NCBI RefSeq assembly: GCF_031128465.2
Contig: NZ_CP155618.1
Span: 1,931,501 to 1,995,500, forward strand
DNA length: 64,000 nucleotides
Source of the DNA: Mariniflexile litorale
GTDB taxonomy: Bacteria; Bacteroidota; Bacteroidia; Flavobacteriales; Flavobacteriaceae
Reading direction: 5' to 3'
Program-made: the position numbers and the translations under genes
Notes under the pieces: model-generated
The model's input: only the letters and a program-made list of their open reading frames with translations
Databases searched by the model: none
What the model was told of the DNA's origin: nothing
Shown here: positions 1-64,000 of the stretch, in pieces
Position numbering within the stretch: position 1 is the stretch's first letter
Layout: each line of letters begins with the position of its first letter

Positions 1-1021
1 GGATTTTAGTAGCTTCAGCTAAAAAGACTTCGTAGTCTTTACTTTGTAATAATCTAGAATTATCCTTACGTAAGGCTTTTACTTCATTAGTCATTAACAC
101 ACTATCAACTGGTGTTACAATATTTTTTGGAACTTTAGGTGTTTTTAAAGTAGACTGAATGTTATCTAATATTTTCGATTTATTTTCAAAAGAATTTGAT
201 AGCATATAGGTTTTTCGTCTTAAAAATTCTGAAAAATCTTCAAGAGATGCATGTTCTTTTTGGTCTTCAACCGAAATAGGTTTTCCAATTCTTACCTTAA
301 TAATACGCCGTTTCTGCGTTAATACTTCCGAAGGTAATTTGGCTGTTCTAAGCGTATCACTAATTTTTGAAAGTTTATAAAATAATCTGCTATTTTTAGC
401 ATGAAAGTAAATAGGCACTACAGGCACTTCAGCTTTTTTTACCAATTTCATGGCAGCTTCCTCCCAAGGTTTATCAACCATCAATTTACCATCTCGGTAA
501 GTTGATACTTCTCCTGCTGGAAAAATGCCTAACGGGCGACCTTCACGTAAATGTAAAATGGCATTTTTAAAACCTACAAGACTCGATTTTACATCTTTCC
601 TGTCCTCAAAAGGATTTACAGGCATTATGTAAGGTTTCATAGGCTCAATGCGATGCAATAAAAAGTTGGCAATTATTTTAAAATCTTTACGCTGTTCCAG
701 CATCAGTTTTAAAAGTAAAATTCCATCAATGCCTCCAAGTGGATGGTTTGAAACCGTAATGTAAGCACCTTCTTTTGGAAGTCGTTTTAAATCTTCTTCA
801 GGAATTTCAAATTTAATTTGAAATTCATCTAAAATTTTATCTAAAAAATCAACACCTTCAAGGTGTTTGTTCCGCATGTAAAATTTATTTATGGTAGATA
901 TTTTAAGTACTTTCATAAGCAGCCACCCAATAAGCGTTCCGATAAATCCATACTTATCTACGTTTATTACTTTGGCCACTTCTTTTGCTGAAACTAATCC
1001 TAAATCTTGTTGTTTGGTCAT
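1..1021 (-). CDS. OlsF-like acyltransferase, N-terminal part (cut by window edge)
   Basis: This reading frame opens with ATG at 1021 and runs without a stop through the window edge, giving 340 residues. It contains a PlsC-type lysophospholipid acyltransferase domain: the catalytic block SNHPLGGIDG lies near residue 95 and an FPAGEVST substrate-binding block follows. Near the window edge a new segment begins (LLQSKDYEVFLAEATKI), which resembles the start of the OlsB-type GNAT N-acyltransferase domain. A PlsC half followed by an OlsB half is the layout of OlsF, the bifunctional ornithine-lipid synthase described in Flavobacterium and Serratia. The gene follows lysC by 22 bases on the same strand. 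The PlsC call is firm; the OlsF call depends on sequence outside the window. Confidence 0.75.
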   Translation of the reverse strand, partial: MTKQQDLGLVSAKEVAKVINVDKYGFIGTLIGWLLMKVLKISTINKFYMRNKHLEGVDFLDKILDEFQIKFEIPEEDLKRLPKEGAYITVSNHPLGGIDGILLLKLMLEQRKDFKIIANFLLHRIEPMKPYIMPVNPFEDRKDVKSSLVGFKNAILHLREGRPLGIFPAGEVSTYRDGKLMVDKPWEEAAMKLVKKAEVPVVPIYFHAKNSRLFYKLSKISDTLRTAKLPSEVLTQKRRIIKVRIGKPISVEDQKEHASLEDFSEFLRRKTYMLSNSFENKSKILDNIQSTLKTPKVPKNIVTPVDSVLMTNEVKALRKDNSRLLQSKDYEVFLAEATKI

Positions 1022-1043
1022 GACTGTAAATGTACTAAATTGT

Positions 1044-2294
1044 TTATTTACTTACTACTTGAACAGTTTCTGGTGTTAATTGTTTTAATAGCACGGTTTT
1101 ACCTTCTTCAATTTGGTTAATTGCGTTTTGGGTGTAATGCCGAATGGTATAGAGTGATACGTTTTCATGACAAGTTACTTTAAATTTTGCTTTTAAATGA
1201 TGTAATAATTTTTCAAGATTATCATAAAGATTATCGACGCATACTGAGAAACTAATGGCAGAATTTTGAATAACATCTACTTTCATTTTATATAAATGTA
1301 ATAAACTGAATATTTCGCTGATACTTTCCTCAACAATGTATGAAAAGTCCAAGGAGGATAACGAGATTAAAACTTGATTTTTTTTAACGATAAAACAAGG
1401 AACCATAGGTTCTAAAGTAATGTTTTTTCCTATTCTTGTTCCAGGTGCCTCTGGGTTTAAAAACGATTTTACGTACAAAGGGATTTCCTTACCTTGTAAT
1501 GGTTGTATGGTTTTTGGGTGAATAACCGAGGCTCCATAGAAAGCCAATTCTATGGCTTCACGATAACTTATTTTGTTAAGTAATTGAGCGTGTTCAAAAT
1601 ATCGTGGGTCGGCATTTAAAATACCCGGAACATCTTTCCAAATAGTAACACTATCTGCGTTTAAACAATAGGCATAAATAGCAGCGGTATAATCGCTACC
1701 TTCCCTCCCTAATGTCGTTGTGAAATTATTGGTATCGCTACCTAAAAAACCTTGGGTAATGTTTAAAATGGTCTTATTGAAATTTGATAAAATAAGCTGT
1801 TGCGTTTCTTCCCAATTAACGTTTGCTCTTCTGTAATAATTATCGGTTTTAATATGTTCGCGAACATCTATCCAGTTATTTTTTATTTGAATGCTATTTA
1901 AATACTCACTAATAATAACTGTTGAAACTAATTCGCCATATCCTATAATTTGATCGTAAACAAAATTATAATCGGGCGATTTGTTAGATGATAAAAAGAG
2001 ATTAAGCTCATTAAAAAAAGAGCCTACTTTTTTAAATACTTGATGGTTTTCGTTATTAAATAAATCTAATAAAATTTCATTATGATATTTTTTAACCTCC
2101 TGTAAAGCACTTTGTAATTCACTTTTATTTTCAAAATAATTTTTAACAACAAGTTCTAAGGCATTGGTTGTTTTTCCCATAGCAGAAACCACAACGAGTA
2201 TGTTTCTATAACCTACTTTTTGTAATAATGAAGCAACATTTTTAACGCCATTAGCATCTTTAACTGATGCACCACCAAATTTGAATACTTGCAT
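1044..2294 (-). CDS. lysC: Aspartate kinase (monofunctional)
   Basis: Phosphorylates aspartate, the first step towards lysine, threonine, methionine and diaminopimelate. The 416-residue protein starts with the nucleotide-binding signature KFGGASVKDA and has the later aspartokinase blocks GREGSDYTAA and WKDVPGILNADPR (about residues 205-235). The C-terminal part, about 300-385, has the spacing of an ACT regulatory domain (LISLSSLDFSYIVEESISEIFSLL), so feedback control by an amino acid is likely. There is no fused homoserine dehydrogenase. It starts one base after the stop of the upstream acetyltransferase gene, which indicates co-transcription. Cytoplasmic. Confidence 0.92.
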   Translation of the reverse strand: MQVFKFGGASVKDANGVKNVASLLQKVGYRNILVVVSAMGKTTNALELVVKNYFENKSELQSALQEVKKYHNEILLDLFNNENHQVFKKVGSFFNELNLFLSSNKSPDYNFVYDQIIGYGELVSTVIISEYLNSIQIKNNWIDVREHIKTDNYYRRANVNWEETQQLILSNFNKTILNITQGFLGSDTNNFTTTLGREGSDYTAAIYAYCLNADSVTIWKDVPGILNADPRYFEHAQLLNKISYREAIELAFYGASVIHPKTIQPLQGKEIPLYVKSFLNPEAPGTRIGKNITLEPMVPCFIVKKNQVLISLSSLDFSYIVEESISEIFSLLHLYKMKVDVIQNSAISFSVCVDNLYDNLEKLLHHLKAKFKVTCHENVSLYTIRHYTQNAINQIEEGKTVLLKQLTPETVQVVSK

Positions 2295-2295
2295 G

Positions 2296-2775
2296 CTATA
2301 AGTTTGCTATATAGTCATTTATACCTTCCTCGCTTAAATGAACCACACACCAATCTTGTAAAACACGAGCGCCTTTTTTCTCATATAAAGCAATGGCTGG
2401 TTTATTCCAATTTAATACTTCCCAATTAATACGTTTAACACCCAATTGATGGCCATATTTAATAACTTCATCTAAAAGTGCTGTGCCTAAACCCAAACCG
2501 CGCATCGATTCGTTAACAATTAAATCTTCAAGATGCAAAATTTTACCTTTCCATGTCGAGAAACGGTTAAAAACGATGGCTATACCTTCTACTTTATTAT
2601 TTACTTCAGCCACAAAACACATAAATGCAGGAGATTCGTTAAAGCCATCATTTTCTAAATCCTTTAAAGTAACTTCAACAGCATCAGGTTCATTTTCAAA
2701 ATGCGCTAATTGATTTATTAACAATAGCACTTGTGGCATATCTTCTTTTTCTGCCTTTCTAATTGTGAAACTCAT
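2296..2775 (-). CDS. GNAT family N-acetyltransferase
   Basis: A 159-residue single-domain acetyltransferase. The acetyl-CoA pyrophosphate-binding loop is visible as RGLGLGTALLDE near residue 92, preceded by the beta-strand LEDLIVNESMRG. The C-terminal NKPAIALYEKKGARV is the usual GNAT end block. The acceptor cannot be told from sequence. The best match in overall form is the diamine/amine acetyltransferase-like group, but this is weak. It is the first gene of a minus-strand run with lysC and the acyltransferase and is divergent from fbp. Confidence 0.85.
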   Translation of the reverse strand: MSFTIRKAEKEDMPQVLLLINQLAHFENEPDAVEVTLKDLENDGFNESPAFMCFVAEVNNKVEGIAIVFNRFSTWKGKILHLEDLIVNESMRGLGLGTALLDEVIKYGHQLGVKRINWEVLNWNKPAIALYEKKGARVLQDWCVVHLSEEGINDYIANL

Positions 2776-2844
2776 AATTTTTTTAAATTATTTCAAAGAT
2801 AGTTTAAAGTTGAATATATAAAAGATTAATCTTGAGCGAAAACG

Positions 2845-2874
2845 TTGTAGTTCATTAAAAATAACGGATATTTG
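2845..2874 (+). promoter_or_regulatory. Predicted promoter of fbp
   Basis: A TTG at 2845-2847 is followed after 19 bases by GATATTTG at 2867-2874. This matches the Bacteroidota housekeeping promoter (TTG-N19-TAnnTTTG) with one mismatch. It would start the transcript around 2880, about 14 bases before the fbp start codon. Confidence 0.6.
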
Positions 2875-2893
2875 TAGTATAAAAATCTAATTT

Positions 2894-3901
2894 ATGTCTC
2901 ATAAAAAGCAAACCTTAGGAGAATTTATTATTGAAAATCAAGCATCCTTTAAATATTCTTCGGGTGAATTATCTAGTCTTATTAATTCTATTAGACTAGC
3001 CGCCAAAGTTGTAAATCATGAAGTAAATAAAGCCGGATTGGTAGATATTATTGGAGCTGCTGGTGATACAAATATACAAGGTGAAGACCAACAAAAATTA
3101 GATGTCTATGCCAATGAAAAATTTATTCAAACACTAACAAATAGAAATATAGTTTGTGGGATTGCAAGTGAAGAGGAAGATGATTTTATTACTATTAATA
3201 GTCAAGATGAAAATCATCAAAATAAATATGTGGTGTTAATAGACCCGTTAGATGGTTCTTCAAATATTGATGTAAATGTATCTGTAGGAACTATTTTTTC
3301 AATTTACAGACGTGTGACACCTGTTGGAAGCCCAGTAACTATTGAAGATTTTTTACAAAAAGGGAGTCAACAAGTTGCAGCAGGCTATGTTGTTTATGGA
3401 ACTTCTACGATGTTAGTTTATACTACAGGTGATGGTGTTAATGGGTTTACATTGAATCCTGCCATTGGGTCATTTTATTTATCGCACCCAGACATGCTGT
3501 TTCCAGAAGACGGATATATTTACTCAGTTAACGAAGGAAATTATATTCACTTTCCACAAGGTGTTAAAAACTATATTAAATATTGTCAACAAGAAGAGGG
3601 AGATAGACCTTATACTTCTAGATATATTGGGTCTTTGGTGTCCGATTTTCATAGAAACATGATAAAAGGTGGTATTTACTTATATCCTAAAAGTTCATTA
3701 AACTCTAATGGTAAATTGCGTTTGTTATATGAATGTAACCCTATGGCCTTTTTGGCTGAACAAGCTAACGGCAAGGCTAGTGATGGATTTACCAGAATTT
3801 TAGATATTAAACCAACCGAATTACACGAACGTGTTCCTTTTATTTGTGGTAGTAAAAATATGGTTGAAAAGTGTGAAGAGTTTATGCGTGATGCTCAATA
3901 A
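2894..3901 (+). CDS. fbp: Class I fructose-1,6-bisphosphatase
   Basis: Hydrolyses fructose 1,6-bisphosphate to fructose 6-phosphate in gluconeogenesis. The 335-residue length is normal for class I. The metal- and substrate-binding motif [10 protein letters not shown] lies near residue 117, an acidic ASEEEDDF loop near 95, and the substrate-binding NEGNYIHF and [13 protein letters not shown] blocks follow, then [23 protein letters not shown] near 260-285. It is a single-gene unit with its own promoter upstream and a strong shared terminator downstream. Confidence 0.95.
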
Positions 3902-3915
3902 AAAAGATATAATAT

Positions 3916-3964
3916 TTAAAAACAGAAAATGCGAACTTCTCAGTTCGCATTTTCTGTTTTTAAA
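3916..3964. terminator. Bidirectional terminator between fbp and sulP
   Basis: Long inverted repeat with arms of about 20 bases (3918-3937 and 3942-3961), a 4-base loop TCTC, and A and T tracts at the ends. It sits between the convergent stops of fbp and the SulP gene and would work on both strands. Confidence 0.85.
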
Positions 3965-3978
3965 GCTATTCTAACCTT

Positions 3979-5841
3979 TTAACCTTTAGCTTTAATCCAT
4001 TTAATACAATCATTAAATGTGTTAAAAATATGTTCCTTTGGCATTAAATCAGGAATAATATCAATACGTTCCATCATGTATTTTGGTTGATCTAGTAAAT
4101 CAACAAACAGTGCTGTGATGTTGTTTTTATTAAGTTCTTGGAGCACATCTTCCATGGCGTACAAACCAGATTGATCCATATACTGCATACGGTCTAAACG
4201 AATAATAACCATAGATGCAGTAGTTGGAATTTGAGCCGATAAACTTTGGAATTCGCTTGTAGAACCAAAAAATAAAGGGCCTTTAATATGTTTAATAAAC
4301 ACCTTTTCTTTTAATTGCTCAGGAAAATCTAGCTCATCTTTCCAAGCTTCTTCCTTTAAAGATTTAACGTCAGAGCGTTCGGCCGTTAAATCACCTATTT
4401 TTTTCATAAACATTAAAGATGCTATTATAAGCCCGATTCCTACTGCGTAAACTAAATTCCAGAACGTAGAAAGTAGTAAAACAACAAACATAATAATGAC
4501 TTCTGAACTTACTTTAATAGGTCCAATTTTAGCATCTCTTGGTAAACTTGGTATCGCTTTAAGTCCTTTATAGTCCATAACTCCTATACCAACTGTAATT
4601 AATATACCTGCTAGCACTGCTGCTGGTATTTTAGATGCTATCGGGCCAAGACCCATTAAAATAATTAGAAGCATGATACCAGCAATCATACCTGAAAGTT
4701 TTGTTTTTCCTCCAGAATTGATATTAACTACAGTTCTTATAGTGGCTCCAGCACCTGGAATACCACCAAAAAGAGCTCCTATACTATTTCCAATACCTTG
4801 CCCAATAAGTTCTTTATTAGGTTTATGTTTTGTTTTGGTCATATTATCGGCTACAACACTAGTTAATAAGGAGTCGATGGCTCCTAACAATGCCAAAGTT
4901 AAAGCTGTAAAAATATAAGGTGTTATGCTGGCGATACTAAAACTTGTAAAAATTTCTAAATGTGGTATGGGTATGCCGCTTGGAATTTCTTCAATAGGTC
5001 TGTAGTTTACTCCAAGCGCAATAGCTGCTCCAGACACGACAACCAAAGCCACTAAGGTGCTTGGTATTTTGGTAGTGATACGTTTAAATCCATAGATGAT
5101 GAATATAGTGGAAAGAGCTAAAATTAACTCTAACCAGTTTATATTTTGAATCGCTCTAGGCAATACTTTTAAGGTTCCTAAAACACCAGATGCTTCATTT
5201 TTAGCGAGTGTTTTAGATTCTTTTAAAATATCATCGTCATTAATAAGTTGAGCTCTGTTTACCGTTTCTTTAAAATTTTCTAAAACTAAAATACCTTCAC
5301 CCGCTTCTTCTTTTAAAATAGTTTCTAAAATTAATTCTTCAGCTTGAGGTTTAAATTGGCTTACAAACTCGGTGTCTTCTTTTGGATAATATCCTATAGA
5401 AGGTAAAACTTGTGTAATTAAAATAATAACACCAATGGCAGTCATAAAACCAGAAACCACGGGGTAGGGAATATATTTTATGTATTTACCAAGTCCTAAA
5501 ACCCCTAATCCGACTTGCATAAAACCTGCTAATAAAAATACGATAAGTATGGCAGGTAAGGCTTTTTCCACATCGCCATCGTTTACAGCAATGATACCCG
5601 CAATTACAACCATACTCACAGCTGTCATCGGTGCTGTTGGTCCAGAAATTTGAGTACTTGTGCCTCCAAAAAGTGCTGCAAAAAAACTTAGAAAAATGGC
5701 ACCATAAAGTCCAGCGCTTGGACCTAGACCAGATGATACTCCGAAAGCTAGTGCAAGTGGTAATGCTACAATACCAGCAGTAATACCGCCAAAAGCATCG
5801 CCTTTTAAATTTGAAAATAGATTTTTCATATTGAAATTCAT
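3979..5841 (-). CDS. SulP family anion transporter with STAS domain (probable bicarbonate uptake)
   Basis: A 620-residue inner-membrane protein. The N-terminal half begins with the SulP signature (AGIVALPLALAFGVSSGLGP) and has about 10-12 hydrophobic segments. An unusual hydrophilic insert of about 50 residues lies near 165-230. The C-terminal 110 residues form a STAS domain (IRLDRMQYMDQSGLYAMEDVL). SulP proteins carry sulfate, bicarbonate or other anions. The nearby beta-carbonic anhydrase and second SulP gene favour bicarbonate, as in BicA-type carriers, but this is inference. It is the last gene of the cluster. Confidence 0.88.
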   Translation of the reverse strand: MNFNMKNLFSNLKGDAFGGITAGIVALPLALAFGVSSGLGPSAGLYGAIFLSFFAALFGGTSTQISGPTAPMTAVSMVVIAGIIAVNDGDVEKALPAILIVFLLAGFMQVGLGVLGLGKYIKYIPYPVVSGFMTAIGVIILITQVLPSIGYYPKEDTEFVSQFKPQAEELILETILKEEAGEGILVLENFKETVNRAQLINDDDILKESKTLAKNEASGVLGTLKVLPRAIQNINWLELILALSTIFIIYGFKRITTKIPSTLVALVVVSGAAIALGVNYRPIEEIPSGIPIPHLEIFTSFSIASITPYIFTALTLALLGAIDSLLTSVVADNMTKTKHKPNKELIGQGIGNSIGALFGGIPGAGATIRTVVNINSGGKTKLSGMIAGIMLLIILMGLGPIASKIPAAVLAGILITVGIGVMDYKGLKAIPSLPRDAKIGPIKVSSEVIIMFVVLLLSTFWNLVYAVGIGLIIASLMFMKKIGDLTAERSDVKSLKEEAWKDELDFPEQLKEKVFIKHIKGPLFFGSTSEFQSLSAQIPTTASMVIIRLDRMQYMDQSGLYAMEDVLQELNKNNITALFVDLLDQPKYMMERIDIIPDLMPKEHIFNTFNDCIKWIKAKG

Positions 5842-5927
5842 GTTAAAGTTTCTAAGTTAATTATTTAAAATCAAGAAATAAGTCTATATATAATAAAGTA
5901 TTGATTTCTTTCTTGATGGTGCTCTTT

Positions 5928-6584
5928 TTAAAAGGTTACAAATGCAATTAAATTAAACTGATCTCTACCTGAGGTCTCAAAAAACTGATTCATATATCCA
6001 GCTTCTAGTTTTAGATTTTTATTTAAGTTACAACCAATGCCTCCAAAAACTCTGTTTCTATCAAAAATAGCACTTTTTGTGTTTAAAAATACTTCATTAT
6101 ATGTAGAAACATAGTACTTACTTGTTTCAGAAAAAGGAATATTTAAACCTAAAAAATAACGGAAACGCATTTTAAAATCATCATCAACAAAGCGTTGTTC
6201 AAAACGGTATCGATGGTTTAATGTGACGCTTCCTATAGTTTGTTTAGATGTGAATTGCTGAAAAATTCGATGTTCGTTAACACTTATTTTATCATCAGTA
6301 TCTCCTATATAATTTTCAGATAAGATGTAGCCATAACCTAATAATACATTATTTTTTCCTTCGTTAAACGTGTAGCCTAAACCTGTTCTTATAAGTAATT
6401 GTTCTAAATCGCCAATAGCATTATAATTTCGGTATTGAATTTCGTTGTGAATATTCCATTTAGAATTTATTTTTTTATTCCCAATATAAATAAGCCAATT
6501 CCCAAAATTACTGTCTTGTGCGTTTATAAAGTTAGGCAACACTAACATGAATGTTAGTGCTACCATACTTATCCTCTTCTTCAT
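5928..6584 (-). CDS. DUF2490 family outer-membrane-type protein
   Basis: The start chosen is the ATG at 6584 (MKKRISMVALTFMLVLPNFINAQ), because it gives a clear signal peptide and leaves the carbonic anhydrase stop 16 bases upstream. A longer frame exists but would overlap that gene. The mature part of about 195 residues is made of alternating strands rich in aromatic residues (WNIHNEIQYRNYN, NHRYRFEQRF) and ends in phenylalanine (LIAFVTF), which is typical of an outer-membrane beta-barrel. Such DUF2490 proteins are of unknown function. Its position after the carbonic anhydrase suggests an envelope role in the same module. Confidence 0.8.
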   Translation of the reverse strand: MKKRISMVALTFMLVLPNFINAQDSNFGNWLIYIGNKKINSKWNIHNEIQYRNYNAIGDLEQLLIRTGLGYTFNEGKNNVLLGYGYILSENYIGDTDDKISVNEHRIFQQFTSKQTIGSVTLNHRYRFEQRFVDDDFKMRFRYFLGLNIPFSETSKYYVSTYNEVFLNTKSAIFDRNRVFGGIGCNLNKNLKLEAGYMNQFFETSGRDQFNLIAFVTF

Positions 6585-6600
6585 AATATGTTTATTCTTT

Positions 6601-7230
6601 TTATTCAAAAAATGCAACCTCGCCTGTATTAATATCATACATAGCTCCAACAATATCAATCTCATTATTGTCTTCCATTTCTTTTAAAACAGGGCTTTGT
6701 TTTCTAATGTTATTTATAGCAATGCTTACATTTTTTTCTGCAACATTATCAACAAAATCTATGTTTTTAGAATTTCTTAAGTTTTTATCTGTAGGTTCTG
6801 CCACAGCTTCAACTGCAGGCTTTATTTTAGCTAACATGCTTGTTAAATTGCCAAGTTTAGCATCGTCGCAAGCGCCTTTTATAGCGCCACAGCTAGTGTG
6901 ACCTAGTACCACTATTAATTTTGTTCCTGCTAGTTTAGATGCAAACTCCATACTTCCTAAAATATCTTCGTTTACAAAGTTTCCAGCAATACGAACACTG
7001 AAAATATCACCTAAACCTTGATCGAAAACTAATTCGGCAGATACTCTAGAGTCAATACAGCTTAAAATAGTAGCGAAAGGAAATTGTCCTTCACTTGTAT
7101 CATTTACTTGTTCTAATAAATTACGATTTGCTTTTAAATTGTTTTGAAATCTTTGATTTCCTTCTTTTAAATATTGTAATGCCTTTTGAGGGGTCATGGT
7201 TGATTGCGTTTCTCTTGTATGTGCTTTCAT
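6601..7230 (-). CDS. Beta-class carbonic anhydrase
   Basis: Interconverts CO2 and bicarbonate. The 209-residue protein shows the full beta-class zinc site: Cys58, Asp60 and Arg62 in SCIDSR, then His111 and Cys114 in GHTSCGAIKGA. There is no signal peptide, so it acts in the cytoplasm. It lies between a universal stress protein gene and a DUF2490 gene, with SulP transporters on either side, which points to a role in fixing imported or respiratory inorganic carbon as bicarbonate. PEP carboxylase, a bicarbonate consumer, is encoded 15 kb away. A start at Met12 is also possible. Confidence 0.95.
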   Translation of the reverse strand: MKAHTRETQSTMTPQKALQYLKEGNQRFQNNLKANRNLLEQVNDTSEGQFPFATILSCIDSRVSAELVFDQGLGDIFSVRIAGNFVNEDILGSMEFASKLAGTKLIVVLGHTSCGAIKGACDDAKLGNLTSMLAKIKPAVEAVAEPTDKNLRNSKNIDFVDNVAEKNVSIAINNIRKQSPVLKEMEDNNEIDIVGAMYDINTGEVAFFE

Positions 7231-7265
7231 AATGTTATATTGTTTTAATTTTGTGTTTACTTATA

Positions 7266-8090
7266 TTATAATGAATAATTTTGTTTTGCTGTTAATAGGA
7301 GCGAGACATTAAGTTTCTTAATTATAGACTTAACATCGTGTATTGTTTCTTTTGATTTATTTTTTGAATCGTTTTTCAATCTATCAACACACAATAGGTT
7401 AATGTTGTTTTTAGAAATGTAGTTTGATAAGTTATCAATAGCATTGTCATTTTCTTCAAATACATATTCTATAGTATTGATGTTTGTTGAAAAATTGGCT
7501 TTATTTAATACTTTCGATTTTTCAAGGATTTTAAACGATTTTATAGGTTCTTGGGTATGAGCCATTAAATCTTCAGCGAAAGTGCTATTAAGCATGGTTT
7601 CAATATTGTTCAACACACCTAATGATAGTTTTTCATTGGGTTCCAAAGTATTATGAGCATCTGCTATTAGAATAGTACCATTAAATTGTTTTAGAACAAA
7701 TTGAATAATTTTATCGCCACCCAAATTTATTAGATTGTTCTTTTTCTTTCCTAAAACGATGATGTCTGGTTGTTTTTCTTTAATGTAATTACCTATTTCA
7801 TGTTTAATATTCCCAAAAGCAAACGAATAATTTATGTTTATTTGATGATTCTCTGAAACAGCTTGGATGATCTCTTTTATTTTCTTATTGGTAGCAGTAT
7901 AATCATGATTAATGGTACGAATTGCAGACAGTTGGTTATCTCTTTCGACAACATCTGAAGCACTTTTTACATAAAAGAAATCTACCTCGGCATCAATCAT
8001 TTTAGCTAAACTAATGGTGCTTTTTAGCGTAGTGCTTGTCGATTTTTTTAAATCGGCAAGCACTAATATTTTATATTTATTTTTTTTCAT
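7266..8090 (-). CDS. Universal stress protein (two UspA-like domains)
   Basis: A 274-residue cytoplasmic protein. The first half (KILVLADLKKST...PDIIVLGKKK) has the UspA strand order, with a partly degraded nucleotide-binding loop (GGDKIIQFVLKQFNGTILIA). The second half is weaker but repeats the pattern and ends in SLLLTAKQ. It starts 6 bases downstream of the SulP stop, so it is co-transcribed with it. Usp genes often accompany transporters, where they may sense ATP. The precise role here is unknown. Confidence 0.78.
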   Translation of the reverse strand: MKKNKYKILVLADLKKSTSTTLKSTISLAKMIDAEVDFFYVKSASDVVERDNQLSAIRTINHDYTATNKKIKEIIQAVSENHQININYSFAFGNIKHEIGNYIKEKQPDIIVLGKKKNNLINLGGDKIIQFVLKQFNGTILIADAHNTLEPNEKLSLGVLNNIETMLNSTFAEDLMAHTQEPIKSFKILEKSKVLNKANFSTNINTIEYVFEENDNAIDNLSNYISKNNINLLCVDRLKNDSKNKSKETIHDVKSIIKKLNVSLLLTAKQNYSL

Positions 8091-8096
8091 GATAAC

Positions 8097-9689
8097 TTAA
8101 TTTAAACTTAAACTCGATTTTGGTCTCTCGTTAAAGAATTTGATAAAACTTGAAGGATTTTCTACAATACCGCGTTTTGAAACAAGTTTAATATCTATGT
8201 TTCGTTCTTCAGCTTTAAAGAGAAAATCTTCTAGAATCTCAATAATATCATTGTCTAAATATCTGGTTTTAATAAGATCCAATTCTAAATAGGTGTCTCT
8301 TGGTAAGCTTTCTAATTCCTTAAGAATAGCTCCTTTGTTAAAAAAAGTAACCTCTTCAGCAAGTGTCATTTTAATTTTATGTTTGCCATTGCTTTTGTCT
8401 TCAATATGAAGAAAATGTGAGTTTTGGTAGCTTTTAAGTAATATTACCACAATACCCACCATAAGTCCTAAACCAATACCAAAAAGCAAATCGGTAAATA
8501 CAATTCCAACTACGGTTACTATAAACGGAATCCATTGTTTCCATCCTAGTCTGTACATTGTTTGAAATAAAGATGGTTTTGCCAATTTGAAACCAACAAC
8601 TAAAAGGATAGCTGCTAAAACTGATAAAGGAATCATGTTAAGCAAGCGGGGGATTAAAATAACAGAGATTAAAAGAAGAAAACCGTGTAATATGGTAGAT
8701 AATTTGCTTTTCCCACCAGATTGAATGTTTGCCGAACTTCTAACAATTACTTGTGTAATTGGTAAGCCACCAATTAATCCAGAAATGATATTACCTGTAC
8801 CTTGTGCTAATAACTCACGATTTGTGGGTGTTACATTTTTATCGGGATCAATTTTGTCGGAAGCTTCTACACACAGCAAAGTTTCTAAACTTGCAACTAA
8901 TGCAATAGTAAAAGCCGTAACCCAAACATCAACATTCGTTATGGCGGCAAAATTTGGAAAACTAAACTGGTTTAAAAAATCGGTAGCATTATCAGGGATT
9001 GGCACACTAACCATGTGTTTTTGTCCTATAGATAATAAGTCATGGTTTTGGGTTACAGTAAAAAAGATAATCCCTAAAACAACCACCACAAAGGGGCCTT
9101 GGATTAATTCGAATATTCTAGATTTTTTACTTAATACTTTATCCCAAAATATTATTAATAATAAACTAACAATACCAATTAAAGCAGCTCCAGGGTGTAT
9201 ATTGCCCAACATACTGAATAATTCTGAAAAGGTATTACCTCCATCAGTTTCAAAAAATTCAAGATCCCAAGCAGATTCTTCATCATAACCAAAAAAGTTT
9301 GGTATTTGTTTTAAAATGATGATGATACCAATACCCGTTAGCATGCCTTTTATAACAGAAGAAGGAAAGTAATAACCAATAACCCCTGCTTTTAAAACAC
9401 CAAAAAGTAATTGAATGATACCACCTAATACCACGGCAACAAGAAAATTTTCGTAACCACCTAAAGTGCCTATAGCCGTTAAAACAATAGCGGCTAATCC
9501 AGCTGCAGGCCCACTAACACCAATTTTGGAACCACTTAAGCTTCCAACAACAATCCCTCCAATAATTCCAGCAATTAAGCCCGAAAACAAGGGTGCACCA
9601 CTGGCTAAAGCAATACCCAAGCATAAGGGTAAAGCAACAAAAAATACAACGATACTTGCAGGCAAGTCGTTTTTAATAGTTTTGAACAT
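8097..9689 (-). CDS. SulP family anion transporter, second copy (probable bicarbonate uptake)
   Basis: A 530-residue inner-membrane carrier with the SulP opening (PASIVVFFVALPLCLGIALASGAP), about 12 hydrophobic segments and a short C-terminal STAS-like domain (about 430-520; YLELDLIKTRYLDNDIIEILEDFL). It is clearly diverged from the 620-residue SulP at 3979-5841 and lacks that protein's hydrophilic insert, so the two are not a recent duplication. It belongs to the same operon as usp and the carbonic anhydrase (gaps 6 and 35 bases). Confidence 0.88.
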   Translation of the reverse strand: MFKTIKNDLPASIVVFFVALPLCLGIALASGAPLFSGLIAGIIGGIVVGSLSGSKIGVSGPAAGLAAIVLTAIGTLGGYENFLVAVVLGGIIQLLFGVLKAGVIGYYFPSSVIKGMLTGIGIIIILKQIPNFFGYDEESAWDLEFFETDGGNTFSELFSMLGNIHPGAALIGIVSLLLIIFWDKVLSKKSRIFELIQGPFVVVVLGIIFFTVTQNHDLLSIGQKHMVSVPIPDNATDFLNQFSFPNFAAITNVDVWVTAFTIALVASLETLLCVEASDKIDPDKNVTPTNRELLAQGTGNIISGLIGGLPITQVIVRSSANIQSGGKSKLSTILHGFLLLISVILIPRLLNMIPLSVLAAILLVVGFKLAKPSLFQTMYRLGWKQWIPFIVTVVGIVFTDLLFGIGLGLMVGIVVILLKSYQNSHFLHIEDKSNGKHKIKMTLAEEVTFFNKGAILKELESLPRDTYLELDLIKTRYLDNDIIEILEDFLFKAEERNIDIKLVSKRGIVENPSSFIKFFNERPKSSLSLN

Positions 9690-9777
9690 ATTATAATATT
9701 ATTTCACTCTTGATTATTAAACCAAAAGTTATTAAACGTGATTAGTTGACTTTTAAAAAGTCAGAAATAAAGCGAAA

Positions 9778-10074
9778 TTATAATATGATTTGCTCTGGAG
9801 GGGGGGAAATTAAATTGAGATGTGGTTTTGGATATTTTTTAAAACAAAACCCAAAGTGCTGAAGGTTTTTTAATGCATAATTACTAGCAAATTCATTACA
9901 TTGTAAAGAAAAAGGGGATATAAGTTTTTTAACTTTGCCGTTTTCTTCTTCTTCTGCTAGTGAATAAAAAACTGATGTATCAATAGAATCATCTAATACA
10001 ACAATTATTGATGGCGATACAATAAGTGCCATAAATAATGTTATAAAAAATATTGCTATTGCCTTTTTAACCAT
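9778..10074 (-). CDS. Small exported protein of unknown function, ends in SPPPEQIIL
   Basis: Ninety-eight residues from the ATG at 10074. A TTG start at 10095 also exists, but it falls inside the predicted -7 element, so the ATG is preferred. The N-terminus is basic followed by a long hydrophobic stretch (AIAIFFITLFMALIVSPSIIVVL), which may be an uncleaved anchor or signal. An acidic stretch (AEEEENGK), two cysteines and the terminal SPPPE motif follow. I cannot place it in a named family. It lies 88 bases upstream of the SulP gene on the same strand and may be the first gene of the bicarbonate cluster. Confidence 0.6.
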   Translation of the reverse strand: MVKKAIAIFFITLFMALIVSPSIIVVLDDSIDTSVFYSLAEEEENGKVKKLISPFSLQCNEFASNYALKNLQHFGFCFKKYPKPHLNLISPPPEQIIL

Positions 10075-10092
10075 CAAAAATATATTGGAAAA

Positions 10093-10100
10093 CAAATATA
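10093..10100 (-). promoter_or_regulatory. Predicted -7 element for the small exported protein
   Basis: On the minus strand this reads TATATTTG, a perfect TAnnTTTG. No good TTG is found about 19 bases upstream. The transcript would start near 10087, about 13 bases before the ATG at 10074, and may continue into the SulP cluster. Confidence 0.45.
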
Positions 10101-10203
10101 GTATTTAACATTTTCTATTATGTTAAATTAGTTTTAAAATGTTTTTAAAACTGGGTGATTTTGAGTTTTTTTAGTTGAAAAGACAAATGTTTGCAGATTT
10201 ATT

Positions 10204-10247
10204 ATATAAAAAACCCTTTACTAAGAATAGTAAAGGGTTTTTTATAT
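10204..10247 (-). terminator. Terminator downstream of gltBD
   Basis: A 20-base perfect stem (10204-10223 with 10228-10247), loop AGAA, with A and T tracts flanking the GC core CCCTTTACTA. It sits 17 bases after the gltD stop. Confidence 0.85.
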
Positions 10248-10263
10248 AGTTTAATTTTGATAT

Positions 10264-11727
10264 TTATAAAGCTACTAAATCGCCAGTTTCATTTTTAGAA
10301 GGTAAATCTGATTTACCCATTAAATAAATATCTACTTGACGTGCTGCTTCACGACCTTCCGAAATAGCCCAAACAATTAATGATTGCCCTCTGCGCATAT
10401 CGCCAGCAGCAAATATGTTAGGGATGTTTGTTTGGTATTTACCGTATTCTGCTTTGTAGTTAGAACGGGCATCTTTTTCAAGACCTAATTTATCAGCAAT
10501 AGTACTTTCTGGACCTGTAAAACCAAGGGCAAGTAATGCTAGATCACATGGCCATGTTTTTTCGGTTCCTGCAACTTCAATTAATTGAGGACGTTCTCCA
10601 GGAACCATTTTCCACTCTACGTTTACTGTTTTTAAAGCTGTTAATTTACCATTAGCATCTTTAATAAACTCTTTCGTATTTATTAACCAGTTACGTTCAA
10701 CACCTTCTTCATGCGATGATGATGTTTTTAACTGCAATGGCCAAAAAGGCCAAGGCGTTGTAGGTGAACGATGTCCTGGTGGTTTTGGCATAATTTCGAA
10801 ATTCACTACCGATTTTGCACCGTGACGGTTAGACGTTCCAACACAATCAGATCCTGTATCTCCACCACCAATTACAATAACATGCTTGTCCGTTGCTAAA
10901 ACTTGGTCTTTAACCTCTTTACCAAATAACACCTTGGTTTGCTGGGTCAAGAAATCCATGGCTTGTACAACACCATCGGCATCGGCACCAGGAGTAGGTA
11001 AACCTCTTCTTTCGGTAGCACCACCACAAAGAACAACAGCATCAAATTTCTTTAAATCTTCTACGTCATAATTTACACCAACATTTACATTGGTTTTAAA
11101 TATAATACCTTCCGCTTTTAAGATGGCAATTCTACGGTCTATAACACCCTTTTCCATTTTGAAATTAGGAATGCCATATCGTAATAAACCTCCAACTTCA
11201 TCATCTCTCTCAAAAACGGTTACGGTATGTCCAGCTCTATTTAATTGTTGAGCAGCTGCTAAACCAGCAGGACCAGAGCCTACAATAGCAGTGGTTTTAC
11301 CCGTTCTGATTTTTGGTGGTTGTGGTTTTATCCAACCTTCTTTAAAAGCACGCTCTACAATTTGTTTTTCGATATTTTCAATTGAAACGGGGTCTTCAAT
11401 AATACCTAATACACACGATTTTTCGCAGGGTGCAGGACATAAACGGCCTGTGAACTCTGGGAAATTGTTGGTTGAATGCAATAACCATGAGGCTTTGTGC
11501 CATTCACCTTGGTGAACCATGTGGTTAAAATCTGGTATTAGATTACCAAGTGGGCAACCACTGTGGCAAAAAGGAATACCACAATCCATACAACGTGATC
11601 CTTGTTTTGTAATCTCCGCATCATTTAAAGGAACGGTAAATTCTTTATAATGTTTTATACGCTCTTTTGCAGGCGCATAACTTTCATCTTGTCTTTCAAA
11701 TTCTTTAAATCCTGTTACTTTTCCCAT
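10264..11727 (-). CDS. gltD: Glutamate synthase small subunit
   Basis: The 487-residue FAD subunit delivers electrons from NAD(P)H to the large subunit for glutamate synthesis. The N-terminal region has the two cysteine clusters that bind 4Fe-4S centres (CMDCGIPFCHSGCPLGN near residue 42 and CPAPCEKSC near 97). The FAD fold GSGPAGLAAAQQLNRAG lies near 152 and a second dinucleotide fold VIGGGDTGSDC near 287. The terminal FAD-binding block is IFAAGDMRRGQSLIVWAI. It begins 4 bases after the gltB stop. Confidence 0.96.
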   Translation of the reverse strand: MGKVTGFKEFERQDESYAPAKERIKHYKEFTVPLNDAEITKQGSRCMDCGIPFCHSGCPLGNLIPDFNHMVHQGEWHKASWLLHSTNNFPEFTGRLCPAPCEKSCVLGIIEDPVSIENIEKQIVERAFKEGWIKPQPPKIRTGKTTAIVGSGPAGLAAAQQLNRAGHTVTVFERDDEVGGLLRYGIPNFKMEKGVIDRRIAILKAEGIIFKTNVNVGVNYDVEDLKKFDAVVLCGGATERRGLPTPGADADGVVQAMDFLTQQTKVLFGKEVKDQVLATDKHVIVIGGGDTGSDCVGTSNRHGAKSVVNFEIMPKPPGHRSPTTPWPFWPLQLKTSSSHEEGVERNWLINTKEFIKDANGKLTALKTVNVEWKMVPGERPQLIEVAGTEKTWPCDLALLALGFTGPESTIADKLGLEKDARSNYKAEYGKYQTNIPNIFAAGDMRRGQSLIVWAISEGREAARQVDIYLMGKSDLPSKNETGDLVAL

Positions 11728-11731
11728 GACA

Positions 11732-14700
11732 TTATGCTATTGTTAGTTCTTCTACCATTTGTTCTTCAGTCTCTAAGCGTATTAATGCTTTTTTATATTC
11801 GGTAGGCATCACTTTTACAAAGTTTTTTAAACTAGTTTCCCAGTTTGCTAATAATTCTTTACCTCGGTTACTATTTGTGTACTGAACGTGGTTTTTAATT
11901 AATGCTTTCAAATCTTGAGCATCTTCATTTAAAACTTCTTCAAATTCTATAGTTTCGGTATTACATAAACCGTTTGTAAATTTGTTTTCAGGGTCGTATA
12001 CATATGCGATACCACCACTCATACCTGCAGCAAAGTTTCTTCCAGTTTTACCAAGTACTACCACTTTACCCCCAGTCATGTATTCACAACCATGATCTCC
12101 AAGACCTTCTACAACAGTAATTGCTCCAGAGTTTCTAACAGCAAAACGTTCACCAGCAATTCCGTTAATATAAGCTTCACCTTGAATAGCACCGAATAAA
12201 CAAACATTACCAACAATGATGTTGTTTTCTGCAATAAAATCGGCTTTTACAGGTTTTTTAATAATCAATTTAGCACCAGATAATCCTTTTCCTAAATAAT
12301 CGTTGGTGTTTCCTTCTAAAGTAAATGTTAATCCATTTGCTCCAAAAGCTCCAAAACTTTGACCAGCAGATCCTGCAAAGTTTACATTAAGTGTATCTTC
12401 TGGTAAACCTAAATGGCCATATATTTTTGATATTTCATTACTAACTATAGCGCCCACAGTACGGTCTGTATTGTGTATGGGGTATACTAAAGTCATTTTC
12501 TCTTTTCTATATAAAGCGCGGTGAGAATCTTTTAAGATTGTAAAATCAAGAACGTCATCTAAATTATGGTCTTGTTTTTCAGTGTTTTTAACAGTCATAA
12601 GCTTATAAGCTTCTGGTCTGTGTAAAATAGCCGATAAATCTAAGCCTTTAGCTTTATAGTGGGTGATTGCTTTATTAGCGTTAATTTTATGAGTTTGACC
12701 AACCATTTCTGCAAGCGTTCTAAACCCTAATTGTGCCATAATACCTCTTAATTCTTCAGCAATATAGTAGAAGAAGTTAATAACGTGTTCTGGTGTGCCT
12801 TTAAAGTTTTTACGTAATTCTTTATCTTGAGTTGCAATCCCTACTGGACATGTATTTAAGTGACACTTACGCATCATAATACAACCAGAAGCTACAAGAG
12901 GAGCGGTTGCAAAACCAAATTCTTCTGCACCTAATAAGGCTGCAATAGCAACATCACGACCTGTTTTTAATTGGCCATCACATTCTACAACAATACGACT
13001 TCTTAGGTTGTTTAAAACCAACGTTTGCTGTGCTTCGGCTAAACCAAGTTCCCAAGGTAAGCCAGCATGTTTTAGTGATGTTAAAGGAGAAGCTCCTGTT
13101 CCACCATCATACCCAGCAATTAATACCACATCGGCTTTGGCTTTTGCTACCCCAGCAGCAATAGTACCCACACCAACTTCTGATACCAATTTTACATTGA
13201 TTCTCGCTTCACGATTCGCGTTTTTTAAATCGAAAATTAATTGTGCTAAATCTTCAATGGAGTAAATATCGTGATGCGGTGGTGGCGAAATTAATCCTAC
13301 GAACGGGGTGGAATTACGAACTGCAGCAATCCAAGGGTAAACTTTTTCTCCAGGTAATTGTCCACCTTCACCAGGCTTCGCTCCCTGAGCCATTTTTATT
13401 TGAATTTCCTTCGCGTTAGTTAAATAATGTGATGTTACTCCAAAACGACCAGAAGCTACTTGTTTAATAGCCGAGTTACGACTATCACCATTTAAATCTG
13501 GGTGGAAGCGTTTTCTATCTTCTCCACCTTCACCAGAGTTCGATTTACCACCAATACGGTTCATCGCAATGGCTAAGTTTTCGTGTGCTTCTCTAGAAAT
13601 AGATCCGTAAGACATGGCGCCCGTTTTGAAACGTTTCACTATATCTGTCCATGGTTCTACTTCTTCTAAAGGAATTGGGTCTAATTTATCAAATTCGAAT
13701 AACCCACGAATGGTCATTAAATTTTCAGCCTGTTCGTTTATTGCTTTTGCATATACATCATAACTGGCTTGGTCACTTAACCTAACAGCTTGTTGTAATT
13801 TAGAAACCGTAGTTGGGTTAAACATATGGCGTTCACCATTACGTCTCCATCTATAGTCTCCACCAATATTTAAACCTAGACGTTTGTCTATTAAGTTGTC
13901 TGGATAGGCGTATTTATAACGCTCCGTAATTTCTTTTTCAATTTCATATAATCCGATACCTTCAATTCTAGAAGCTGTATATGGGAAGTATTTTTCAACA
14001 AACTGAGAACTGAAACCAACTATTTCGAAAATTTGAGAACCTCTATATGAATGAAGTGTAGAGATTCCAATTTTATTCATGACTTTTAAAATACCAGAAC
14101 CAATAGCTTTGTTGAAGTTATTAACCGCTTTTTGTTCATCCATACCTGTGATGAAGCCTTCTTTTACTTGTGATCTAATAATTTCATTTACCATATATGG
14201 ATTAATAGCACTAGCGCCATAACCAAACAAGGTAGCAAAATGATGTGGTTCACGTGGTTCTGCCGATTCTATAATGATATCGAAATAAGAACGCTTACGT
14301 AAACGGTTCATTTGATGATTTACATAAGAACAAGCTAATAGAGCAGGTATAGGTGCAAATTCTTTATTAACACCTCTATCCGATAAAATGATGATGTTTG
14401 CGCCTTTATCAAGAGCTTTAGAAACTTGAATAATCATATTTTCTAAAGCATCTTCTAGACCGTTAAGACCTTGTGCTTTTGGATATAAAATATGAATAGT
14501 TTCTGCTTTAAATCCTTCTATTGATATGCTTCTTATTTTTTCTAAATCGTCATTAGAAATAACAGGGTTTTGAATTCTTAATTTTCTACACTGTCTTTCT
14601 GTAATGCTGAAAATGTTTCTATCTTTTCCAAGATTTAAACTAATATCTGTTACAATTTCTTCTCGGATACCATCTAAAGGAGGGTTGGTAACTTGGGCGA

Positions 14701-16255
14701 ATAATTGTTTGAAATAATTTGAAATTAATTGCGGTCTGTCGGATAATACAGCCAAAGGTGTATCAATACCCATAGAACCTAAAGCTTCTTTTCCCGCAAC
14801 TGCCATAGGTGTAATAACCTCTTGTATATCTTCGAACGTATAATTAAATAAACGTTGTCTTGTTTTGATATCAATGGTTTCTATCGGGCAAGTTTCGTTG
14901 GTGTAAGGCACATCTTTTAAATGTAAGCGTGTTTCATCTAACCATTTTTTGTAAGGTCTTTCAGAAACAATTTTACTTTTAATCTCCTCATCTTCAATAA
15001 TTCGCCCTTTGTTCATGTCTACCAAGAACATTTTTCCTGGCTCTAATCTACCATGTCTTTCTACATCTTCTGGAGCAATTTCTACCACACCAATTTCCGA
15101 AGCCATAATTAATTTACCACTTTTGGTAATGGTATATCTTGAAGGTCTTAAGCCATTTCTATCAAGTAAAGCACCGATATAATCACCATCTGTAAATGGT
15201 ACCGATGCAGGACCATCCCAAGCTTCCATAATACAAGCATTGTATTCGTAAAATGCTTTACGTTCTGGAGACATGGTTTGGTGTTTTTCCCATGCTTCTG
15301 GAATCATCATCATCATAATTTCTGGTAAAGACCTGTCGGTATGAGTTAACAACTCAACCACCATATCCATAGAAGCAGAATCTGATTTTCCTGGTAATAT
15401 AATTGGAAATAATTTTTCTATTTGAGGTCCGAAAACGTCACTTTTCATAATTTCTTCACGCACACGCATTCTACTTACGTTACCACGAAGGGTGTTTATC
15501 TCACCATTTTGACACATAAAACGGAACGGTTGTGCTAGTTCCCAGGTAGGCATCGTGTTGGTAGAGAAGCGTTGGTGAACTAGTGCTAAACGCGTTACCA
15601 AATCTATTTGTTGTAAATCGGTATAATAAGGCCCAATATCTTCAGGCATGATAATACCTTTATAAATAAGAGTTGTTGTAGATAAACTTGGTAAATAAAA
15701 ATAACCACTTTCAGAAATTTTAGATTTTCTAATAGCATGTTCTGTAATTTTACGGGCAGCAAATAATTTAGCTTTAAAAACAGCTTCAGTTATATCTTCT
15801 GTTTTTCCAATAAAAATTTGTTCTATATTAGGCTCTGAAGCCAATGCAATTTCTCCTAATTGAGTAGAATCTACAGGTACGTGACGCCATCCTAGTATAG
15901 AAAGGCCTTGTTCTTTTATCTCTTTTTCAAAAGTATCTTTGCAAAATTGATATTGGTTAGGTACTTTGGGTAAAAATACCATACCTACAGCGTATTCTCT
16001 TTGTTCAGGAAGATTAAAACTACATACGCGTTTAAAATAATCGTGAGGAATATCAATTAACAAACCAGCCCCATCCCCGGTTTTTCCATCAGCACTTACA
16101 CCACCTCGGTGCTCTAACTTTACTAGAATTTCTAACGCATCGTGAATAATTTGATTTGTTTTCTCTCCTTTAAGATTACAAATAAAACCTGCACCACAAT
16201 TTTCGTGTTCGAATTCAGGTAAATACATTCCTTGTTTCTTCAGCATAATCAACAA
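11732..16255 (-). CDS. gltB: Glutamate synthase large subunit
   Basis: Makes two glutamates from glutamine and 2-oxoglutarate; it works with gltD and takes over ammonium assimilated by glutamine synthetase. The 1507-residue length is normal. The glutaminase domain begins at Cys20 (HENCGAGFICN), which would become the N-terminal nucleophile after loss of a short propeptide. The FMN synthase domain is in the middle, and the 3Fe-4S cluster ligands are seen as C-x5-C-x4-C in CIMMRKCHLNTCPVG (near residue 1130). The C-terminal beta-helix has repeated G-x-x-G motifs. The start may be Met1, Met4 or Met10. Confidence 0.96.
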   Translation of the reverse strand: MLIMLKKQGMYLPEFEHENCGAGFICNLKGEKTNQIIHDALEILVKLEHRGGVSADGKTGDGAGLLIDIPHDYFKRVCSFNLPEQREYAVGMVFLPKVPNQYQFCKDTFEKEIKEQGLSILGWRHVPVDSTQLGEIALASEPNIEQIFIGKTEDITEAVFKAKLFAARKITEHAIRKSKISESGYFYLPSLSTTTLIYKGIIMPEDIGPYYTDLQQIDLVTRLALVHQRFSTNTMPTWELAQPFRFMCQNGEINTLRGNVSRMRVREEIMKSDVFGPQIEKLFPIILPGKSDSASMDMVVELLTHTDRSLPEIMMMMIPEAWEKHQTMSPERKAFYEYNACIMEAWDGPASVPFTDGDYIGALLDRNGLRPSRYTITKSGKLIMASEIGVVEIAPEDVERHGRLEPGKMFLVDMNKGRIIEDEEIKSKIVSERPYKKWLDETRLHLKDVPYTNETCPIETIDIKTRQRLFNYTFEDIQEVITPMAVAGKEALGSMGIDTPLAVLSDRPQLISNYFKQLFAQVTNPPLDGIREEIVTDISLNLGKDRNIFSITERQCRKLRIQNPVISNDDLEKIRSISIEGFKAETIHILYPKAQGLNGLEDALENMIIQVSKALDKGANIIILSDRGVNKEFAPIPALLACSYVNHQMNRLRKRSYFDIIIESAEPREPHHFATLFGYGASAINPYMVNEIIRSQVKEGFITGMDEQKAVNNFNKAIGSGILKVMNKIGISTLHSYRGSQIFEIVGFSSQFVEKYFPYTASRIEGIGLYEIEKEITERYKYAYPDNLIDKRLGLNIGGDYRWRRNGERHMFNPTTVSKLQQAVRLSDQASYDVYAKAINEQAENLMTIRGLFEFDKLDPIPLEEVEPWTDIVKRFKTGAMSYGSISREAHENLAIAMNRIGGKSNSGEGGEDRKRFHPDLNGDSRNSAIKQVASGRFGVTSHYLTNAKEIQIKMAQGAKPGEGGQLPGEKVYPWIAAVRNSTPFVGLISPPPHHDIYSIEDLAQLIFDLKNANREARINVKLVSEVGVGTIAAGVAKAKADVVLIAGYDGGTGASPLTSLKHAGLPWELGLAEAQQTLVLNNLRSRIVVECDGQLKTGRDVAIAALLGAEEFGFATAPLVASGCIMMRKCHLNTCPVGIATQDKELRKNFKGTPEHVINFFYYIAEELRGIMAQLGFRTLAEMVGQTHKINANKAITHYKAKGLDLSAILHRPEAYKLMTVKNTEKQDHNLDDVLDFTILKDSHRALYRKEKMTLVYPIHNTDRTVGAIVSNEISKIYGHLGLPEDTLNVNFAGSAGQSFGAFGANGLTFTLEGNTNDYLGKGLSGAKLIIKKPVKADFIAENNIIVGNVCLFGAIQGEAYINGIAGERFAVRNSGAITVVEGLGDHGCEYMTGGKVVVLGKTGRNFAAGMSGGIAYVYDPENKFTNGLCNTETIEFEEVLNEDAQDLKALIKNHVQYTNSNRGKELLANWETSLKNFVKVMPTEYKKALIRLETEEQMVEELTIA

Positions 16256-16284
16256 ATATTGGTTTAAAAATTTGAGTTGAGACG

Positions 16285-16314
16285 CTAAGATATAACCTTG
16301 TTCTTGAATAACAA
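16285..16314 (-). promoter_or_regulatory. Predicted promoter of gltBD
   Basis: On the minus strand a TTG (16314-16312) is followed after exactly 19 bases by TATCTTAG (16292-16285), one mismatch from TAnnTTTG. A CCCCTA half-site of the nitrogen palindromes described at 16561 and 16613 lies just upstream of the TTG, at 16315-16320. The 450-base divergent region 16256-16707 contains this promoter, the two palindromes and the porin promoter; I see no further gene in it. Confidence 0.5.
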
Positions 16315-16560
16315 TAGGGGGTAATTCATTATTTCGATTTTAGAAGCGAAGTTTGACTAAAAATAATTATATGTTAATAATAAAGACATTTTTTATTAAA
16401 TACTCAACACCTATTATTATAGAATAATGTGAATTACTGAAATTATGCTAATAATAATTCGCTTTAACAAAAATAAAACCATTAAAAATTAGAAAATACT
16501 GACGATAATACAATTAAACCATTTAACAAAAAATCAAAAAAGATCAAAAAACACAACACA

Positions 16561-16577
16561 CCCTATAAAAAATAGGG
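16561..16577. promoter_or_regulatory. Palindrome CCCTA-N7-TAGGG, distal copy upstream of porin/amt
   Basis: CCCTATAAAAAATAGGG, a perfect 6-base-arm inverted repeat. Its centre is about 53 bases (five helical turns) from the centre of the second palindrome at 16613-16631 and about 91 bases upstream of the predicted porin transcript start. Likely a protein-binding site; the regulator is unknown. Confidence 0.5.
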
Positions 16578-16612
16578 TTAAAAATGAAATATTCGTAAAA
16601 ATAAATCAAACA

Positions 16613-16631
16613 CCCCTATTTTTAATGGGGG
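16613..16631. promoter_or_regulatory. Palindrome CCCCTA-N7-TGGGG, proximal copy at the porin promoter
   Basis: CCCCTATTTTTAATGGGGG, an inverted repeat similar to the copy at 16561. It covers the place where a -33 box would be for the porin promoter (-7 element at 16647), and no TTG is present there. That arrangement fits an activator that binds around -38 and replaces the -33 contact. A repressor overlapping the promoter is the alternative. Confidence 0.5.
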
Positions 16632-16646
16632 TTAAGTTTTTTTATA

Positions 16647-16654
16647 TAGTTTTG
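16647..16654 (+). promoter_or_regulatory. Predicted -7 element of the porin-amt operon
   Basis: TAGTTTTG, a perfect TAnnTTTG. There is no TTG 19 bases upstream; a palindrome occupies that position. The predicted start is near 16660, giving a leader of about 48 bases. Confidence 0.55.
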
Positions 16655-16707
16655 AAGCATTCTTAAGGAACATAACTAATAAATCAATAACTTAAAATTT
16701 AAACATT

Positions 16708-17697
16708 ATGAAAAAATTAATAACTCTTTCAATGCTTTTTATGGCTACGGTAGTAATTGGTCAAGAAGAAACTCCTACTAAAAAAGTAAGCATAGGCGGT
16801 AGTGTAGATGCATACTATCAAACTTACTTGACAGCTCCCGATAATATTGGAGCTTCTTTTGGTTCTTCTTTTGCCGAACAAACTGGATTCGCTTTAGGTA
16901 TGGCAAATATTATTGCCACATATGAAGGAGAAACAACAGGTGCTGTTGCAGATTTAGCATTTGGGCCTAGAGGTGTAGGTGCTGTTGGTGGAGATGAAAG
17001 TATTTTTATAAATCAATTATATGCTTACTGGAATGTATCAGAAAGCACTAAATTAACCATGGGTCGTTTTAATACGTTTTTAGGATATGAGGTTATATCT
17101 CCTGTAGCTAATTTTAATTACAGTACTTCTTATTTGTTTTCCAATGGACCATTTTCTCATGTGGGTTTAAAAGCTGATTTTGCTTTATCTGATGATTTTA
17201 GTCTAATGTTAGCCGTTATGAATGAGACTGATGTTAATAATAATATGTCTGGTGATTATTCACTAGGAGCTCAATTTGGATATGCTGGACAATTCTTAAA
17301 TTTTTACTATGCGAATGTAGGCCTTGGTTTTGAAGTAGATTACACAGGTGGGTTTGATTTGTCCGATTCTTTCTTCTTAGGTATCAATGCTGCTTATGCT
17401 GACAATGATGGTGAAGGATTTATGGGAGCTGCGCTTTATCCACAAGTAGCTACCTCTGATAATTTTTCAATTGGTTTAAGAGGTGAATTTTTTGACTGGT
17501 TAAGTGATGCAGATTCTAGTGTAGATGATCAAGATGTTTTTGCTGTTACTTTAACAGGAAGTTATACTCTTGAAAACTTAATAATCAAACCAGAATTACG
17601 TTTAGATAGTAATTCTCAAGAAGTATATTCAGATAATGACTTAGCTCCTACTAAAAGCTTAGCCGCTTTTACTTTGGCTGCTATTTACTCTTTCTAA
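16708..17697 (+). CDS. Outer-membrane porin-like beta-barrel protein
   Basis: A 329-residue protein with a signal peptide (MKKLITLSMLFMATVVIGQ, cleaved before EETP). The mature part is made of amphipathic strands, many with GAL, GLK or GIN turns, and ends in an aromatic residue (FTLAAIYSF), as outer-membrane barrels do. The general form fits the OmpL-like porin family (BBP2). It lies 101 bases upstream of amt on the same strand and has a promoter with nitrogen-region palindromes, so it is probably a channel that helps nitrogen compounds cross the outer membrane. The substrate is inferred from context only. Confidence 0.75.
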   Translation: MKKLITLSMLFMATVVIGQEETPTKKVSIGGSVDAYYQTYLTAPDNIGASFGSSFAEQTGFALGMANIIATYEGETTGAVADLAFGPRGVGAVGGDESIFINQLYAYWNVSESTKLTMGRFNTFLGYEVISPVANFNYSTSYLFSNGPFSHVGLKADFALSDDFSLMLAVMNETDVNNNMSGDYSLGAQFGYAGQFLNFYYANVGLGFEVDYTGGFDLSDSFFLGINAAYADNDGEGFMGAALYPQVATSDNFSIGLRGEFFDWLSDADSSVDDQDVFAVTLTGSYTLENLIIKPELRLDSNSQEVYSDNDLAPTKSLAAFTLAAIYSF

Positions 17698-17727
17698 GAA
17701 TGAAATAAAACACAACAATCAAATAAA

Positions 17728-17770
17728 GAAAATAAAGCAATTCAACATTAAATTGTATTGCTTTATTTTC
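17728..17770 (+). other. Intercistronic stem-loop between porin and amt
   Basis: Perfect 14-base stem (17728-17741 with 17757-17770) around a 15-base loop. No T-tract follows, so it is probably an RNA stability or partial read-through element rather than a full terminator. Confidence 0.5.
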
Positions 17771-17798
17771 TCTAACTAACCCTTAAAACTTTTTATTT

Positions 17799-19100
17799 AT
17801 GTCAATATTTAACATGCCCCTTATAATTCAAGATGCCACAGCTGTTGAAGTCCTTGCAGAATCTGTGAAAGGCGACATGGGAATGCTTTGGATGCTTATA
17901 TCTGGTATTTTAGTATTCTTTATGCAAGCAGGATTTTTCTTGGTAGAATCTGGAATGACTGATTCTAAAAATGCGGTTAACATCGCCATGAAAAATTTCC
18001 TAGACATCGCAGTAGGCTCACTAGCCTTCTGGTTTATTGGATATTCATTAATGTATGGCGCTGATGCCTCAGGTGGTTTCTTACACTGGGGAGGTTTTAC
18101 CTTTTCTCAAGGTGCTGCCGATTTATTCTTTCAAACTGTATTTGCTGCTACTGCTGCTACCATCGTGTCTGGAGCTATTGCAGGTAGAACAAAGTATACA
18201 ACCTATGCTATTTTTAGTATCATCATGACGGCTCTTATCTATCCAATCGCTGGTGGATGGGAATGGAATGGTGGATGGCTAAACAATACAGATATTATGC
18301 CTGCTGAATTTATCGATTTCGCTGGATCTTCAATTGTTCACTCTGTAGGTGGATGGGCTGCATTAGTTGCTGCTTGGATGGTTGGTCCTAGAATTGGTAA
18401 ATACTTAAACGGTAAACCAATTGAAATGCACGGTCACAATCAAATGTATGCTACTTTAGGTGTATTTATCCTTTGGTTAGGATGGTTTGGTTTTAATGGT
18501 GGTTCTCAATTAGCTTGGGGTGGTGCGGATTCTGATGCTGCTTCTCAAGTAGTACTTGTTACCAATTTAGCTGCTTCAGCTGGAGCTTTAGGAGCTTTGT
18601 TGTTTACTTGGTTTAAAAATGGAAAACCAAACTTAGGTATGACATTAAATGGTGCACTTGCTGGTCTTGTAAGTATTACTGCTGGTTGTGGAAACATGAC
18701 AGAAGGTGGTGCAGTTTTAGCTGGTCTAGTAGGTGGATTACTTGTAGTATTATCTATAGGATTTGTAGAAAAAACATTAAAAGTTGATGATGCTGTAGGT
18801 GCTATTTCTGTACACGGTGTAGCTGGCGCTTGGGGAACCTTAGTTATAGGTCTTTGGGGTGTTGATGGCGATGCTGGTATAGGATTATTTAATGGTGGAG
18901 GCGCTGCTCAATTAGGAGCTCAAGCTATTGGAGTTTTAGCTTATGCCGTATGGTCTATAGGTCTTTCTTACATCTTCTTACTTATTTTGAAAAAGACTAT
19001 TGGCTTAAGAGTTTCTGAAGCTGAGGAAATAGCTGGACTAGACATTTCCGAACACGGTTCTTTAGCTTACCCTGGTAAGAGACAAAGAGAAATAGATTAA
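17799..19100 (+). CDS. amtB: Ammonium transporter (first copy)
   Basis: A 433-residue inner-membrane Amt/MEP/Rh channel with 11 expected helices. Both pore histidines are present, in SSIVHSVGGWAALVAAW and AISVHGVAGAWGTL. Other family signatures are TKYTTYAIFSIIMTALIYPIAGGWEW and LWLGWFGFNGGSQL. The N-terminus (IIQDATAVEVLAES) precedes the first helix and could be a short exported segment. It belongs to the porin operon and is followed by a palindromic repeat and then a P-II gene. Confidence 0.95.
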   Translation: MSIFNMPLIIQDATAVEVLAESVKGDMGMLWMLISGILVFFMQAGFFLVESGMTDSKNAVNIAMKNFLDIAVGSLAFWFIGYSLMYGADASGGFLHWGGFTFSQGAADLFFQTVFAATAATIVSGAIAGRTKYTTYAIFSIIMTALIYPIAGGWEWNGGWLNNTDIMPAEFIDFAGSSIVHSVGGWAALVAAWMVGPRIGKYLNGKPIEMHGHNQMYATLGVFILWLGWFGFNGGSQLAWGGADSDAASQVVLVTNLAASAGALGALLFTWFKNGKPNLGMTLNGALAGLVSITAGCGNMTEGGAVLAGLVGGLLVVLSIGFVEKTLKVDDAVGAISVHGVAGAWGTLVIGLWGVDGDAGIGLFNGGGAAQLGAQAIGVLAYAVWSIGLSYIFLLILKKTIGLRVSEAEEIAGLDISEHGSLAYPGKRQREID

Positions 19101-19120
19101 ATTTTAAAAATAAAAAATCA

Positions 19121-19260
19121 AAAAGAGGCTGTTTGAAAAGTGTTATTCTGAGTCATATTGAGCCTGTCGAAATATTCAAACTTACTGATAATCCATATCA
19201 GTTTCGACAAGATCAACCTGACAAAGTAAATAAAATACACTTTTCAGATAGCCTCTTTTT
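19121..19260. repeat. 140-base palindromic repeat element downstream of amtB
   Basis: Outer arms AAAAGAGGCTGTTTGAAAAG (19121-19140) and an imperfect complement (about 19236-19260, ending in GCCTCTTTTT). Nested inside are complementary GTCGAAA and TTTCGAC segments and an apex at about 19183-19203. Related arms (CTGTCTRAAAA, GACAGCC) occur in the element at 30377-30496. The T-rich end may also stop amtB transcription. It carries no coding capacity. Together with the palindrome at 19470 it explains most of the 492-base gap 19101-19592. Confidence 0.7.
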
Positions 19261-19469
19261 AGATTTATGAAACTAAAATTATTTAGAAAACTTTATTGAA
19301 TTGGATTATATCCTAATTATAAAAAATTGAAGCCATTATTAAAAAATATAAATTTTGAGTAGTCAACTTAATATTCAAGAATATAGCGTGGAATCATATT
19401 CATATTTTAAGCTAAACGATATAACTAATATCAATATTTAATAATTAAATTGATTTTTATTAAAAGTAT

Positions 19470-19486
19470 CCCTAAATTTTTAGGGG
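19470..19486. promoter_or_regulatory. Palindrome CCCTA-N6-TAGGG upstream of the first P-II gene
   Basis: CCCTAAATTTTTAGGGG is similar in arms and spacing to the two palindromes upstream of the porin operon. Its centre is about 92 bases before the predicted P-II transcript start, the same distance as the distal porin copy. The arms extend to AAAGTA and TACTTT and a T-run follows, so a terminator hairpin is the main alternative, although no gene ends nearby. Confidence 0.4.
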
Positions 19487-19556
19487 TACTTTTGTTTTTT
19501 TATCATTTATTACAACATACACCCTTTCATTTTGCCCCCTTTGTTAAATTATTTTC

Positions 19557-19564
19557 TATTTTTG
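19557..19564 (+). promoter_or_regulatory. Predicted -7 element of the P-II/amt pair
   Basis: TATTTTTG, a perfect TAnnTTTG. A TTTG at 19531-19534 lies 22 bases upstream, slightly farther than usual. The start codon follows after 28 bases. Confidence 0.5.
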
Positions 19565-19592
19565 TGTTTTCAACTTTAAAATTTTATTACAA

Positions 19593-19931
19593 ATGAAGAA
19601 AATTGAAGCAATTATTAGAAAATCTAAATATCGTGTAGTTAAAGAAGCTTTACATGAAATTGGTGTAAATTTTTTCTCCTACTGGGATGTTACTGGTATT
19701 GGAAATGAAAAAGAAGGACATGTTTACCGTGGCGTATCTTATAGCACAAGCGATATTCAACGCAGGCATTTAGCCATTGTAGTAAATGATGATTTTGAAG
19801 AAGTAACTGTACAAGCCATTCTTAAATCTGCTGGCACAGGTGAAGTTGGAGATGGTAAAATTTTTGTATCTGATATCAATAATTGCTACCGAATTAGGAC
19901 TGGAGAAAAAGGTGGAGACACTTTAAAATAA
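19593..19931 (+). CDS. P-II nitrogen regulatory protein (first copy)
   Basis: A 112-residue GlnB/GlnK-family signal protein. The N-terminus MKKIEAIIRKSK and the C-terminal block GDGKIFVSDINNCYRIRTGEKG are the family signatures; the latter includes the ATP-binding arginines. The T-loop (about residues 37-58, GNEKEGHVYRGVSYSTSDIQ) differs strongly from the enterobacterial RGAEYMVDFLPK. Tyr50 sits where uridylylated Tyr51 would be. The neighbouring amt genes show it is of the GlnK type, expected to block ammonium channels when nitrogen is plentiful. It is separated from the second amt gene by only 30 bases. Confidence 0.93.
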   Translation: MKKIEAIIRKSKYRVVKEALHEIGVNFFSYWDVTGIGNEKEGHVYRGVSYSTSDIQRRHLAIVVNDDFEEVTVQAILKSAGTGEVGDGKIFVSDINNCYRIRTGEKGGDTLK

Positions 19932-19961
19932 TAATCATCTAAACAAAACAATAAACATATT

Positions 19962-21194
19962 ATGGAATTACTTACAACAAATAATGTATGGATGATGATC
20001 TGTACAGCACTTGTGTTTTTTATGCACTTAGGGTTCTCTCTTTTAGAAATAGGATTAACGAGACAAAAGAACACGATTAATATTTTATTTAAAAACATTT
20101 TTATAATAACCATTGGGTTGCTTCTTTATTGTGTAGTAGGATTTAATTTAATGTATCCAGGAGATTTTAACGGATTTTTAGGTTTTGCTGGATTTGGTTT
20201 GGATTCGCCATTAACAGCTGAAGGTGTATTAGATTTAACATATAACGAGGGTTATACGTATTGGACAGACTTCTTATTCCAAGGTATGTTTGCTGCTACT
20301 GCTGCTACCATTGTTTCTGGTGCGGTTGCAGAGCGTATTAAAATTGTACCATTCATGATTTTTACAGTAATTTATGTAGGGTTCGTTTACCCAATTGCTG
20401 GATCTTGGAAATGGGGTGGTGGATTTTTACAAACTTTAGAAACTCCTTTTTATGATTTTGCAGGTTCTACCTTAGTACACTCTGTTGGTGGATGGGCAGC
20501 TGTTGTTGCTGTTTGCTTATTAGGCCCTCGTATTGGTAAATTTAAAGAAGGAAAACCACAAGCAATTCCTGGACATAACATTCCATTAGCAACTACTGGG
20601 GTTTTAATTTTATGGTTAGGATGGTTCGGATTTAATGGAGGTTCTGTGCTTTCTGCAGATCCAGGATTAACATCATTAACGCTTGTAACTACATGTTTAG
20701 CAGCTGCGGCTGGTGGTGTAGTAGCTATGTTAGTTTCTACAGCTATGTACAAAAACTTAGATTTAACGATGTTCTTAAATGGTATCTTAGGGGGTTTAGT
20801 TGGTATTACTGCAGGAGCTGACCAAATGAGTCCAACCGATGCTATTTTAATAGGTGCTATTGCTGGTGCTCTAATAGTTTTTGCTGTGTCTTTTATTGAT
20901 AAATTAAAATTAGACGATCCAGTTGGTGCTATTGCAGTTCACTTAGTATGCGGTATTTGGGGAACTTTAGCAGTAGGTATTTTTGGAGATTTAGCAGGTG
21001 TAGATCAGTTTATTAGCCAATTAATTGGTGTTGGTGCTTATGCTGTATTCTGTATAGTAACTGCATTTATTATCATTTTTACACTTAAGAAAACGGTGGG
21101 AATACGTGTTTCTGAAAAAGAAGAATTAGAAGGATTGGATGCACACGAACATGGTATGGATGCATATCCAGACTTTAGATTGAATGAGCATTAA
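19962..21194 (+). CDS. amtB: Ammonium transporter (second copy)
   Basis: A 410-residue Amt channel. Both pore histidines are present (STLVHSVGGWAAV and AIAVHLVCGIWGTL), with the conserved PIAGSWKWGGGFL and LWLGWFGFNGGSVL segments. It shares the architecture but not the detail of the first copy, so the pair is not a recent tandem duplicate. It lacks an obvious signal peptide and begins directly with a membrane helix. It forms an operon with the preceding P-II gene and ends at a strong terminator. Confidence 0.95.
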   Translation: MELLTTNNVWMMICTALVFFMHLGFSLLEIGLTRQKNTINILFKNIFIITIGLLLYCVVGFNLMYPGDFNGFLGFAGFGLDSPLTAEGVLDLTYNEGYTYWTDFLFQGMFAATAATIVSGAVAERIKIVPFMIFTVIYVGFVYPIAGSWKWGGGFLQTLETPFYDFAGSTLVHSVGGWAAVVAVCLLGPRIGKFKEGKPQAIPGHNIPLATTGVLILWLGWFGFNGGSVLSADPGLTSLTLVTTCLAAAAGGVVAMLVSTAMYKNLDLTMFLNGILGGLVGITAGADQMSPTDAILIGAIAGALIVFAVSFIDKLKLDDPVGAIAVHLVCGIWGTLAVGIFGDLAGVDQFISQLIGVGAYAVFCIVTAFIIIFTLKKTVGIRVSEKEELEGLDAHEHGMDAYPDFRLNEH

Positions 21195-21226
21195 TATATA
21201 TAAGTATTATAAATAATACATTATTG

Positions 21227-21269
21227 AAAAGAGGAGTTTTACTATTTTAGTAAAACTCCTCTTTTTTTT
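21227..21269 (+). terminator. Terminator after second amt
   Basis: Perfect 18-base stem (21227-21244 with 21248-21265), 3-base loop TTT, followed by a T-run. It separates the P-II/amt pair from the last P-II gene. Confidence 0.88.
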
Positions 21270-21313
21270 ATGCTATAAATAGAAGAGCATAAAAATACTG
21301 CCAATATTTTCTT

Positions 21314-21321
21314 TAATTTTG
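21314..21321 (+). promoter_or_regulatory. Predicted -7 element of the second P-II gene
   Basis: TAATTTTG, a perfect TAnnTTTG, 25 bases before the start codon. No TTG or CCCTA palindrome is seen upstream, so this copy may be controlled differently from the first. Confidence 0.45.
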
Positions 21322-21346
21322 ATGTAAACTATTAAATAGAGTTATT

Positions 21347-21685
21347 ATGAAGAAGATTGAAGCAATTATTAGAAAATCTAAATATCGCGTAGTAAAAGAA
21401 GCTTTACACGAAGTAGGAGTAAATTTTTTCTCTTATTGGGATGTTACAGGCATTGGAAATGAAACACAAGGACATGTATATAGAGGAGTGTCTTATAGCA
21501 CCAGTGATATTCAACGTAGGTATTTGTCCATTGTTGTAAATGATGATTTTGAAGAAGCAACCATACAGGCAATTCTTAAATCGGCAGCAACTGGCGATGT
21601 GGGTGATGGAAAAATATTTGTGTCGGATATAAAAGAAACTTACAGAATACGAACCAGAGAAAAAGGCGGTGATACTTTAAGGTAA
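21347..21685 (+). CDS. P-II nitrogen regulatory protein (second copy)
   Basis: Also 112 residues and nearly identical to the first copy; the first 22 residues match fully apart from the last one or two, and the unusual T-loop is kept (GNETQGHVYRGVSYSTSDIQ). Differences are mainly in the C-terminal half (EEATIQAILKSAATGDVG, KETYRIRTREKG). It is transcribed alone after a terminator. Two paralogs may form mixed trimers or serve different Amt channels. Confidence 0.93.
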   Translation: MKKIEAIIRKSKYRVVKEALHEVGVNFFSYWDVTGIGNETQGHVYRGVSYSTSDIQRRYLSIVVNDDFEEATIQAILKSAATGDVGDGKIFVSDIKETYRIRTREKGGDTLR

Positions 21686-21723
21686 TAAGTTATTCCTAAT
21701 TTAATAAGCTTCGAAATAAAACA

Positions 21724-21757
21724 AAAAAGGCTGTCTTGATTTTCAGGACAGCCTTTT
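21724..21757. terminator. Bidirectional terminator between P-II and ppc
   Basis: Inverted repeat AAAAAGGCTGTC(C)TTGA/TCAGGACAGCCTTTTT with a short loop, flanked by A and T tracts, between convergent genes. Its arms resemble the outer arms of the palindromic repeat family in this window. Confidence 0.85.
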
Positions 21758-21784
21758 TCTTATATATATAATTCTATATTTAAT

Positions 21785-24373
21785 TTACGCAGAATTTCTA
21801 CTGGCATTAATATTTCCAAAAAGAGAACGTGTTACAATCTTCTCAAATATTTTAATTTGATCAACGTCTTTAACTTCTTCTTTTTCTAATTCTTGAATTT
21901 TCTTAAGTGCATACTGTTGTATAGTAAGCAATGGTAAAACAATAGATTCTCTAACTTCAATAGAGGCTCTTCCAGAAGGTTCATTTTCCATTAATTGCTT
22001 ATACCCTGTAAGTTTTAATAATAAGCTTTTTGTTGTAATATATTCATCGTGAATAATATTCCAAAACGCACCAAACTCTTCGTCTTTAGACATGTATTTG
22101 GTTAAATCGAAAAATGATTTGGTTAAACTCATCATGCTGTTTTCCAACAAGGTTTTAAAGAATTTAGAATTATTGTAAAGTGCTTCCACTTTATGAAACT
22201 CTCCTTTTTCTTCATACTTTTTCAATGCTGTTCCAACACCAAAAAATCCAGGAACGTTTTGTTTTAATTGGCTCCAAGATCCTACAAAAGGAATGGCTCT
22301 TAAATCTGAAAACACTAGCTTATCTGAAGTACCTCTTTTCGATGGTCTACTTCCAATATTGGTTTTAGCATAATATTTTAAAGTACTCATTCTTTCTAAA
22401 TACGGAATGAACATGGCATGACTTTTAAAGTCTTTATAAGCTACATAGCTAGTTTCAGCTAAATCGTTCATTACAGTTCTATCTTCATCAGCTAGTTCAT
22501 GTTTTTCTTTCCCTAGGCGGTTAAACATCCCAGAACTAATAAGTTGTTCTAAATTATATTGAGATGAATCTAGAGTTCCGAAATTAGAACTAATAGTTTG
22601 ACCTTGTATAGTAAGCTGTACTTCTTTATCTTCAATTTTCGGGCCTAATGAAGCGTAAAATTGATGTGTTTTTCCACCACCTCTTGCTGGTGGTCCACCA
22701 CGTCCGTCAAAAAATATGGCAGTGATACCGTATTTTCTAGACATTTCAGTAAGCATTTCTTTAGCAGTATAAATACCCCAGTTAGCCATTAAATAACCAC
22801 CGTCTTTCGTTCCATCAGAGAAACCAAGCATGATTGTTTGTTTGTTGCCACGAGCTTTTAAATGTGCCATATACGCTGGGTTGGTATATAATTGCTCCAT
22901 AACTCCAGGCGCATTTTCTAAATCGGTTATGGTTTCAAAAAGAGGAACAACATCAACAGGTAATTCTTCTTTAAAGGCTACAATTTTAAGCATCGCAAAA
23001 AGTTGCATCATGTTTAAAGCTGTTTGGTTGTTACTAATTATATATCTATTAGCACCACGCTCGCCGTTGCTTTCTTGTATGTCTTTAATAGCTTCAATAG
23101 TTTTTAAAGTATTGTAAACCATCTCATCTTCAAAAGCATTAATATCTACAGATACATTGCTGACTTCCGATAATATTTCAATTTGTTCAGCTTCAGATAA
23201 ATCATGATAATTTTTTGGAAACGCGGGGTTTCCTGAACTAATGATATGATCTATTACCGTTGTAAAAACCGAATGGTGAATACGGCTGTCTTGTCTAATA
23301 TCTAAAGTCGCAAAATTGTACCCGAATAAATGAATTCTGTTTATCAAACTGTTAATTTCGGAAACGTATAATGATTGATGTTCTTTTTCAACAACGCTTC
23401 TAATATCTAATAACTCCTTAAGTAATTCTTTTGCAGTTATAGCTTCGGGATAGCTTAAGTTGATGCTATAGTTGTATAGAATAGTTTCCAAACGGATAAT
23501 ACGCTCTTCAACCCCTCTAAAAGTAAGTTTGCGTCTTAAATTTTTTAAGTCAGCATAATATTTTTTTAAGATGGCTTGTTTAAGCTTTTTCGCTACACGC
23601 AGCGTGGTATCTGGTTTCACAAAAGGGTTTCCATCACGGTCGCCTCCTGGCCAAAAACCTATATTAATTATTTCGTTGTGTTTTTTACCATCATCATAAA
23701 TGTTTTGTTGGATGTAATTATAAATTTCACCAAAAGACTGATAGAAAACATTTTCTAAATACCATATTAAACTTTTGGCCTCATCATAAGGTGTTGGCTT
23801 TTCGTGTTTAAAGAAAGGTGTTTTTCCTAATTGTGCAAATAGATTGTTGATTTCAGATAAGTTATTTTTTTTAATAGCATCTGTTAAATCAGTAATAATT
23901 CCAAGTACAGAACCTGGGTAGAATTGAGTTGGATGCGCCGTTAAGACGATACGTACTTTAAACTCTTCAAGGTAATTTTGTAGCGCTTCTAAGTTGTTGT
24001 TAGAAACAGCAGATTCTTTAAGATTTCTTAAAGTACCAATACCTTCCATATTGTTTACAATGGGAAAAGCAGCGTCTTCAACAGCATCAAACAAAACCAC
24101 TTGGCGTTCTATATATTGTATGAATCTAAAAAGTAGATTTATTTGGCTCTCTTTCGAGCGTCTTCCTTGGTATTTTTTAAAAAAAGAGTCTACTATAGTG
24201 GTTGGATCGTCTCCATTTTTAAACCCTTTTTCGCAGGTTTCATGAAATAAAGGGAGTAATGCTCCAGTTTTAGTAACAGCATCAAAAGGTAAGGTCATAA
24301 ATATACTATTGTATATTTGGTATTTAGATAGCACGTTTTGTTTAAACCGTGTTAATTTTGGCTCTACAGACAT
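21785..24373 (-). CDS. ppc: Phosphoenolpyruvate carboxylase
   Basis: Adds bicarbonate to PEP to make oxaloacetate, refilling the TCA cycle. The 862-residue protein has the catalytic motifs in order: LTAHPTQ near 146, GGDRDGNPFV near 245, FFDGRGGPPARGGG near 553 and GSRPSKRGTS near 676. The sequence ends FGNINASRNSA, where Bacteroidota and bacterial enzymes keep an NTG or similar end. It may draw on the bicarbonate supplied by the SulP and carbonic anhydrase genes in this window. The divergent neighbour is the 609-residue protein. Confidence 0.96.
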   Translation of the reverse strand: MSVEPKLTRFKQNVLSKYQIYNSIFMTLPFDAVTKTGALLPLFHETCEKGFKNGDDPTTIVDSFFKKYQGRRSKESQINLLFRFIQYIERQVVLFDAVEDAAFPIVNNMEGIGTLRNLKESAVSNNNLEALQNYLEEFKVRIVLTAHPTQFYPGSVLGIITDLTDAIKKNNLSEINNLFAQLGKTPFFKHEKPTPYDEAKSLIWYLENVFYQSFGEIYNYIQQNIYDDGKKHNEIINIGFWPGGDRDGNPFVKPDTTLRVAKKLKQAILKKYYADLKNLRRKLTFRGVEERIIRLETILYNYSINLSYPEAITAKELLKELLDIRSVVEKEHQSLYVSEINSLINRIHLFGYNFATLDIRQDSRIHHSVFTTVIDHIISSGNPAFPKNYHDLSEAEQIEILSEVSNVSVDINAFEDEMVYNTLKTIEAIKDIQESNGERGANRYIISNNQTALNMMQLFAMLKIVAFKEELPVDVVPLFETITDLENAPGVMEQLYTNPAYMAHLKARGNKQTIMLGFSDGTKDGGYLMANWGIYTAKEMLTEMSRKYGITAIFFDGRGGPPARGGGKTHQFYASLGPKIEDKEVQLTIQGQTISSNFGTLDSSQYNLEQLISSGMFNRLGKEKHELADEDRTVMNDLAETSYVAYKDFKSHAMFIPYLERMSTLKYYAKTNIGSRPSKRGTSDKLVFSDLRAIPFVGSWSQLKQNVPGFFGVGTALKKYEEKGEFHKVEALYNNSKFFKTLLENSMMSLTKSFFDLTKYMSKDEEFGAFWNIIHDEYITTKSLLLKLTGYKQLMENEPSGRASIEVRESIVLPLLTIQQYALKKIQELEKEEVKDVDQIKIFEKIVTRSLFGNINASRNSA

Positions 24374-24736
24374 ATGAAAGATAGTTCTTTTGAAAATTAA
24401 CCATAAAAGTACGGAAGCTTTAATGAAAGAAAGGCGTCTTGCCGAAATTTTATTGATTTTTCTAGTTTATCAAATTCAAATTGTGAATAATTAAATAAAT
24501 TGTTTACTTAATAAGAATCTTAATAATTGTGTTTTTGATGTTAACCACTTATAAATAAATTTAAGTCGCTTTCTTTTCACTTAAATTAAGTTTAAATCAT
24601 GACAAATATCATGTTTTAAGCACTCATCAATTGATACCTTCGTCGCTTTTAAGTTTTAAAATCAACAAAAATAAGCGTATTCAATGTTACTATAATAGAG
24701 AAAATAGTTCATGCGCTTGTCCTAAAATAAAAACAC
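24374..24736. other. Divergent intergenic region, ppc and 609-residue protein
   Basis: A 363-base A+T-rich region without a convincing gene. Two inverted repeats stand out: CATGACAAATATCATG at 24598-24613 and the perfect palindrome ATCAATTGAT at 24626-24635, next to a -7-like TACCTTCG at 24635-24642. These could be Crp/Fnr-type sites (TGA and TCA half-sites), but the match is loose. Confidence 0.3.
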
Positions 24737-26566
24737 ATGAAAAAAGTACATTCATTTCATATCCCAGTCATGGGAATTGGTTTTACAATAGATTCACCTC
24801 TAAAGGTGGCTCAATACGGTATTGATTCTGTAATTTCTTTGGTAGATGATATCTTGCTAGAAAAATTAAGAAAAATGTATAGCGAAAAATTCGAAATTCC
24901 ATATACCGAAATAACCGATAAAATTGACGATTTTCGAGCAAAACGTATTACATCTTACTTAGATATGATGAGCGATTTAGTCGATAAAAAATTTGAAGCT
25001 TTAAAAAATGGAGCTGTTGAAAAAGGTGAAGAATTAAAAGCTTACATAAGCATGCTGCCATCAAGCTCTACTATAAGACATGAGTTCAACAAGCTAACAG
25101 AAAAAGGATTTAACATTTCGGAATTAAAAAAATGGGCGTCACAAAATCTAACAAAAGGAAGTATTGACGTTAATATCATGACGAAAGTTGACAAAGACAA
25201 CTATATTAAAAACGAAAAGTTGCCTATTGAATATAACGATGCGCATGCTGCTTTGCGGGGGTTTGCTAATAGCAAATTAAAATCGTCCGTAGTGTTATCG
25301 GCAGGAATGAACCCTAGACTGTATGCATATATGAGTCAGTTTAATGATTTTTATCCTAATGAAGAAGGTTCCTTTGAAAAGAAAATCATCTTAAAAGTGA
25401 GCGATTATAGATCAGCATTAATACAAGGTAAATTCTTAGCAAAAAAAGGCTTGTGGGTGTCAGAATACCGAATAGAATCTGGTCTAAACTGTGGAGGACA
25501 TGCTTTTGCAACCGATGGGAATCTATTAGGTCCTGTTTTAGCAGAATTTAAAGAAAAAAGAGAAGAGTTAAGAGCTTCTATAGAAACTATTATAAATCAA
25601 GAATTAATAAATCAAGGTCGCACTGTTTCAAAAACACCTTTAAATTTAAAAATTTCGGCTCAAGGAGGTGTTGGTACGTATGAAGAGCATGAATTTATGC
25701 TTAATGAATATCAATTAGATGCTGTGGGTTGGGGAACGCCTTTTTTATTAGTGCCAGAAGCAACAACGGTTGATGAGAAAACCATGAATAAATTGATGCT
25801 TGCAAAAGAAGAAGACTTGTATTTAAGTAATATTTCGCCATTAGGAGTGCCATTTAACAATCTAAGATCTAACACCAAAGATTTAGAAAAAGAAACGCTA
25901 ATTAATAAAGGCCGACCAGGAAGTTCGTGTCCTAAAAAATTTATAGCTTTAAATAAAGAGTTTAAAGAAACAGGTATTTGTACGGCATCTAGAGAATATC
26001 AATATTTAAAAATAAAAGAATTAGACGAGGCTGGTTTACCTTTGAACGATTATCAAAAAGCGTTTAATAAAATAACAGAAAAGTCCTGCGCTTGTGTGGG
26101 TTTAGGTACCTCAGCATTGTTGGCTTATAATTTAGATACTAAGGTTGAAGGCAGTGGTGTCTCAATTTGCCCTGGACCCAATATGGCGTATTATTCACAC
26201 ATTATGAGTTTAAAGAATATGACCGATCATATTTATGGAAGAGACTCTATGATTTCTAGAACCGATCGTCCGAACGTGTTTATTAAAGAACTCTCCATTT
26301 ATATCAATTATTTAAAGGGTAAGTTCGAGGATGTAAAAACGAACATGACCCATAAAGAGGAAAAATACCTATTAACCTTTACTAGCAATTTGAAAGAAGG
26401 TATTATTTATTACAAAACGATGTTTAACCAGTTAAAAAACACCTTCCAAGATGTAAAAGAAGACGTGTTACATGCGTTAGATACTAGTGAAAAAACATTA
26501 AGTTTAATTGGTTTAGAAATCCAAGATGCCTCCATTCAAAACCTAAAGAATCAAGTTGCAGTTTAG
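24737..26566 (+). CDS. Uncharacterised 609-residue cysteine-rich protein, possible FMN/TIM-barrel enzyme
   Basis: I do not recognise a named function. The middle of the protein has short glycine motifs that resemble nitronate monooxygenase or IMP dehydrogenase-like barrels: SGLNCGGHAFATDG near 250, KISAQGGVGTYEEHEF near 305-320 and AVGWGTPFLLVPEATTVD near 330. Six cysteines, Cys252, 398, 415, 451, 453 and 478, lie in conserved-looking glycine-rich settings (SSCPKKF, GICTASREYQY, SCACVGLGTSA, SICPGPNMAYYS) and could bind an iron-sulfur cluster. The last 100 residues are helical. No signal peptide, so cytoplasmic. It is divergent from ppc and stands upstream of nadAB, but the 224-base gap argues against an operon with nadA. 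Confidence 0.6.
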   Translation: MKKVHSFHIPVMGIGFTIDSPLKVAQYGIDSVISLVDDILLEKLRKMYSEKFEIPYTEITDKIDDFRAKRITSYLDMMSDLVDKKFEALKNGAVEKGEELKAYISMLPSSSTIRHEFNKLTEKGFNISELKKWASQNLTKGSIDVNIMTKVDKDNYIKNEKLPIEYNDAHAALRGFANSKLKSSVVLSAGMNPRLYAYMSQFNDFYPNEEGSFEKKIILKVSDYRSALIQGKFLAKKGLWVSEYRIESGLNCGGHAFATDGNLLGPVLAEFKEKREELRASIETIINQELINQGRTVSKTPLNLKISAQGGVGTYEEHEFMLNEYQLDAVGWGTPFLLVPEATTVDEKTMNKLMLAKEEDLYLSNISPLGVPFNNLRSNTKDLEKETLINKGRPGSSCPKKFIALNKEFKETGICTASREYQYLKIKELDEAGLPLNDYQKAFNKITEKSCACVGLGTSALLAYNLDTKVEGSGVSICPGPNMAYYSHIMSLKNMTDHIYGRDSMISRTDRPNVFIKELSIYINYLKGKFEDVKTNMTHKEEKYLLTFTSNLKEGIIYYKTMFNQLKNTFQDVKEDVLHALDTSEKTLSLIGLEIQDASIQNLKNQVAV

Positions 26567-26790
26567 TTGTTTTATTTCCTATATTTAAACTCATTTTTCT
26601 TTTTTAATAAATAAATAAGCTTTTGTTTATAAAGAATTTAAAGAATTGATAAAAACATAACGTCTCGTTAATTCTAGTTCATTTTTTTAAGTAATCTCAG
26701 TTCAATACAATTTTAATTAAGATATTTGTAAAATAATTGAATTGCATAAGAAGCTTTTCTTGTGTAAAATGTTGAAGATTAATAGAAGTC

Positions 26791-27717
26791 ATGGACTTAG
26801 TAAAAGAAATAAAGCGTTTAAAAGAAGAGAAAAATGCGGTTATACTGGCGCATTATTATCAAGTAGCAGAAATACAAGATATTGCCGATTATGTTGGCGA
26901 TAGTTTACAGCTATCACAAAAAGCGGCCGAAACCGATGCAGACATCATTGTTTTTGCAGGTGTTCACTTTATGGCAGAAACTGCTAAAATATTAAACCCA
27001 TCTAAAATGGTGGTGTTGCCCGATTTAAAAGCAGGTTGTTCTTTGGCCGATTCTTGTCCGCCAGAAGCTTTTGAGAAATTTACAAAAGCGCATCCAGATC
27101 ATGTAGTAATTACTTATGTAAACTGTTCTGCCGAAATTAAAGCCTTAAGCGATATTGTTTGTACTTCTTCTAACGCCATTAAAATAGTGGAATCGGTGCC
27201 AAAAGACACCCCTATTATTTTTGCACCGGATAAAAATTTAGGACATTATGTTGCTAAGCAAACAGGTAGAGATTTATTGCTTTGGGACGGAAGTTGTATT
27301 GTACACGAAGCCTTTTCAATAGATAAATTAATTGAGTTACATAAAAAGTATCCTGATTATAAAATTATAGCACATCCCGAGTCTGAAGAACATATATTAA
27401 ATACCGCAACTTATATTGGTTCTACTTCTGGGATGATAAATTTCGTTAAAACACATCCAGAAGAAAAATTTATTGTAGCTACCGAAGCTGGTATTTTACA
27501 CAAAATGCAGTTAGAAATGCCCAACACCGAATTAATTCCTGCGCCTGCGGTTGAAGATAATACGTGTGCCTGTAGTGAATGCCATTTTATGAAAATGAAC
27601 ACGCTACAAAAACTATACGATTGTTTAAAAAACGAATCACCTCAAATAGAAGTGCCAGAACACATACGTGTACGTGCGTTATTACCTATTGAACGCATGT
27701 TAGAATTATCTAAATAA
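26791..27717 (+). CDS. nadA: Quinolinate synthase
   Basis: Condenses iminoaspartate with dihydroxyacetone phosphate to quinolinate for NAD synthesis. The 308-residue protein has three cysteine blocks expected to hold the 4Fe-4S cluster ([14 protein letters not shown] near 83, [21 protein letters not shown] near 110 and [17 protein letters not shown] near 255) and the opening [12 protein letters not shown]. It lies 2 bases upstream of nadB. A GATATTTG at 26721-26728 is a candidate -7 element without a matching TTG. Confidence 0.95.
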
Positions 27718-27719
27718 AA

Positions 27720-29279
27720 ATGATTGAAACACATTATTTAGTAATTGGTTCGGGAATTGCCGGGTTAACTTTTTCGGTTAAAATAGCAGAAAAGTTTCCT
27801 AATAGAAATGTTGTAATTGTAACCAAAGCTAATGAGGACGAATCGAACACCAAGTATGCCCAGGGTGGTGTTGCAGTTGTTTTAGATACTGAAAAAGATT
27901 CTTTTAATAAGCATATTGAAGACACACTTATAGCAGGCGATGGCCTATGTGATGCTGAGGTGGTTAAAATGGTTATAGAAGAAGGTCCTAAACGATTAGA
28001 AGAACTTATGCTTTGGGGAGCCAATTTTGATTTGAATGCCAGTGGCGAATTCAATTTAGGAAAAGAAGGTGGTCATTCAGAATATCGTGTTGTACACCAT
28101 AAAGATATAACTGGTTACGAGATAGAACGAGCACTACTTAAACGAGCACATCAATTACCAAATATTAGTATTTTACCTCATCATTTTGCCATAGATTTGG
28201 TTACCAATCACCACATCATCAATGATACTTCTGAGCAATTATATTGTTACGGAGCCTATGTATTCGATCAAAAAACGGATAAAATTTTCACTATTAAAGC
28301 AAATAGCACCCTTTTGGCGTCGGGTGGTATTGGTTGCGTTTATGGACATACTACCAACCCTATTATTGCAACAGGAGATGGTATTGCAATGGCTTATAGA
28401 GCCAAGGTGGAAATTAAAGACATGGAATTTGTACAATTTCATCCCACAGCCTTATATGAAGCTAAAGGCGAATCTTCTTTTTTAATCTCTGAAGCAGTAA
28501 GAGGTTTTGGTGCGTATTTAAGAAACAAATCAGGACACCGATTCATGTTAGATTATGATGAGCGTGCAGAACTAGCTTCACGCGATATTGTATCGCAAAG
28601 TATTGATAGTGAACTTAAAAAATCGGGTGAATCGCATGTATATTTAGATTGTACCCATTTAGATATGGACGCTTTCAAAAAGCACTTTCCAAATATCTAT
28701 AACATATGTTTACAACATCATATTAAAATTGATACTGATTGGATTCCAGTAGTACCGGCATCGCATTACTTATGTGGTGGTATAGACGTGGATAAAAAAG
28801 GAAAAACGAGTATTGACAATTTGTTTGCTTGTGGGGAGTGTTCACGCACGGGATTGCATGGCGCTAATAGACTTGCGTCCAATTCATTATTAGAAGCTTT
28901 AGTATATGCGCATAATATTTTTAAATACCATAGTGAGAACGATTACAAACCAGTTGTGGTTAATATTCCAGATTGGAACGATGAAGGTACAACCATCCCC
29001 AAAGAACATATTTTAATACAGCATAATTTGAAACAAATGCAAGCGTTGATGCGCGATTATGTTGGCATTGTAAGAAGTAACAAACGTTTAAAACGTGCTA
29101 TAAAACATTTAGATTTAATTCACAATGAAGTAGAAGAGTTGTATAAAGAATCTAAAATATCAACCTCGCTTTGTGAGTTGCGCAATATGGTTAACGTATC
29201 TCATTTAATTGTAGAGCAATCATTAAAAAGAAAAGAAAACAAAGGAGGTTATTACAATATTGATAATGTAAAGGATTAA
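27720..29279 (+). CDS. nadB: L-aspartate oxidase
   Basis: Oxidises aspartate to iminoaspartate, the substrate of NadA, using FAD. The 519-residue length is normal. The FAD-binding fold VIGSGIAGLTFSVKIAE starts at residue 7; the substrate-side blocks DMEFVQFHPTALY near 238, ELASRDIVSQSID near 283 and the second FAD block FACGECSRTGLHGANRLASNSLLEALVY near 380 are all intact. Its stop overlaps the end of the convergent histidine kinase remnant by 4 bases. Confidence 0.95.
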   Translation: MIETHYLVIGSGIAGLTFSVKIAEKFPNRNVVIVTKANEDESNTKYAQGGVAVVLDTEKDSFNKHIEDTLIAGDGLCDAEVVKMVIEEGPKRLEELMLWGANFDLNASGEFNLGKEGGHSEYRVVHHKDITGYEIERALLKRAHQLPNISILPHHFAIDLVTNHHIINDTSEQLYCYGAYVFDQKTDKIFTIKANSTLLASGGIGCVYGHTTNPIIATGDGIAMAYRAKVEIKDMEFVQFHPTALYEAKGESSFLISEAVRGFGAYLRNKSGHRFMLDYDERAELASRDIVSQSIDSELKKSGESHVYLDCTHLDMDAFKKHFPNIYNICLQHHIKIDTDWIPVVPASHYLCGGIDVDKKGKTSIDNLFACGECSRTGLHGANRLASNSLLEALVYAHNIFKYHSENDYKPVVVNIPDWNDEGTTIPKEHILIQHNLKQMQALMRDYVGIVRSNKRLKRAIKHLDLIHNEVEELYKESKISTSLCELRNMVNVSHLIVEQSLKRKENKGGYYNIDNVKD

Positions 29280-30352
29280 GCTATTTTCAAACTTTTATCC
29301 TGGTCATCATCACCGCCTTTTTCTTCAAATTTACAAGCATATATTTTTTTATACAAAAGATCTCTGCTAATGGGTTTGGTCATATAATCATTCATTCCTA
29401 AGTCACAAACACGTTTTTTAGTTTCTTGCATAGCATCGGCCGTAACGGCTATAATAGGAATGGTATTTATTGCTTTACCTAATTCGCCGCTTCTAATAAT
29501 GCGGGTTGCTTCATAACCATCCATAATGGGCATTTGCAAATCCATTAAAACCATATCATAAACATCTTTTTTTAAAGCATCAATAGCTTCTTGACCATTA
29601 CTTGCAACTGCAAAACTTACTTTAGGAAATGTACTTAATATTTTTCGCATCACCATTTGGTTCATCTTGTTATCTTCAACAACAAGTATATGAATTGGTG
29701 TTTCGTTGCTAGTTTTAGATGCTTTGACATTGCGTTCTTTAGCAATACTTTTTACTGTTAAATCTATAAAAACATCGGTACCTTTATTAGGCTCGCTTTC
29801 AATAGTTATTGTACCACCAAATAGATGAACAACGTGCTTAACAATAGTAAGCCCTAAACCAATACCTCCAAATTGTCTTTTATGATCGAGTTTCATTTGG
29901 CTGAAACTATCAAAAATTGTGTCTTTTGCTTCGGGAGGAATGCCCACACCAGTATCTGAAATTTGAAATGAAAATCGGTATAAATCATTAGGCTGTTTTA
30001 AACAACTAAGTTTAAACAAAATACCGCCAGTTTCGGTATATTTTAAAGCATTCGATAACACATTGTTTACAATTTGAACAAAACGTTCGGCATCGGCATA
30101 AATGGTTGTCGGGATTTCAGGATCCATTTCAAATGTATAACCTAAACCTTTTCGTTCTGCTTCTGCTTTCCAATTGTTGCTTATTTGATTTAACTTTATA
30201 GAAGAATTAAAATCATCTGAGGATAATTGAAGTTCATTATTTTCAATTTTTTCAAAATCTATAATATCGTTAACGTTACTTAGTAAACTTAAAGAAGCAT
30301 TTTTTATAATCTCGTAGGGTTTTCTGTTTTCGTTGTTTTGCTGTGTAGCTAA
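29276..30352 (-). pseudogene. 5'-truncated hybrid histidine kinase (HATPase plus receiver)
   Basis: The open frame runs from just after a TGA at 30353-30355 to 29276. It begins in the middle of a dimerisation domain (YEIIKNASLSLLSNVNDIIDFEKIEN) and lacks the phosphoacceptor-histidine helix and any sensor. The ATPase domain is intact (NVLSNALKYTETGG, DTGVGIP, FGGIGLGLTIVK) and so is the receiver (LVVEDNKMNQMV, phosphorylatable Asp in DMVLMDLQMPIMDG, Lys in MTKPIS). An internal ATG at 30127 could make a 283-residue ATPase-receiver protein, but without the histidine it could not autophosphorylate normally. The break lies about 25 bases from a palindromic repeat, so a deletion next to the repeat is likely. 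Confidence 0.8.
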
Positions 30353-30376
30353 TCACACACTTAATCGGTTAAAAAT

Positions 30377-30496
30377 AAAAAAACTGTCTAAAAAATCTTT
30401 CAATATGTACTTTGACTTTTTGAACTTGTCCAAACTTTCTCAATTTCGACACTATCAATATGACATTGAAATAGACTTTTAAGACAGCCTTTTTTT
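30377..30496. repeat. 120-base palindromic repeat between truncated kinase and ssb
   Basis: Outer arms around ACTGTCTAAAAAATCTTTCAA (30382-30402) and AGTCTAT/AGACTTTTAAGACAGCC (about 30472-30489), flanked by A and T runs, with CAAAGT/ACTTTG-type inner pairing. The arms resemble those at 19121-19260. On the minus strand it directly follows ssb and would end in a T-run, so it may serve as the ssb terminator. Confidence 0.6.
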
Positions 30497-30508
30497 ACCT
30501 AATATGAT

Positions 30509-30841
30509 TTACTTACCCAGTAATAATAATTCGCTGCAAACTATCTCAGTAATATAACGCTTAATGCCATCTTTATCATCATAACTGCGTGAGGTAAGTT
30601 TACCTTCAATAGCAACTTCTTTTCCTTTAGTTACATATTTTTCAATTATTTGTGCTGTTTTTCCCCAAGCCACTACATTATGCCATTGGGTATCTGTAAT
30701 CTTCTCACCTTTGGCATTGGTGTAACTTTCGTTTGTTGCTATAGCAAATTTTGCTAGTGTTTTTCCAGATTCTAAATTAGTGATTTCTGGATCGTTTCCT
30801 AAGTTACCAATCAACTGTACTTTGTTTCTAAGTGTGTTCAT
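30509..30841 (-). CDS. ssb: Short single-stranded DNA-binding protein
   Basis: A 110-residue OB-fold protein (NKVQLIGNLGNDPEI, ATNESYTNAKGEKITDTQWHNVVAWGKTAQIIEKYVTKGKEVAIEGKLTSRSY). It ends right after the OB fold (ELLLLGK) and lacks the flexible linker and acidic tip that recruit partner proteins in the main chromosomal SSB. It is therefore probably a second SSB used in recombination or competence; Bacteroidota often carry such short forms. It has a 424-base upstream region with tandem repeats (see 30951). Confidence 0.92.
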   Translation of the reverse strand: MNTLRNKVQLIGNLGNDPEITNLESGKTLAKFAIATNESYTNAKGEKITDTQWHNVVAWGKTAQIIEKYVTKGKEVAIEGKLTSRSYDDKDGIKRYITEIVCSELLLLGK

Positions 30842-30950
30842 AATTTTATTTTTTAATTGTTAAACAGTTAATACCATCGAGTTCTTATGTTTCGACATGG
30901 CAAAGATGTGATAGTTGCCAAATGTTATTCGGTTGATAAATGTTTAAATT

Positions 30951-30980
30951 CGTTTGTAAACGTTTGTAGTCGTTTGCAAA
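30951..30980. repeat. Three head-to-tail 10-base repeats upstream of ssb
   Basis: CGTTTGTAAA, CGTTTGTAGT and CGTTTGCAAA follow each other exactly at a 10-base period, 110-140 bases upstream of the ssb start. One helical turn per repeat suggests several protein copies binding side by side. The first two units also form the near-palindrome CGTTTGTAAACG. The rest of the gap 30842-31265 holds a -7-like element for ssb (CATCTTTG on the minus strand at 30900-30907), an orphan terminator and the palindrome CTAAATATATTTAG at 31161-31174. Confidence 0.55.
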
Positions 30981-31017
30981 TGATTAATAATAGTAAAGTT
31001 CACACCGTGAAATTGCT

Positions 31018-31050
31018 AAAAAGCTCTAAGAGATTAGAGCTTTTTTTTTG
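31018..31050 (+). terminator. Orphan rho-independent terminator
   Basis: Stem AAAGCTCTAA/TTAGAGCTTT with loop GAGA followed by nine T residues. No gene ends upstream on this strand; the region before it holds only the 10-base repeats and a small TTCAC-N3-GTGAA palindrome (30997-31011 region). It may end a short untranslated transcript or be left over from a lost gene. Confidence 0.6.
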
Positions 31051-31265
31051 GCAATAAGAAGTTGTGTTTGCTAAAGGTTTAAGTAGTTAAACCAATGGGA
31101 AGCTTTCCTTTTTTCTTTACGGAAAATCGGGATGCTTTTTTGTTTTAAGTAATTTCTCATCTAAATATATTTAGGACTTTTTGATAGCTGAGGTTACGAC
31201 CTTGTAAAAAAGAAAAAAAATCATTACATTAGGAGTAATTCATTTCTTTCTAAAATTTAATATAA

Positions 31266-34200
31266 ATGAAAACTTCCAGAGTTGTAAATAAAGATTCTAA
31301 AATTGAGAAAATGAATTTCTTTATTAGTCTTTTTCAAAACAGCCCAATTCCTAAAACAATTTCAAATATATCTACAAAAAAATATGTGTTTGTAAACCCT
31401 GCATGGGAAAAGTTTACAGGTTTTACAAAAAAAGAGGCTATTGGTAAAACAGCATTAGATCTTGAGTTCTCGGGTTCTGAAGACTTGGCATTAATTAGGG
31501 GAAAATTATTAAAAGAAAAAGAAGTTATTTCTTATGAGTGTTCCGTTAAATTAAAAAGTGGCATTGAAAATAAAGTTTTAAGGTCTTTTTATATAATAGC
31601 GGTTAAGGACGAAGAGTTTGTATTAAATACAATTAACAACTTTGAAGGATTGGATATATATAAAGAAGAACAAGAACTAATCAAAAGAACAGAAGAACTT
31701 TTAGTTGCACAAGATTCAATTGAAAGCATGACCGATGGTTTTATGACATTAAACAATGAATGGATTTATACTTATGTAAATAAGAAGGCTGCAATCATGT
31801 TAGGTAAAAAACCAGAAGATTTAATAGGAAAACATATTTGGACAGAATTCCCAGAAGTTGTAGGGTTGCCTTTTTACAGTAATTACAACAAAGCTTTTGA
31901 AACACAACAAATAATTACATTTGAAGATTATTATCATCCTTGGGATCGCTGGTTTGAAAACCGTGTAATACCTTCCAAAGATGGAATTTCAGTATCTTTT
32001 CAAGATATTACCGACCGTAAAAAAGCAGAAGAGCTTCTAATAAAAAGTGAGAGGTATTTAGATCGTATTATTAATAATATTGGAGACCCTTTATTTGTAA
32101 AAGATAGTGAAAGCCGTTTGCTTTTAGTAAATAATGTTTTTTGTTCGATTTTCAATCTTTCCAGAGAAGATATCATTGGAAAAACACTTGCCGAAGATGT
32201 TTCTGCAGATGAAAGAGAAAATTTTTTAAAGATTGATAAACAGGTGCTTTTAACAGGTGTAGAGAATATTAATGAAGAATATCTTACTGTTAGAGGTGAA
32301 AAAACACGTATAATCTCTACAAAAAAAACCAGATTTGTTGATGATAATGGTAATAAGTTCTTAATTGGAGTTATTAGAGATGTTACAGAACGTAAACAAG
32401 CCGAAATAGATTTAAAACTTTCTAAAGAGTTTACAGATAAGCTCATCATGTCCATGCAGGAAGGTTTAATAATTGTGAATCTAGAAGGTGAAATTATAAT
32501 GGTTAATGATTCAACATGTAATATTCTTCAATATTCTAAAGAAGAGTTATTAGGGATGGAGTTTCCATATCCTTTTATAAATGTTGAAGATTTTAAGGGA
32601 TTTGGAAATATAAGTAAAAAAATAGTTCGAGGAGAAAAGCCATCATTTCAATTTGAATTTATTAAAAAAAGTGGAGAAAAATTCAGCGCTTCGTTTTTAA
32701 CTGGAAATATAAAAAATGACAAAGAGGATGTTATAGCATTATTTGGAACCATGAAAGATATATCCGAAGAATTAAAGGTTCAACATACCCTTGAAGATAT
32801 AGCTAAGAAATCGACGCAAAAAAAAGCTGTTATATTAGAGTTGGCAGGTCTTGTTGGAAGTGATTTTGAAACTGCATTAGGAAAAATCACGTCTTTATCT
32901 GCAGAAACTTTAAATATTGAAAGAGTAAGTGTGTGGAAATACAATACAGATAAATCGGAATTGATTTGCCAAAAAGAGTATAATTTAAAAGACCAGTCAT
33001 ACAGTAACAGGTCTATTCTTAGAGAAAAAGATAATTCAGATTATTTCAAAGCCTTATCCAGAAAGGAAACAATTTGTGTTTTCGATGCTGTTAAAAATAA
33101 AATTACTAAAGGATTTGCTGAAGATTATCTTATTCCTAATGGAGTGACTTCTATGATGGATGTATTTATTCAAGGTGCTACCGGGAATTATGGTGTTTTA
33201 TGTTTTGAGCATGTGGGGCCAAAAAGGAAATGGACCGCAGATGAAGAAGAGTTTGCAATCTCCATTGCAAATTTAGTATCCTTAATGGTAGAAAGTAAAG
33301 AACGAAATCTTGCCGAAATCAAACTTATTGAATCAAACGAAAAACTATTATTGGTTAATACAGAATTAAATAAATTAAAAAAAGAGCTAGAGCAAGAAAA
33401 TGTTTATTTAAGAGAAGAGATTGATTTAGTTTTTAATTATGAAGAAATGGTTTATAGCAGTGCAGCCTTTAGCAATGTGCTAACAGATGTTGAAAGGGTA
33501 GCCGCTACTAAAGCTACTGTTTTGCTTTTAGGAGAATCCGGAACAGGTAAGGAGTTATTAGCGAGAGCGATACATAATATAAGCCCTAGAAAAAACAAAC
33601 CTTTAATTAAAGTTAATTGTGCAGCTATTCCTAAAGAATTGATAGAGAGTGAATTGTTTGGACATAAAAAAGGTTCCTTTACGGGTGCTGTTAACGATAA
33701 ATTAGGAAAATTTAAATTGGCCGATGGAGGTACTTTGTTTTTAGATGAGATTGGAGAACTTCCTTTAGATATGCAGCCCAAATTGTTAAGAGCCATTCAA
33801 GAGTCAGAAATCGAGCAAGTAGGAGGCATAGAAACTCATAAAATTGATATTAGAATTATAGCAGCAACGAATAAAGATCTTAAAAAGGAGATTCTAAATA
33901 AAAATTTTCGAGAAGATTTATATTTCCGTATAAATGTTTTTCCAATAGTGGTGCCTCCGCTAAGAGAAAGGGTTGAAGATATTCCTATTTTAATAGAGCA
34001 TTTTGTAGATAAATTCAGTAAAGTTTATAATAAAAATATTAAATACATATCCGAGGAAGCTAAACAAAGCATGCAAGCCTACAAATGGCCAGGAAATATA
34101 AGAGAATTAGAAAATTTAATAGAAAGAGCTGTTATTTTATCAGATTCAGAAACATTAATTCTTTCTTCTATAGAAACATCTTCTGTCTCAAAAGAATTGC

Positions 34201-34376
34201 CCATAAGCATGTCTAGTTTGACTTTAAATGAAGTCCAACGAAATCATATTATAAAAACACTTGAAAGGTGTAATTGGAAGATTGATGGAGCCAATGGAGC
34301 TTCAAAATTACTTGATATAAAGCCTAGCACATTAAGAGATAGAATGAAAAAATTGGGTATAAAGAAAAGTAGCTAG
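31266..34376 (+). CDS. Sigma-54-dependent activator with PAS and GAF sensor domains
   Basis: A 1036-residue cytoplasmic regulator. The N-terminal half has four PAS-like units (about 20-130, 145-250, 260-375, 385-495; for example NPAWEKFTGFTKKEAIGKT and NVFCSIFNLSREDIIGKTL), followed by a GAF-type domain (about 515-685) and a short coiled coil. The AAA+ domain has Walker A GESGTGKE near 756, the sigma-54 contact loop GSFTGA at about 802-807 (the usual GAFTGA with Ala to Ser), and GGTLFLDEIGELPL as Walker B near 822. A Fis-type helix-turn-helix closes the protein (GASKLLDIKPSTLRDRMKKLGI). There is no receiver domain, so it is likely to sense a ligand directly. Two palindromes and a -24/-12 promoter lie immediately downstream. 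Confidence 0.93.
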   Translation: MKTSRVVNKDSKIEKMNFFISLFQNSPIPKTISNISTKKYVFVNPAWEKFTGFTKKEAIGKTALDLEFSGSEDLALIRGKLLKEKEVISYECSVKLKSGIENKVLRSFYIIAVKDEEFVLNTINNFEGLDIYKEEQELIKRTEELLVAQDSIESMTDGFMTLNNEWIYTYVNKKAAIMLGKKPEDLIGKHIWTEFPEVVGLPFYSNYNKAFETQQIITFEDYYHPWDRWFENRVIPSKDGISVSFQDITDRKKAEELLIKSERYLDRIINNIGDPLFVKDSESRLLLVNNVFCSIFNLSREDIIGKTLAEDVSADERENFLKIDKQVLLTGVENINEEYLTVRGEKTRIISTKKTRFVDDNGNKFLIGVIRDVTERKQAEIDLKLSKEFTDKLIMSMQEGLIIVNLEGEIIMVNDSTCNILQYSKEELLGMEFPYPFINVEDFKGFGNISKKIVRGEKPSFQFEFIKKSGEKFSASFLTGNIKNDKEDVIALFGTMKDISEELKVQHTLEDIAKKSTQKKAVILELAGLVGSDFETALGKITSLSAETLNIERVSVWKYNTDKSELICQKEYNLKDQSYSNRSILREKDNSDYFKALSRKETICVFDAVKNKITKGFAEDYLIPNGVTSMMDVFIQGATGNYGVLCFEHVGPKRKWTADEEEFAISIANLVSLMVESKERNLAEIKLIESNEKLLLVNTELNKLKKELEQENVYLREEIDLVFNYEEMVYSSAAFSNVLTDVERVAATKATVLLLGESGTGKELLARAIHNISPRKNKPLIKVNCAAIPKELIESELFGHKKGSFTGAVNDKLGKFKLADGGTLFLDEIGELPLDMQPKLLRAIQESEIEQVGGIETHKIDIRIIAATNKDLKKEILNKNFREDLYFRINVFPIVVPPLRERVEDIPILIEHFVDKFSKVYNKNIKYISEEAKQSMQAYKWPGNIRELENLIERAVILSDSETLILSSIETSSVSKELPISMSSLTLNEVQRNHIIKTLERCNWKIDGANGASKLLDIKPSTLRDRMKKLGIKKSS

Positions 34377-34379
34377 AGG

Positions 34380-34435
34380 TAACGGTATACCGTTAATCTC
34401 CACTTGGCCTTCATTTTTATAACGGAATACCGTGA
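34380..34435 (+). promoter_or_regulatory. Pair of 16-base palindromes, likely enhancer sites for the sigma-54 activator
   Basis: TAACGGTATACCGTTA (34380-34395) is a perfect 16-base palindrome. TAACGGAATACCGTGA (34420-34435) repeats it with two changes. The two copies are exactly 40 bases apart. Their centres lie about 160 and 120 bases upstream of the predicted sigma-54 transcript start. Position, symmetry and pairing fit the upstream activating sequences bound by Fis-type helices of such activators. Confidence 0.7.
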
Positions 34436-34522
34436 GTGCCTTTTTTAAATTTGATGCGCACTAAATTTATAACAATTTGAATGTCAAATGAATACGTTGT
34501 AGTTGTTGTTTTAAAAATGCTT

Positions 34523-34537
34523 TGGCACGTCAATTGT
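34523..34537 (+). promoter_or_regulatory. Sigma-54 (-24/-12) promoter
   Basis: TGGCACGTCAATTGT matches TGGCACG-N4-TTGC with one mismatch (the C of the -12 GC is T). The conserved GG and the G of the -12 element are separated by exactly 10 bases as required. Transcription would begin near 34548, 16 bases before the first start codon. Confidence 0.75.
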
Positions 34538-34563
34538 CATTGAGTTTTTATTGAATAATAGTT

Positions 34564-34977
34564 ATGGTCAAGCAAATAAAATGTAAAAAAGCTAAATTTT
34601 GGTTAAAAGAAGGTGTTCTTTTTTGCCGATTTATAAGGGGTGAGTGCAAAAAAGAATTTAGTCAGGAGTTTTTAGACGAACATATAAAAGCTATTACAAC
34701 ATTATCTAATGGTAGATATTATCCGTTACTTATAGATCTTAGACAACTGAATGAGAATTACGCTTTTTCAGTAGTTAAAATTATAGCAAATAATCCAGAA
34801 CTTAAGTCAGTTATACTGTCAAAGTCTTTTGTTGTTAATTCTTGTTTTGTACAATTTGTACTTGTTGTATTAAAAAGAATTGACGATCCCGTGATTCCGA
34901 ATAAAGTCTTTAGGAATTACGATACTGCAATTGAATATTCACTAGAAACCAATCATTTTTTTAATGCAATAAATTAA
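34564..34977 (+). CDS. STAS/SpoIIAA-like protein, paralog 1
   Basis: A 137-residue cytoplasmic protein of no assigned function. The pattern is that of a SpoIIAA-like alpha/beta fold: a strand with LLIDLRQLN, a helix VVKIIANNPE, then VVNSCFVQFVLVVLKRIDDPVIPNKVFRNYDTAIEYSLE. This layout (a VDLR-like strand, a residue stretch ending VxS, then P-x-K-x-F-x-x-x-x-x-A) occurs in flavobacterial STAS-like families. It is first in an operon under the sigma-54 promoter, and its stop directly abuts the next start (TAAATG). A role in signalling, perhaps by partner binding, is inferred. Confidence 0.7.
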   Translation: MVKQIKCKKAKFWLKEGVLFCRFIRGECKKEFSQEFLDEHIKAITTLSNGRYYPLLIDLRQLNENYAFSVVKIIANNPELKSVILSKSFVVNSCFVQFVLVVLKRIDDPVIPNKVFRNYDTAIEYSLETNHFFNAIN

Positions 34978-35403
34978 ATGAATACAATAAATAAAGTAAT
35001 AAAGCTCAACAAAGCTAAATTTTGGACAAACTCTTTAGGTATTATTTTTTGTGAATTCAATAATACGGAAACCTTTCTCACGCTAGAAGTAGATACAGTA
35101 GAAAGATATGAAAAAGCTATTTCTACATTATCCCAAGGTAAACCGATGCCGTTTTTAATTGATATAAGAAATAACCAAGGTAATTTTAGTACACAGGCCG
35201 CTAAGTTATTTGCTAATAGCCTTGTTTTTGAAAAAATAAGGGTCTCTGAGGCATTTGTTATTAATTCAATAAATACAAAATTATTAATAAATACCTATAA
35301 AAGAATTTATGAACCAAATACTCCTTTTAAAATATTTCATGATTTTGATGAGGCATTAACATATTTAATTAACGTTAAAAAAACATTCGATGGAGAGAAT
35401 TAA
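34978..35403 (+). CDS. STAS/SpoIIAA-like protein, paralog 2
   Basis: A 141-residue paralog of the preceding protein: both share K-x-x-K-A-K-F-W near the start, an AI-x-T-L-S segment, (L/F)LID(L/I)R, an F-V(I/V)NS segment and F-x-x-(F/Y)D-x-A near the end. The two are well diverged, so the duplication is old. Its start codon touches the stop of paralog 1 and its end overlaps the next gene by 14 bases, so translation is probably coupled. Function unknown. Confidence 0.7.
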   Translation: MNTINKVIKLNKAKFWTNSLGIIFCEFNNTETFLTLEVDTVERYEKAISTLSQGKPMPFLIDIRNNQGNFSTQAAKLFANSLVFEKIRVSEAFVINSINTKLLINTYKRIYEPNTPFKIFHDFDEALTYLINVKKTFDGEN

Positions 35404-35839
35404 GCATTACATGTGGCGTACAAGTCCTGAAGTTGCCATAACAAAATTTATAGAAAAAAATGTAGCTATTTCAGTTTCAGATGAAGTTGGGCGAATAATA
35501 TATGCTAATAATCGTTTTTGTACAATAATTGGTAGTGAAGAAAGGGAACTGATAGGTGTAAATAATAGTTTGTTTAAAACAAATATGAGTAGAGAGCCCT
35601 TTTATAAAAATTTATGGGAAACTATTGAAAAGGGAAACATTTGGAAAGGGGTTTTGTCTAATAAAACAAATAAAGGAAATCTCTTTTGGTTAGAAACCAC
35701 CATTGTACCATTAAAGGATGATGAAGGTAACGTAGAAAGTTTTATAGCTATGTACTTAGATGTAACCAAAGCGAAAATTGACTCTAAAAAGATAGAGATA
35801 CAAAATCAAAACACACACACTTTAGGTGATACTGCCTAA
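35390..35839 (+). CDS. Single PAS domain protein
   Basis: A 149-residue protein made of one PAS domain with its C-terminal PAC part (AISVSDEVGRIIYANNRFCTIIGSEERELIGVNN, then WLETTIVPLKDDEGNVESFIAMYLDVT). There is no output domain, so it may be a sensor that acts through another protein. It overlaps the second STAS-like gene by 14 bases and completes the operon that starts at the sigma-54 promoter. The short 222-base gap after it contains nested hairpins (about 35870-35955). Confidence 0.85.
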   Translation: MERIKHYMWRTSPEVAITKFIEKNVAISVSDEVGRIIYANNRFCTIIGSEERELIGVNNSLFKTNMSREPFYKNLWETIEKGNIWKGVLSNKTNKGNLFWLETTIVPLKDDEGNVESFIAMYLDVTKAKIDSKKIEIQNQNTHTLGDTA

Positions 35840-36061
35840 TTGAGTACTTTTTTGTTTTTTTAAGATATTCTTTTCACTTTTATTTCTGGTTAATGCATAA
35901 AGCAAATAGGACACTTGTGTGTAGTTGTCCCTGTAAAAGTGCTTTTAAGCACAAATTTTCACTTAAAAAACGGATAATATTTATTTTTTATTTGCACGCA
36001 CTTAGAATAAAACTTACATTTATAAAAATTAATTTTTAATAAATATAAAATTCAACAACCC

Positions 36062-36202
36062 ATGGAAGGATACTGTGTAAAATGTAAAGACAAAAAAGAA
36101 ATAAAAGACGCTGCCGAAGTTACTATGAAAAATGGTAGAAAAGCAATGAAGGGTAAATGCCCAACTTGCGGTACTGGTATGTTCAGAATTTTAGGTAAGT
36201 AA
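36062..36202 (+). CDS. Small zinc-ribbon protein (DUF5679-like)
   Basis: Forty-six residues, starting MEGYCVKCKDKKEIKDA. Two C-x-x-C knuckles, Cys5/Cys8 and Cys33/Cys36, frame a basic middle (MKNGRKAMKGK) and should bind one zinc. This matches the form of the DUF5679 family, found in many bacteria and archaea; function unknown, possibly nucleic-acid binding. It has its own strong terminator. A -7-like TTTATTTG at 35987-35994 would give a leader of about 60 bases. Confidence 0.85.
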   Translation: MEGYCVKCKDKKEIKDAAEVTMKNGRKAMKGKCPTCGTGMFRILGK

Positions 36203-36217
36203 TTGTCTTAATACATC

Positions 36218-36267
36218 TAAAACAACAACAGGTTTAGTTAAATTTAACTAAACCTGTTGTTGTTTTA
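36218..36267. terminator. 50-base perfect palindrome, bidirectional terminator
   Basis: The two 25-base arms (36218-36242 and 36243-36267) are exact reverse complements with no loop, bounded by TAAAA and TTTTA. It lies between the convergent zinc-ribbon and HAD phosphatase genes. Confidence 0.85.
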
Positions 36268-36316
36268 TGTTTAAAGGAAGTTTATCCACAAGATTTCCCA
36301 TTATTTATCACTTCTA

Positions 36317-37123
36317 TTAATTGGTGTTGGTAATAAGTTGTTCCAGAATTAATTCTACACCTTCTTCCGAATTACTTTTAGTTTCAAAACGGGCTGTTTT
36401 TTTTACTTCAGCATGGGCATTTTCCATGGCGTAGCTAAAATAAGCGAGTTCTAACATTTGCAAATCGTTATTATAATCGCCAAAAACCATTGTTTCTTCT
36501 TTTGTTACGCCTAATTTTTTTTGAAGAATACTTAATGCATAGCCTTTATTAGCCTTTATATGGGAAATATCTAACCAGTTTTTGCCAGAGACAATAATTT
36601 GCATGTCGTTTTTTAAAGCGGTTAAATGAGGTAGTATGTTTTCTTCAGAACATTCAAAATGGAAAACGGCTATTTTTAAAAAATTATCATTGGTAACCTG
36701 TGTTAAATCTTTAACGATTTGATATTCAGAATAATATTTGGTAAATTTTGAAATAAAATCTGGATTTGAAGTTTCAATGTATGCAGATTTTCTTCCACAT
36801 AAAACAATATGCGCACCATTTATTTGACGTAAAATGCCAATAGATGTTGTGATATTTTCAGAAGTTAATTTTAATAAAATATGTTCTTCATTATCATACT
36901 TCATCATACCGCCATTTTCGGCAATAATTGATATATCGTTTTTAATAGCATCTAGCTTTTCTATAATACTTTGATACTGTCTGCCACTAGCCGCAACAAA
37001 ATGAATATTCCTCTTTTTTAGTTCTTTAAATTGACTAAAAAATCGATGACTTACTTCGTTTTTATGGTTTAGTAACGTGCCATCCATATCAGTTACTATA
37101 AGTTTTACTTTCGAAAAATTCAT
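36317..37123 (-). CDS. Cof-type HAD hydrolase (sugar-phosphatase-like)
   Basis: A 268-residue HAD-superfamily phosphatase. The nucleophile motif is DMDGTLLNHKNEV near residue 12 (first Asp attacks the phosphate), motif II is VAASGRQYQSI, and motif III/IV is MVFGDYNNDLQMLELA near 215 with an upstream lysine (KANKGYAL). The large cap domain between is the Cof/type IIB form, whose members dephosphorylate sugar phosphates or cofactors. It is divergent from a LacI-family regulator that may control it. Confidence 0.9.
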   Translation of the reverse strand: MNFSKVKLIVTDMDGTLLNHKNEVSHRFFSQFKELKKRNIHFVAASGRQYQSIIEKLDAIKNDISIIAENGGMMKYDNEEHILLKLTSENITTSIGILRQINGAHIVLCGRKSAYIETSNPDFISKFTKYYSEYQIVKDLTQVTNDNFLKIAVFHFECSEENILPHLTALKNDMQIIVSGKNWLDISHIKANKGYALSILQKKLGVTKEETMVFGDYNNDLQMLELAYFSYAMENAHAEVKKTARFETKSNSEEGVELILEQLITNTN

Positions 37124-37139
37124 AAAATATATATATAAA

Positions 37140-37177
37140 CAAAAATACCATTCTAAAACTTAATAAACGTTAACTAA
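37140..37177 (-). promoter_or_regulatory. HAD gene -7 element and possible LacI-family operator
   Basis: On the minus strand 37147-37140 reads TATTTTTG, a perfect TAnnTTTG, 17 bases before the HAD start. Just upstream, 37160-37177 is a near-palindrome centred on AACGTT (TTAATAAACGTTAACTAA, 14 of 18 positions symmetric), the usual shape of LacI-family operators. An ATACCATTCTA sequence is repeated directly on both sides (37146 and 37178). Confidence 0.4.
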
Positions 37178-37289
37178 ATACCATTCTATTTTGCTTATTA
37201 AAGAAAATAGTTTTGTTAAATTTTTAATCGTTATTTAGATACGCGCATTTTTGTAAATTGCAACAAATTTCATTTACACATTAATAAGT

Positions 37290-38294
37290 ATGGTTACCTT
37301 AAAACAATTAGCAAAAGAATTAAATGTTTCTATATCTACAGTTTCTAAAGCATTAAATAATAGCGAAGAAATTGGTGAAGAAACTGTAAAGCGTGTAAAA
37401 GAACTGGCCGAATTGTATAATTACAAACCCAATAAAGTAGCTTTAAGTTTAAAGCAAAATAAAACTAAAACCATTGGGGTTATTATTCCAGATATATTAA
37501 ATCATTTTTTAGCAAAAGTGTTATTTGGTATTGAAAGGGAAGCGGTTAAGTATGGTTATAATATTATTACCTGTATTTCAAATGAATCTTTAGAACAAGA
37601 AAAAGAAAGCCTTAGGTTGTTGGCAAATGGCAGTGTTGATGGGTTTATTTTATCAATAGCAGAAGAAACCCAAGTTAAAAATGAAATAGACCATTTTAAA
37701 AAGGCGATTAGTCAGGGCTTACCTATTGTTATGTTTGATAGGGTAGCTCATGATGTGCTATGTGACAAGGTTATAGTAGACGATTTTGATGCCACTTACA
37801 ATGCTACCCAAAGCTTATTGGTAGAAAAAAGGAAAAATATTGCATTTATAAGTACTTTAGATAGTTTAAGTGTTGGCAAATTACGTGAGCGTGGTTATAG
37901 AAAAGCAGTTTTAGAAACAAACGTTTGCGAACCTTTAGTTTTAAAGATAAAGAAGAAAGACGACCAGCAAAAAAAAATAATGTCATTTTTTAAAAAGAAT
38001 ACTACCATTGATGGAGTTGTGGCTGCTGATAGTGCTTCAGGAATTATAGCTATAAATACCGCGGTTAATTTAGGGATGAAGGTGCCTAAAAACATATCTG
38101 TAATAGGTTTTGCTAGTAAATCAGATTCGTATCATACCATACCTAAATTAACTACTATAAGGCAACATGCTAAAGAAATTGGAGAAAGTGCTGCTCAGTT
38201 ACTTATAAATAGACTTCAAAATAAATCAGGTGATATAGATATAAAAACAAAAATTGTAAAAACAACACTTATAAAGAGCAAGTCTACTTTGTAA
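37290..38294 (+). CDS. LacI family transcriptional regulator
   Basis: A 334-residue repressor-type regulator. The helix-turn-helix is at residues 3-25 (TLKQLAKELNVSISTVSKALN) with the hinge following (YKPNKVALSLKQNKTKTIGVIIPDI). The C-terminal two-lobed periplasmic-binding-like domain senses an unknown sugar-like ligand; its late signatures VIGFASKSDSYHTIPKLTTIRQHAKEIGESAAQLL are intact. No sugar catabolic genes lie next to it except the divergent HAD phosphatase. Confidence 0.93.
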   Translation: MVTLKQLAKELNVSISTVSKALNNSEEIGEETVKRVKELAELYNYKPNKVALSLKQNKTKTIGVIIPDILNHFLAKVLFGIEREAVKYGYNIITCISNESLEQEKESLRLLANGSVDGFILSIAEETQVKNEIDHFKKAISQGLPIVMFDRVAHDVLCDKVIVDDFDATYNATQSLLVEKRKNIAFISTLDSLSVGKLRERGYRKAVLETNVCEPLVLKIKKKDDQQKKIMSFFKKNTTIDGVVAADSASGIIAINTAVNLGMKVPKNISVIGFASKSDSYHTIPKLTTIRQHAKEIGESAAQLLINRLQNKSGDIDIKTKIVKTTLIKSKSTL

Positions 38295-38327
38295 ATGTTG
38301 TTTAGTTTCTTTATCAAACAACATTTA
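38292..38327 (+). terminator. Stem-loop at the end of the lacI-type gene
   Basis: Perfect 12-base stem, TAAATGTTGTTT with AAACAACATTTA, that includes the stop codon, around a 12-base loop. No T-run follows, so termination is likely weak. In the remaining 307 bases up to 38634 I see only A+T-rich DNA and a TGTATGC direct repeat near 38501-38516. Confidence 0.5.
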
Positions 38328-38634
38328 ATCGGCTAAAAGCACTATTTATCGATTTTATTTTTTTAATAAATAAAGTTTGCTTTATATTAGCATTACTTAA
38401 GAAGTGCCAAAAATTCCCTTCTGCTCTTTTAAGTAAAATTAATCCATTTTTTGACTCTAAAGTCATATTCCCCTCACAATAAAATAGTATTAAAAAATCT
38501 GTATGCTTTTGTATGCATTCGATTTTAAGTTAATTATCCATTTTTCCCTCTAACCGAGATTTTATTTAAGTCTTAGTTACTGTTTTGTTTAAACATTTAG
38601 AAAAATAATAATTTAACCTTAAAATCAAATATTT

Positions 38635-38781
38635 ATGAAAGCCCTAAAAATTACTTTAATTGCAACATTACTTTTTGCATCATTAACTTCTTGTACAAAA
38701 CAAGAACTGAATGAAGATGATGTGCTAATTTCTCCAAAAGCTGAAAATCCAATTTATACAGGTGGAGATATTGATCAATAA
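38635..38781 (+). CDS. 48-residue lipoprotein next to a two-component system
   Basis: Small gene below usual length limits. MKALKITLIATLLFASLTSC is a typical lipoprotein signal with a lipobox ending in Cys20; the mature peptide has only 28 further residues, is acidic (KQELNEDDVL) and ends YTGGDIDQ. It is followed by a terminator and then by a TPR histidine kinase gene, 112 bases on. It may be a substrate or sensor input for that system, but this is a guess from position. The leader contains no clear -7 element. Confidence 0.7.
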   Translation: MKALKITLIATLLFASLTSCTKQELNEDDVLISPKAENPIYTGGDIDQ

Positions 38782-38811
38782 ATGAATTATTTTCATTATA
38801 TAATAAACAAT

Positions 38812-38843
38812 AGCTCTTTGCAGAAATGTAAGGGGCTTTTTTT
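38812..38843 (+). terminator. Terminator after the small lipoprotein gene
   Basis: An 11-base stem with some G-T pairs (38812-38822 with 38827-38837), GAAA loop, then a run of T. It separates the lipoprotein gene from the histidine kinase. Confidence 0.7.
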
Positions 38844-38892
38844 ATAAAGAAATTATAAATACTTTTGAGGGAATCTGTAATAACTCCTTTTA

Positions 38893-40731
38893 TTGAAATT
38901 TAATTTCTTTTATATAATAGTTATTGTTTTTTTAAATTATTCTTTTAGCCAACAAAGTAATGATTTGAAAAAAATTGACTCCTTAAAGCAGTTTGTTATA
39001 AGTGCAAAAGAACAGGATTCTTCTTCAATTGCAGAAGCTCATTATATTATAGCCGAATATTATAGAAAAGCAACTCCTTTAACGGATAGTGCTTTTTATT
39101 ATTATCATAAAGCTGAAAAAATATTTAAGCAATTAAATACTAATTATCAATTAGCTTTAACATTGTATGGAGTTGCTGTAATTCAAAAAAACGAAAAAGA
39201 TTTTATTGGTAGCGAGGTCTCGTGTGTTGAAGCATTATCATTATTAGATCCAATAAAAGAAACTGATGATATTATAAATTTGAAGTCTTATATTTATAAT
39301 AACCTAGGAATTGTTTTTAAAGAACTTGAACAATACGATGAATCTATTAAATATCATAAAAAGTCTTTTCAACTTAAAGAAAAATTAAAAGGCGACAATA
39401 AGGAAACAATAGATATTTCTAAAATTAATCTTGCAAATACGTATAAAAATGCTCAGCAGTTCGATTTGGCTCTAAATTATTATAATCAAGTTTTAGATAA
39501 TAAAAAATTAATTAATGAACGCCCAGGTTTTTATGCACTCGTGTTAGATAATTATGCGCACACGCTTTATTTATCCAAAAAACATAAAAAGCTTCCAGGG
39601 TTATATTTCAAAGCTTTAAAAATTAGTGATAGTATAAGTTATAAGGGGTATAACTCAATAGTTATTAATCAGCATTTAGCCGAATATTATAACGACAAAG
39701 GAAATAAAGAGTTAGCTAAATATTATGCCTATATAGCTAAAGATATTTCAGAGAAGTACCATAACGACGATTTATTAAAATCACTCTTATTGCTTTCGAA
39801 AATAGAAGAAGGCGAAATGTCGGCTAAACATTTAAAATCTTACATAAAGTTAAATGATAGTTTACAAAAAAATGAACGAACTATAAGAAATAAATTTGCA
39901 AGAATTCGTTTTGAAACCAGCCAGATTGAAGAAGAAAACGTTCAAATTGCAAAAGAACGTACCTGGTTTTTGATTATTTCACTAGTTTTGATTATTGCAT
40001 CTTTCTTATTGTATCTTGTAATTACACAAAGAAATAAAAATAAAGAATTACAATTTATACAAGAGCAGCAAGAAACTAACGAAGAAATTTATAATTTAAT
40101 GCTTTCTCAAAATGAAAAGATTGAAGAAGCAAGAACGTTGGAGAAAAAACGGATTTCACAAGAACTACATGATGGTGTTCTAGGGCGCCTATTTGGAACT
40201 AGATTGAGTTTAGATAGCTTAAATATGAGTAGTAGTGCTGATGCTATAAAAACCAGAAATCAGTACATCAAGGAGCTTAAAAACATTGAAGATGATATTA
40301 GAAAAGTATCACACGAGTTGAATGCTGACTTTGTTGCAGGATCTGGGTTTATTGACATTATTAAAACATTGGTGGAAGCACTGGCCACAGTATATAATCT
40401 TTCATATAAATTAGAATATGATGATATTATAAATTGGGAAGATATTTCTAATAAAAAGAAAATTCACATTTACAGGATTATTCAGGAAGCTTTACATAAT
40501 ATATATAAGCATGCTCAGGCAACTTCAGTGATTGTTAGTTTTGAATTGAAAAAAAATGCAATTTGGTTAGCTCTAATTGATAATGGCATTGGATTTGATA
40601 TAAATAAAGCCAAGTCGGGTATTGGCTTAAAAAACATGAATTCTAGAATTAAAGAAATAAATGGTATTATAAATATAAAATCTGAAAAAGAAATAGGCAC
40701 AACTGTAATGATACAAGTCCCAATAACCTAA
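38893..40731 (+). CDS. TPR sensor histidine kinase (NarL/DesK type)
   Basis: A 612-residue membrane kinase. A signal peptide (MKFNFFYIIVIVFLNYSFSQ) and several tetratricopeptide units (about 45-330, for example IYNNLGIVFKELEQYDESIKYHKKSFQL) place the sensor in the periplasm. One transmembrane helix is at about 355-377 (FLIISLVLIIASFLLYLVI), then a coiled coil. The HisKA_3 helix has the phosphoacceptor His426 in RISQELHDGVLGRLFG and the ATPase part has NIYKHAQATS and DNGIGFD. The start is a TTG because a stop at 38881 precedes it and no ATG fits. The partner regulator follows after 8 bases. Confidence 0.9.
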   Translation: MKFNFFYIIVIVFLNYSFSQQSNDLKKIDSLKQFVISAKEQDSSSIAEAHYIIAEYYRKATPLTDSAFYYYHKAEKIFKQLNTNYQLALTLYGVAVIQKNEKDFIGSEVSCVEALSLLDPIKETDDIINLKSYIYNNLGIVFKELEQYDESIKYHKKSFQLKEKLKGDNKETIDISKINLANTYKNAQQFDLALNYYNQVLDNKKLINERPGFYALVLDNYAHTLYLSKKHKKLPGLYFKALKISDSISYKGYNSIVINQHLAEYYNDKGNKELAKYYAYIAKDISEKYHNDDLLKSLLLLSKIEEGEMSAKHLKSYIKLNDSLQKNERTIRNKFARIRFETSQIEEENVQIAKERTWFLIISLVLIIASFLLYLVITQRNKNKELQFIQEQQETNEEIYNLMLSQNEKIEEARTLEKKRISQELHDGVLGRLFGTRLSLDSLNMSSSADAIKTRNQYIKELKNIEDDIRKVSHELNADFVAGSGFIDIIKTLVEALATVYNLSYKLEYDDIINWEDISNKKKIHIYRIIQEALHNIYKHAQATSVIVSFELKKNAIWLALIDNGIGFDINKAKSGIGLKNMNSRIKEINGIINIKSEKEIGTTVMIQVPIT

Positions 40732-40739
40732 CTAAGTTT

Positions 40740-41414
40740 ATGAATCAAAAAATCAAAATATTAATGATCGATGACCACCCAATGATTATTGAAGGTTATC
40801 AAAACACTTTACTTTTTACAAAAAAGGAAAGTCAGCAATTAGAGATAGACATTGCAAATAATTGTGACGAAGCCATAGTTTTTATGGATAAATCTGTTGA
40901 AAAAGAAAATCCGTACCATGTGCTATTTGTCGATATTAGCTTGCCACCATCATCGGATGGATTAATGACTTCTGGTGAAGATTTAGCGGCCTATGCTCGT
41001 AAGGTTTTACCAAAATCAAAGATTATAATCTTAACAATGTTTAATGAATCATTTAGAATCCATAATATTATTAAAACAATAGATCCAGAGGGTTTTTTAA
41101 TCAAAAGCGATTTAACTTCTAGTGAACTCGCTAGTGCCTTTCAAGCTGTACTTAGCAACCCACCTTTTTATAGCGGTACAGTTAATAGTTTTATGAGAAA
41201 GGCTATTAGAAGTGATATTGTAATTGATGAAAAAAACAGAAAAATTCTTCATTTATTATCACAAGGTATAAAAACTAAAAATTTAGCATCTCATTTAGAT
41301 CTTTCTTTAAGTGCCGTTGAAAAAAGAAAAAAGCAATTAAGAGAGATTTTCGATGTACAAGACGGACAGGATGAAACGCTTGTTACCGCTGCTAAAAACA
41401 AGGGGTTTGTATAA
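40740..41414 (+). CDS. Response regulator with LuxR-type helix-turn-helix
   Basis: A 224-residue DNA-binding regulator, partner of the kinase upstream. The receiver starts IKILMIDDHPMI; the phosphorylatable Asp65 is in VLFVDISLP and the conserved Lys in FLIKSDLTS. The C-terminal part (about 155-224, KILHLLSQGIKTKNLASHLDLSLSAVEKRKKQLREIF) is a LuxR/FixJ-like helix-turn-helix. The receiver has an unusual insertion after the Asp (PPSSDGLMTSGEDL). Confidence 0.92.
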   Translation: MNQKIKILMIDDHPMIIEGYQNTLLFTKKESQQLEIDIANNCDEAIVFMDKSVEKENPYHVLFVDISLPPSSDGLMTSGEDLAAYARKVLPKSKIIILTMFNESFRIHNIIKTIDPEGFLIKSDLTSSELASAFQAVLSNPPFYSGTVNSFMRKAIRSDIVIDEKNRKILHLLSQGIKTKNLASHLDLSLSAVEKRKKQLREIFDVQDGQDETLVTAAKNKGFV

Positions 41415-41508
41415 TTTGTAAGAAATAACTTCTTAATTAAAAATAAATAGGATTTTTCTATTTATTTTTCACTCTCAATTAGCCTGCTATACCTGTATTC
41501 TATGCTTT

Positions 41509-41529
41509 ACCCGTAAAAATATTACGGGT
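41509..41529. promoter_or_regulatory. ACCCGTAA-N5-TTACGGGT palindrome after the response regulator gene
   Basis: Eight-base arms with 5 bases between. A further half-site, GCCGTAA, lies at 41532-41538. It is 30 bases upstream of a perfect -7 element (TATATTTG at 41560-41567). It looks like a binding site controlling the short transcript that follows; the LuxR-type regulator just upstream is an obvious candidate. Confidence 0.45.
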
Positions 41530-41559
41530 TTGCCGTAATCCAAAAGAGTATGTTATTCG

Positions 41560-41675
41560 TATATTTGTAGTATCAACACTTCAAAAAATTAGTAATCCCT
41601 CAATTTTTTTGTTGATAATAGCAATTTACATAAACCCTATGGATGTGAGAGACCCATAGGGTTTCTTCATTTTTA
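41560..41675 (+). ncRNA. Candidate small structured RNA with its own promoter and terminator
   Basis: A perfect -7 element at 41560-41567 would start a transcript near 41572. The next 100 bases can fold into one long hairpin (TATCAAC at 41571-41577 pairing with GTTGATA at 41611-41617, then CAAAAAATT with AATTTTTTTG inside) and a second hairpin with an 11-base GC-containing stem (41632-41642 with 41654-41664) followed by T-rich sequence. No reading frame is found. This accounts for most of the 352-base gap 41415-41766. I know of no named RNA family that it matches. Confidence 0.4.
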
Positions 41676-41766
41676 ATGTTTTTAGTCCACTTAATTGATA
41701 CAAATTGGGGCTTTATTGAGTTTGAAAACCAAAAAAAATCGTACTTTTCGCCTTTAGTTTTAACCT

Positions 41767-42243
41767 ATGAAACAAATTTATGTTTTTATATTAGTTACAA
41801 CGCTTACATCCTGCGAGTATTTCAATGTAAAAAAAACAACTCCTGAAGCTATTTTAAATGAAGAGTTGCAAACGTTTAATTGGAATGAAGTCGATGTATA
41901 TCCATCGTTTTCTGCATGCGATTCTTTAGAAACAAAAGATGAAAAAACAGCGTGTTTTACAGACGTTTTAACTAAGCATATTTTAAGATATCTGGAAAAC
42001 GATTCTATTGTTGTAACACAAGATGTAAATGAAACCATTTATCTTCAATTTCAAGTTTCTGAAACTGGGTTTTTATCGCTTTCAGATGTGAAATTAGATA
42101 GTCTTCTTGTTCAAGAAATACCAAATCTTGAAAATTTAATTCATTCTAGTTTAGATTCGTTGCCTAAAATATATCCAGCTATAAAACGCGGTCAGCAAGT
42201 TAAAACAGAGTTCGAATTGCCTATTATTATTCAAGCGAACTAA
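41767..42243 (+). CDS. Lipoprotein with TonB C-terminal-like domain
   Basis: A 158-residue protein with a short lipoprotein signal (MKQIYVFILVTTLTSC, Cys16). The mature part (YPSFSACDSLETKDEKTACF, then TIYLQFQVSETGFLSLSDVKL) resembles the TonB C-terminal energy-coupling fold seen in many Bacteroidota lipoproteins. It has two more cysteines around 51 and 63. It is convergent with the glycosyltransferase gene; their stops are 2 bases apart. Function unknown. Confidence 0.75.
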   Translation: MKQIYVFILVTTLTSCEYFNVKKTTPEAILNEELQTFNWNEVDVYPSFSACDSLETKDEKTACFTDVLTKHILRYLENDSIVVTQDVNETIYLQFQVSETGFLSLSDVKLDSLLVQEIPNLENLIHSSLDSLPKIYPAIKRGQQVKTEFELPIIIQAN

Positions 42244-42245
42244 AA

Positions 42246-43367
42246 TTATTTCTTAAAAGTACGTCCTTTCCATTTGTAGCTAGAAAAAACAGAGATAAAA
42301 GCGACATACACACTAAAAAACGGATATACTAAGAAACCAACAATAAAACTTCTTAATACCCCTTTTTGATTAAAAAATAATGCCGATTTATAAATTAAAA
42401 AGAAATCGATATTGAATTTTATAATGGTGATATATAAGAATACTTTCAAATTAAAAACACCAACAATTAAAAGTACTAATAAAGCGATAATAAGCGCATT
42501 GTTGAGTAGAACTATAAGTCCTGTAACTTTGCCAAACCAATTATTATAAACACTTGTTTTGGCAGCCCAACGTACACGTTGAGATAATAATGATTCCCAA
42601 GTTAGTTGCGAATGCGTTTTTACTATGGTATAATCACATTTTAAATAATGAACATGCTTGAGATGTTTTTTTATTGCCTTTTCAAGCAAAAAAATATCGT
42701 CGCCACTTGCTGTATTGGTGTTGCCTTCAAAACCATTTAACTCATAAAATAATGTTTTTTGGTAAGCAAAATTAGCGCCATTACACAAAAAGGGTTTATT
42801 AATACCAAAACCGCCCATGGTAGCACCTTGTAAACTTAAGATGTCGAGTAATTGAAATCGACTTAAAAAATGATTCTTTTCAAGATAAGTTACAGGAGCT
42901 GCAATGCAATTCACATCATTTTTTTGAATGTATTCATCAAAACTATCTAGCCAATAATTAGGCAATACACAATCGGCATCAGTTGTTATAATCCATTCGT
43001 TTTTTGCGTGTCCAATAGCAGTTGTAATGGCATCTTTTTTTGGTGAATTAGATTGTCTTTTGTTTTTTAAAACAGAAACATTTGATTGATTATCTAGCGT
43101 TTTTTTTATAATTTCAACAGAATCATCATCCGAATCATCATCAACAAATATTATTTCAAATAAATCCTTAGGGTATTTTAGTGCTTTTATAGATTTTAAT
43201 AAGGCGGGTAAATTTTCAGCTTCATTTCTAAAAGGAATAATTATTGAAAACTTTGTTTTAGATGGTAACTCTTCAAGTTTAAAAGTTTTAACCTTGTCAA
43301 AACCAAAAACAAAACTTCCTATTAAAAGCAGATAAAGGATGGTGATAATGATGCTAATTATAGTCAT
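42246..43367 (-). CDS. Family 2 glycosyltransferase, membrane-bound
   Basis: A 373-residue protein with an N-terminal membrane helix, a GT-A domain and C-terminal helices. The nucleotide-sugar signature is FSIIIPFRNEAENLPALLKSI near 40, followed by EIIFVDDDSDDDS and the DxD-like TTDADCVLP near 130. The QRVRWAAKT block near 265 is the Q-x-x-R-W motif of processive or membrane GT2 enzymes. The acceptor is unknown. It overlaps the upstream gene by 4 bases, so the two are translationally coupled. Confidence 0.88.
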   Translation of the reverse strand: MTIISIIITILYLLLIGSFVFGFDKVKTFKLEELPSKTKFSIIIPFRNEAENLPALLKSIKALKYPKDLFEIIFVDDDSDDDSVEIIKKTLDNQSNVSVLKNKRQSNSPKKDAITTAIGHAKNEWIITTDADCVLPNYWLDSFDEYIQKNDVNCIAAPVTYLEKNHFLSRFQLLDILSLQGATMGGFGINKPFLCNGANFAYQKTLFYELNGFEGNTNTASGDDIFLLEKAIKKHLKHVHYLKCDYTIVKTHSQLTWESLLSQRVRWAAKTSVYNNWFGKVTGLIVLLNNALIIALLVLLIVGVFNLKVFLYITIIKFNIDFFLIYKSALFFNQKGVLRSFIVGFLVYPFFSVYVAFISVFSSYKWKGRTFKK

Positions 43368-44332
43368 AAGTCGTCTTCTGGAAAATTAAAATTCAAAACA
43401 AAATAGCTTCCCAAAATGCTTGGAATTACAAAATTAAATATCCACATAAGCGTTACAATGCACAAAATTGTAAATGAATTTACTCCAACAAAGCTAAATA
43501 AATAAACGGCAACACTTCCTTTTATAAGTACATCAAAAATAAAAATCGAGGGTATTATAGATGCTAAAAAATACATAGAAGTAATTATAGTGATAGCATG
43601 TAAGTAGGAGGTTTGTATTTCAAAAATAGTGAGTAAATAATAAAATTGAAATGAGAAGATAAGATACCGTAATAGCGATAAGCCAAACCCGTAAGTAATG
43701 AGTTTCTTTGGATAATTAATAATGAAATATTTTATTTTTTTTAAAGAAAACCCTTTGATGCTGAATTTGTTTTTTCTAATTATAAAAATCAATATAGTGA
43801 TCATGACTACTGTAAATATTAATAGCGGCCATATTTTAGAATAATTTAGTTGTATAGGGTATTTAGAAATAAAAAAACTAAATCCAATAGCTCCTAAAAT
43901 GGTAGTAACACTCATTTGTAAAAGATTGCTAAGTAGGTTGATTAGCATGATATGCTTCCTGATATCTTTAGTATAATAAATAGCTTTGGCACCATATTCA
44001 CCAATTCTGTTAGGGGTAAATAAAGAAGCCGTTAAAGCACCTAAACTTTGCTCTGAGGCTTTTTTAAATGAAATTCTTTTAGTTGGCGACACTAATATTT
44101 GCCATTTCAAAATTTCAAAAAAATAGTTAAAACCAGTTAAAACGAATAGAATTAGAATGGTTTTGGTTGAAATAACACCATTTTCATCTAAAAAATGAAG
44201 GAAATTTGAAAATTCTAATGAACTATTACTAGTTAGTTTACGGTAAATAAAATAAAAAGCAGCAACAACAATGCTTATTTTAATAAGTGCAAAAAAGAAT
44301 TGTTTAGTTTTGTATGGTAAGGTGTAAATCAT
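43364..44332 (-). CDS. Lysylphosphatidylglycerol-synthase-like membrane protein (UPF0104)
   Basis: A 322-residue inner-membrane protein with about 8 hydrophobic segments. It has the form of the LPG_synthase_TM family (AglD2/MprF N-terminal-like), with EQSLGALTASLFTPNRIGEYGAKAIYY near 90 as the key conserved block (TPNR-GE). Such proteins are usually lipid or sugar-lipid flippase-like partners of glycosyltransferases. The overlap with the GT2 gene supports a shared role in making a glycolipid. Confidence 0.85.
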   Translation of the reverse strand: MIYTLPYKTKQFFFALIKISIVVAAFYFIYRKLTSNSSLEFSNFLHFLDENGVISTKTILILFVLTGFNYFFEILKWQILVSPTKRISFKKASEQSLGALTASLFTPNRIGEYGAKAIYYTKDIRKHIMLINLLSNLLQMSVTTILGAIGFSFFISKYPIQLNYSKIWPLLIFTVVMITILIFIIRKNKFSIKGFSLKKIKYFIINYPKKLITYGFGLSLLRYLIFSFQFYYLLTIFEIQTSYLHAITIITSMYFLASIIPSIFIFDVLIKGSVAVYLFSFVGVNSFTILCIVTLMWIFNFVIPSILGSYFVLNFNFPEDDL

Positions 44333-44389
44333 AAATTCAGGTTACAAATTAAACCAATATTCCGTTACCAAATCAAATAGACCGTATTA

Positions 44390-44986
44390 ATGAGTAAAGA
44401 AAGAATTATTTTAGGTATTGACCCAGGAACGACCATTATGGGTTTCGGACTTATTAAAGTGGTTGGGAAAACCATGTCTTTTTTACAACTTAATGAACTC
44501 GATTTAAAAAAGTACGACGATCACTACCTAAAATTAAAACTCATTTTTGAACGTACTATTGAGTTAATAGATACCCATCACCCAGATGAAATTGCCATTG
44601 AAGCTCCTTTTTTTGGTAAAAATGTGCAAAGTATGTTAAAATTGGGTCGTGCTCAAGGAGTTGCAATGGCTGCTGGTTTGAGTAGAGAAATCCCTATCAC
44701 GGAGTATCTTCCTAAAAAGATAAAAATGGCTATAACAGGAAATGGAAGTGCTAGTAAGGAACAAGTTGCAAAAATGTTGCAAAGTTTATTAGGTTTAAAA
44801 ACATTGCCAAAAAATTTAGATGCCACCGATGGGTTAGCAGCAGCGGTTTGTCATTTTTATAATTCAGGTAAAATAGAGGTTGGTAAAAGTTATTCGGGTT
44901 GGGATGCTTTTGTAAAGCAGAATAGTCCCCCCGCCCCCAAAGGGGGAGCAAAAACATCAACTGTTATAAACCTTCGTAAAAAGTAA
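44390..44986 (+). CDS. ruvC: Holliday junction resolvase RuvC with repeat-derived C-terminus
   Basis: Cuts Holliday junctions together with RuvAB. The 198 residues start with the catalytic Asp11 in [15 protein letters not shown]; the second acidic block is IAIEAPF near 63, and the last is [16 protein letters not shown] near 142. The enzyme core ends about residue 177. The last 20 residues ([20 protein letters not shown]) are unusual and are encoded by one arm of the inverted-repeat element at 44924-45065, which seems to have replaced the natural end. The core looks functional. Confidence 0.93.
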
Positions 44987-45065
44987 AATAATAGTTAATT
45001 TTTATTGAATAATATAAGTAAATATAACAATGATGAAGAAGCCTCCTTTGGGGGTTGGGGGACTG
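44924..45065. repeat. G/C-rich inverted-repeat element between ruvC and hemW
   Basis: One arm (44924-44949) runs AGTCCCCCCGCCCCCAAAGG and on; the other (45041-45064) is its near reverse complement, GCCTCCTTTGGGGGTTGGGG and on. About 90 A+T-rich bases lie between. Both arms are inside coding sequence: the first encodes the C-terminus of RuvC, the second the N-terminal residues 13-20 of HemW. The base composition is very different from the surroundings. It is likely a member of a dispersed intergenic repeat family. Confidence 0.7.
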
Positions 45066-46201
45066 TATATATTCATATCCCATTTTGCAAACAAGCATGT
45101 CATTATTGCGACTTTCATTTTTCAACTTCATTAAAAAAGAAAGATGTTTTGGTTAATGCATTGGCTAAAGAAATGGAGTTGCGTAAAGACGAATTCAAAA
45201 ATAAAACTGTTGAAACCATTTATTTTGGAGGTGGTACGCCTTCTTTATTGACTGTAGATGAATTAGGGTTTTTGATTGATACTGTTTATAAAAACTATCA
45301 AGTTGTAGATAATCCTGAAATTACATTAGAAGCCAACCCAGATGATTTATCTAATAATCTAATAATCCAATTATCTAAAAGTCCCATTAACCGGCTAAGC
45401 ATAGGCGTCCAATCATTTTACGAAGCCGATTTAAAACTCATGAATCGTGCTCACAATGCCACAGAAGCAAAAAGCTGTTTATTAGAAGCAACTAAACACT
45501 TTAAGAATATTTCGGTTGATTTAATTTATGGAATACCCGGTTTGACCAACGAAAACTGGATAAAAAATATTGAAACAGTTTTAAGTTTCAATATTCCACA
45601 TATTTCAAGTTATGCTTTAACTGTAGAGCCTAAAACAGCTTTAGATACCTTCATAAAAAAAGGGCTAATTAAAAATGTTGATGATGATTTAGCTCAAGAA
45701 CAGTTTCATATTTTAATAGAAAAACTGGAAGCTTCTGGGTTTATACATTATGAATTGTCAAATTTTGGTAAACCTGAATATTTTAGTAAAAATAATTCGG
45801 CTTATTGGCAAGGAAAATCTTATTTGGGTGTTGGACCATCGGCACATTCGTTTAACGGAAATGAACGGGGTTGGAATGTGCGAAACAATTCAAAATATAT
45901 TAAATCGATAGAACAAAATGTACTTCCTATTGAAACGGAAACGCTATCAATAACTGATAAATATAATGAGTATGTGATGACTGGTTTGCGAACCGTTTGG
46001 GGTATTTCTTTAGATAAAGTGAAACGAGATTTTGGTGATTCATATTTAAATTATTTATTAAAAGCATCTGATAAATTTGTGAATTTAGGATTGCTGGTTA
46101 TTTCCTGCGAAAATGAAGAATCGAATAAGAAAGTTTTAACTACTACAAGAAAAGGAAAATTTTTGGCTGATGGATTGGCATCAGATTTATTCATGATTTG
46201 A
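45005..46201 (+). CDS. hemW: Radical SAM heme chaperone HemW
   Basis: A 398-residue radical SAM protein. The 4Fe-4S motif CKQACHYC (C-x3-C-x2-C) lies at about residue 29 in VYIHIPFCKQACHYCDF, followed by ETIYFGGGTPSLL and LEANPDDL. It hands heme to respiratory proteins and was formerly called coproporphyrinogen oxidase-like. The first 21 residues (MNNISKYNNDEEASFGGWGTV) are not part of the usual family and are encoded by the inverted-repeat element; the only start available is a TTG at 45005. A typical HemW begins a few residues before IYIHIPFC. Confidence 0.92.
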   Translation: MNNISKYNNDEEASFGGWGTVYIHIPFCKQACHYCDFHFSTSLKKKDVLVNALAKEMELRKDEFKNKTVETIYFGGGTPSLLTVDELGFLIDTVYKNYQVVDNPEITLEANPDDLSNNLIIQLSKSPINRLSIGVQSFYEADLKLMNRAHNATEAKSCLLEATKHFKNISVDLIYGIPGLTNENWIKNIETVLSFNIPHISSYALTVEPKTALDTFIKKGLIKNVDDDLAQEQFHILIEKLEASGFIHYELSNFGKPEYFSKNNSAYWQGKSYLGVGPSAHSFNGNERGWNVRNNSKYIKSIEQNVLPIETETLSITDKYNEYVMTGLRTVWGISLDKVKRDFGDSYLNYLLKASDKFVNLGLLVISCENEESNKKVLTTTRKGKFLADGLASDLFMI

Positions 46202-46215
46202 TTATATTTGGATAT

Positions 46216-46968
46216 ATGATAGCTACTATTCAATACAATTCAAAAAAACACCTAATAGATTTATCTAAGCCCTTAGATATTTCAATCCCTATAAAGGCTT
46301 CAAAAAGCAACGTGAATGCGTGGTATTTAGATGAACCTAGGATAGAATCAGTTAAAAATGATGCGTGGGTTGGTAGTGTTAAAGAAGGAGCTTCTGTTAA
46401 CTTTAATAACATTTATTTCAATCCGCATGCACATGGAACCCATACTGAATGTATGGGGCATATAACCAAAGAGTTTCATTCTGTAAATAAAAATCTAAAA
46501 CAGTTTTTCTTTACTGCCGAATTAATTTCGGTAGCAGCTGAAAAATATATGAAAGATACCGTTATTTCAAAAAAACAAATTGAATTACTTTTAAAGGCTA
46601 AAACACCCGAAGCTTTGGTAATTAGAACCATGCCAAATACCAAAGACAAAAAAAGGCGCCACTACTCAAATACAAATTGGACTTACATTACAGAAGAAGC
46701 TATGGTGTTTATTCGAAACAAAAATATTAAACACCTGCTCATAGATTTGCCAAGTGTGGATAGAGAATACGACGGTGGGAAATTGTTAGCGCACAAAGCC
46801 TTTTGGGATTTTGATGGCAAGCGAAGGTTAGATTGTACCATTACAGAATTTATTTATGTTTCAAATAAAATTGAAGATGGTAGTTATATGTTAAATCTTC
46901 AAATAGCGCCATTTGAGAATGATGCAACACCTAGTAAACCTGTTTTGTATAAAATCACAGAAAAATGA
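46216..46968 (+). CDS. Cyclase-family hydrolase (kynurenine formamidase-like)
   Basis: The ATG at 46216 is chosen over a TTG at 46198 that overlaps hemW. The 250 residues contain the metal-binding motif NPHAHGTHTECMGHI near 74, which is the H-x-G-T-H signature of the cyclase/arylformamidase family with Glu in place of Asp, and a later LIDLPSVDREYDGGKLLAHKAFWDF block. The likely reaction is a metal-dependent amide or ester hydrolysis. The next gene overlaps it by 4 bases. Confidence 0.85.
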   Translation: MIATIQYNSKKHLIDLSKPLDISIPIKASKSNVNAWYLDEPRIESVKNDAWVGSVKEGASVNFNNIYFNPHAHGTHTECMGHITKEFHSVNKNLKQFFFTAELISVAAEKYMKDTVISKKQIELLLKAKTPEALVIRTMPNTKDKKRRHYSNTNWTYITEEAMVFIRNKNIKHLLIDLPSVDREYDGGKLLAHKAFWDFDGKRRLDCTITEFIYVSNKIEDGSYMLNLQIAPFENDATPSKPVLYKITEK

Positions 46969-47315
46969 AGCTTGTATTGAAATTAGAGGAACTCATGATG
47001 TTCGTTTTAGGAGTTTTTGTTTTTAGCCAATTAAATTTTGCTTGGTGGTGGTTTCTAGTGCTAATTTTAGCTCCAGATATAAGTATGTTCGGGTATTTAG
47101 TGAACACAAAAGTGGGTGCCGTAACATATAATTTATTTCATCACAAAGGTATAGCCATTTTGGTTTATATAATTGGGACGTGTTTTCAAAATGAAATTGT
47201 GCAATTATTTGGTGCTATTTTATTTTCTCATGCTTCTTTTGATAGAATATTTGGTTATGGTTTGAAATATTTTGATAATTTTAAGCATACACATTTAGGT
47301 GAAATAGGAAACTAA
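46965..47315 (+). CDS. DUF4260 family membrane protein
   Basis: A 116-residue membrane protein with three or four helices (LMMFVLGVFVFSQL, WWWFLVLILAPDISMFGYL, IAILVYIIGTCF). The conserved LAPDISMFGYL, YNLFHHK and HASFDRIFGYGLKYFDNFKHTHLG blocks mark DUF4260. Function unknown. It overlaps the cyclase-family gene and is probably co-translated. Confidence 0.85.
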   Translation: MKLVLKLEELMMFVLGVFVFSQLNFAWWWFLVLILAPDISMFGYLVNTKVGAVTYNLFHHKGIAILVYIIGTCFQNEIVQLFGAILFSHASFDRIFGYGLKYFDNFKHTHLGEIGN

Positions 47316-47390
47316 TATTGAAAATATCCTGAAAAAGTAGAGGAACGTTTAATAAAAGTTCTTTCTCTTTGGGAAGCTTAGAATGGGATT

Positions 47391-47750
47391 ATGAACATAG
47401 AACAACTTTATGAATATTGTTTAAAAAAGAAAGGTGTTACTGAAGATTTCCCTTTTGACGAAGACACACTTGTTTTTAAAGTATTAGGGAAAATGTTTGC
47501 CTTAATCGGATTGAAAAAATGGGAATCTGGAGAAAAAGCCATTAATCTTAAATGTGATCCTGACTATGCTGAAGAGTTGCGTGCAGAATACAGTAGCATC
47601 AAACCTGGTTACCACATGAGCAAAAAACATTGGAATACCGTTTATATTCAAGATGGCGTTTTACAGCCTAAATTTTTACTAGAACTCATAGACCATTCTT
47701 ATGATATGGTTGTTAAAGGCATGCCCAAGAAATTAAGAGACACATTATAA
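47391..47750 (+). CDS. MmcQ/YjbR family protein
   Basis: A 119-residue protein with the family opening (LYEYCLKKKGVTEDFPFDEDTLVFKVLGKMFAL) and closing (PGYHMSKKHWNTVYIQDG, then DHSYDMVVKGMPKK) blocks. Members have a double-wing fold and are described as DNA-binding, but their role is poorly known. It follows DUF4260 by 75 bases on the same strand. Confidence 0.9.
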   Translation: MNIEQLYEYCLKKKGVTEDFPFDEDTLVFKVLGKMFALIGLKKWESGEKAINLKCDPDYAEELRAEYSSIKPGYHMSKKHWNTVYIQDGVLQPKFLLELIDHSYDMVVKGMPKKLRDTL

Positions 47751-47863
47751 TTTATATAAAAAGTTAAGTAGTAATAATGTATCATTTTTTTGGTTTATAA
47801 TAACTGTTATATCTTGCGGAAACTTTTATTTAAACGTATTATTGCAACGTTAAATAATAAATC

Positions 47864-48442
47864 ATGAGCGTACTACAAACATTACAAGAGCGAAGTAACA
47901 ATACCTGTGAGTTATGTACTTCAAATAGTGAATTAAAACAATACACCATTCCGCCTTCATTAAATGAAAATGTAGATAATAGTTTATTGGTTTGTAGCAC
48001 GTGTTTAAGTCAAATTGAAGAAAGTACCGATATGGATACCAACCATTGGCGTTGCTTAAATGACAGTATGTGGAGTGAGTTTGTTGCTGTTCAAATCATG
48101 GCTTGGAGAATGCTTCAAAGGTTACGTAATGAAGGTTGGCCAAAAGACTTGTTAGATATGATGTATTTGGATGATGAAGCTATGACTTTAGCAAGAGCTA
48201 CTGGAGAGCATGAAGACGAGGCTAATAAAATAATTCATCGTGATGTAAATGGCGTTATTTTAGAAGCTGGAGATTCGGTAGTCTTAATTAAAGATTTAAA
48301 AGTAAAAGGGTCTAGTATTGTGGCGAAACAAGGAACTGCTGTTCGAAATATTCGGTTAGACCATGAAAATGCAGAATACATTGAAGGTAAAGTAGATGGG
48401 CAACAAATTGTAATTATTACCAAATACGTTAAGAAAACCTAA
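47864..48442 (+). CDS. PhnA/YjdM domain protein
   Basis: A 192-residue protein. The N-terminal part has zinc-ribbon cysteines (NTCELCTSNSELKQY, then LVCSTCLSQI) and the C-terminal third is the PhnA fold (GDSVVLIKDLKVKGSSIVAKQGTAVRNIRL, ending KTEFVKKT-like ITKYVKKT). PhnA proteins were named after phosphonate use but their function is unsettled. No phosphonate genes lie nearby. Its stop is 9 bases from that of the convergent next gene. Confidence 0.88.
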   Translation: MSVLQTLQERSNNTCELCTSNSELKQYTIPPSLNENVDNSLLVCSTCLSQIEESTDMDTNHWRCLNDSMWSEFVAVQIMAWRMLQRLRNEGWPKDLLDMMYLDDEAMTLARATGEHEDEANKIIHRDVNGVILEAGDSVVLIKDLKVKGSSIVAKQGTAVRNIRLDHENAEYIEGKVDGQQIVIITKYVKKT

Positions 48443-48451
48443 AACAACTTA

Positions 48452-48883
48452 TTAACAAGAAGTATCAGCAATAATTTTCCACTCACCATCAATTCGTTTA
48501 AAAATAAGCATAAAAATTCCATCGGCATTTCCAACTTCACGTTTTATATGATATTCACCTAAAACATAGTAGGCTTCGTTACTTATTTTTGTAATGTCGT
48601 TTATTTTGTAGCTTAATTTACCCGTATGAGCTTCAGTGGGATAACTTTTTTCATAACGCTCTAATGTGTTTTCCCAACCAGAAGTTATACCATGTACGCC
48701 ATAAAATTTAAGTGAATCACTTTTCCAATACCCCTCCATAAATTTCTCAATATTATTTTTAGACCATGCTATTCTTTGGGCTTTTAAAACGGACATAATA
48801 GCATCTTTATCTTTTTCTTCTGTAGTTTGTGAAAAGGAATTAAATGTGCATAAAATAAAAAGTAAAAGAAATAATTTATTCAT
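48452..48883 (-). CDS. Exported NTF2/DUF4440-like protein
   Basis: A 143-residue protein with a signal peptide (MNKLFLLLFILCTFNSFSQ) followed by a SnoaL/DUF4440-type cone fold: KDAIMSVLKAQRIAWSKNNIEKFMEGYWKSDS, then GKLSYKINDITKISNEAYYVLGEYHI and GEWKIIADTSC. The substrate or role cannot be told. It is probably periplasmic. The 238-base region upstream (48884-49121) is A+T-rich without other features. Confidence 0.82.
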   Translation of the reverse strand: MNKLFLLLFILCTFNSFSQTTEEKDKDAIMSVLKAQRIAWSKNNIEKFMEGYWKSDSLKFYGVHGITSGWENTLERYEKSYPTEAHTGKLSYKINDITKISNEAYYVLGEYHIKREVGNADGIFMLIFKRIDGEWKIIADTSC

Positions 48884-49121
48884 AATAAATGGTTGTGTTT
48901 TAAAACATTCTTTTTTAAAAGTGAAGGTAAAAATAATGAAAACTTAGTTTTAAAATGTGTTACTCATCGGTTAATTTGACATATAATTTTTGTTTATCTA
49001 AAGTTCAAATCGATTTGTCGAAAAAATAATGTTAATAAACTTTCGGCCTATATATTTACCTAAGAATAAATCAATTAATAGCCCAAATTTATTGTTTAAC
49101 CATTATTTAAAATAACTTATT

Positions 49122-49400
49122 ATGGATTTAAAAATTTCAAACTGCAACAATTTTTTTAAAATTAAAGGAGCTCTAAATAAAAATAATTTAGGGTTATTTA
49201 AAAGTGAATTTAAAAACATTTTTGAAAAAGTACAGTCAATAACCATAAGCATCGAAGATGTTGATATTATGGATCGTTTTGGCGTTAGTGCCTTAGCTGA
49301 ACTTCATAAAGAAGCTATCTCAAAAAATAAAAATTTATCAATTATTGGTTTAGGTTGTGAAGATTTATACAACCATTTTAAAACTGAAATGGCTGCGTAA
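49122..49400 (+). CDS. STAS domain protein without the usual phosphorylation serine
   Basis: Ninety-two residues with the STAS pattern (FFKIKGALNKNNLGLFKSEFK, TISIEDVDIMDRFGVSALAELHKEA). In anti-sigma antagonists the matching site reads D-S-S-G; here it is DRFG, so control by serine phosphorylation is unlikely. It stands alone. The nearest related proteins in the window are the two STAS-like paralogs at 34.5-35.4 kb, which are longer and different. Confidence 0.75.
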   Translation: MDLKISNCNNFFKIKGALNKNNLGLFKSEFKNIFEKVQSITISIEDVDIMDRFGVSALAELHKEAISKNKNLSIIGLGCEDLYNHFKTEMAA

Positions 49401-49471
49401 TTAAAAATAATATTTAGAAGCATTGCTTCAGATATCCATTGAAAATAGTCATACTCACTTAAAATGGGAGG

Positions 49472-50569
49472 CTATAGTATATTTTTTTGTTGTTTATAAA
49501 AGGCATCTGCCTGAAGCTGCATTAGCTCCCTCGCTTTTGTACGCTTGTAGGTGTAAACGTCTTCGTTTTCTAAATCGGTATAAATACGGTCGTTAATGGC
49601 AAAATCTGCTTTTAACATGGCCTCTCTTTGGTTTTTATTTTGAAGCACGTTTGTTTTTACAGCAGTTTCTTCATCCTCCAATCTATAATCGTAAGCTCCT
49701 TTTGGCGAAAGTAATTTGGCTAATATAGGAGACGTTTCAATAGCTAAAAACAACAAAAATATAAATAACGAAGGTACCCAAGGCAATTCGCCTAAGGCGT
49801 TTACGCGAGCCATTAAACCATCAAAATTATTAATGATGGGTTGCGTATTTGTTACTTGTTTTTTATAATCGTTTTGTAGCGTTTGTATTTGAAGTTCTGT
49901 AGCTTCAATTTTACTAGTGTTTAATTCTTTAAGTTGTTGTAATTCGGCTAATAGCGCATCATGTTTATCACGTTTTTCTTTGTAAACAGGACCTTTGCCT
50001 AATAGTTTTGTGCCAGCAGTTCCTTCGGCTTCAGCTATGTAAGTATTGTATAGTATATTAACTTCAGTTTCTTTGGCTGCTATTTGTTGTTGTAAAGTGG
50101 TTATGTCTTTATTTAAGTTTTCAATGCTTGGGTTGAATTGTTCTGCTATTTGATTCTTGTTTGCGAGTGTTAATTCGTTTTTTTGTTCTAATAATATCTG
50201 ATTAATCTCTTTTTCGAAAATTTTAAGTTCTAATGGTTTTGAAATTACAATGGCAATAATAACAGCTAATATAATTCTTGGAGATGCTTGAATTAATTCG
50301 TCTATAACATTGCCAGTTTTTTTAATGGTTGACACGATATAGCGATCCAAATTAAAAATGAGAAGTCCCCAAATTAATCCGAAAAATATGGAAGCATATA
50401 AGTTATCGAAAACAGTGTAAAGCGCAAAACTAGCCGCTATAAAAGCCATTAATGCTGTGAAAAATACGGTAGCACCAATACCTGCGTATTTATTTTGTTC
50501 GCCTTTAGAACATTGTTCTAAAATATCGGTGTCCGAGCCCGAGCAAATAATGAAGAATTGCTTTAACAT
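49472..50569 (-). CDS. DUF4407 membrane protein
   Basis: A 365-residue protein. The N-terminal 110 residues have about four membrane helices (GATVFFTALMAFIAASFALYTVF, ASIFFGLIWGLLIFNLDRYIV, IILAVIIAIVISKPLELKIFEKEI), then a long coiled coil (about 120-245; LNKDITTLQQQIAAKETEVN, LLAELQQLKELN), a fourth or fifth helix (LPWVPSLFIFLLFLAIETSPILAKL) and a basic tail. This is the layout of DUF4407. Function unknown. Confidence 0.88.
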   Translation of the reverse strand: MLKQFFIICSGSDTDILEQCSKGEQNKYAGIGATVFFTALMAFIAASFALYTVFDNLYASIFFGLIWGLLIFNLDRYIVSTIKKTGNVIDELIQASPRIILAVIIAIVISKPLELKIFEKEINQILLEQKNELTLANKNQIAEQFNPSIENLNKDITTLQQQIAAKETEVNILYNTYIAEAEGTAGTKLLGKGPVYKEKRDKHDALLAELQQLKELNTSKIEATELQIQTLQNDYKKQVTNTQPIINNFDGLMARVNALGELPWVPSLFIFLLFLAIETSPILAKLLSPKGAYDYRLEDEETAVKTNVLQNKNQREAMLKADFAINDRIYTDLENEDVYTYKRTKARELMQLQADAFYKQQKNIL

Positions 50570-50762
50570 AATGATTGATTTTGATTGATGATTGTCTATT
50601 AGAACGTTAAAACAGGTGATTTGTTACAAAATTTGACAAAAAAACACCAACTAATATAGATCCGCTTAACAGTATGTACACTTGTTTTTTCTAAACAAAG
50701 TTTATAAAACAACATAAAAAAAGCTAAGCAGGCACTAGATTTTAAAAGTATAACTAGCATGA

Positions 50763-51128
50763 TTATTTATTTTTAATTTCGCTATCTATTAGTTTTTTTA
50801 AGTCTTCCAATTCTTCTTTGGTTAAATTGGTTTCCTTAGTGAAAAACGAAGCAAATTGTGAAGCACTATCGTTAAAAAAGTTTTTTATAAGCCCGTTTAC
50901 ATGCTTAGAGAAATAATCTTTCTTTTTAACTAGAGGATAATATTCTCTAGAATTCCCATATAGTGTATAACTAATAAACCCTTTGTCGGTCATGCGCTTT
51001 AAAAGGGTAGCTACTGTTGTTGTTGCTGGTTTTGGTTCAGGACAAGCTTCTAGTAAGTCTTTCATGAATCCTTTTTCAAGTTTCCATAAATGATTCATTA
51101 AGTCTTCTTCGGTTTTTGATAATTGCAT
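50763..51128 (-). CDS. BlaI/MecI/CopY-family repressor, orphan
   Basis: A 121-residue winged-helix repressor (LSKTEEDLMNHLWKLEKGFMKDLLEACPEPKPATTTVATLLKRMTDKGFISYTLYGNSREYYPLV) with the usual C-terminal dimerisation part (LIKNFFNDSASQFASFF). In other genomes such genes sit beside a BlaR1/MecR1-type metalloprotease sensor; none is present here within 190 bases downstream or in the flanking genes. Three operator-like repeats upstream suggest it controls itself. It may also act at distant sites. Confidence 0.9.
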   Translation of the reverse strand: MQLSKTEEDLMNHLWKLEKGFMKDLLEACPEPKPATTTVATLLKRMTDKGFISYTLYGNSREYYPLVKKKDYFSKHVNGLIKNFFNDSASQFASFFTKETNLTKEELEDLKKLIDSEIKNK

Positions 51129-51130
51129 TA

Positions 51131-51194
51131 CTCTACAAAATTAGATTACGTTCTACAAATATAGAACAAGTATTTGTGTTCTACAAGTGTAGAG
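51131..51194 (-). promoter_or_regulatory. Promoter and operators of the BlaI-type gene
   Basis: Three copies of a CTACA-N2-TRTAG-type site: 51179-51194 (TTCTACAAGTGTAGAG, arms perfect), 51151-51166 (TTCTACAAATATAGAA, partly symmetric) and a decayed one at 51131-51146 (CTCTACAAAATTAGAT). On the minus strand the -33 TTG (51186-51184) lies in the first and the perfect -7 TATATTTG (51163-51156) in the second, 20 bases apart. A bound repressor would block both promoter boxes, so the gene is very likely autoregulated. Confidence 0.7.
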
Positions 51195-51224
51195 TTGTTT
51201 TTTGTAAAAATGAATGGATATTAT

Positions 51225-52085
51225 TTACTTATTCTTAGACCGTATACTTTCAATAATTACAGTTGCCAATATTAACGAACCCCCTATATAAGTATTTAGT
51301 GTAGGTATTTCATTTAAAAAAAGAAAAGCAATGATGATTCCAAATATAGGTTGGGTGCTGTTTATAATACTTGCAGTACTTACTGAAAAATGCTCAAGGC
51401 TATTAACTAACATAGTATGCCCAATTGCGGTAGTAACTAATGCTAACATAATAACATATGGGAATTCTGTTTTTATACCAGAGGTATCAAAGTAAAAAAG
51501 TGTTGGTAATAAAACAATGCTAAGCACCATTACTTGGTAAAACATAATGCGTGTGCCATTATAATTGCTAATAAGTTTTTTAGACATGATATTGCGTAGT
51601 GCAAAAAAGAGAGCAGATAACAAGCCAAATAATATACCTTTTACATCTGAACTTTCTAAGTTAAATTCTGGTGCTAATAAGTAAATGCCAAACAAAACCA
51701 TAATCCCTAATAGAATGTAAATAGGGTCGAATTTTGTTTTCATGAAGAAGGGTTCTAAAAAGGTAGTTAATATAGGAAACGTAAATAATGACAGCATTCC
51801 AATGGCAACGTTTGATAGTTTTAAGGCGTAAAAATAGGTGAGCCAATGTCCACCAAATAATAGACCACTAACAATAATGGCAATGGCGTCTTTTCTTGAA
51901 TTTATTTTGAAGTCGTATTTTTTATATTTACAAAAGATAAATAGGAACAAGCCACCTAAAATACTTCGCCACCAAATGATAACTGGAGTAGGTAAATCGA
52001 TATATTTTCCTAAGGCTCCGGAAGTACTTATAAATAATGTTGCTAATGTAAGTTGAAGTAAGTGGTTGTTGTGTTGGTTTTTCAT
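51225..52085 (-). CDS. EamA/DMT-family transporter
   Basis: A 286-residue inner-membrane protein made of two EamA repeats, about 10 helices. The first repeat includes PTPVIIWWRSILGGLFLFIFCKY and YFYALKLSNVAIGMLSLFTFPILTTFLEPF; the second includes ALFFALRNIMSKKLI and LEHFSVSTASIINSTQPIFGIIIAFLFLNEIPTLNTYIGGSLIL. It probably exports or imports a small metabolite; the substrate is unknown. Confidence 0.9.
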   Translation of the reverse strand: MKNQHNNHLLQLTLATLFISTSGALGKYIDLPTPVIIWWRSILGGLFLFIFCKYKKYDFKINSRKDAIAIIVSGLLFGGHWLTYFYALKLSNVAIGMLSLFTFPILTTFLEPFFMKTKFDPIYILLGIMVLFGIYLLAPEFNLESSDVKGILFGLLSALFFALRNIMSKKLISNYNGTRIMFYQVMVLSIVLLPTLFYFDTSGIKTEFPYVIMLALVTTAIGHTMLVNSLEHFSVSTASIINSTQPIFGIIIAFLFLNEIPTLNTYIGGSLILATVIIESIRSKNK

Positions 52086-52206
52086 TGGGCTGATAGCTAT
52101 GTGTTAGCGATTGCAGTGAAAATCCTTTTGATTTTTTTGCAAAAGATTGAAACGAAAAGCGCGACTACCTTTTACTATTAAAAAGTAAAAGGTGGGAACA
52201 CCCAAA

Positions 52207-53595
52207 TTATTTAGAAAGTTCGGTGAAATATTTATAGAACATTGGAATAGTTTCGATGCCTTTTAAATAGTTAAAAACACCAAAATGCTCGTTTGGTGAG
52301 TGGATGGCGTCGCTATCTAGTCCGAAACCCATTAAAATGGTTTTACTTTTTAGTTCTTGTTCGAATAGAGATACAATGGGGATGCTACCGCCACTACGCT
52401 GAGGTATTGGGGTTTTTCCAAAGGTGTTTTGATAGGCTTTGCTAGCTGCTTGGTAGCCAATACTATCAATAGGAGTTACGTAACCTTGTCCGCCATGGTG
52501 CGGTGTCACTTTTAGGGTAACGCCTTTTGGCGCAATACTTTCAAAATGGATTTTAAATAACTGAGTGATTTCTTCCCAATCTTGATGCGGAACCAAACGC
52601 ATAGAAATTTTAGCATAAGCTTTACTGGCTATAACGGTTTTTGCGCCTTCGCCTGTGTAACCACCCCAAATACCGTTTACATCTAGCGTTGGTCGAATGG
52701 AATTGCGTTCGTTGGTGGTGTAATCTGTTTCTCCGTAAACAGCTTCTATATTTAGGGCTTTTTTATAGTTTTCTAAACTGAAAGGCGCTTTTGCCATTTC
52801 TGCACGCTCTTTTGCAGAAAGTTCTTCCACCTTATCGTAAAAACCAGGAATGGTAATGTGGTTGTTTTCATCGTGAAGTGAAGCAATCATTTTAGCTAAT
52901 ATATTAATGGGGTTTGCTACTGCGCCACCATACAATCCGGAGTGTAAATCGCGGTTAGGACCCGTAACTTCAACTTCAACATAACTTAATCCTCGTAATC
53001 CGGTGGTTATGGATGGCACATCGTTGGCAATCATACCAGTATCGGAAATAAGAATTACATCGTTTTTAAGTTTTTCTTGATTGTTTTTGACAAAAATGGC
53101 AAGATTGGAGCTGCCAACTTCTTCCTCTCCTTCAATCATAAACTTTACATTGCAAGGAAGTTGGTTTGTAGATGTCATGAATTCCATAGCCTTTACGTGC
53201 ATGTACATTTGTCCTTTATCATCGCAAGCACCGCGAGCAAAAATGGCGCCTTCGGGATGTGTATCTGTTTTTTTTATAACTGGTTCAAAGGGAGGTGAGT
53301 TCCATAAATTTAAGGGGTCTGGTGGTTGTACATCATAATGCCCGTAAACTAAAATGGTCGGTAGGTTTTTGTCAATTATTTTTTCGCCATAAACAATAGG
53401 ATAACCGTTTGTTTTACAAATTTCGACACTATCACAACCTGCTTTTTCTAAACTTATTTTAACCGCATCGGCTGTTTTTAAAACATCGTTTTTGTATGCT
53501 GAATCAGCACTTATAGATGGCATTTTAAGCAATTCGATAAGTTCGTTTATAAATCGGGTTTTATGTTCTTTGATATAAGATTGGATGTTGTTCAT
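52207..53595 (-). CDS. M20-family dipeptidase
   Basis: A 462-residue cytoplasmic metallopeptidase. Metal and catalytic residues are visible in ILVYGHYDVQPPDP (His), the FARGACDDKGQMYMH block (Asp) and EGEEEVGSSN (general base Glu), and a late HSPNEHFGV (His). The dimerisation domain is inserted at about 215-340. This is the CNDP-like dipeptidase group, which cleaves dipeptides with broad specificity. Confidence 0.92.
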   Translation of the reverse strand: MNNIQSYIKEHKTRFINELIELLKMPSISADSAYKNDVLKTADAVKISLEKAGCDSVEICKTNGYPIVYGEKIIDKNLPTILVYGHYDVQPPDPLNLWNSPPFEPVIKKTDTHPEGAIFARGACDDKGQMYMHVKAMEFMTSTNQLPCNVKFMIEGEEEVGSSNLAIFVKNNQEKLKNDVILISDTGMIANDVPSITTGLRGLSYVEVEVTGPNRDLHSGLYGGAVANPINILAKMIASLHDENNHITIPGFYDKVEELSAKERAEMAKAPFSLENYKKALNIEAVYGETDYTTNERNSIRPTLDVNGIWGGYTGEGAKTVIASKAYAKISMRLVPHQDWEEITQLFKIHFESIAPKGVTLKVTPHHGGQGYVTPIDSIGYQAASKAYQNTFGKTPIPQRSGGSIPIVSLFEQELKSKTILMGFGLDSDAIHSPNEHFGVFNYLKGIETIPMFYKYFTELSK

Positions 53596-53656
53596 GAAAT
53601 GATTTTATAATTACTTCAAAAGTACAAAAAAGAAAAGTTTTGTTTAAGATAGATAC

Positions 53657-54598
53657 TTAGTCTTGGTTAATGAATTTTACTATTGAAGTTATTAAACCTT
53701 CTATTAATGGTAATTTGGGGTTGCTATACGTTTGAATATTCTTTGTTCTGTCTACATCAGCTTCCTTAAGAACATGATTCATGTTTTTGATAATTACTTT
53801 TTTTGCGTTTTTACTGGATTCAGATAGCATTTCAGCATCTTGAATACTTACTTGAATATCGGTAGTTCCTTGAATAATTAAAATAGGAATATTTAATTTT
53901 GAAATTTCTAATTGAGGGTTATACTTAAACCACGAAATTAAATAAGGTTGAACGCTGGGGCGAAATAAAGCCGAAAGCATTTGTGGTGGGTTGTTTACGA
54001 TTTCTCCTTTTTCTAGTTTTTCAATAATTGGTAAAGACATTTCTAAAACCAAAGGCGGTTGTTCCTCTAGTTGTTGTTTTAAAATCTCACCAGCAGGAAA
54101 TCCTGCCCCAGCTAAAGAAATAAATTTGTTAACTTTTTCATCCTGAGATGCTATCATGCCTATTAAAGAACCTTCGCTATGACCAACAATTATTAAGTTG
54201 CTAAATCTAGAGTCTTTCTTAATGAAATTACACCATTCTTTTACATCGTTTATGTAATTTTCAAATCGTAAATCAGCTTCTTTTACAACTGCATTTTTAC
54301 TTTCAGCAATACCTCGTTTATCAAATCTTATAGAGGCAATTCCTTTTTTAGATAATCCTTCTGCTAATAATTTTAAAGAATTATTTACCATCATCGGGTT
54401 GTTTCCGTTTCTGTCTGTTGGGCCAGACCCAGCAATTATTAAAACAACAGGTGTTACTTGAGTAGAATCTGCGATGTATAGTGATCCTTGTATATCTCCG
54501 GTTTTGGTGGTTAAAGTAATTGGTTCTTCTTTAGACTGCGAAAAAACTGTATGGCTTATAAAGAAAATAAGTATCAGTAAATTTATTTTTTTATTCAT
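53657..54598 (-). CDS. Exported alpha/beta-hydrolase
   Basis: The ATG at 54598 is chosen (MNKKINLLILIFFISHTVFSQ) because it gives a good signal peptide; an earlier start at 54637 would add 13 residues that break it. The 313 residues have an oxyanion region (VVLIIAGSGPTDRNGNNP), the nucleophile elbow GHSEG near 145, an acid in IIQGTTDIQV and the catalytic His in MNHVLKEAD. It is an esterase/peptidase-like hydrolase acting outside the cytoplasm. Substrate unknown. Confidence 0.88.
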   Translation of the reverse strand: MNKKINLLILIFFISHTVFSQSKEEPITLTTKTGDIQGSLYIADSTQVTPVVLIIAGSGPTDRNGNNPMMVNNSLKLLAEGLSKKGIASIRFDKRGIAESKNAVVKEADLRFENYINDVKEWCNFIKKDSRFSNLIIVGHSEGSLIGMIASQDEKVNKFISLAGAGFPAGEILKQQLEEQPPLVLEMSLPIIEKLEKGEIVNNPPQMLSALFRPSVQPYLISWFKYNPQLEISKLNIPILIIQGTTDIQVSIQDAEMLSESSKNAKKVIIKNMNHVLKEADVDRTKNIQTYSNPKLPLIEGLITSIVKFINQD

Positions 54599-54686
54599 TA
54601 CGATAAAGATTTCTAAGTGGGTAATTATTTGATGCAATAATTATTATTTAAAAATATAAAAAAAGAATGTTTTTCACCCTTATAAG

Positions 54687-54716
54687 TTTGCAATTTAAAA
54701 ATCTTGTTTATATTTG
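54687..54716 (+). promoter_or_regulatory. Predicted promoter of tRNA-Leu
   Basis: TTTG at 54687-54690 and TATATTTG at 54709-54716, a perfect -7, with 18 bases between. The tRNA starts 11 bases after the -7 element, which is a short, typical distance. Confidence 0.7.
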
Positions 54717-54726
54717 CACTCCTTTA

Positions 54727-54808
54727 GCGGGCGTGGTGGAATTGGTAGACACGCCAGACTTAGGATCTGGTGCCGCGAGGTGTGGGAGTTCGAGTCTCCC
54801 CGCCCGCA
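54727..54808 (+). tRNA. tRNA-Leu (TAG anticodon)
   Basis: Eighty-two bases with a full cloverleaf: acceptor arms GCGGGCG and CGCCCGC, D-loop with GGTAGACAC, anticodon stem CCAGA/TCTGG around CTTAGGA, so the anticodon is TAG and the tRNA reads CTA codons, a long variable arm (GTGCCGCGAGGTGT) typical of leucine, and TTCGAGTC in the T-arm. The discriminator base is A; the CCA end is not encoded. A terminator follows. Confidence 0.97.
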
Positions 54809-54817
54809 CTGTAAAGG

Positions 54818-54851
54818 AAAAGCCGAATCGAAAGATTCGGCTTTTTTTTTA
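54818..54851 (+). terminator. Terminator after tRNA-Leu
   Basis: Stem AGCCGAATC/GATTCGGCT (54821-54829 with 54834-54842), GAAA tetraloop, then a T-run. Confidence 0.9.
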
Positions 54852-54854
54852 ATT

Positions 54855-55208
54855 TTAGTAGGTGTGCCTCAAAGTAAATAAAGGAGGATCAAGGGGGATC
54901 AAGTCATAAACTTGTAGGATGAATCCTTTAGAACTTAGATTAGTTTCTTTAAATTCAACAGGAGTAATATTGATTTCTTTAAAATAAAAATCTTCTCCTT
55001 TAACTTCCTGCTGGGTCAGTTCAAAATAAACAATACTCCTAGGCTCTTATTAAATTGAACTCATCACCAAAATCTTATTGTAGGTTGGATAAAACAATGC
55101 CTTTCAGTCTCTTTGACAAGATTCAAAAGTTTTAAATCTATAACGCATTAAAATATATACAGCTTCACTTATTTCTTCATCTAATTGTTCTAGATCTGGT
55201 TTTTTCAT
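54855..55208 (-). pseudogene. Decayed gene of unknown family (frameshifts and stops)
   Basis: Read on the minus strand from ATG 55208, the first 34 residues are coherent (MKKPDLEQLDEEISEAVYIL, then FKTFESCQ). The frame then hits a stop; a one-base shift recovers HCFIQPTIRFW, another shift recovers GDEFNLIRA, and after a further stop the last 60 residues (YFELTQQEVKGEDFYFKEIN...LFTLRHTY) are again coherent. No single frame spans the region. The N-terminal part has the look of a short conserved protein with ESC-GG-GH and PT-RF-G-EFDLIRA motifs that I cannot name. It fills the gap between the tRNA and the next gene. Confidence 0.6.
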
Positions 55209-55274
55209 GATTTATTATTAAATTTATCTTGTGGTACATTGTGTATATAGATGCCGCTTATAAACCAAATATAT

Positions 55275-55625
55275 ATGTCTAAAGAATGTTTAGAGTGTGG
55301 TGAAAAGATTGTTGGAAGGATTGATAAAAAATTCTGTAGTGATGCATGCAGAAATGCTTATAACAACAATGTAAATAAGGACAGTAAAAATTTAATCAGG
55401 AATACCAATAATAGGCTTCGTAAAAATTACAGAATTCTAGAAACACTTAACCCTGAGCAAAAAACAAAAACATCTAGAGCGAAACTTATTGAAGCTGGTT
55501 TCGATTTTAATTATTTTACAAGTATTTATACCACAAAAGCAGGAACAATCTATTACTTTGTGTACGATCAAGGATATTTACCTATTGAAAACGATTATTA
55601 TGCATTGGTAAAAAGAGAAAGTTAA
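55275..55625 (+). CDS. Small zinc-finger protein
   Basis: A 116-residue protein from the ATG at 55275; an earlier in-frame ATG at 55251 is less likely because MSKECLECGE is a normal beginning for this type. The N-terminus has a zinc site with Cys residues in ECLECGEKI and KFCSDACRNAYNN (C-x2-C, then C-x3-C). The middle is basic and helical, and the C-terminus is a small beta part (YTTKAGTIYYFVYDQGYLPIENDYYALV). It resembles DUF2116-like or other treble-clef proteins in flavobacteria; DNA binding is likely but not shown. Convergent with the CBS gene. Confidence 0.72.
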   Translation: MSKECLECGEKIVGRIDKKFCSDACRNAYNNNVNKDSKNLIRNTNNRLRKNYRILETLNPEQKTKTSRAKLIEAGFDFNYFTSIYTTKAGTIYYFVYDQGYLPIENDYYALVKRES

Positions 55626-55628
55626 CTA

Positions 55629-56093
55629 TTACCAAGTATGACCTTTTAAAGCAAGAGCTGCCTTTAATATATCCTTCTGGCTAATTTGACCCACTAATTT
55701 TCCATTTTCAACAATTGGGAAACGTCTTCGTTTTGACTCTAGAAACTTATTTGCCGCATCAAAAATATTCATGTTTCCATCAATGGTTTCAACATTTTTC
55801 ACCATACATTTTTCAACGGTATTATTTTCCATAGGCAAATTGTGGTATCTACTTTCACTAATTTGTTTAATACAATCTCCTTCAGATATAATCCCCACTA
55901 ATTCATGTGCATCGTTTACAACTGGGCCACCAGAAATTCTGTTTTTAATTAAGGAATCAATAACTTTTTCTATGAGTTCTTCAGATTTAAAGGTTATTAA
56001 GTTTCTAGACATATAGTCACTAACCTTAATTGGCAGATCTGTACAGGCTTTTTGCTGATTTTTTCTAGAGGCTAAAAAACTTTTGATTCCCAT
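55629..56093 (-). CDS. CBS-domain pair protein
   Basis: A 154-residue protein made of two CBS domains (YMSRNLITFKSEELIEKVIDSLIKNRISGGPVVNDAHELVGIISEGDCI; then CMVKNVETIDGNMNIFDAANKFLESKRRRFPIVENGKLVGQISQKDIL). Stand-alone CBS pairs bind adenosine nucleotides and regulate partners. No membrane segment. The upstream 188 bases (56094-56281) are A+T-rich without a clear site. Confidence 0.92.
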   Translation of the reverse strand: MGIKSFLASRKNQQKACTDLPIKVSDYMSRNLITFKSEELIEKVIDSLIKNRISGGPVVNDAHELVGIISEGDCIKQISESRYHNLPMENNTVEKCMVKNVETIDGNMNIFDAANKFLESKRRRFPIVENGKLVGQISQKDILKAALALKGHTW

Positions 56094-56281
56094 AATTTTT
56101 ATATTTTTTTAATAAACCTAATGTACTTATTTTTTTTAAACTTTCCTAATAATGTGTTTTTCAGCTGGTATTAAATCTTAAGAATAATTTATTTTTAATA
56201 AATGACTAAAATAATTAGTGTGCTTTTAAGTGTTTAAATGTTAATTTTTTATAGTTTTAGCGTTTTAAAACATCATTAACA

Positions 56282-56998
56282 ATGAAAAGATTATTTGTAT
56301 TAGGATTATTAGTAAGTAGTTTTACTGTGAGTGCACAAAGTAACTCCGATTTATTGAAGCATTACGAAGCTTATTATAAGCAAATGAAACAGCAAGGAGA
56401 CATGCAAGGTATTATCAATGCTATGACGCACTTGAATGTGCTGTCCCCTTCTCATGCAAGAATGGATACTTTAGCTTATATCTATATGACCGAAGATAAA
56501 TATATACAAGCTTTAAACACAATAGGCTATGATAGATTAGTGGACGATTCGGATATTGCTATAGAGGTGAAAGCCGTATCATTAAAAGCAGTGAAACAAG
56601 CAGAATTAGCTATAGGACAATTTGAAGAAATGTTTAAACGAAATCCAACTGCTTTGGTTGCTTACGAATTAGCCGAACTCAATATGCAAACACAAAAGTT
56701 TGCCGAAGCCGACAAACACATTACTTATGGGTTAGCAAACGCTAAAGATGATATGAAAAAAGCATTTTACGAATCACAAACCCCATATGAAGTACCCTTA
56801 AAATCAGCTTTTATGTACTTAAATGCGATATCTATTTATAACAAAGACAAAAAAGCAAATATTGATAAGGCTGTAGATATTTTAGATGCTACCTTAAAAG
56901 TATCTCCAAACTTTAATTTAATTCAGTTAACAAAAAACGAATTGTTAAGACAAAAACAAATCTTACAAGCGCAAGCAGCACAACCAAAAACTAACTAA
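56282..56998 (+). CDS. Exported TPR-like protein
   Basis: A 238-residue protein with a signal peptide (MKRLFVLGLLVSSFTVSAQ) and a helical mature part with repeats of TPR type (MARMDTLAYIYMTEDKYIQALNTIGY, PTALVAYELAELNMQTQKFAEADKHITYGLANA). It probably acts as a periplasmic adaptor. No partner is visible. It is a single-gene unit. Confidence 0.82.
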   Translation: MKRLFVLGLLVSSFTVSAQSNSDLLKHYEAYYKQMKQQGDMQGIINAMTHLNVLSPSHARMDTLAYIYMTEDKYIQALNTIGYDRLVDDSDIAIEVKAVSLKAVKQAELAIGQFEEMFKRNPTALVAYELAELNMQTQKFAEADKHITYGLANAKDDMKKAFYESQTPYEVPLKSAFMYLNAISIYNKDKKANIDKAVDILDATLKVSPNFNLIQLTKNELLRQKQILQAQAAQPKTN

Positions 56999-57153
56999 AC
57001 CTAAACTAAATAAGAGAAAGTGGCAAGCATTATATAATGTTTGTCATTTTTTTATAGTAATAGTACCTTTTAAAAATGCATAAGTTTTAAAATATTCCAA
57101 AAAATCTCGAAAAGTTCGTTTTACAATTACGCTCGCATTATAAGTATTTGACA

Positions 57154-58905
57154 CTAGAAGAATAAACGAAAGTATTTTGTCAAACTTTCAGGGTCTAATC
57201 CAATGCTTTTTTGCAATTCAGTAACACTGCCATGTTCTATAAAAGTATCAGGGATTCCTAAAATATTAATAGTATTTTTATAGTTGTTAATAACCGCAAA
57301 CTCTAAAATAACAGACCCAAAACCACCTTTAATACTGTTGTCTTCAACGGTAATAATGGTTTTGTATTCTTTAAATATAGCGTGTAGTAATGTTTCATCT
57401 AAAGGTTTAACAAAACGCATATCATAATGTGATACTTCTAAATTTAAAATAGCTTCAGAAACATTTTTGGCAATAGTCCCTATGCTTAAAATAGCGAGGT
57501 TATTACCATCTTTAAGTTGAATACCTTTACCAATGTCTATTTTTTCAAAAGGTTGTTTCCAATTAACCGTTACACCAGTACCTCGTGGGTAACGAATGGC
57601 AATGGGTTGTTTTAACCCCAATTGCGCAGTATACATGATATTGCGTAACTCCACCTCGTTTCTGGGTGCAAATATGATAAGATTGGGGATGCATCTTAAA
57701 AAGGATATATCAAAAACGCCATGATGCGTCGCGCCATCTTCACCAACCAAACCAGCACGGTCTAAACAAAAAATAACGGGTAGTTTTTGTAAAGCCACAT
57801 CGTGTATTATTTGGTCGTAAGCACGTTGTAAAAACGTGGAGTAAATATTGCAAAAAGGAATTAAACCTTGGGTTGCCATACCTGCAGCAAGTGTTACGGC
57901 ATGTTGTTCCGCAATACCCACATCAAACGCCCTGTCTGGCATTTCATCCATCATGTATTTAAGCGAACTACCTGTTGGCATTGCTGGCGTAATACCCACA
58001 ATGTATTTGTTTTGTTTGGCAAGTTCTACAATGGTGTAACCAAAAATATCTTGGTATTTTGTGAATTCCGAAGGTATTTTAGAAATAATATTACCGGTAG
58101 ATGCATCAAATTTCCCTGGGGCGTGGTATGTAACTTGATCTTCTTCGGCTTGTCTTAAACCTTTTCCTTTGGTGGTAATGACATGTAAAAATTTAGGGCC
58201 TTTTACGGACTTTAAGCGTTTTAATTCTGAAATAACTTTGATGATATCATGACCGTCAATAGGTCCAGAATAATCAATATTTAAAGCTTTTATAATGTTG
58301 TTTTTTCTATGGATACCTTTTTTAACATTCGTTAAATATTGTTTTAAAGCACCCACACTTGGGTCGATGCCTATGGCGTTATCATTTAAAATGACTAACA
58401 AATTGGCATTGGTAACTCCGGCATGATTTAAACCTTCAAAAGCCAGACCACCTGCAATACTGGCGTCGCCAATTACTGCAATATGTTGTTTTTCTAAATC
58501 GCCTTTTAATTGGGAAGCAATCGCCATACCCAATGCCGCAGAAATAGAAGTAGAGGCATGTCCAACTCCAAAGGCGTCATAAATACTTTCATCACGTTTT
58601 GGGAAACCACTTATACCGCCTATTTGTCGGTTGGTATGAAACAAATCTTTTCTGCCTGTTAAAATTTTATGTCCGTAGGCCTGGTGGCCAACATCCCAAA
58701 TGAGTTGGTCTTCGGGAGTGTTAAATACATAATGTAGTGCAATGGTTAATTCAACCACGCCCAAACTGGCTCCTAAATGGCCTTCTTTGGTAGCTACAAT
58801 ATTGATGATGAACTCTCGTAATTCTTCGGCAAGTTGTGGTAGGTCTTTCTGGTTTAAAAGACGAAGTTCTTTTGGATTATTAATATGTTTTAAAAAACCA
58901 GACAT
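57154..58905 (-). CDS. dxs: 1-deoxy-D-xylulose-5-phosphate synthase
   Basis: First enzyme of the MEP pathway to isoprenoids: joins pyruvate and glyceraldehyde 3-phosphate with thiamine diphosphate. The start is taken at ATG 58905 (MSGFLKHINNPKELR), since the longer frame begins with 38 residues not in the family and would run into the divergent tadA promoter. The 583 residues contain GHLGASLGVVELTIALHYVF, the TPP-binding VIGDASIAGGLAFEGLNHAG and later DVGIAEQHAVTLAAGMA (catalytic Glu in the second TPP half) and HHGVFD. The -7 element at 58913-58920 suggests a very short leader. Confidence 0.95.
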   Translation of the reverse strand: MSGFLKHINNPKELRLLNQKDLPQLAEELREFIINIVATKEGHLGASLGVVELTIALHYVFNTPEDQLIWDVGHQAYGHKILTGRKDLFHTNRQIGGISGFPKRDESIYDAFGVGHASTSISAALGMAIASQLKGDLEKQHIAVIGDASIAGGLAFEGLNHAGVTNANLLVILNDNAIGIDPSVGALKQYLTNVKKGIHRKNNIIKALNIDYSGPIDGHDIIKVISELKRLKSVKGPKFLHVITTKGKGLRQAEEDQVTYHAPGKFDASTGNIISKIPSEFTKYQDIFGYTIVELAKQNKYIVGITPAMPTGSSLKYMMDEMPDRAFDVGIAEQHAVTLAAGMATQGLIPFCNIYSTFLQRAYDQIIHDVALQKLPVIFCLDRAGLVGEDGATHHGVFDISFLRCIPNLIIFAPRNEVELRNIMYTAQLGLKQPIAIRYPRGTGVTVNWKQPFEKIDIGKGIQLKDGNNLAILSIGTIAKNVSEAILNLEVSHYDMRFVKPLDETLLHAIFKEYKTIITVEDNSIKGGFGSVILEFAVINNYKNTINILGIPDTFIEHGSVTELQKSIGLDPESLTKYFRLFF

Positions 58906-58912
58906 TAGCTTA

Positions 58913-58920
58913 CAAATGTA
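58913..58920 (-). promoter_or_regulatory. Predicted -7 element of dxs
   Basis: On the minus strand this reads TACATTTG, a perfect TAnnTTTG. The start codon is only 7 bases downstream, so the mRNA would be nearly leaderless. No TTG at the right spacing; the nearest is at 22 bases. Confidence 0.4.
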
Positions 58921-58962
58921 GTATTTGAAAACGATACGAAAGCAATTTTCATTTTGAAATTG

Positions 58963-58970
58963 TATTTTTG
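58963..58970 (+). promoter_or_regulatory. Predicted -7 element of tadA
   Basis: TATTTTTG, a perfect TAnnTTTG, with the likely start near 58977 and the ATG at 58997. It supports choosing the ATG at 58997 over the earlier one at 58976. Confidence 0.5.
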
Positions 58971-58996
58971 ATTTTTTGATAGTTAATTTATTTCTT

Positions 58997-59446
58997 ATGA
59001 TAGAACCTTTCGATGACACTTATTTTATGAAGAAAGCACTTCAAGAAGCTGAAATGGCTTTTGAGAAGGGCGAAATACCTGTGGGTGCTGTAGTTGTTAT
59101 TGATAACCGGGTTATTGCGCGTGGACATAATTTAACAGAAACCTTAACAGATGTAACAGCACATGCTGAAATGCAAGCCATTACTGCTGCGTCAAATTTT
59201 TTAGGGGGCAAATATTTAAAAAATTGCACGCTGTATGTAACCTTAGAACCATGCCAAATGTGTGCGGGGGCTTTGTATTGGAGTCAGATTTCTAATATTG
59301 TATATGGTGCCAGAGACTTGGAACGTGGTTGTATTAATTTGAACACCAAGTTGCATCCAAAAACTGTTATAAAGGGTGGAGTTATGGAAGTTGAAGCTTC
59401 AGAACTTTTGAAGCGTTTTTTTATTGAAAGACGTAATTTGAACTGA
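58997..59446 (+). CDS. tadA: tRNA adenosine(34) deaminase
   Basis: Converts adenosine to inosine in the anticodon of tRNA-Arg. The ATG at 58997 is used; an earlier ATG at 58976 adds seven residues. The 149 residues have the zinc-binding and catalytic blocks TAHAEMQAI (His and Glu) and EPCQMCAGALYWSQI (two Cys), with GEIPVGAVVV near the start. The end GGVMEVEASELLKRFFIERR is typical of TadA. A GuaD-like nucleobase deaminase is the alternative but the motifs favour TadA. Confidence 0.9.
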   Translation: MIEPFDDTYFMKKALQEAEMAFEKGEIPVGAVVVIDNRVIARGHNLTETLTDVTAHAEMQAITAASNFLGGKYLKNCTLYVTLEPCQMCAGALYWSQISNIVYGARDLERGCINLNTKLHPKTVIKGGVMEVEASELLKRFFIERRNLN

Positions 59447-59506
59447 TTTTTTATTAAAGTTTATAGCGTTTAATTTTTGAATACGGATTACTGTGATTGA
59501 ACATGG

Positions 59507-59740
59507 TTAACTTTTATTCTTCTCGCGTTCACGCATTTTATCTAAATTTTCCTTGGTAAGCATGTAATCTTGTACATTTTTATCTTTCCAGCGGTAATAG
59601 GAAAATAAAGGGAACACAATTAAAAAAAGACCGCTTACTCCAAATCCAATCAACTTTTGAGAGTATTCCGATTCTAAAAAAAAACCAGCAAAGATACTTC
59701 CAAATGCGGCTAAAAATAATAAAATAATAAGGTACTTCAT
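59507..59740 (-). CDS. Small two-helix membrane protein, unknown function
   Basis: Seventy-seven residues with two membrane segments (YLIILLFLAAFGSIFAGFFL and LIGFGVSGLFLIVFPLFSYY) and a charged cytoplasmic tail (WKDKNVQDYMLTKENLDKMREREKNKS). The sequence is in line with conserved flavobacterial proteins of this size but I cannot name it. It follows the ClC gene by 18 bases on the same strand, so it is likely co-transcribed with it. Confidence 0.75.
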   Translation of the reverse strand: MKYLIILLFLAAFGSIFAGFFLESEYSQKLIGFGVSGLFLIVFPLFSYYRWKDKNVQDYMLTKENLDKMREREKNKS

Positions 59741-59758
59741 TTATATATAGTATTCAGA

Positions 59759-61552
59759 TTAATTCTCTTTAGTGTGATTAATTAACTGTCGTCTATAAGC
59801 TGTGAGCAGTTTTGATTTTGATATAAATCCAAAATACATACCATCTTTTATAACCGGTAAATTCCAAGCACTACTATCTTGAAATTTTTGCATAATATCG
59901 GTCATTTTATCTTTTTCTAGTTCTATTATTTCGGGTGCCGGTTGCATAATATCGGTTGCCGTCACATCCTTGTATAACGTTTGGTCGAACATAATGGGAC
60001 GCAAATCATCTAGCAAAATAACACCAAGTAACTTTCGATTTTTTTCACTAACCACTGGAAAGATATTTCGATTCGATTTTACAATGGCTTGATGTACTAT
60101 GTCACCTAAATTCATTTTTGGTGAAATGGAGATAAAATTGGTTTCGATAACTTTATCTATATCCATTAATGTTAATACAGCATGATCTTTGTCGTGCGTT
60201 ATGAGCTCACCTTTTCTGCCTAATTGCATATTATATACAGAATGCGGGTTAAAATATTTAGTGATACCAAATGCGATGGTAGCTGTTAACATTAGCGGAA
60301 TAAATAACTCGTAACCACCCGTAAGTTCGGCAATTAAGAAAATAGCTGTTAACGGAGCATGCAAAACGCCTGCTAATAAACCCGCCATGCCTACAAGGGT
60401 AAAGTTGCTTTCAGAAACGGGTGTATTAAATAAACCACAATTGTTAATTGTTTTAGCAAAACAATTACCCATAATACTACCCATAAATAATGTAGGTGCA
60501 AAAATACCGCCCACACCACCAGCTCCAAATGTTAAAGAACTGGCAATGATTTTGAAAATAACCAATCCAAATAGTAGTAATATAACAATCCAAATATTGG
60601 TAAGATCCATTTGCATTAAATTATTTTCCAATGCCTTTTCAGCATTACCAACAAGGAGATTATTAATAACATCAAAACCTTCACCGTAAAGTGGTGGAAT
60701 AAAGTAAATTAGAAAACCTAAACCGATTCCGCCAATAATTAAACGTTTTATAGGAGAATTAATTTTGTCAAAAAACGTATGAATCTTATCATATACCTGA
60801 GTAAAATAAAGAGAGATTATTGCCGCAAAAACGCCTAAAATAATATAGAAAGGCACATCAGAAATAATAAATTTATCTTCAATTTTAAATGGTAATAAAA
60901 CGTCGTCCCCAAAGAAAAAATAAGAGGTTAAAATAGCGGAAAGTGATGCTAATAAAAGCGGTAGCATAGATGCAATAGTCAGGTCCAAACTAAATACTTC
61001 AATAGCAAAAATGATTGCCGCAATTGGTGCTTTAAATATGGCAGACATAGCACCTGCTGCAGCACAGCCAATTAAAAGTGTTCGGGAAGTTTGATTTAAG
61101 TGGAACATTCTCGCAATGTTAGAGCCTATGGCGGCTCCAGTTGCTACTGTTGGTCCTTCCAGTCCTACTGAACCTCCAAAACCAACGGTAAGAGGCGCTG
61201 TTAAAATTGAACCAAACATTTGATACCGTTTCATGATTCCTTTTCGCTTTGAAATGGCATAAAGCGTAGAGGGAATGCCATGACTTACTTTATTTCTAAT
61301 AACATATTTAATGGTTAAATAGACTAGCGTGAGCCCTATAATTGGAAATAAAAAATAAAATGCATGGTGATAGTATTTAATTAGATTTCCTTCTAATAAG
61401 TGTTGAATGAAGTGTGTTAAGTTTTTTAATACAACAGCTCCAACTCCCGATGTAAAACCAATTATTATACTAAGAATATATACAAATTGTTTGTGAGAGA
61501 TATGTTTTGCTCTCCAGATGAGAATTTGTTTTAATATGGTTTGTTTGGGCAT
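59759..61552 (-). CDS. ClC chloride channel/transporter with C-terminal CBS domains
   Basis: A 597-residue membrane protein. The ClC selectivity blocks are seen as KVSHGIPSTLYAI (in place of GSGIP), FGGSVGLEGPT (with the gating Glu) and GGVGGIFAPTLFMGSIMG. The helices end at about 430. Two CBS domains follow (VIETNFISISPKMNLGDIVHQAI, and DIMQPAPEIIELEKDKMTDIMQ). The gating Glu is kept, which is compatible with a proton-coupled exchanger or a gated channel. It lies downstream of aspS across a terminator. Confidence 0.93.
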   Translation of the reverse strand: MPKQTILKQILIWRAKHISHKQFVYILSIIIGFTSGVGAVVLKNLTHFIQHLLEGNLIKYYHHAFYFLFPIIGLTLVYLTIKYVIRNKVSHGIPSTLYAISKRKGIMKRYQMFGSILTAPLTVGFGGSVGLEGPTVATGAAIGSNIARMFHLNQTSRTLLIGCAAAGAMSAIFKAPIAAIIFAIEVFSLDLTIASMLPLLLASLSAILTSYFFFGDDVLLPFKIEDKFIISDVPFYIILGVFAAIISLYFTQVYDKIHTFFDKINSPIKRLIIGGIGLGFLIYFIPPLYGEGFDVINNLLVGNAEKALENNLMQMDLTNIWIVILLLFGLVIFKIIASSLTFGAGGVGGIFAPTLFMGSIMGNCFAKTINNCGLFNTPVSESNFTLVGMAGLLAGVLHAPLTAIFLIAELTGGYELFIPLMLTATIAFGITKYFNPHSVYNMQLGRKGELITHDKDHAVLTLMDIDKVIETNFISISPKMNLGDIVHQAIVKSNRNIFPVVSEKNRKLLGVILLDDLRPIMFDQTLYKDVTATDIMQPAPEIIELEKDKMTDIMQKFQDSSAWNLPVIKDGMYFGFISKSKLLTAYRRQLINHTKEN

Positions 61553-61564
61553 AATTAAAGCTGC

Positions 61565-61594
61565 AAAAAATCCTGCAAAAAGCAGGATTTTTTT
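61565..61594 (-). terminator. Terminator overlapping the end of aspS
   Basis: Stem AAATCCTGC/GCAGGATTT (61568-61576 with 61582-61590) with AAAAA loop, and A and T tracts on both sides; on the minus strand a T-run follows. It overlaps the aspS stop and separates it from the ClC gene. Confidence 0.8.
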
Positions 61595-63347
61595 ATGGTT
61601 TTAGATTAAGTTTTAGGCTTAACTCCGTTAATTGAGCAGCATCAATAGGTGCTGGGGCATCAATCATAACATCGCGACCTGCATTGTTTTTTGGGAAGGC
61701 GATAAAATCGCGAATAGTTTCTTGTCCGCCAAGAATAGCAACAAGTCTATCTAACCCAAAAGCTAACCCACCGTGTGGTGGGGCGCCATATTGAAAGGCA
61801 TCCATTAAAAAGCCAAATTGTGCTTTTGCTTCTTCGGGAGTAAACCCTAAATAATCAAACATTAAGGATTGCGTTTCTTTATCGTGAATACGAATAGAAC
61901 CTCCACCAATTTCGTTTCCATTCAATACCAAATCGTAAGCATTGGCTTTTACTTCACCTGGGTTTGTTTTTAATAATTCTAATTGACCCGGTTTTGGTGA
62001 TGTAAATGGGTGGTGCATGGCGTGGTAACGGCCTGTATCTTCATCCCATTCTAAAAGAGGGAAATCCATCACCCAAAGTGGTGCAAATTTCTTAGGGTTT
62101 CTAAGTCCTAAACGTTCGGCTAGTTCCATACGCAAAGCACTCAATTGAGCACGTACTTTATTTTTATTTCCAGAAAGGACGCAAATTAAATCGCCTGTTT
62201 TGGCACCCGTTACTTCAGCCCATTTTCCTAGGTCGATTTCATCATAAAATTTATCTACGGACGATTTATAAGTGCCATCGTCGTTACAACGCACGTAAAT
62301 CATTCCTAAAGCACCAATTTGTGGACGCTTAACCCAATCAATTAATTGGTCTATTTCTTTACGAGTGTATGTGTTTCCTCCTGGTACTGCAATACCAACA
62401 ACTAATTCAGCATCATTAAATACTTTAAAATCTTTGTGTTGAGAAACCTCGTTTAATTCACCAAATTCCATTCCAAAACGAATGTCTGGTTTGTCGTTTC
62501 CGTACAAACGCATGGCGTCGTCGTATAACATTCTTGGGAATTTTTCAACATCAACACCGTTTACTTCCTTTAGTAAATGTCTTGTTAAACCTTCAAACGC
62601 ATTTAAAATATCTTCTTGATCAATAAAGGCCATTTCACAATCTATTTGTGTGAATTCTGGTTGTCTATCAGCACGTAAATCTTCATCTCTAAAACATTTA
62701 ACGATTTGGAAATATTTATCCATACCACCAACCATAAGCAATTGCTTAAAAGTTTGAGGTGATTGCGGAAGCGCATAAAACTGGCCCGCATTCATGCGAG
62801 AAGGTACTACGAAATCGCGTGCACCCTCAGGAGTCGATTTTATTAAATAAGGCGTTTCAACTTCAATAAACCCTTCTTTAGATAAGTAGTTTCTAACTTC
62901 TTGTGTTACTTTATGTCTAAAAATTAAATTGTTTTTTACAGGGTTACGACGAATATCTAAGTAACGATATTTCATTCGTAATTCTTCGCCGCCATCTGTT
63001 TTATCTTCAATAGTGAAAGGAGGTAATAGAGATTCATTTAATATAATTAATTCTGAAACCAATATTTCTATATCACCTGTTGAAAGATTTGGATTTTTTG
63101 AAGCACGTTCAATAACCGTTCCTTTTACTTGTATAACAAACTCACGACCTAAGTTTTGAGCCTGCTCCAGCATGTCTTTTGAAGTGCGTTCTTCATCAAA
63201 AACTAATTGTGTAATACCGTAACGATCGCGCAAATCGACCCAAACAATAAAGCCTTTATCTCTAGATTTTTGAACCCACCCAGCAAGTGTTACTTCTTTA
63301 TTTATATATGACGCATTTAGTTCGCCACAATTATGACTTCTATACAT
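61593..63347 (-). CDS. aspS: Aspartate--tRNA ligase
   Basis: Charges tRNA-Asp. The start is taken at ATG 63347 ([26 protein letters not shown]), the normal beginning of bacterial AspRS; the frame extends 16 residues farther with no family match. The 584 residues have the OB anticodon domain ([29 protein letters not shown]), class II motif 2 ([24 protein letters not shown]), the bacterial GAD insertion (about 300-410) and motif 3 ([13 protein letters not shown]). Cytoplasmic, essential. Confidence 0.97.
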
Positions 63348-63644
63348 AGTTGAAAATTGAAGTGCAAATTTAATGAAATACCGTGGAGTAGACATGTTTT
63401 GACAATTTTTTTTAAGGCTGTATTTAGGTCTTAAAAACGAACGAGTATGCTGAGGTTTATTTTAATATTGATAACAAATTATTGTTTAATGTGAGGATTG
63501 AATGCATTTCATTCGTGATAATTCATTTTTCAAGTGTTTTTTCATATAAAAATTTATATGTACGCATAATAAACATGTGTTTTTTGTCAGAAAGACCTTT
63601 ATTTTGCGTATCTTGTAGGAACTAAACACTAAATTAAAACAAAT

Positions 63645-64000
63645 ATGAAAAATTTTTCACTATTTAAAATCTGCTTGATTTTAGGTTTGTTTTTTCCTTT
63701 GGCAATTGCCGCCCAAGGAGTCATTACAGGAACTATAATAGAAGCAGGAACCAATGCTCCTTTACCAGGAGCTAACATTATTATCAAGGGAACTACTAAT
63801 GGTGCTATTTCTGATTTTGATGGAAAATTTAGTATCAATGTAGCTGCATTTCCAGTAACGGTTGTCGTATCGTCGGTGGGATTTAATTCTAAAGAAGTTA
63901 TAGTAACTTCATCTAAAAGTATTAAAGTCTTGCTTCAAGAAGGTGTTTCTTTGGATGAAGTTATGCTAATTGGGTCAAGAAACCCAAGTAGAACATCGGT
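63645..64000 (+). CDS. TonB-dependent receptor, N-terminal part (cut by window edge)
   Basis: The 118 complete codons begin with a signal peptide (MKNFSLFKICLILGLFFPLAIAAQ) followed by the CarboxypepD_reg-like domain found at the front of Bacteroidota receptors (GVITGTIIEAGTNAPLPGAN, IIKGTTNGAISDFDGKFSIN, LLQEGVSLDEVMLIGSRNPSRTS). The last residues mark the start of the plug domain. Substrate unknown. The 297 bases before it (63348-63644) are A+T-rich; a ATTTTG at 63601-63606 is the only -7-like element and lacks a properly spaced TTG. Confidence 0.88.
   Translation, partial: MKNFSLFKICLILGLFFPLAIAAQGVITGTIIEAGTNAPLPGANIIIKGTTNGAISDFDGKFSINVAAFPVTVVVSSVGFNSKEVIVTSSKSIKVLLQEGVSLDEVMLIGSRNPSRTS

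Follow-up and report, generated by a model that had tools for sequence, protein, structure and literature searches.

The ammonium-uptake and assimilation genes of Mariniflexile litorale found in the 64,000-nucleotide stretch of DNA analyzed here (the window) are accompanied by palindromes with CCC and GGG arms, which raises the question of whether these are operators of a common regulator and, if so, how such a protein would act at its promoters. The locus consists of gltB, encoding the glutamate synthase large subunit (11732-16246, minus strand, with a likely ATG start at 16246), followed on the plus strand by genes for a porin-like outer-membrane protein (BBP2; 16708-17697), the ammonium transporter Amt1 (17799-19100), a first copy of the P-II protein (19593-19931) and a second transporter, Amt2 (19962-21194). 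In the open-licence literature of PubMed Central we found no transcriptional nitrogen regulator or operator named for Flavobacteriales; the recurrence of the palindrome at fixed positions before ammonium-uptake and assimilation genes in many members of the order points to a shared nitrogen-control switch.

Results

Three palindromes at the porin and P-II promoters

An earlier note on this DNA had placed palindromes at 16561, 16613 and 19470, the first two some 53 bases apart, with the near one covering the porin -33 region and the remaining two about 90 bp upstream of their respective starts, and all of this was borne out. The porin-amt promoter carries a far full dyad, CCCTATAAAAAATAGGG (16561-16577, centre 16569, about -90), conserved in relatives, and a near one, CCCCTATTTTTAATGGGGG (16613-16631, centre 16622, about -37, with 16614-16630 as its 17-bp register), over the -33 region and, as in relatives, 53 bp from the far dyad. 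The -7 box of this promoter, TAGTTTTG (TAnnTTTG; 16647-16654, plus strand, predicted start about 16659), lies 78 bp downstream of the far dyad, its assigned position of -12 to -5 following a passage of PMC9723704. The P-II promoter features a single full dyad, CCCTAAATTTTTAGGGG (19470-19486, centre 19478, about -91), 79 bp upstream of its own -7 box, TATTTTTG (19557-19564, plus strand, predicted start about 19569), and retains only the upstream CCC half of a near site, at +53 (19522-19524, plus strand). None of the three dyads is assigned a strand.

The motif can be described as a CCC-N11-GGG dyad with an A/T core. We built a 27-bp profile from 26 glnN-promoter sites, all from genera other than that of the window, their register having been fixed earlier jointly with porin sites that included the window's own. 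The three best matches in the window are exactly these palindromes, with the near porin dyad first, the far one second and the P-II copy last of the three (25.9, 23.3 and 17.5 bits, the next match reaching 12.7), against chance expectations per 64 kb of 0, 0.005 and 0.135 in 200 first-order Markov simulations. The palindromes are confirmed as real. That they arose by chance in an A/T-rich genome, an idea to which the commonness of the bare pattern lends some substance, can be practically dismissed because their spacing is fixed in unrelated promoters: the two dyads are separated by 52-54 bp in every one of the 63 pairs scored, albeit in related species and with glnA/glnN pairs that may be one pair counted from both genes. 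Equally contrary to chance, a site is present in 100 of 106 upstream regions of porin and glnN genes, versus 3 in the reversed and about 1 in the shuffled control (the profile being trained on the same regions), and a second-site CCC half is kept at +53 in most single-dyad promoters.

The placement of the sites relative to the promoter is similarly constrained. At the promoters of porin, P-II and glnA, the majority of dyad centres are some 26 or 79 bp upstream of the TAnnTTTG -7 box, which corresponds to positions near -38 and -91. This phase is not kept at glnN promoters, where distances range from 26 to 154. Among 19 single-dyad promoters, the upstream CCC half of the second site is present at +53 in 17 and the downstream GGG half in none (controls, 1%), and in single-dyad glnN upstream regions the CCC at +53 is found in only 2 of 21. 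Within 61 dyad pairs, the inward-facing half-sites are intact in 58 and 59 cases and the outward-facing ones in 49 and 55. In several promoters the sole full dyad is located between -83 and -91.

Distribution in the genome and among relatives

The motif had been described as confined to this block, which holds across the window. In the 4.52-Mb genome, exact CCCTA-N7-TAGGG occurs at four places, the porin site among them; the remaining three coincide with predicted frames, and no nitrogen gene was noted downstream of any of these. Allowing one mismatch gives a modest excess of 48 over 34 matches per strand for the reversed control, and across 31 genomes a loose pattern gives 201 forward versus 86 reversed matches, with 7 of 20 hand-picked stretches at nitrogen genes. 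Taken by itself, the loose pattern predicts nitrogen genes poorly, and bare patterns were set aside as a search tool for being too noisy, most of the extra places in the Mariniflexile genome being in coding frames, repeats or terminator-like spots. With the full profile (150 of 4061 first-look candidates scored), the porin sites rank first and second in the genome, the glnA/glnN site fifth and the P-II site tenth. Across the genomes scanned with it, a number of high-scoring matches are intragenic or fall in repeats or at terminator-like positions.

Equal frequency before unrelated genes had been named as a finding that would count against a nitrogen operator, and was tested: in 12 of 14 genomes the top-scoring place precedes a gene of nitrogen assimilation, and in a search of 25 genomes, 22 of which had any match, it does so in 11 of the 22. 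In relatives the motif is found upstream of porin-amt, P-II-amt, glnA/glnN, alanine dehydrogenase (ald) and other amt genes, and of gltB in four genomes. Targets outside the training set comprise ald (genomes G015, G019, G031 and G016), P-II (several), amt (G017, G015 and G033) and gltB (G031, G016, G023 and G020). These scans scored 150 candidates per genome and opened a chosen 20 stretches in the first set and 40 in the second, the latter including sites already known, so that the regulon members named here are a minimum. At glnN promoters of further genomes, a scored site is present in 12 of 22 Flavobacteriales and absent in the other 10, as well as in all 18 genomes outside the order. No site was found in 75 of 90 P-II upstream regions, although 60 of the 75 have an amt gene no more than 300 bp ahead; of the 15 that do not, six or seven follow the porin gene (by eye), three score 12.1-12.4, and those of loci L044, L095, L119, L125 and L126 have a weak site or none.

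The P-II copy and the gltB half-site

The 19470 copy also has the makings of an intrinsic terminator, with a G+C-rich RNA stem of 15 bp (-18.1 kcal/mol, z -5.9) ahead of a T-run, and of the three sites it scores lowest. That it might serve as a terminator only, the case singled out beforehand as refuting, nevertheless seems improbable: the operator position is kept, with the -7 box and the CCC at +53 placed as in other P-II promoters, and P-II promoters of five other genomes (G008, G038, G023, G026 and G016) have a pair of dyads separated by some 53 bp. The terminator-like fold therefore makes a double role as operator and terminator possible at this copy.

A half-site had further been claimed beside the gltBD -33 box. 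The sequence, CCCCCTA, is present (16315-16321, minus strand) and is not conserved among relatives, a CCCC run being seen by eye in few of the printed gltB upstream regions (e.g., L049-L051 and L085); we rejected it as a conserved operator part and excluded it from the system, and it probably lies within the gltB leader. A conserved TATTTTC (16492-16498, minus strand), assessed by eye in the window and in L049 and L106 and separated from the far porin dyad by 71 bp, may be the gltB -7 box, with a predicted transcription start at about 16486. In the four relatives with a gltB site, the dyad is located 281-287 bp ahead of the start of gltB.

Candidate regulators

Our search covered the MerR, CRP and Lrp families and did not identify the regulator among them. 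No conserved regulator gene was found beside the cluster, bar a penicillinase-repressor-type gene (PF03965), which adjoins an antiporter gene near glnN in 5 of 119 loci and has a membrane-protein partner in L144, L146 and L147. As single cases, the motif was seen at a LytTR gene in G006 (L383, 65 bp from the predicted start) and at an HTH-3 frame in G023 (L403). CRP-family genes are present in all 12 genomes searched, with no nitrogen link among those inspected (three in G010).

An AsnC-like protein of the Lrp family is an unlikely candidate. One subgroup, represented by L356 in the Mariniflexile genome, was present in 6 of the 7 motif-positive genomes examined and forms a long branch separate from its out-of-order relatives (in a second tree without 21 of the 41 Lrp rows), and a different Lrp gene is found close to ald in G019; against this, the motif was not seen at any Lrp gene, the groups differ little in their recognition region, and the L356 subgroup is missing in G008 (80% complete). 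We hold it still less probable that the regulator is a short, MliR-type MerR protein acting like TnrA or GlnR of Bacillus, despite an arm spacing equal to the TGT-N11-ACA of their sites and the presence of a short MerR protein in 13 of 13 motif-positive genomes. Such a frame also occurs in 6 of 8 out-of-order genomes, with a similar recognition region in G138 and G061 (a comparison limited to the clean rows), while their glnN promoters lack the site. Moreover, loss of mliR in Bizionia cultured in rich broth is reported to alter iron genes (PMC9478572).

Discussion

The conservation of sequence, spacing and promoter position across many genera supports the earlier reading of the palindromes as operators of a nitrogen regulator with sites near -38 and -91. 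We consider it probable that they are bound by one sequence-specific dimer that governs nitrogen assimilation in Flavobacteriales, as an activator under nitrogen limitation. In the usual layout, such a protein would occupy a full dyad at about -91 and a second dyad, or a CCC half alone, at about -38, where the near site, displaced by five helical turns towards the start, covers the -33 region of a promoter of the primary-sigma type; the near-site dimer would aid RNA polymerase, and the far one, on the same face of the DNA, may assist by contacting either polymerase or the near dimer.

The sign of the regulator we infer from promoter architecture. A repressor covering the -33 region in nitrogen-rich cells, with the far dyad adding cooperative binding or a short loop, would be suited by the -38 position and by the overlap of the near dyad with the -33 region. 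It appears rather unlikely to us given the promoters whose only full dyad lies near -83 to -91, too distant to block polymerase, and given the dispensability of the promoter-side half of the near site; that this is the half given up, with CCC but not GGG retained in single-dyad promoters, favours an activator bound at -91 and -38.

More tentatively, and with somewhat less than even confidence, we propose a master nitrogen regulator of the Flavobacteriales' own, from a family not yet tied to nitrogen, in which two dimers would be joined across five helical turns, with the inward half-sites, the better kept ones in the dyad pairs, as the essential contacts and RNA polymerase replacing the outer half of the near site. 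The motif with its fixed geometry is a ready bait for isolation of the regulator, permits prediction of nitrogen-regulated genes from Flavobacteriales genomes, and provides a clear example in which to examine how transcription is activated at this phylum's unusual promoters.

Among known nitrogen-control systems, one resembling ours in gene content is the response of Prevotella ruminicola 23, from another order of the phylum, in which amtB, glnK, glnN and gltBD are induced together under ammonium limitation, with no operator or regulator named in the passage concerned (PMC5552732). NtrC acting with sigma-54 likewise has dyads upstream of nitrogen genes, whereas the flavobacterial porin, P-II and glnA promoters have the primary-sigma TAnnTTTG box at a fixed distance, by which a sigma-54 (-24/-12) promoter is not indicated. 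Lrp/AsnC regulators control gltBD and ald in other bacteria and share similar targets and an A/T-rich core with the system described here, but a link to the flavobacterial motif was not seen. The TnrA/GlnR operator of Bacillus (MerR superfamily), TGTNA-N7-TNACA, resembles ours as an odd-centred 17-bp dyad with an A/T-rich core, arms 11 bp apart, and amt-P-II and glutamine synthetase as targets; it differs in its TGT/ACA arms, where the flavobacterial ones are CCC/GGG and do not match the TnrA/GlnR operator, and in lacking the fixed double -91/-38 layout, while the only short MerR candidate also occurs beyond the range of the motif. In CRP/NtcA-type activation, the activator site lies near -41.5 with an optional second site about 52 bp upstream, as in tandem CRP promoters of Escherichia coli, and cyanobacterial NtcA targets glnA, glnN, amt and P-II genes. 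The site sequence differs and the three CRP-family genes of G010 show no nitrogen link, but the flavobacterial sites at about -38 and -91, spaced by 52-54 bp, conform to this layout, a likeness that speaks to working mode and not to family. If the proposal of an own master regulator is true, it would fill in Flavobacteriales the role that NtcA, NtrC or GlnR plays elsewhere.

A probable palindromic operator of nitrogen-assimilation promoters

The three palindromes described in the earlier note were confirmed at 16561-16577, 16613-16631 and 19470-19486, in a block where gltB occupies the minus strand and the plus strand encodes a BBP2 porin, Amt1, P-II, Amt2 and a second P-II; put in one register, all three fit a CCC-N11-GGG dyad with an A/T-rich core. 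The host is a flavobacterial genome of 4.52 Mb in one contig, and its ammonium transporter, 96% identical to the Mariniflexile fucanivorans counterpart, places it near Mariniflexile. The amt1/P-II intergenic region also holds a long, very stable hairpin (19118-19264, plus strand; -56 kcal/mol, z -10.3; arms AGAGGCTGTTTGAAAAGTG and CACTTTTCAGATAGCCTCT) that looks like a repeat-type terminator element, and a Flavo-1 RNA (Rfam RF01705) lies at 52091-52170 on the plus strand.

A palindromic 27-bp profile was refined on the upstream regions of 76 porin and 30 glnN (glutamine synthetase type III) genes, and sites of at least 9 bits occur in 100 of these same 106 training regions, against 3 with reversed sequence and an average of 1.0 in shuffles. 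Because this profile had been trained on the tested regions, we built a second one with letters solely from 26 glnN-promoter sites, all from outside the genus, and with the register inherited from the first. The three palindromes are its top three matches in the window, at 25.9, 23.3 and 17.5 bits (0, 0.005 and 0.135 hits expected), followed by one at 12.7. Among the 150 places scored of 4061 own-genome candidates, the calibrated profile ranks the porin sites 1 and 2, the glnA/glnN site 5 and the P-II site 10; of the six places between, four fall within frames, one separates two converging genes and one belongs to a repeated element. Strong profile matches are also found in gene interiors and at terminator-like spots. 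Across 31 genomes a loose pattern gave 201 forward matches versus 86 when reversed, and nitrogen genes adjoin 7 of 20 stretches picked from its matches.

Repeats were also seen elsewhere in the genome: CACTAACCGAGATAGGG recurs five times in 234-bp steps outside the window (G000:C1:1922897-1923849), and CCCTTTTTATAAACGGG occurs at 10 places, including stretch L131, where by eye it lies within a frame resembling a group II intron reverse transcriptase.

Distribution across genes and taxa

A glnN site of at least 13 bits is present in 12 of 22 Flavobacteriales genomes (families f1, f5, f7, f9, f10 and f13) and in 0 of 18 genomes outside the order (best score 11.1). Several of the ten Flavobacteriales genomes below 13 bits (G049, G055, G059, G052, G028, G027, G038, G079, G111, G164) show a half-site. 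Site-bearing promoters include those of porin-amt, glnN and glnA (beta-grasp glutamine synthetase), together with gene types outside the training set: P-II-amt (G008), P-II (G038, G023, G006, G026, G016, G031, G036, G020), amt (G017, Pfam-checked, G015, G033), alanine dehydrogenase, ald (G031, Pfam-checked, G015, G019, G016) and, 281-287 bp from the start, gltB (G031, G016, G023, G020). The best-scoring place precedes a nitrogen-assimilation gene in 12 of 14 genomes of a first set and, in a second set of 25 searched, of which 22 gave a hit, in 11. Sites are lacking from 7 of 60 porin upstreams and from 75 of 90 P-II upstreams, 60 of these 75 having amt within 300 bp ahead. The genes preceded suggest nitrogen as the signal; a Prevotella ruminicola study describes the corresponding genes rising together under ammonium limitation (PMC5552732).

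Geometry of the dyads

The spacing is 52-54 bp in every one of the 63 dyad pairs scored (porin 47, P-II 9, glnA 3, glnN 2, ald 2), a count that includes many related species and may take one glnA/glnN pair from both genes. Where an exact TAnnTTTG box is present, it starts 25-27 and 78-80 bp from the dyad centres in porin promoters (five more lie at 69-70), 25-26 and 78-79 bp in P-II promoters and 24-26 and 77-78 bp in glnA promoters; glnN promoters show scattered distances. Work on Flavobacterium psychrophilum places this box at -12 to -5 (PMC9723704), so that the sites fall close to -38 and -91; the window's own copies are at about -37 and -90 (porin) and -91 (P-II). In porin, P-II, glnA and ald promoters with one scored dyad, CCC stands at +53 from it in 17 of 19 and GGG in 0 of 19 (1% each at control offsets); single-dyad glnN upstreams have 2 of 21 for either. 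Of 61 promoters that carry two dyads, 58 and 59 are perfect in the two inward arms, compared with 49 and 55 for the two outward ones.

The 19470 copy has the 79-bp phase and the CCC at +53 of other P-II promoters; it also folds, as RNA, into a 15-bp hairpin followed by a T-run (-18.1 kcal/mol) and may additionally terminate transcripts. The half-site formerly assigned to gltBD at 16315 is not conserved. By eye, a GTCAGTATTTT element is conserved 62 bp past the far porin dyad, on the side towards gltB (window, L049 and L106), so this dyad may, judging from sequence, serve gltB as well; the gltB leader would then measure about 240 nt. Within that presumed leader, AAAATCGAAATAATGAA (16315-16355, minus strand) recurs in many of the relatives' gltB upstreams compared and could represent either a leader RNA or another regulatory element.

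Candidate regulators and proposed mode of action

The regulator was sought among MerR, CRP and Lrp candidates, and none was established. All 13 motif-positive genomes examined carry a short MerR frame (MliR-type), and so do 6 of the 8 genomes from outside the order; a report on a Bizionia argentinensis MliR mutant in marine broth describes altered iron genes (PMC9478572). The CRP genes inspected in G010 revealed no nitrogen link. An AsnC-like Lrp subgroup occurs in 6 of 7 motif-positive genomes, and in three genomes glnN has an Lrp-family gene at a distance of 18-24 kb (G000:2730178, G010:C6:49868, G017:C22:150750). The strong intergenic copies noticed at regulator genes are confined to an HTH frame in L403 and, as a single case, a LytTR response-regulator gene in G006 (L383, about 1448-1530; 26.9 bits, 65 bp ahead). 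A PF03965 penicillinase-repressor-type gene and an antiporter gene adjoin glnN in L144, L146, L147, L149 and L180, a large membrane protein gene following the former in the first three. Our search of the openly licensed literature turned up no publication dealing with this motif or with a regulator of nitrogen metabolism in Flavobacteriales.

The -33 region lies under the near site, the promoter-side half of that site can be missing, and in some promoters the upstream dyad is the only complete one; from this arrangement we read the regulator as probably an activator, a repressor being a possible alternative. Such an activator would occupy, as a dimer, the strong dyad around -91 plus a dyad or half-site around -38 on the same DNA face, and would sit beside the sigma factor, aided by the far dimer. 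Tandem CRP promoters have a comparable arrangement, with an activator beside the sigma factor and a far dimer helping.
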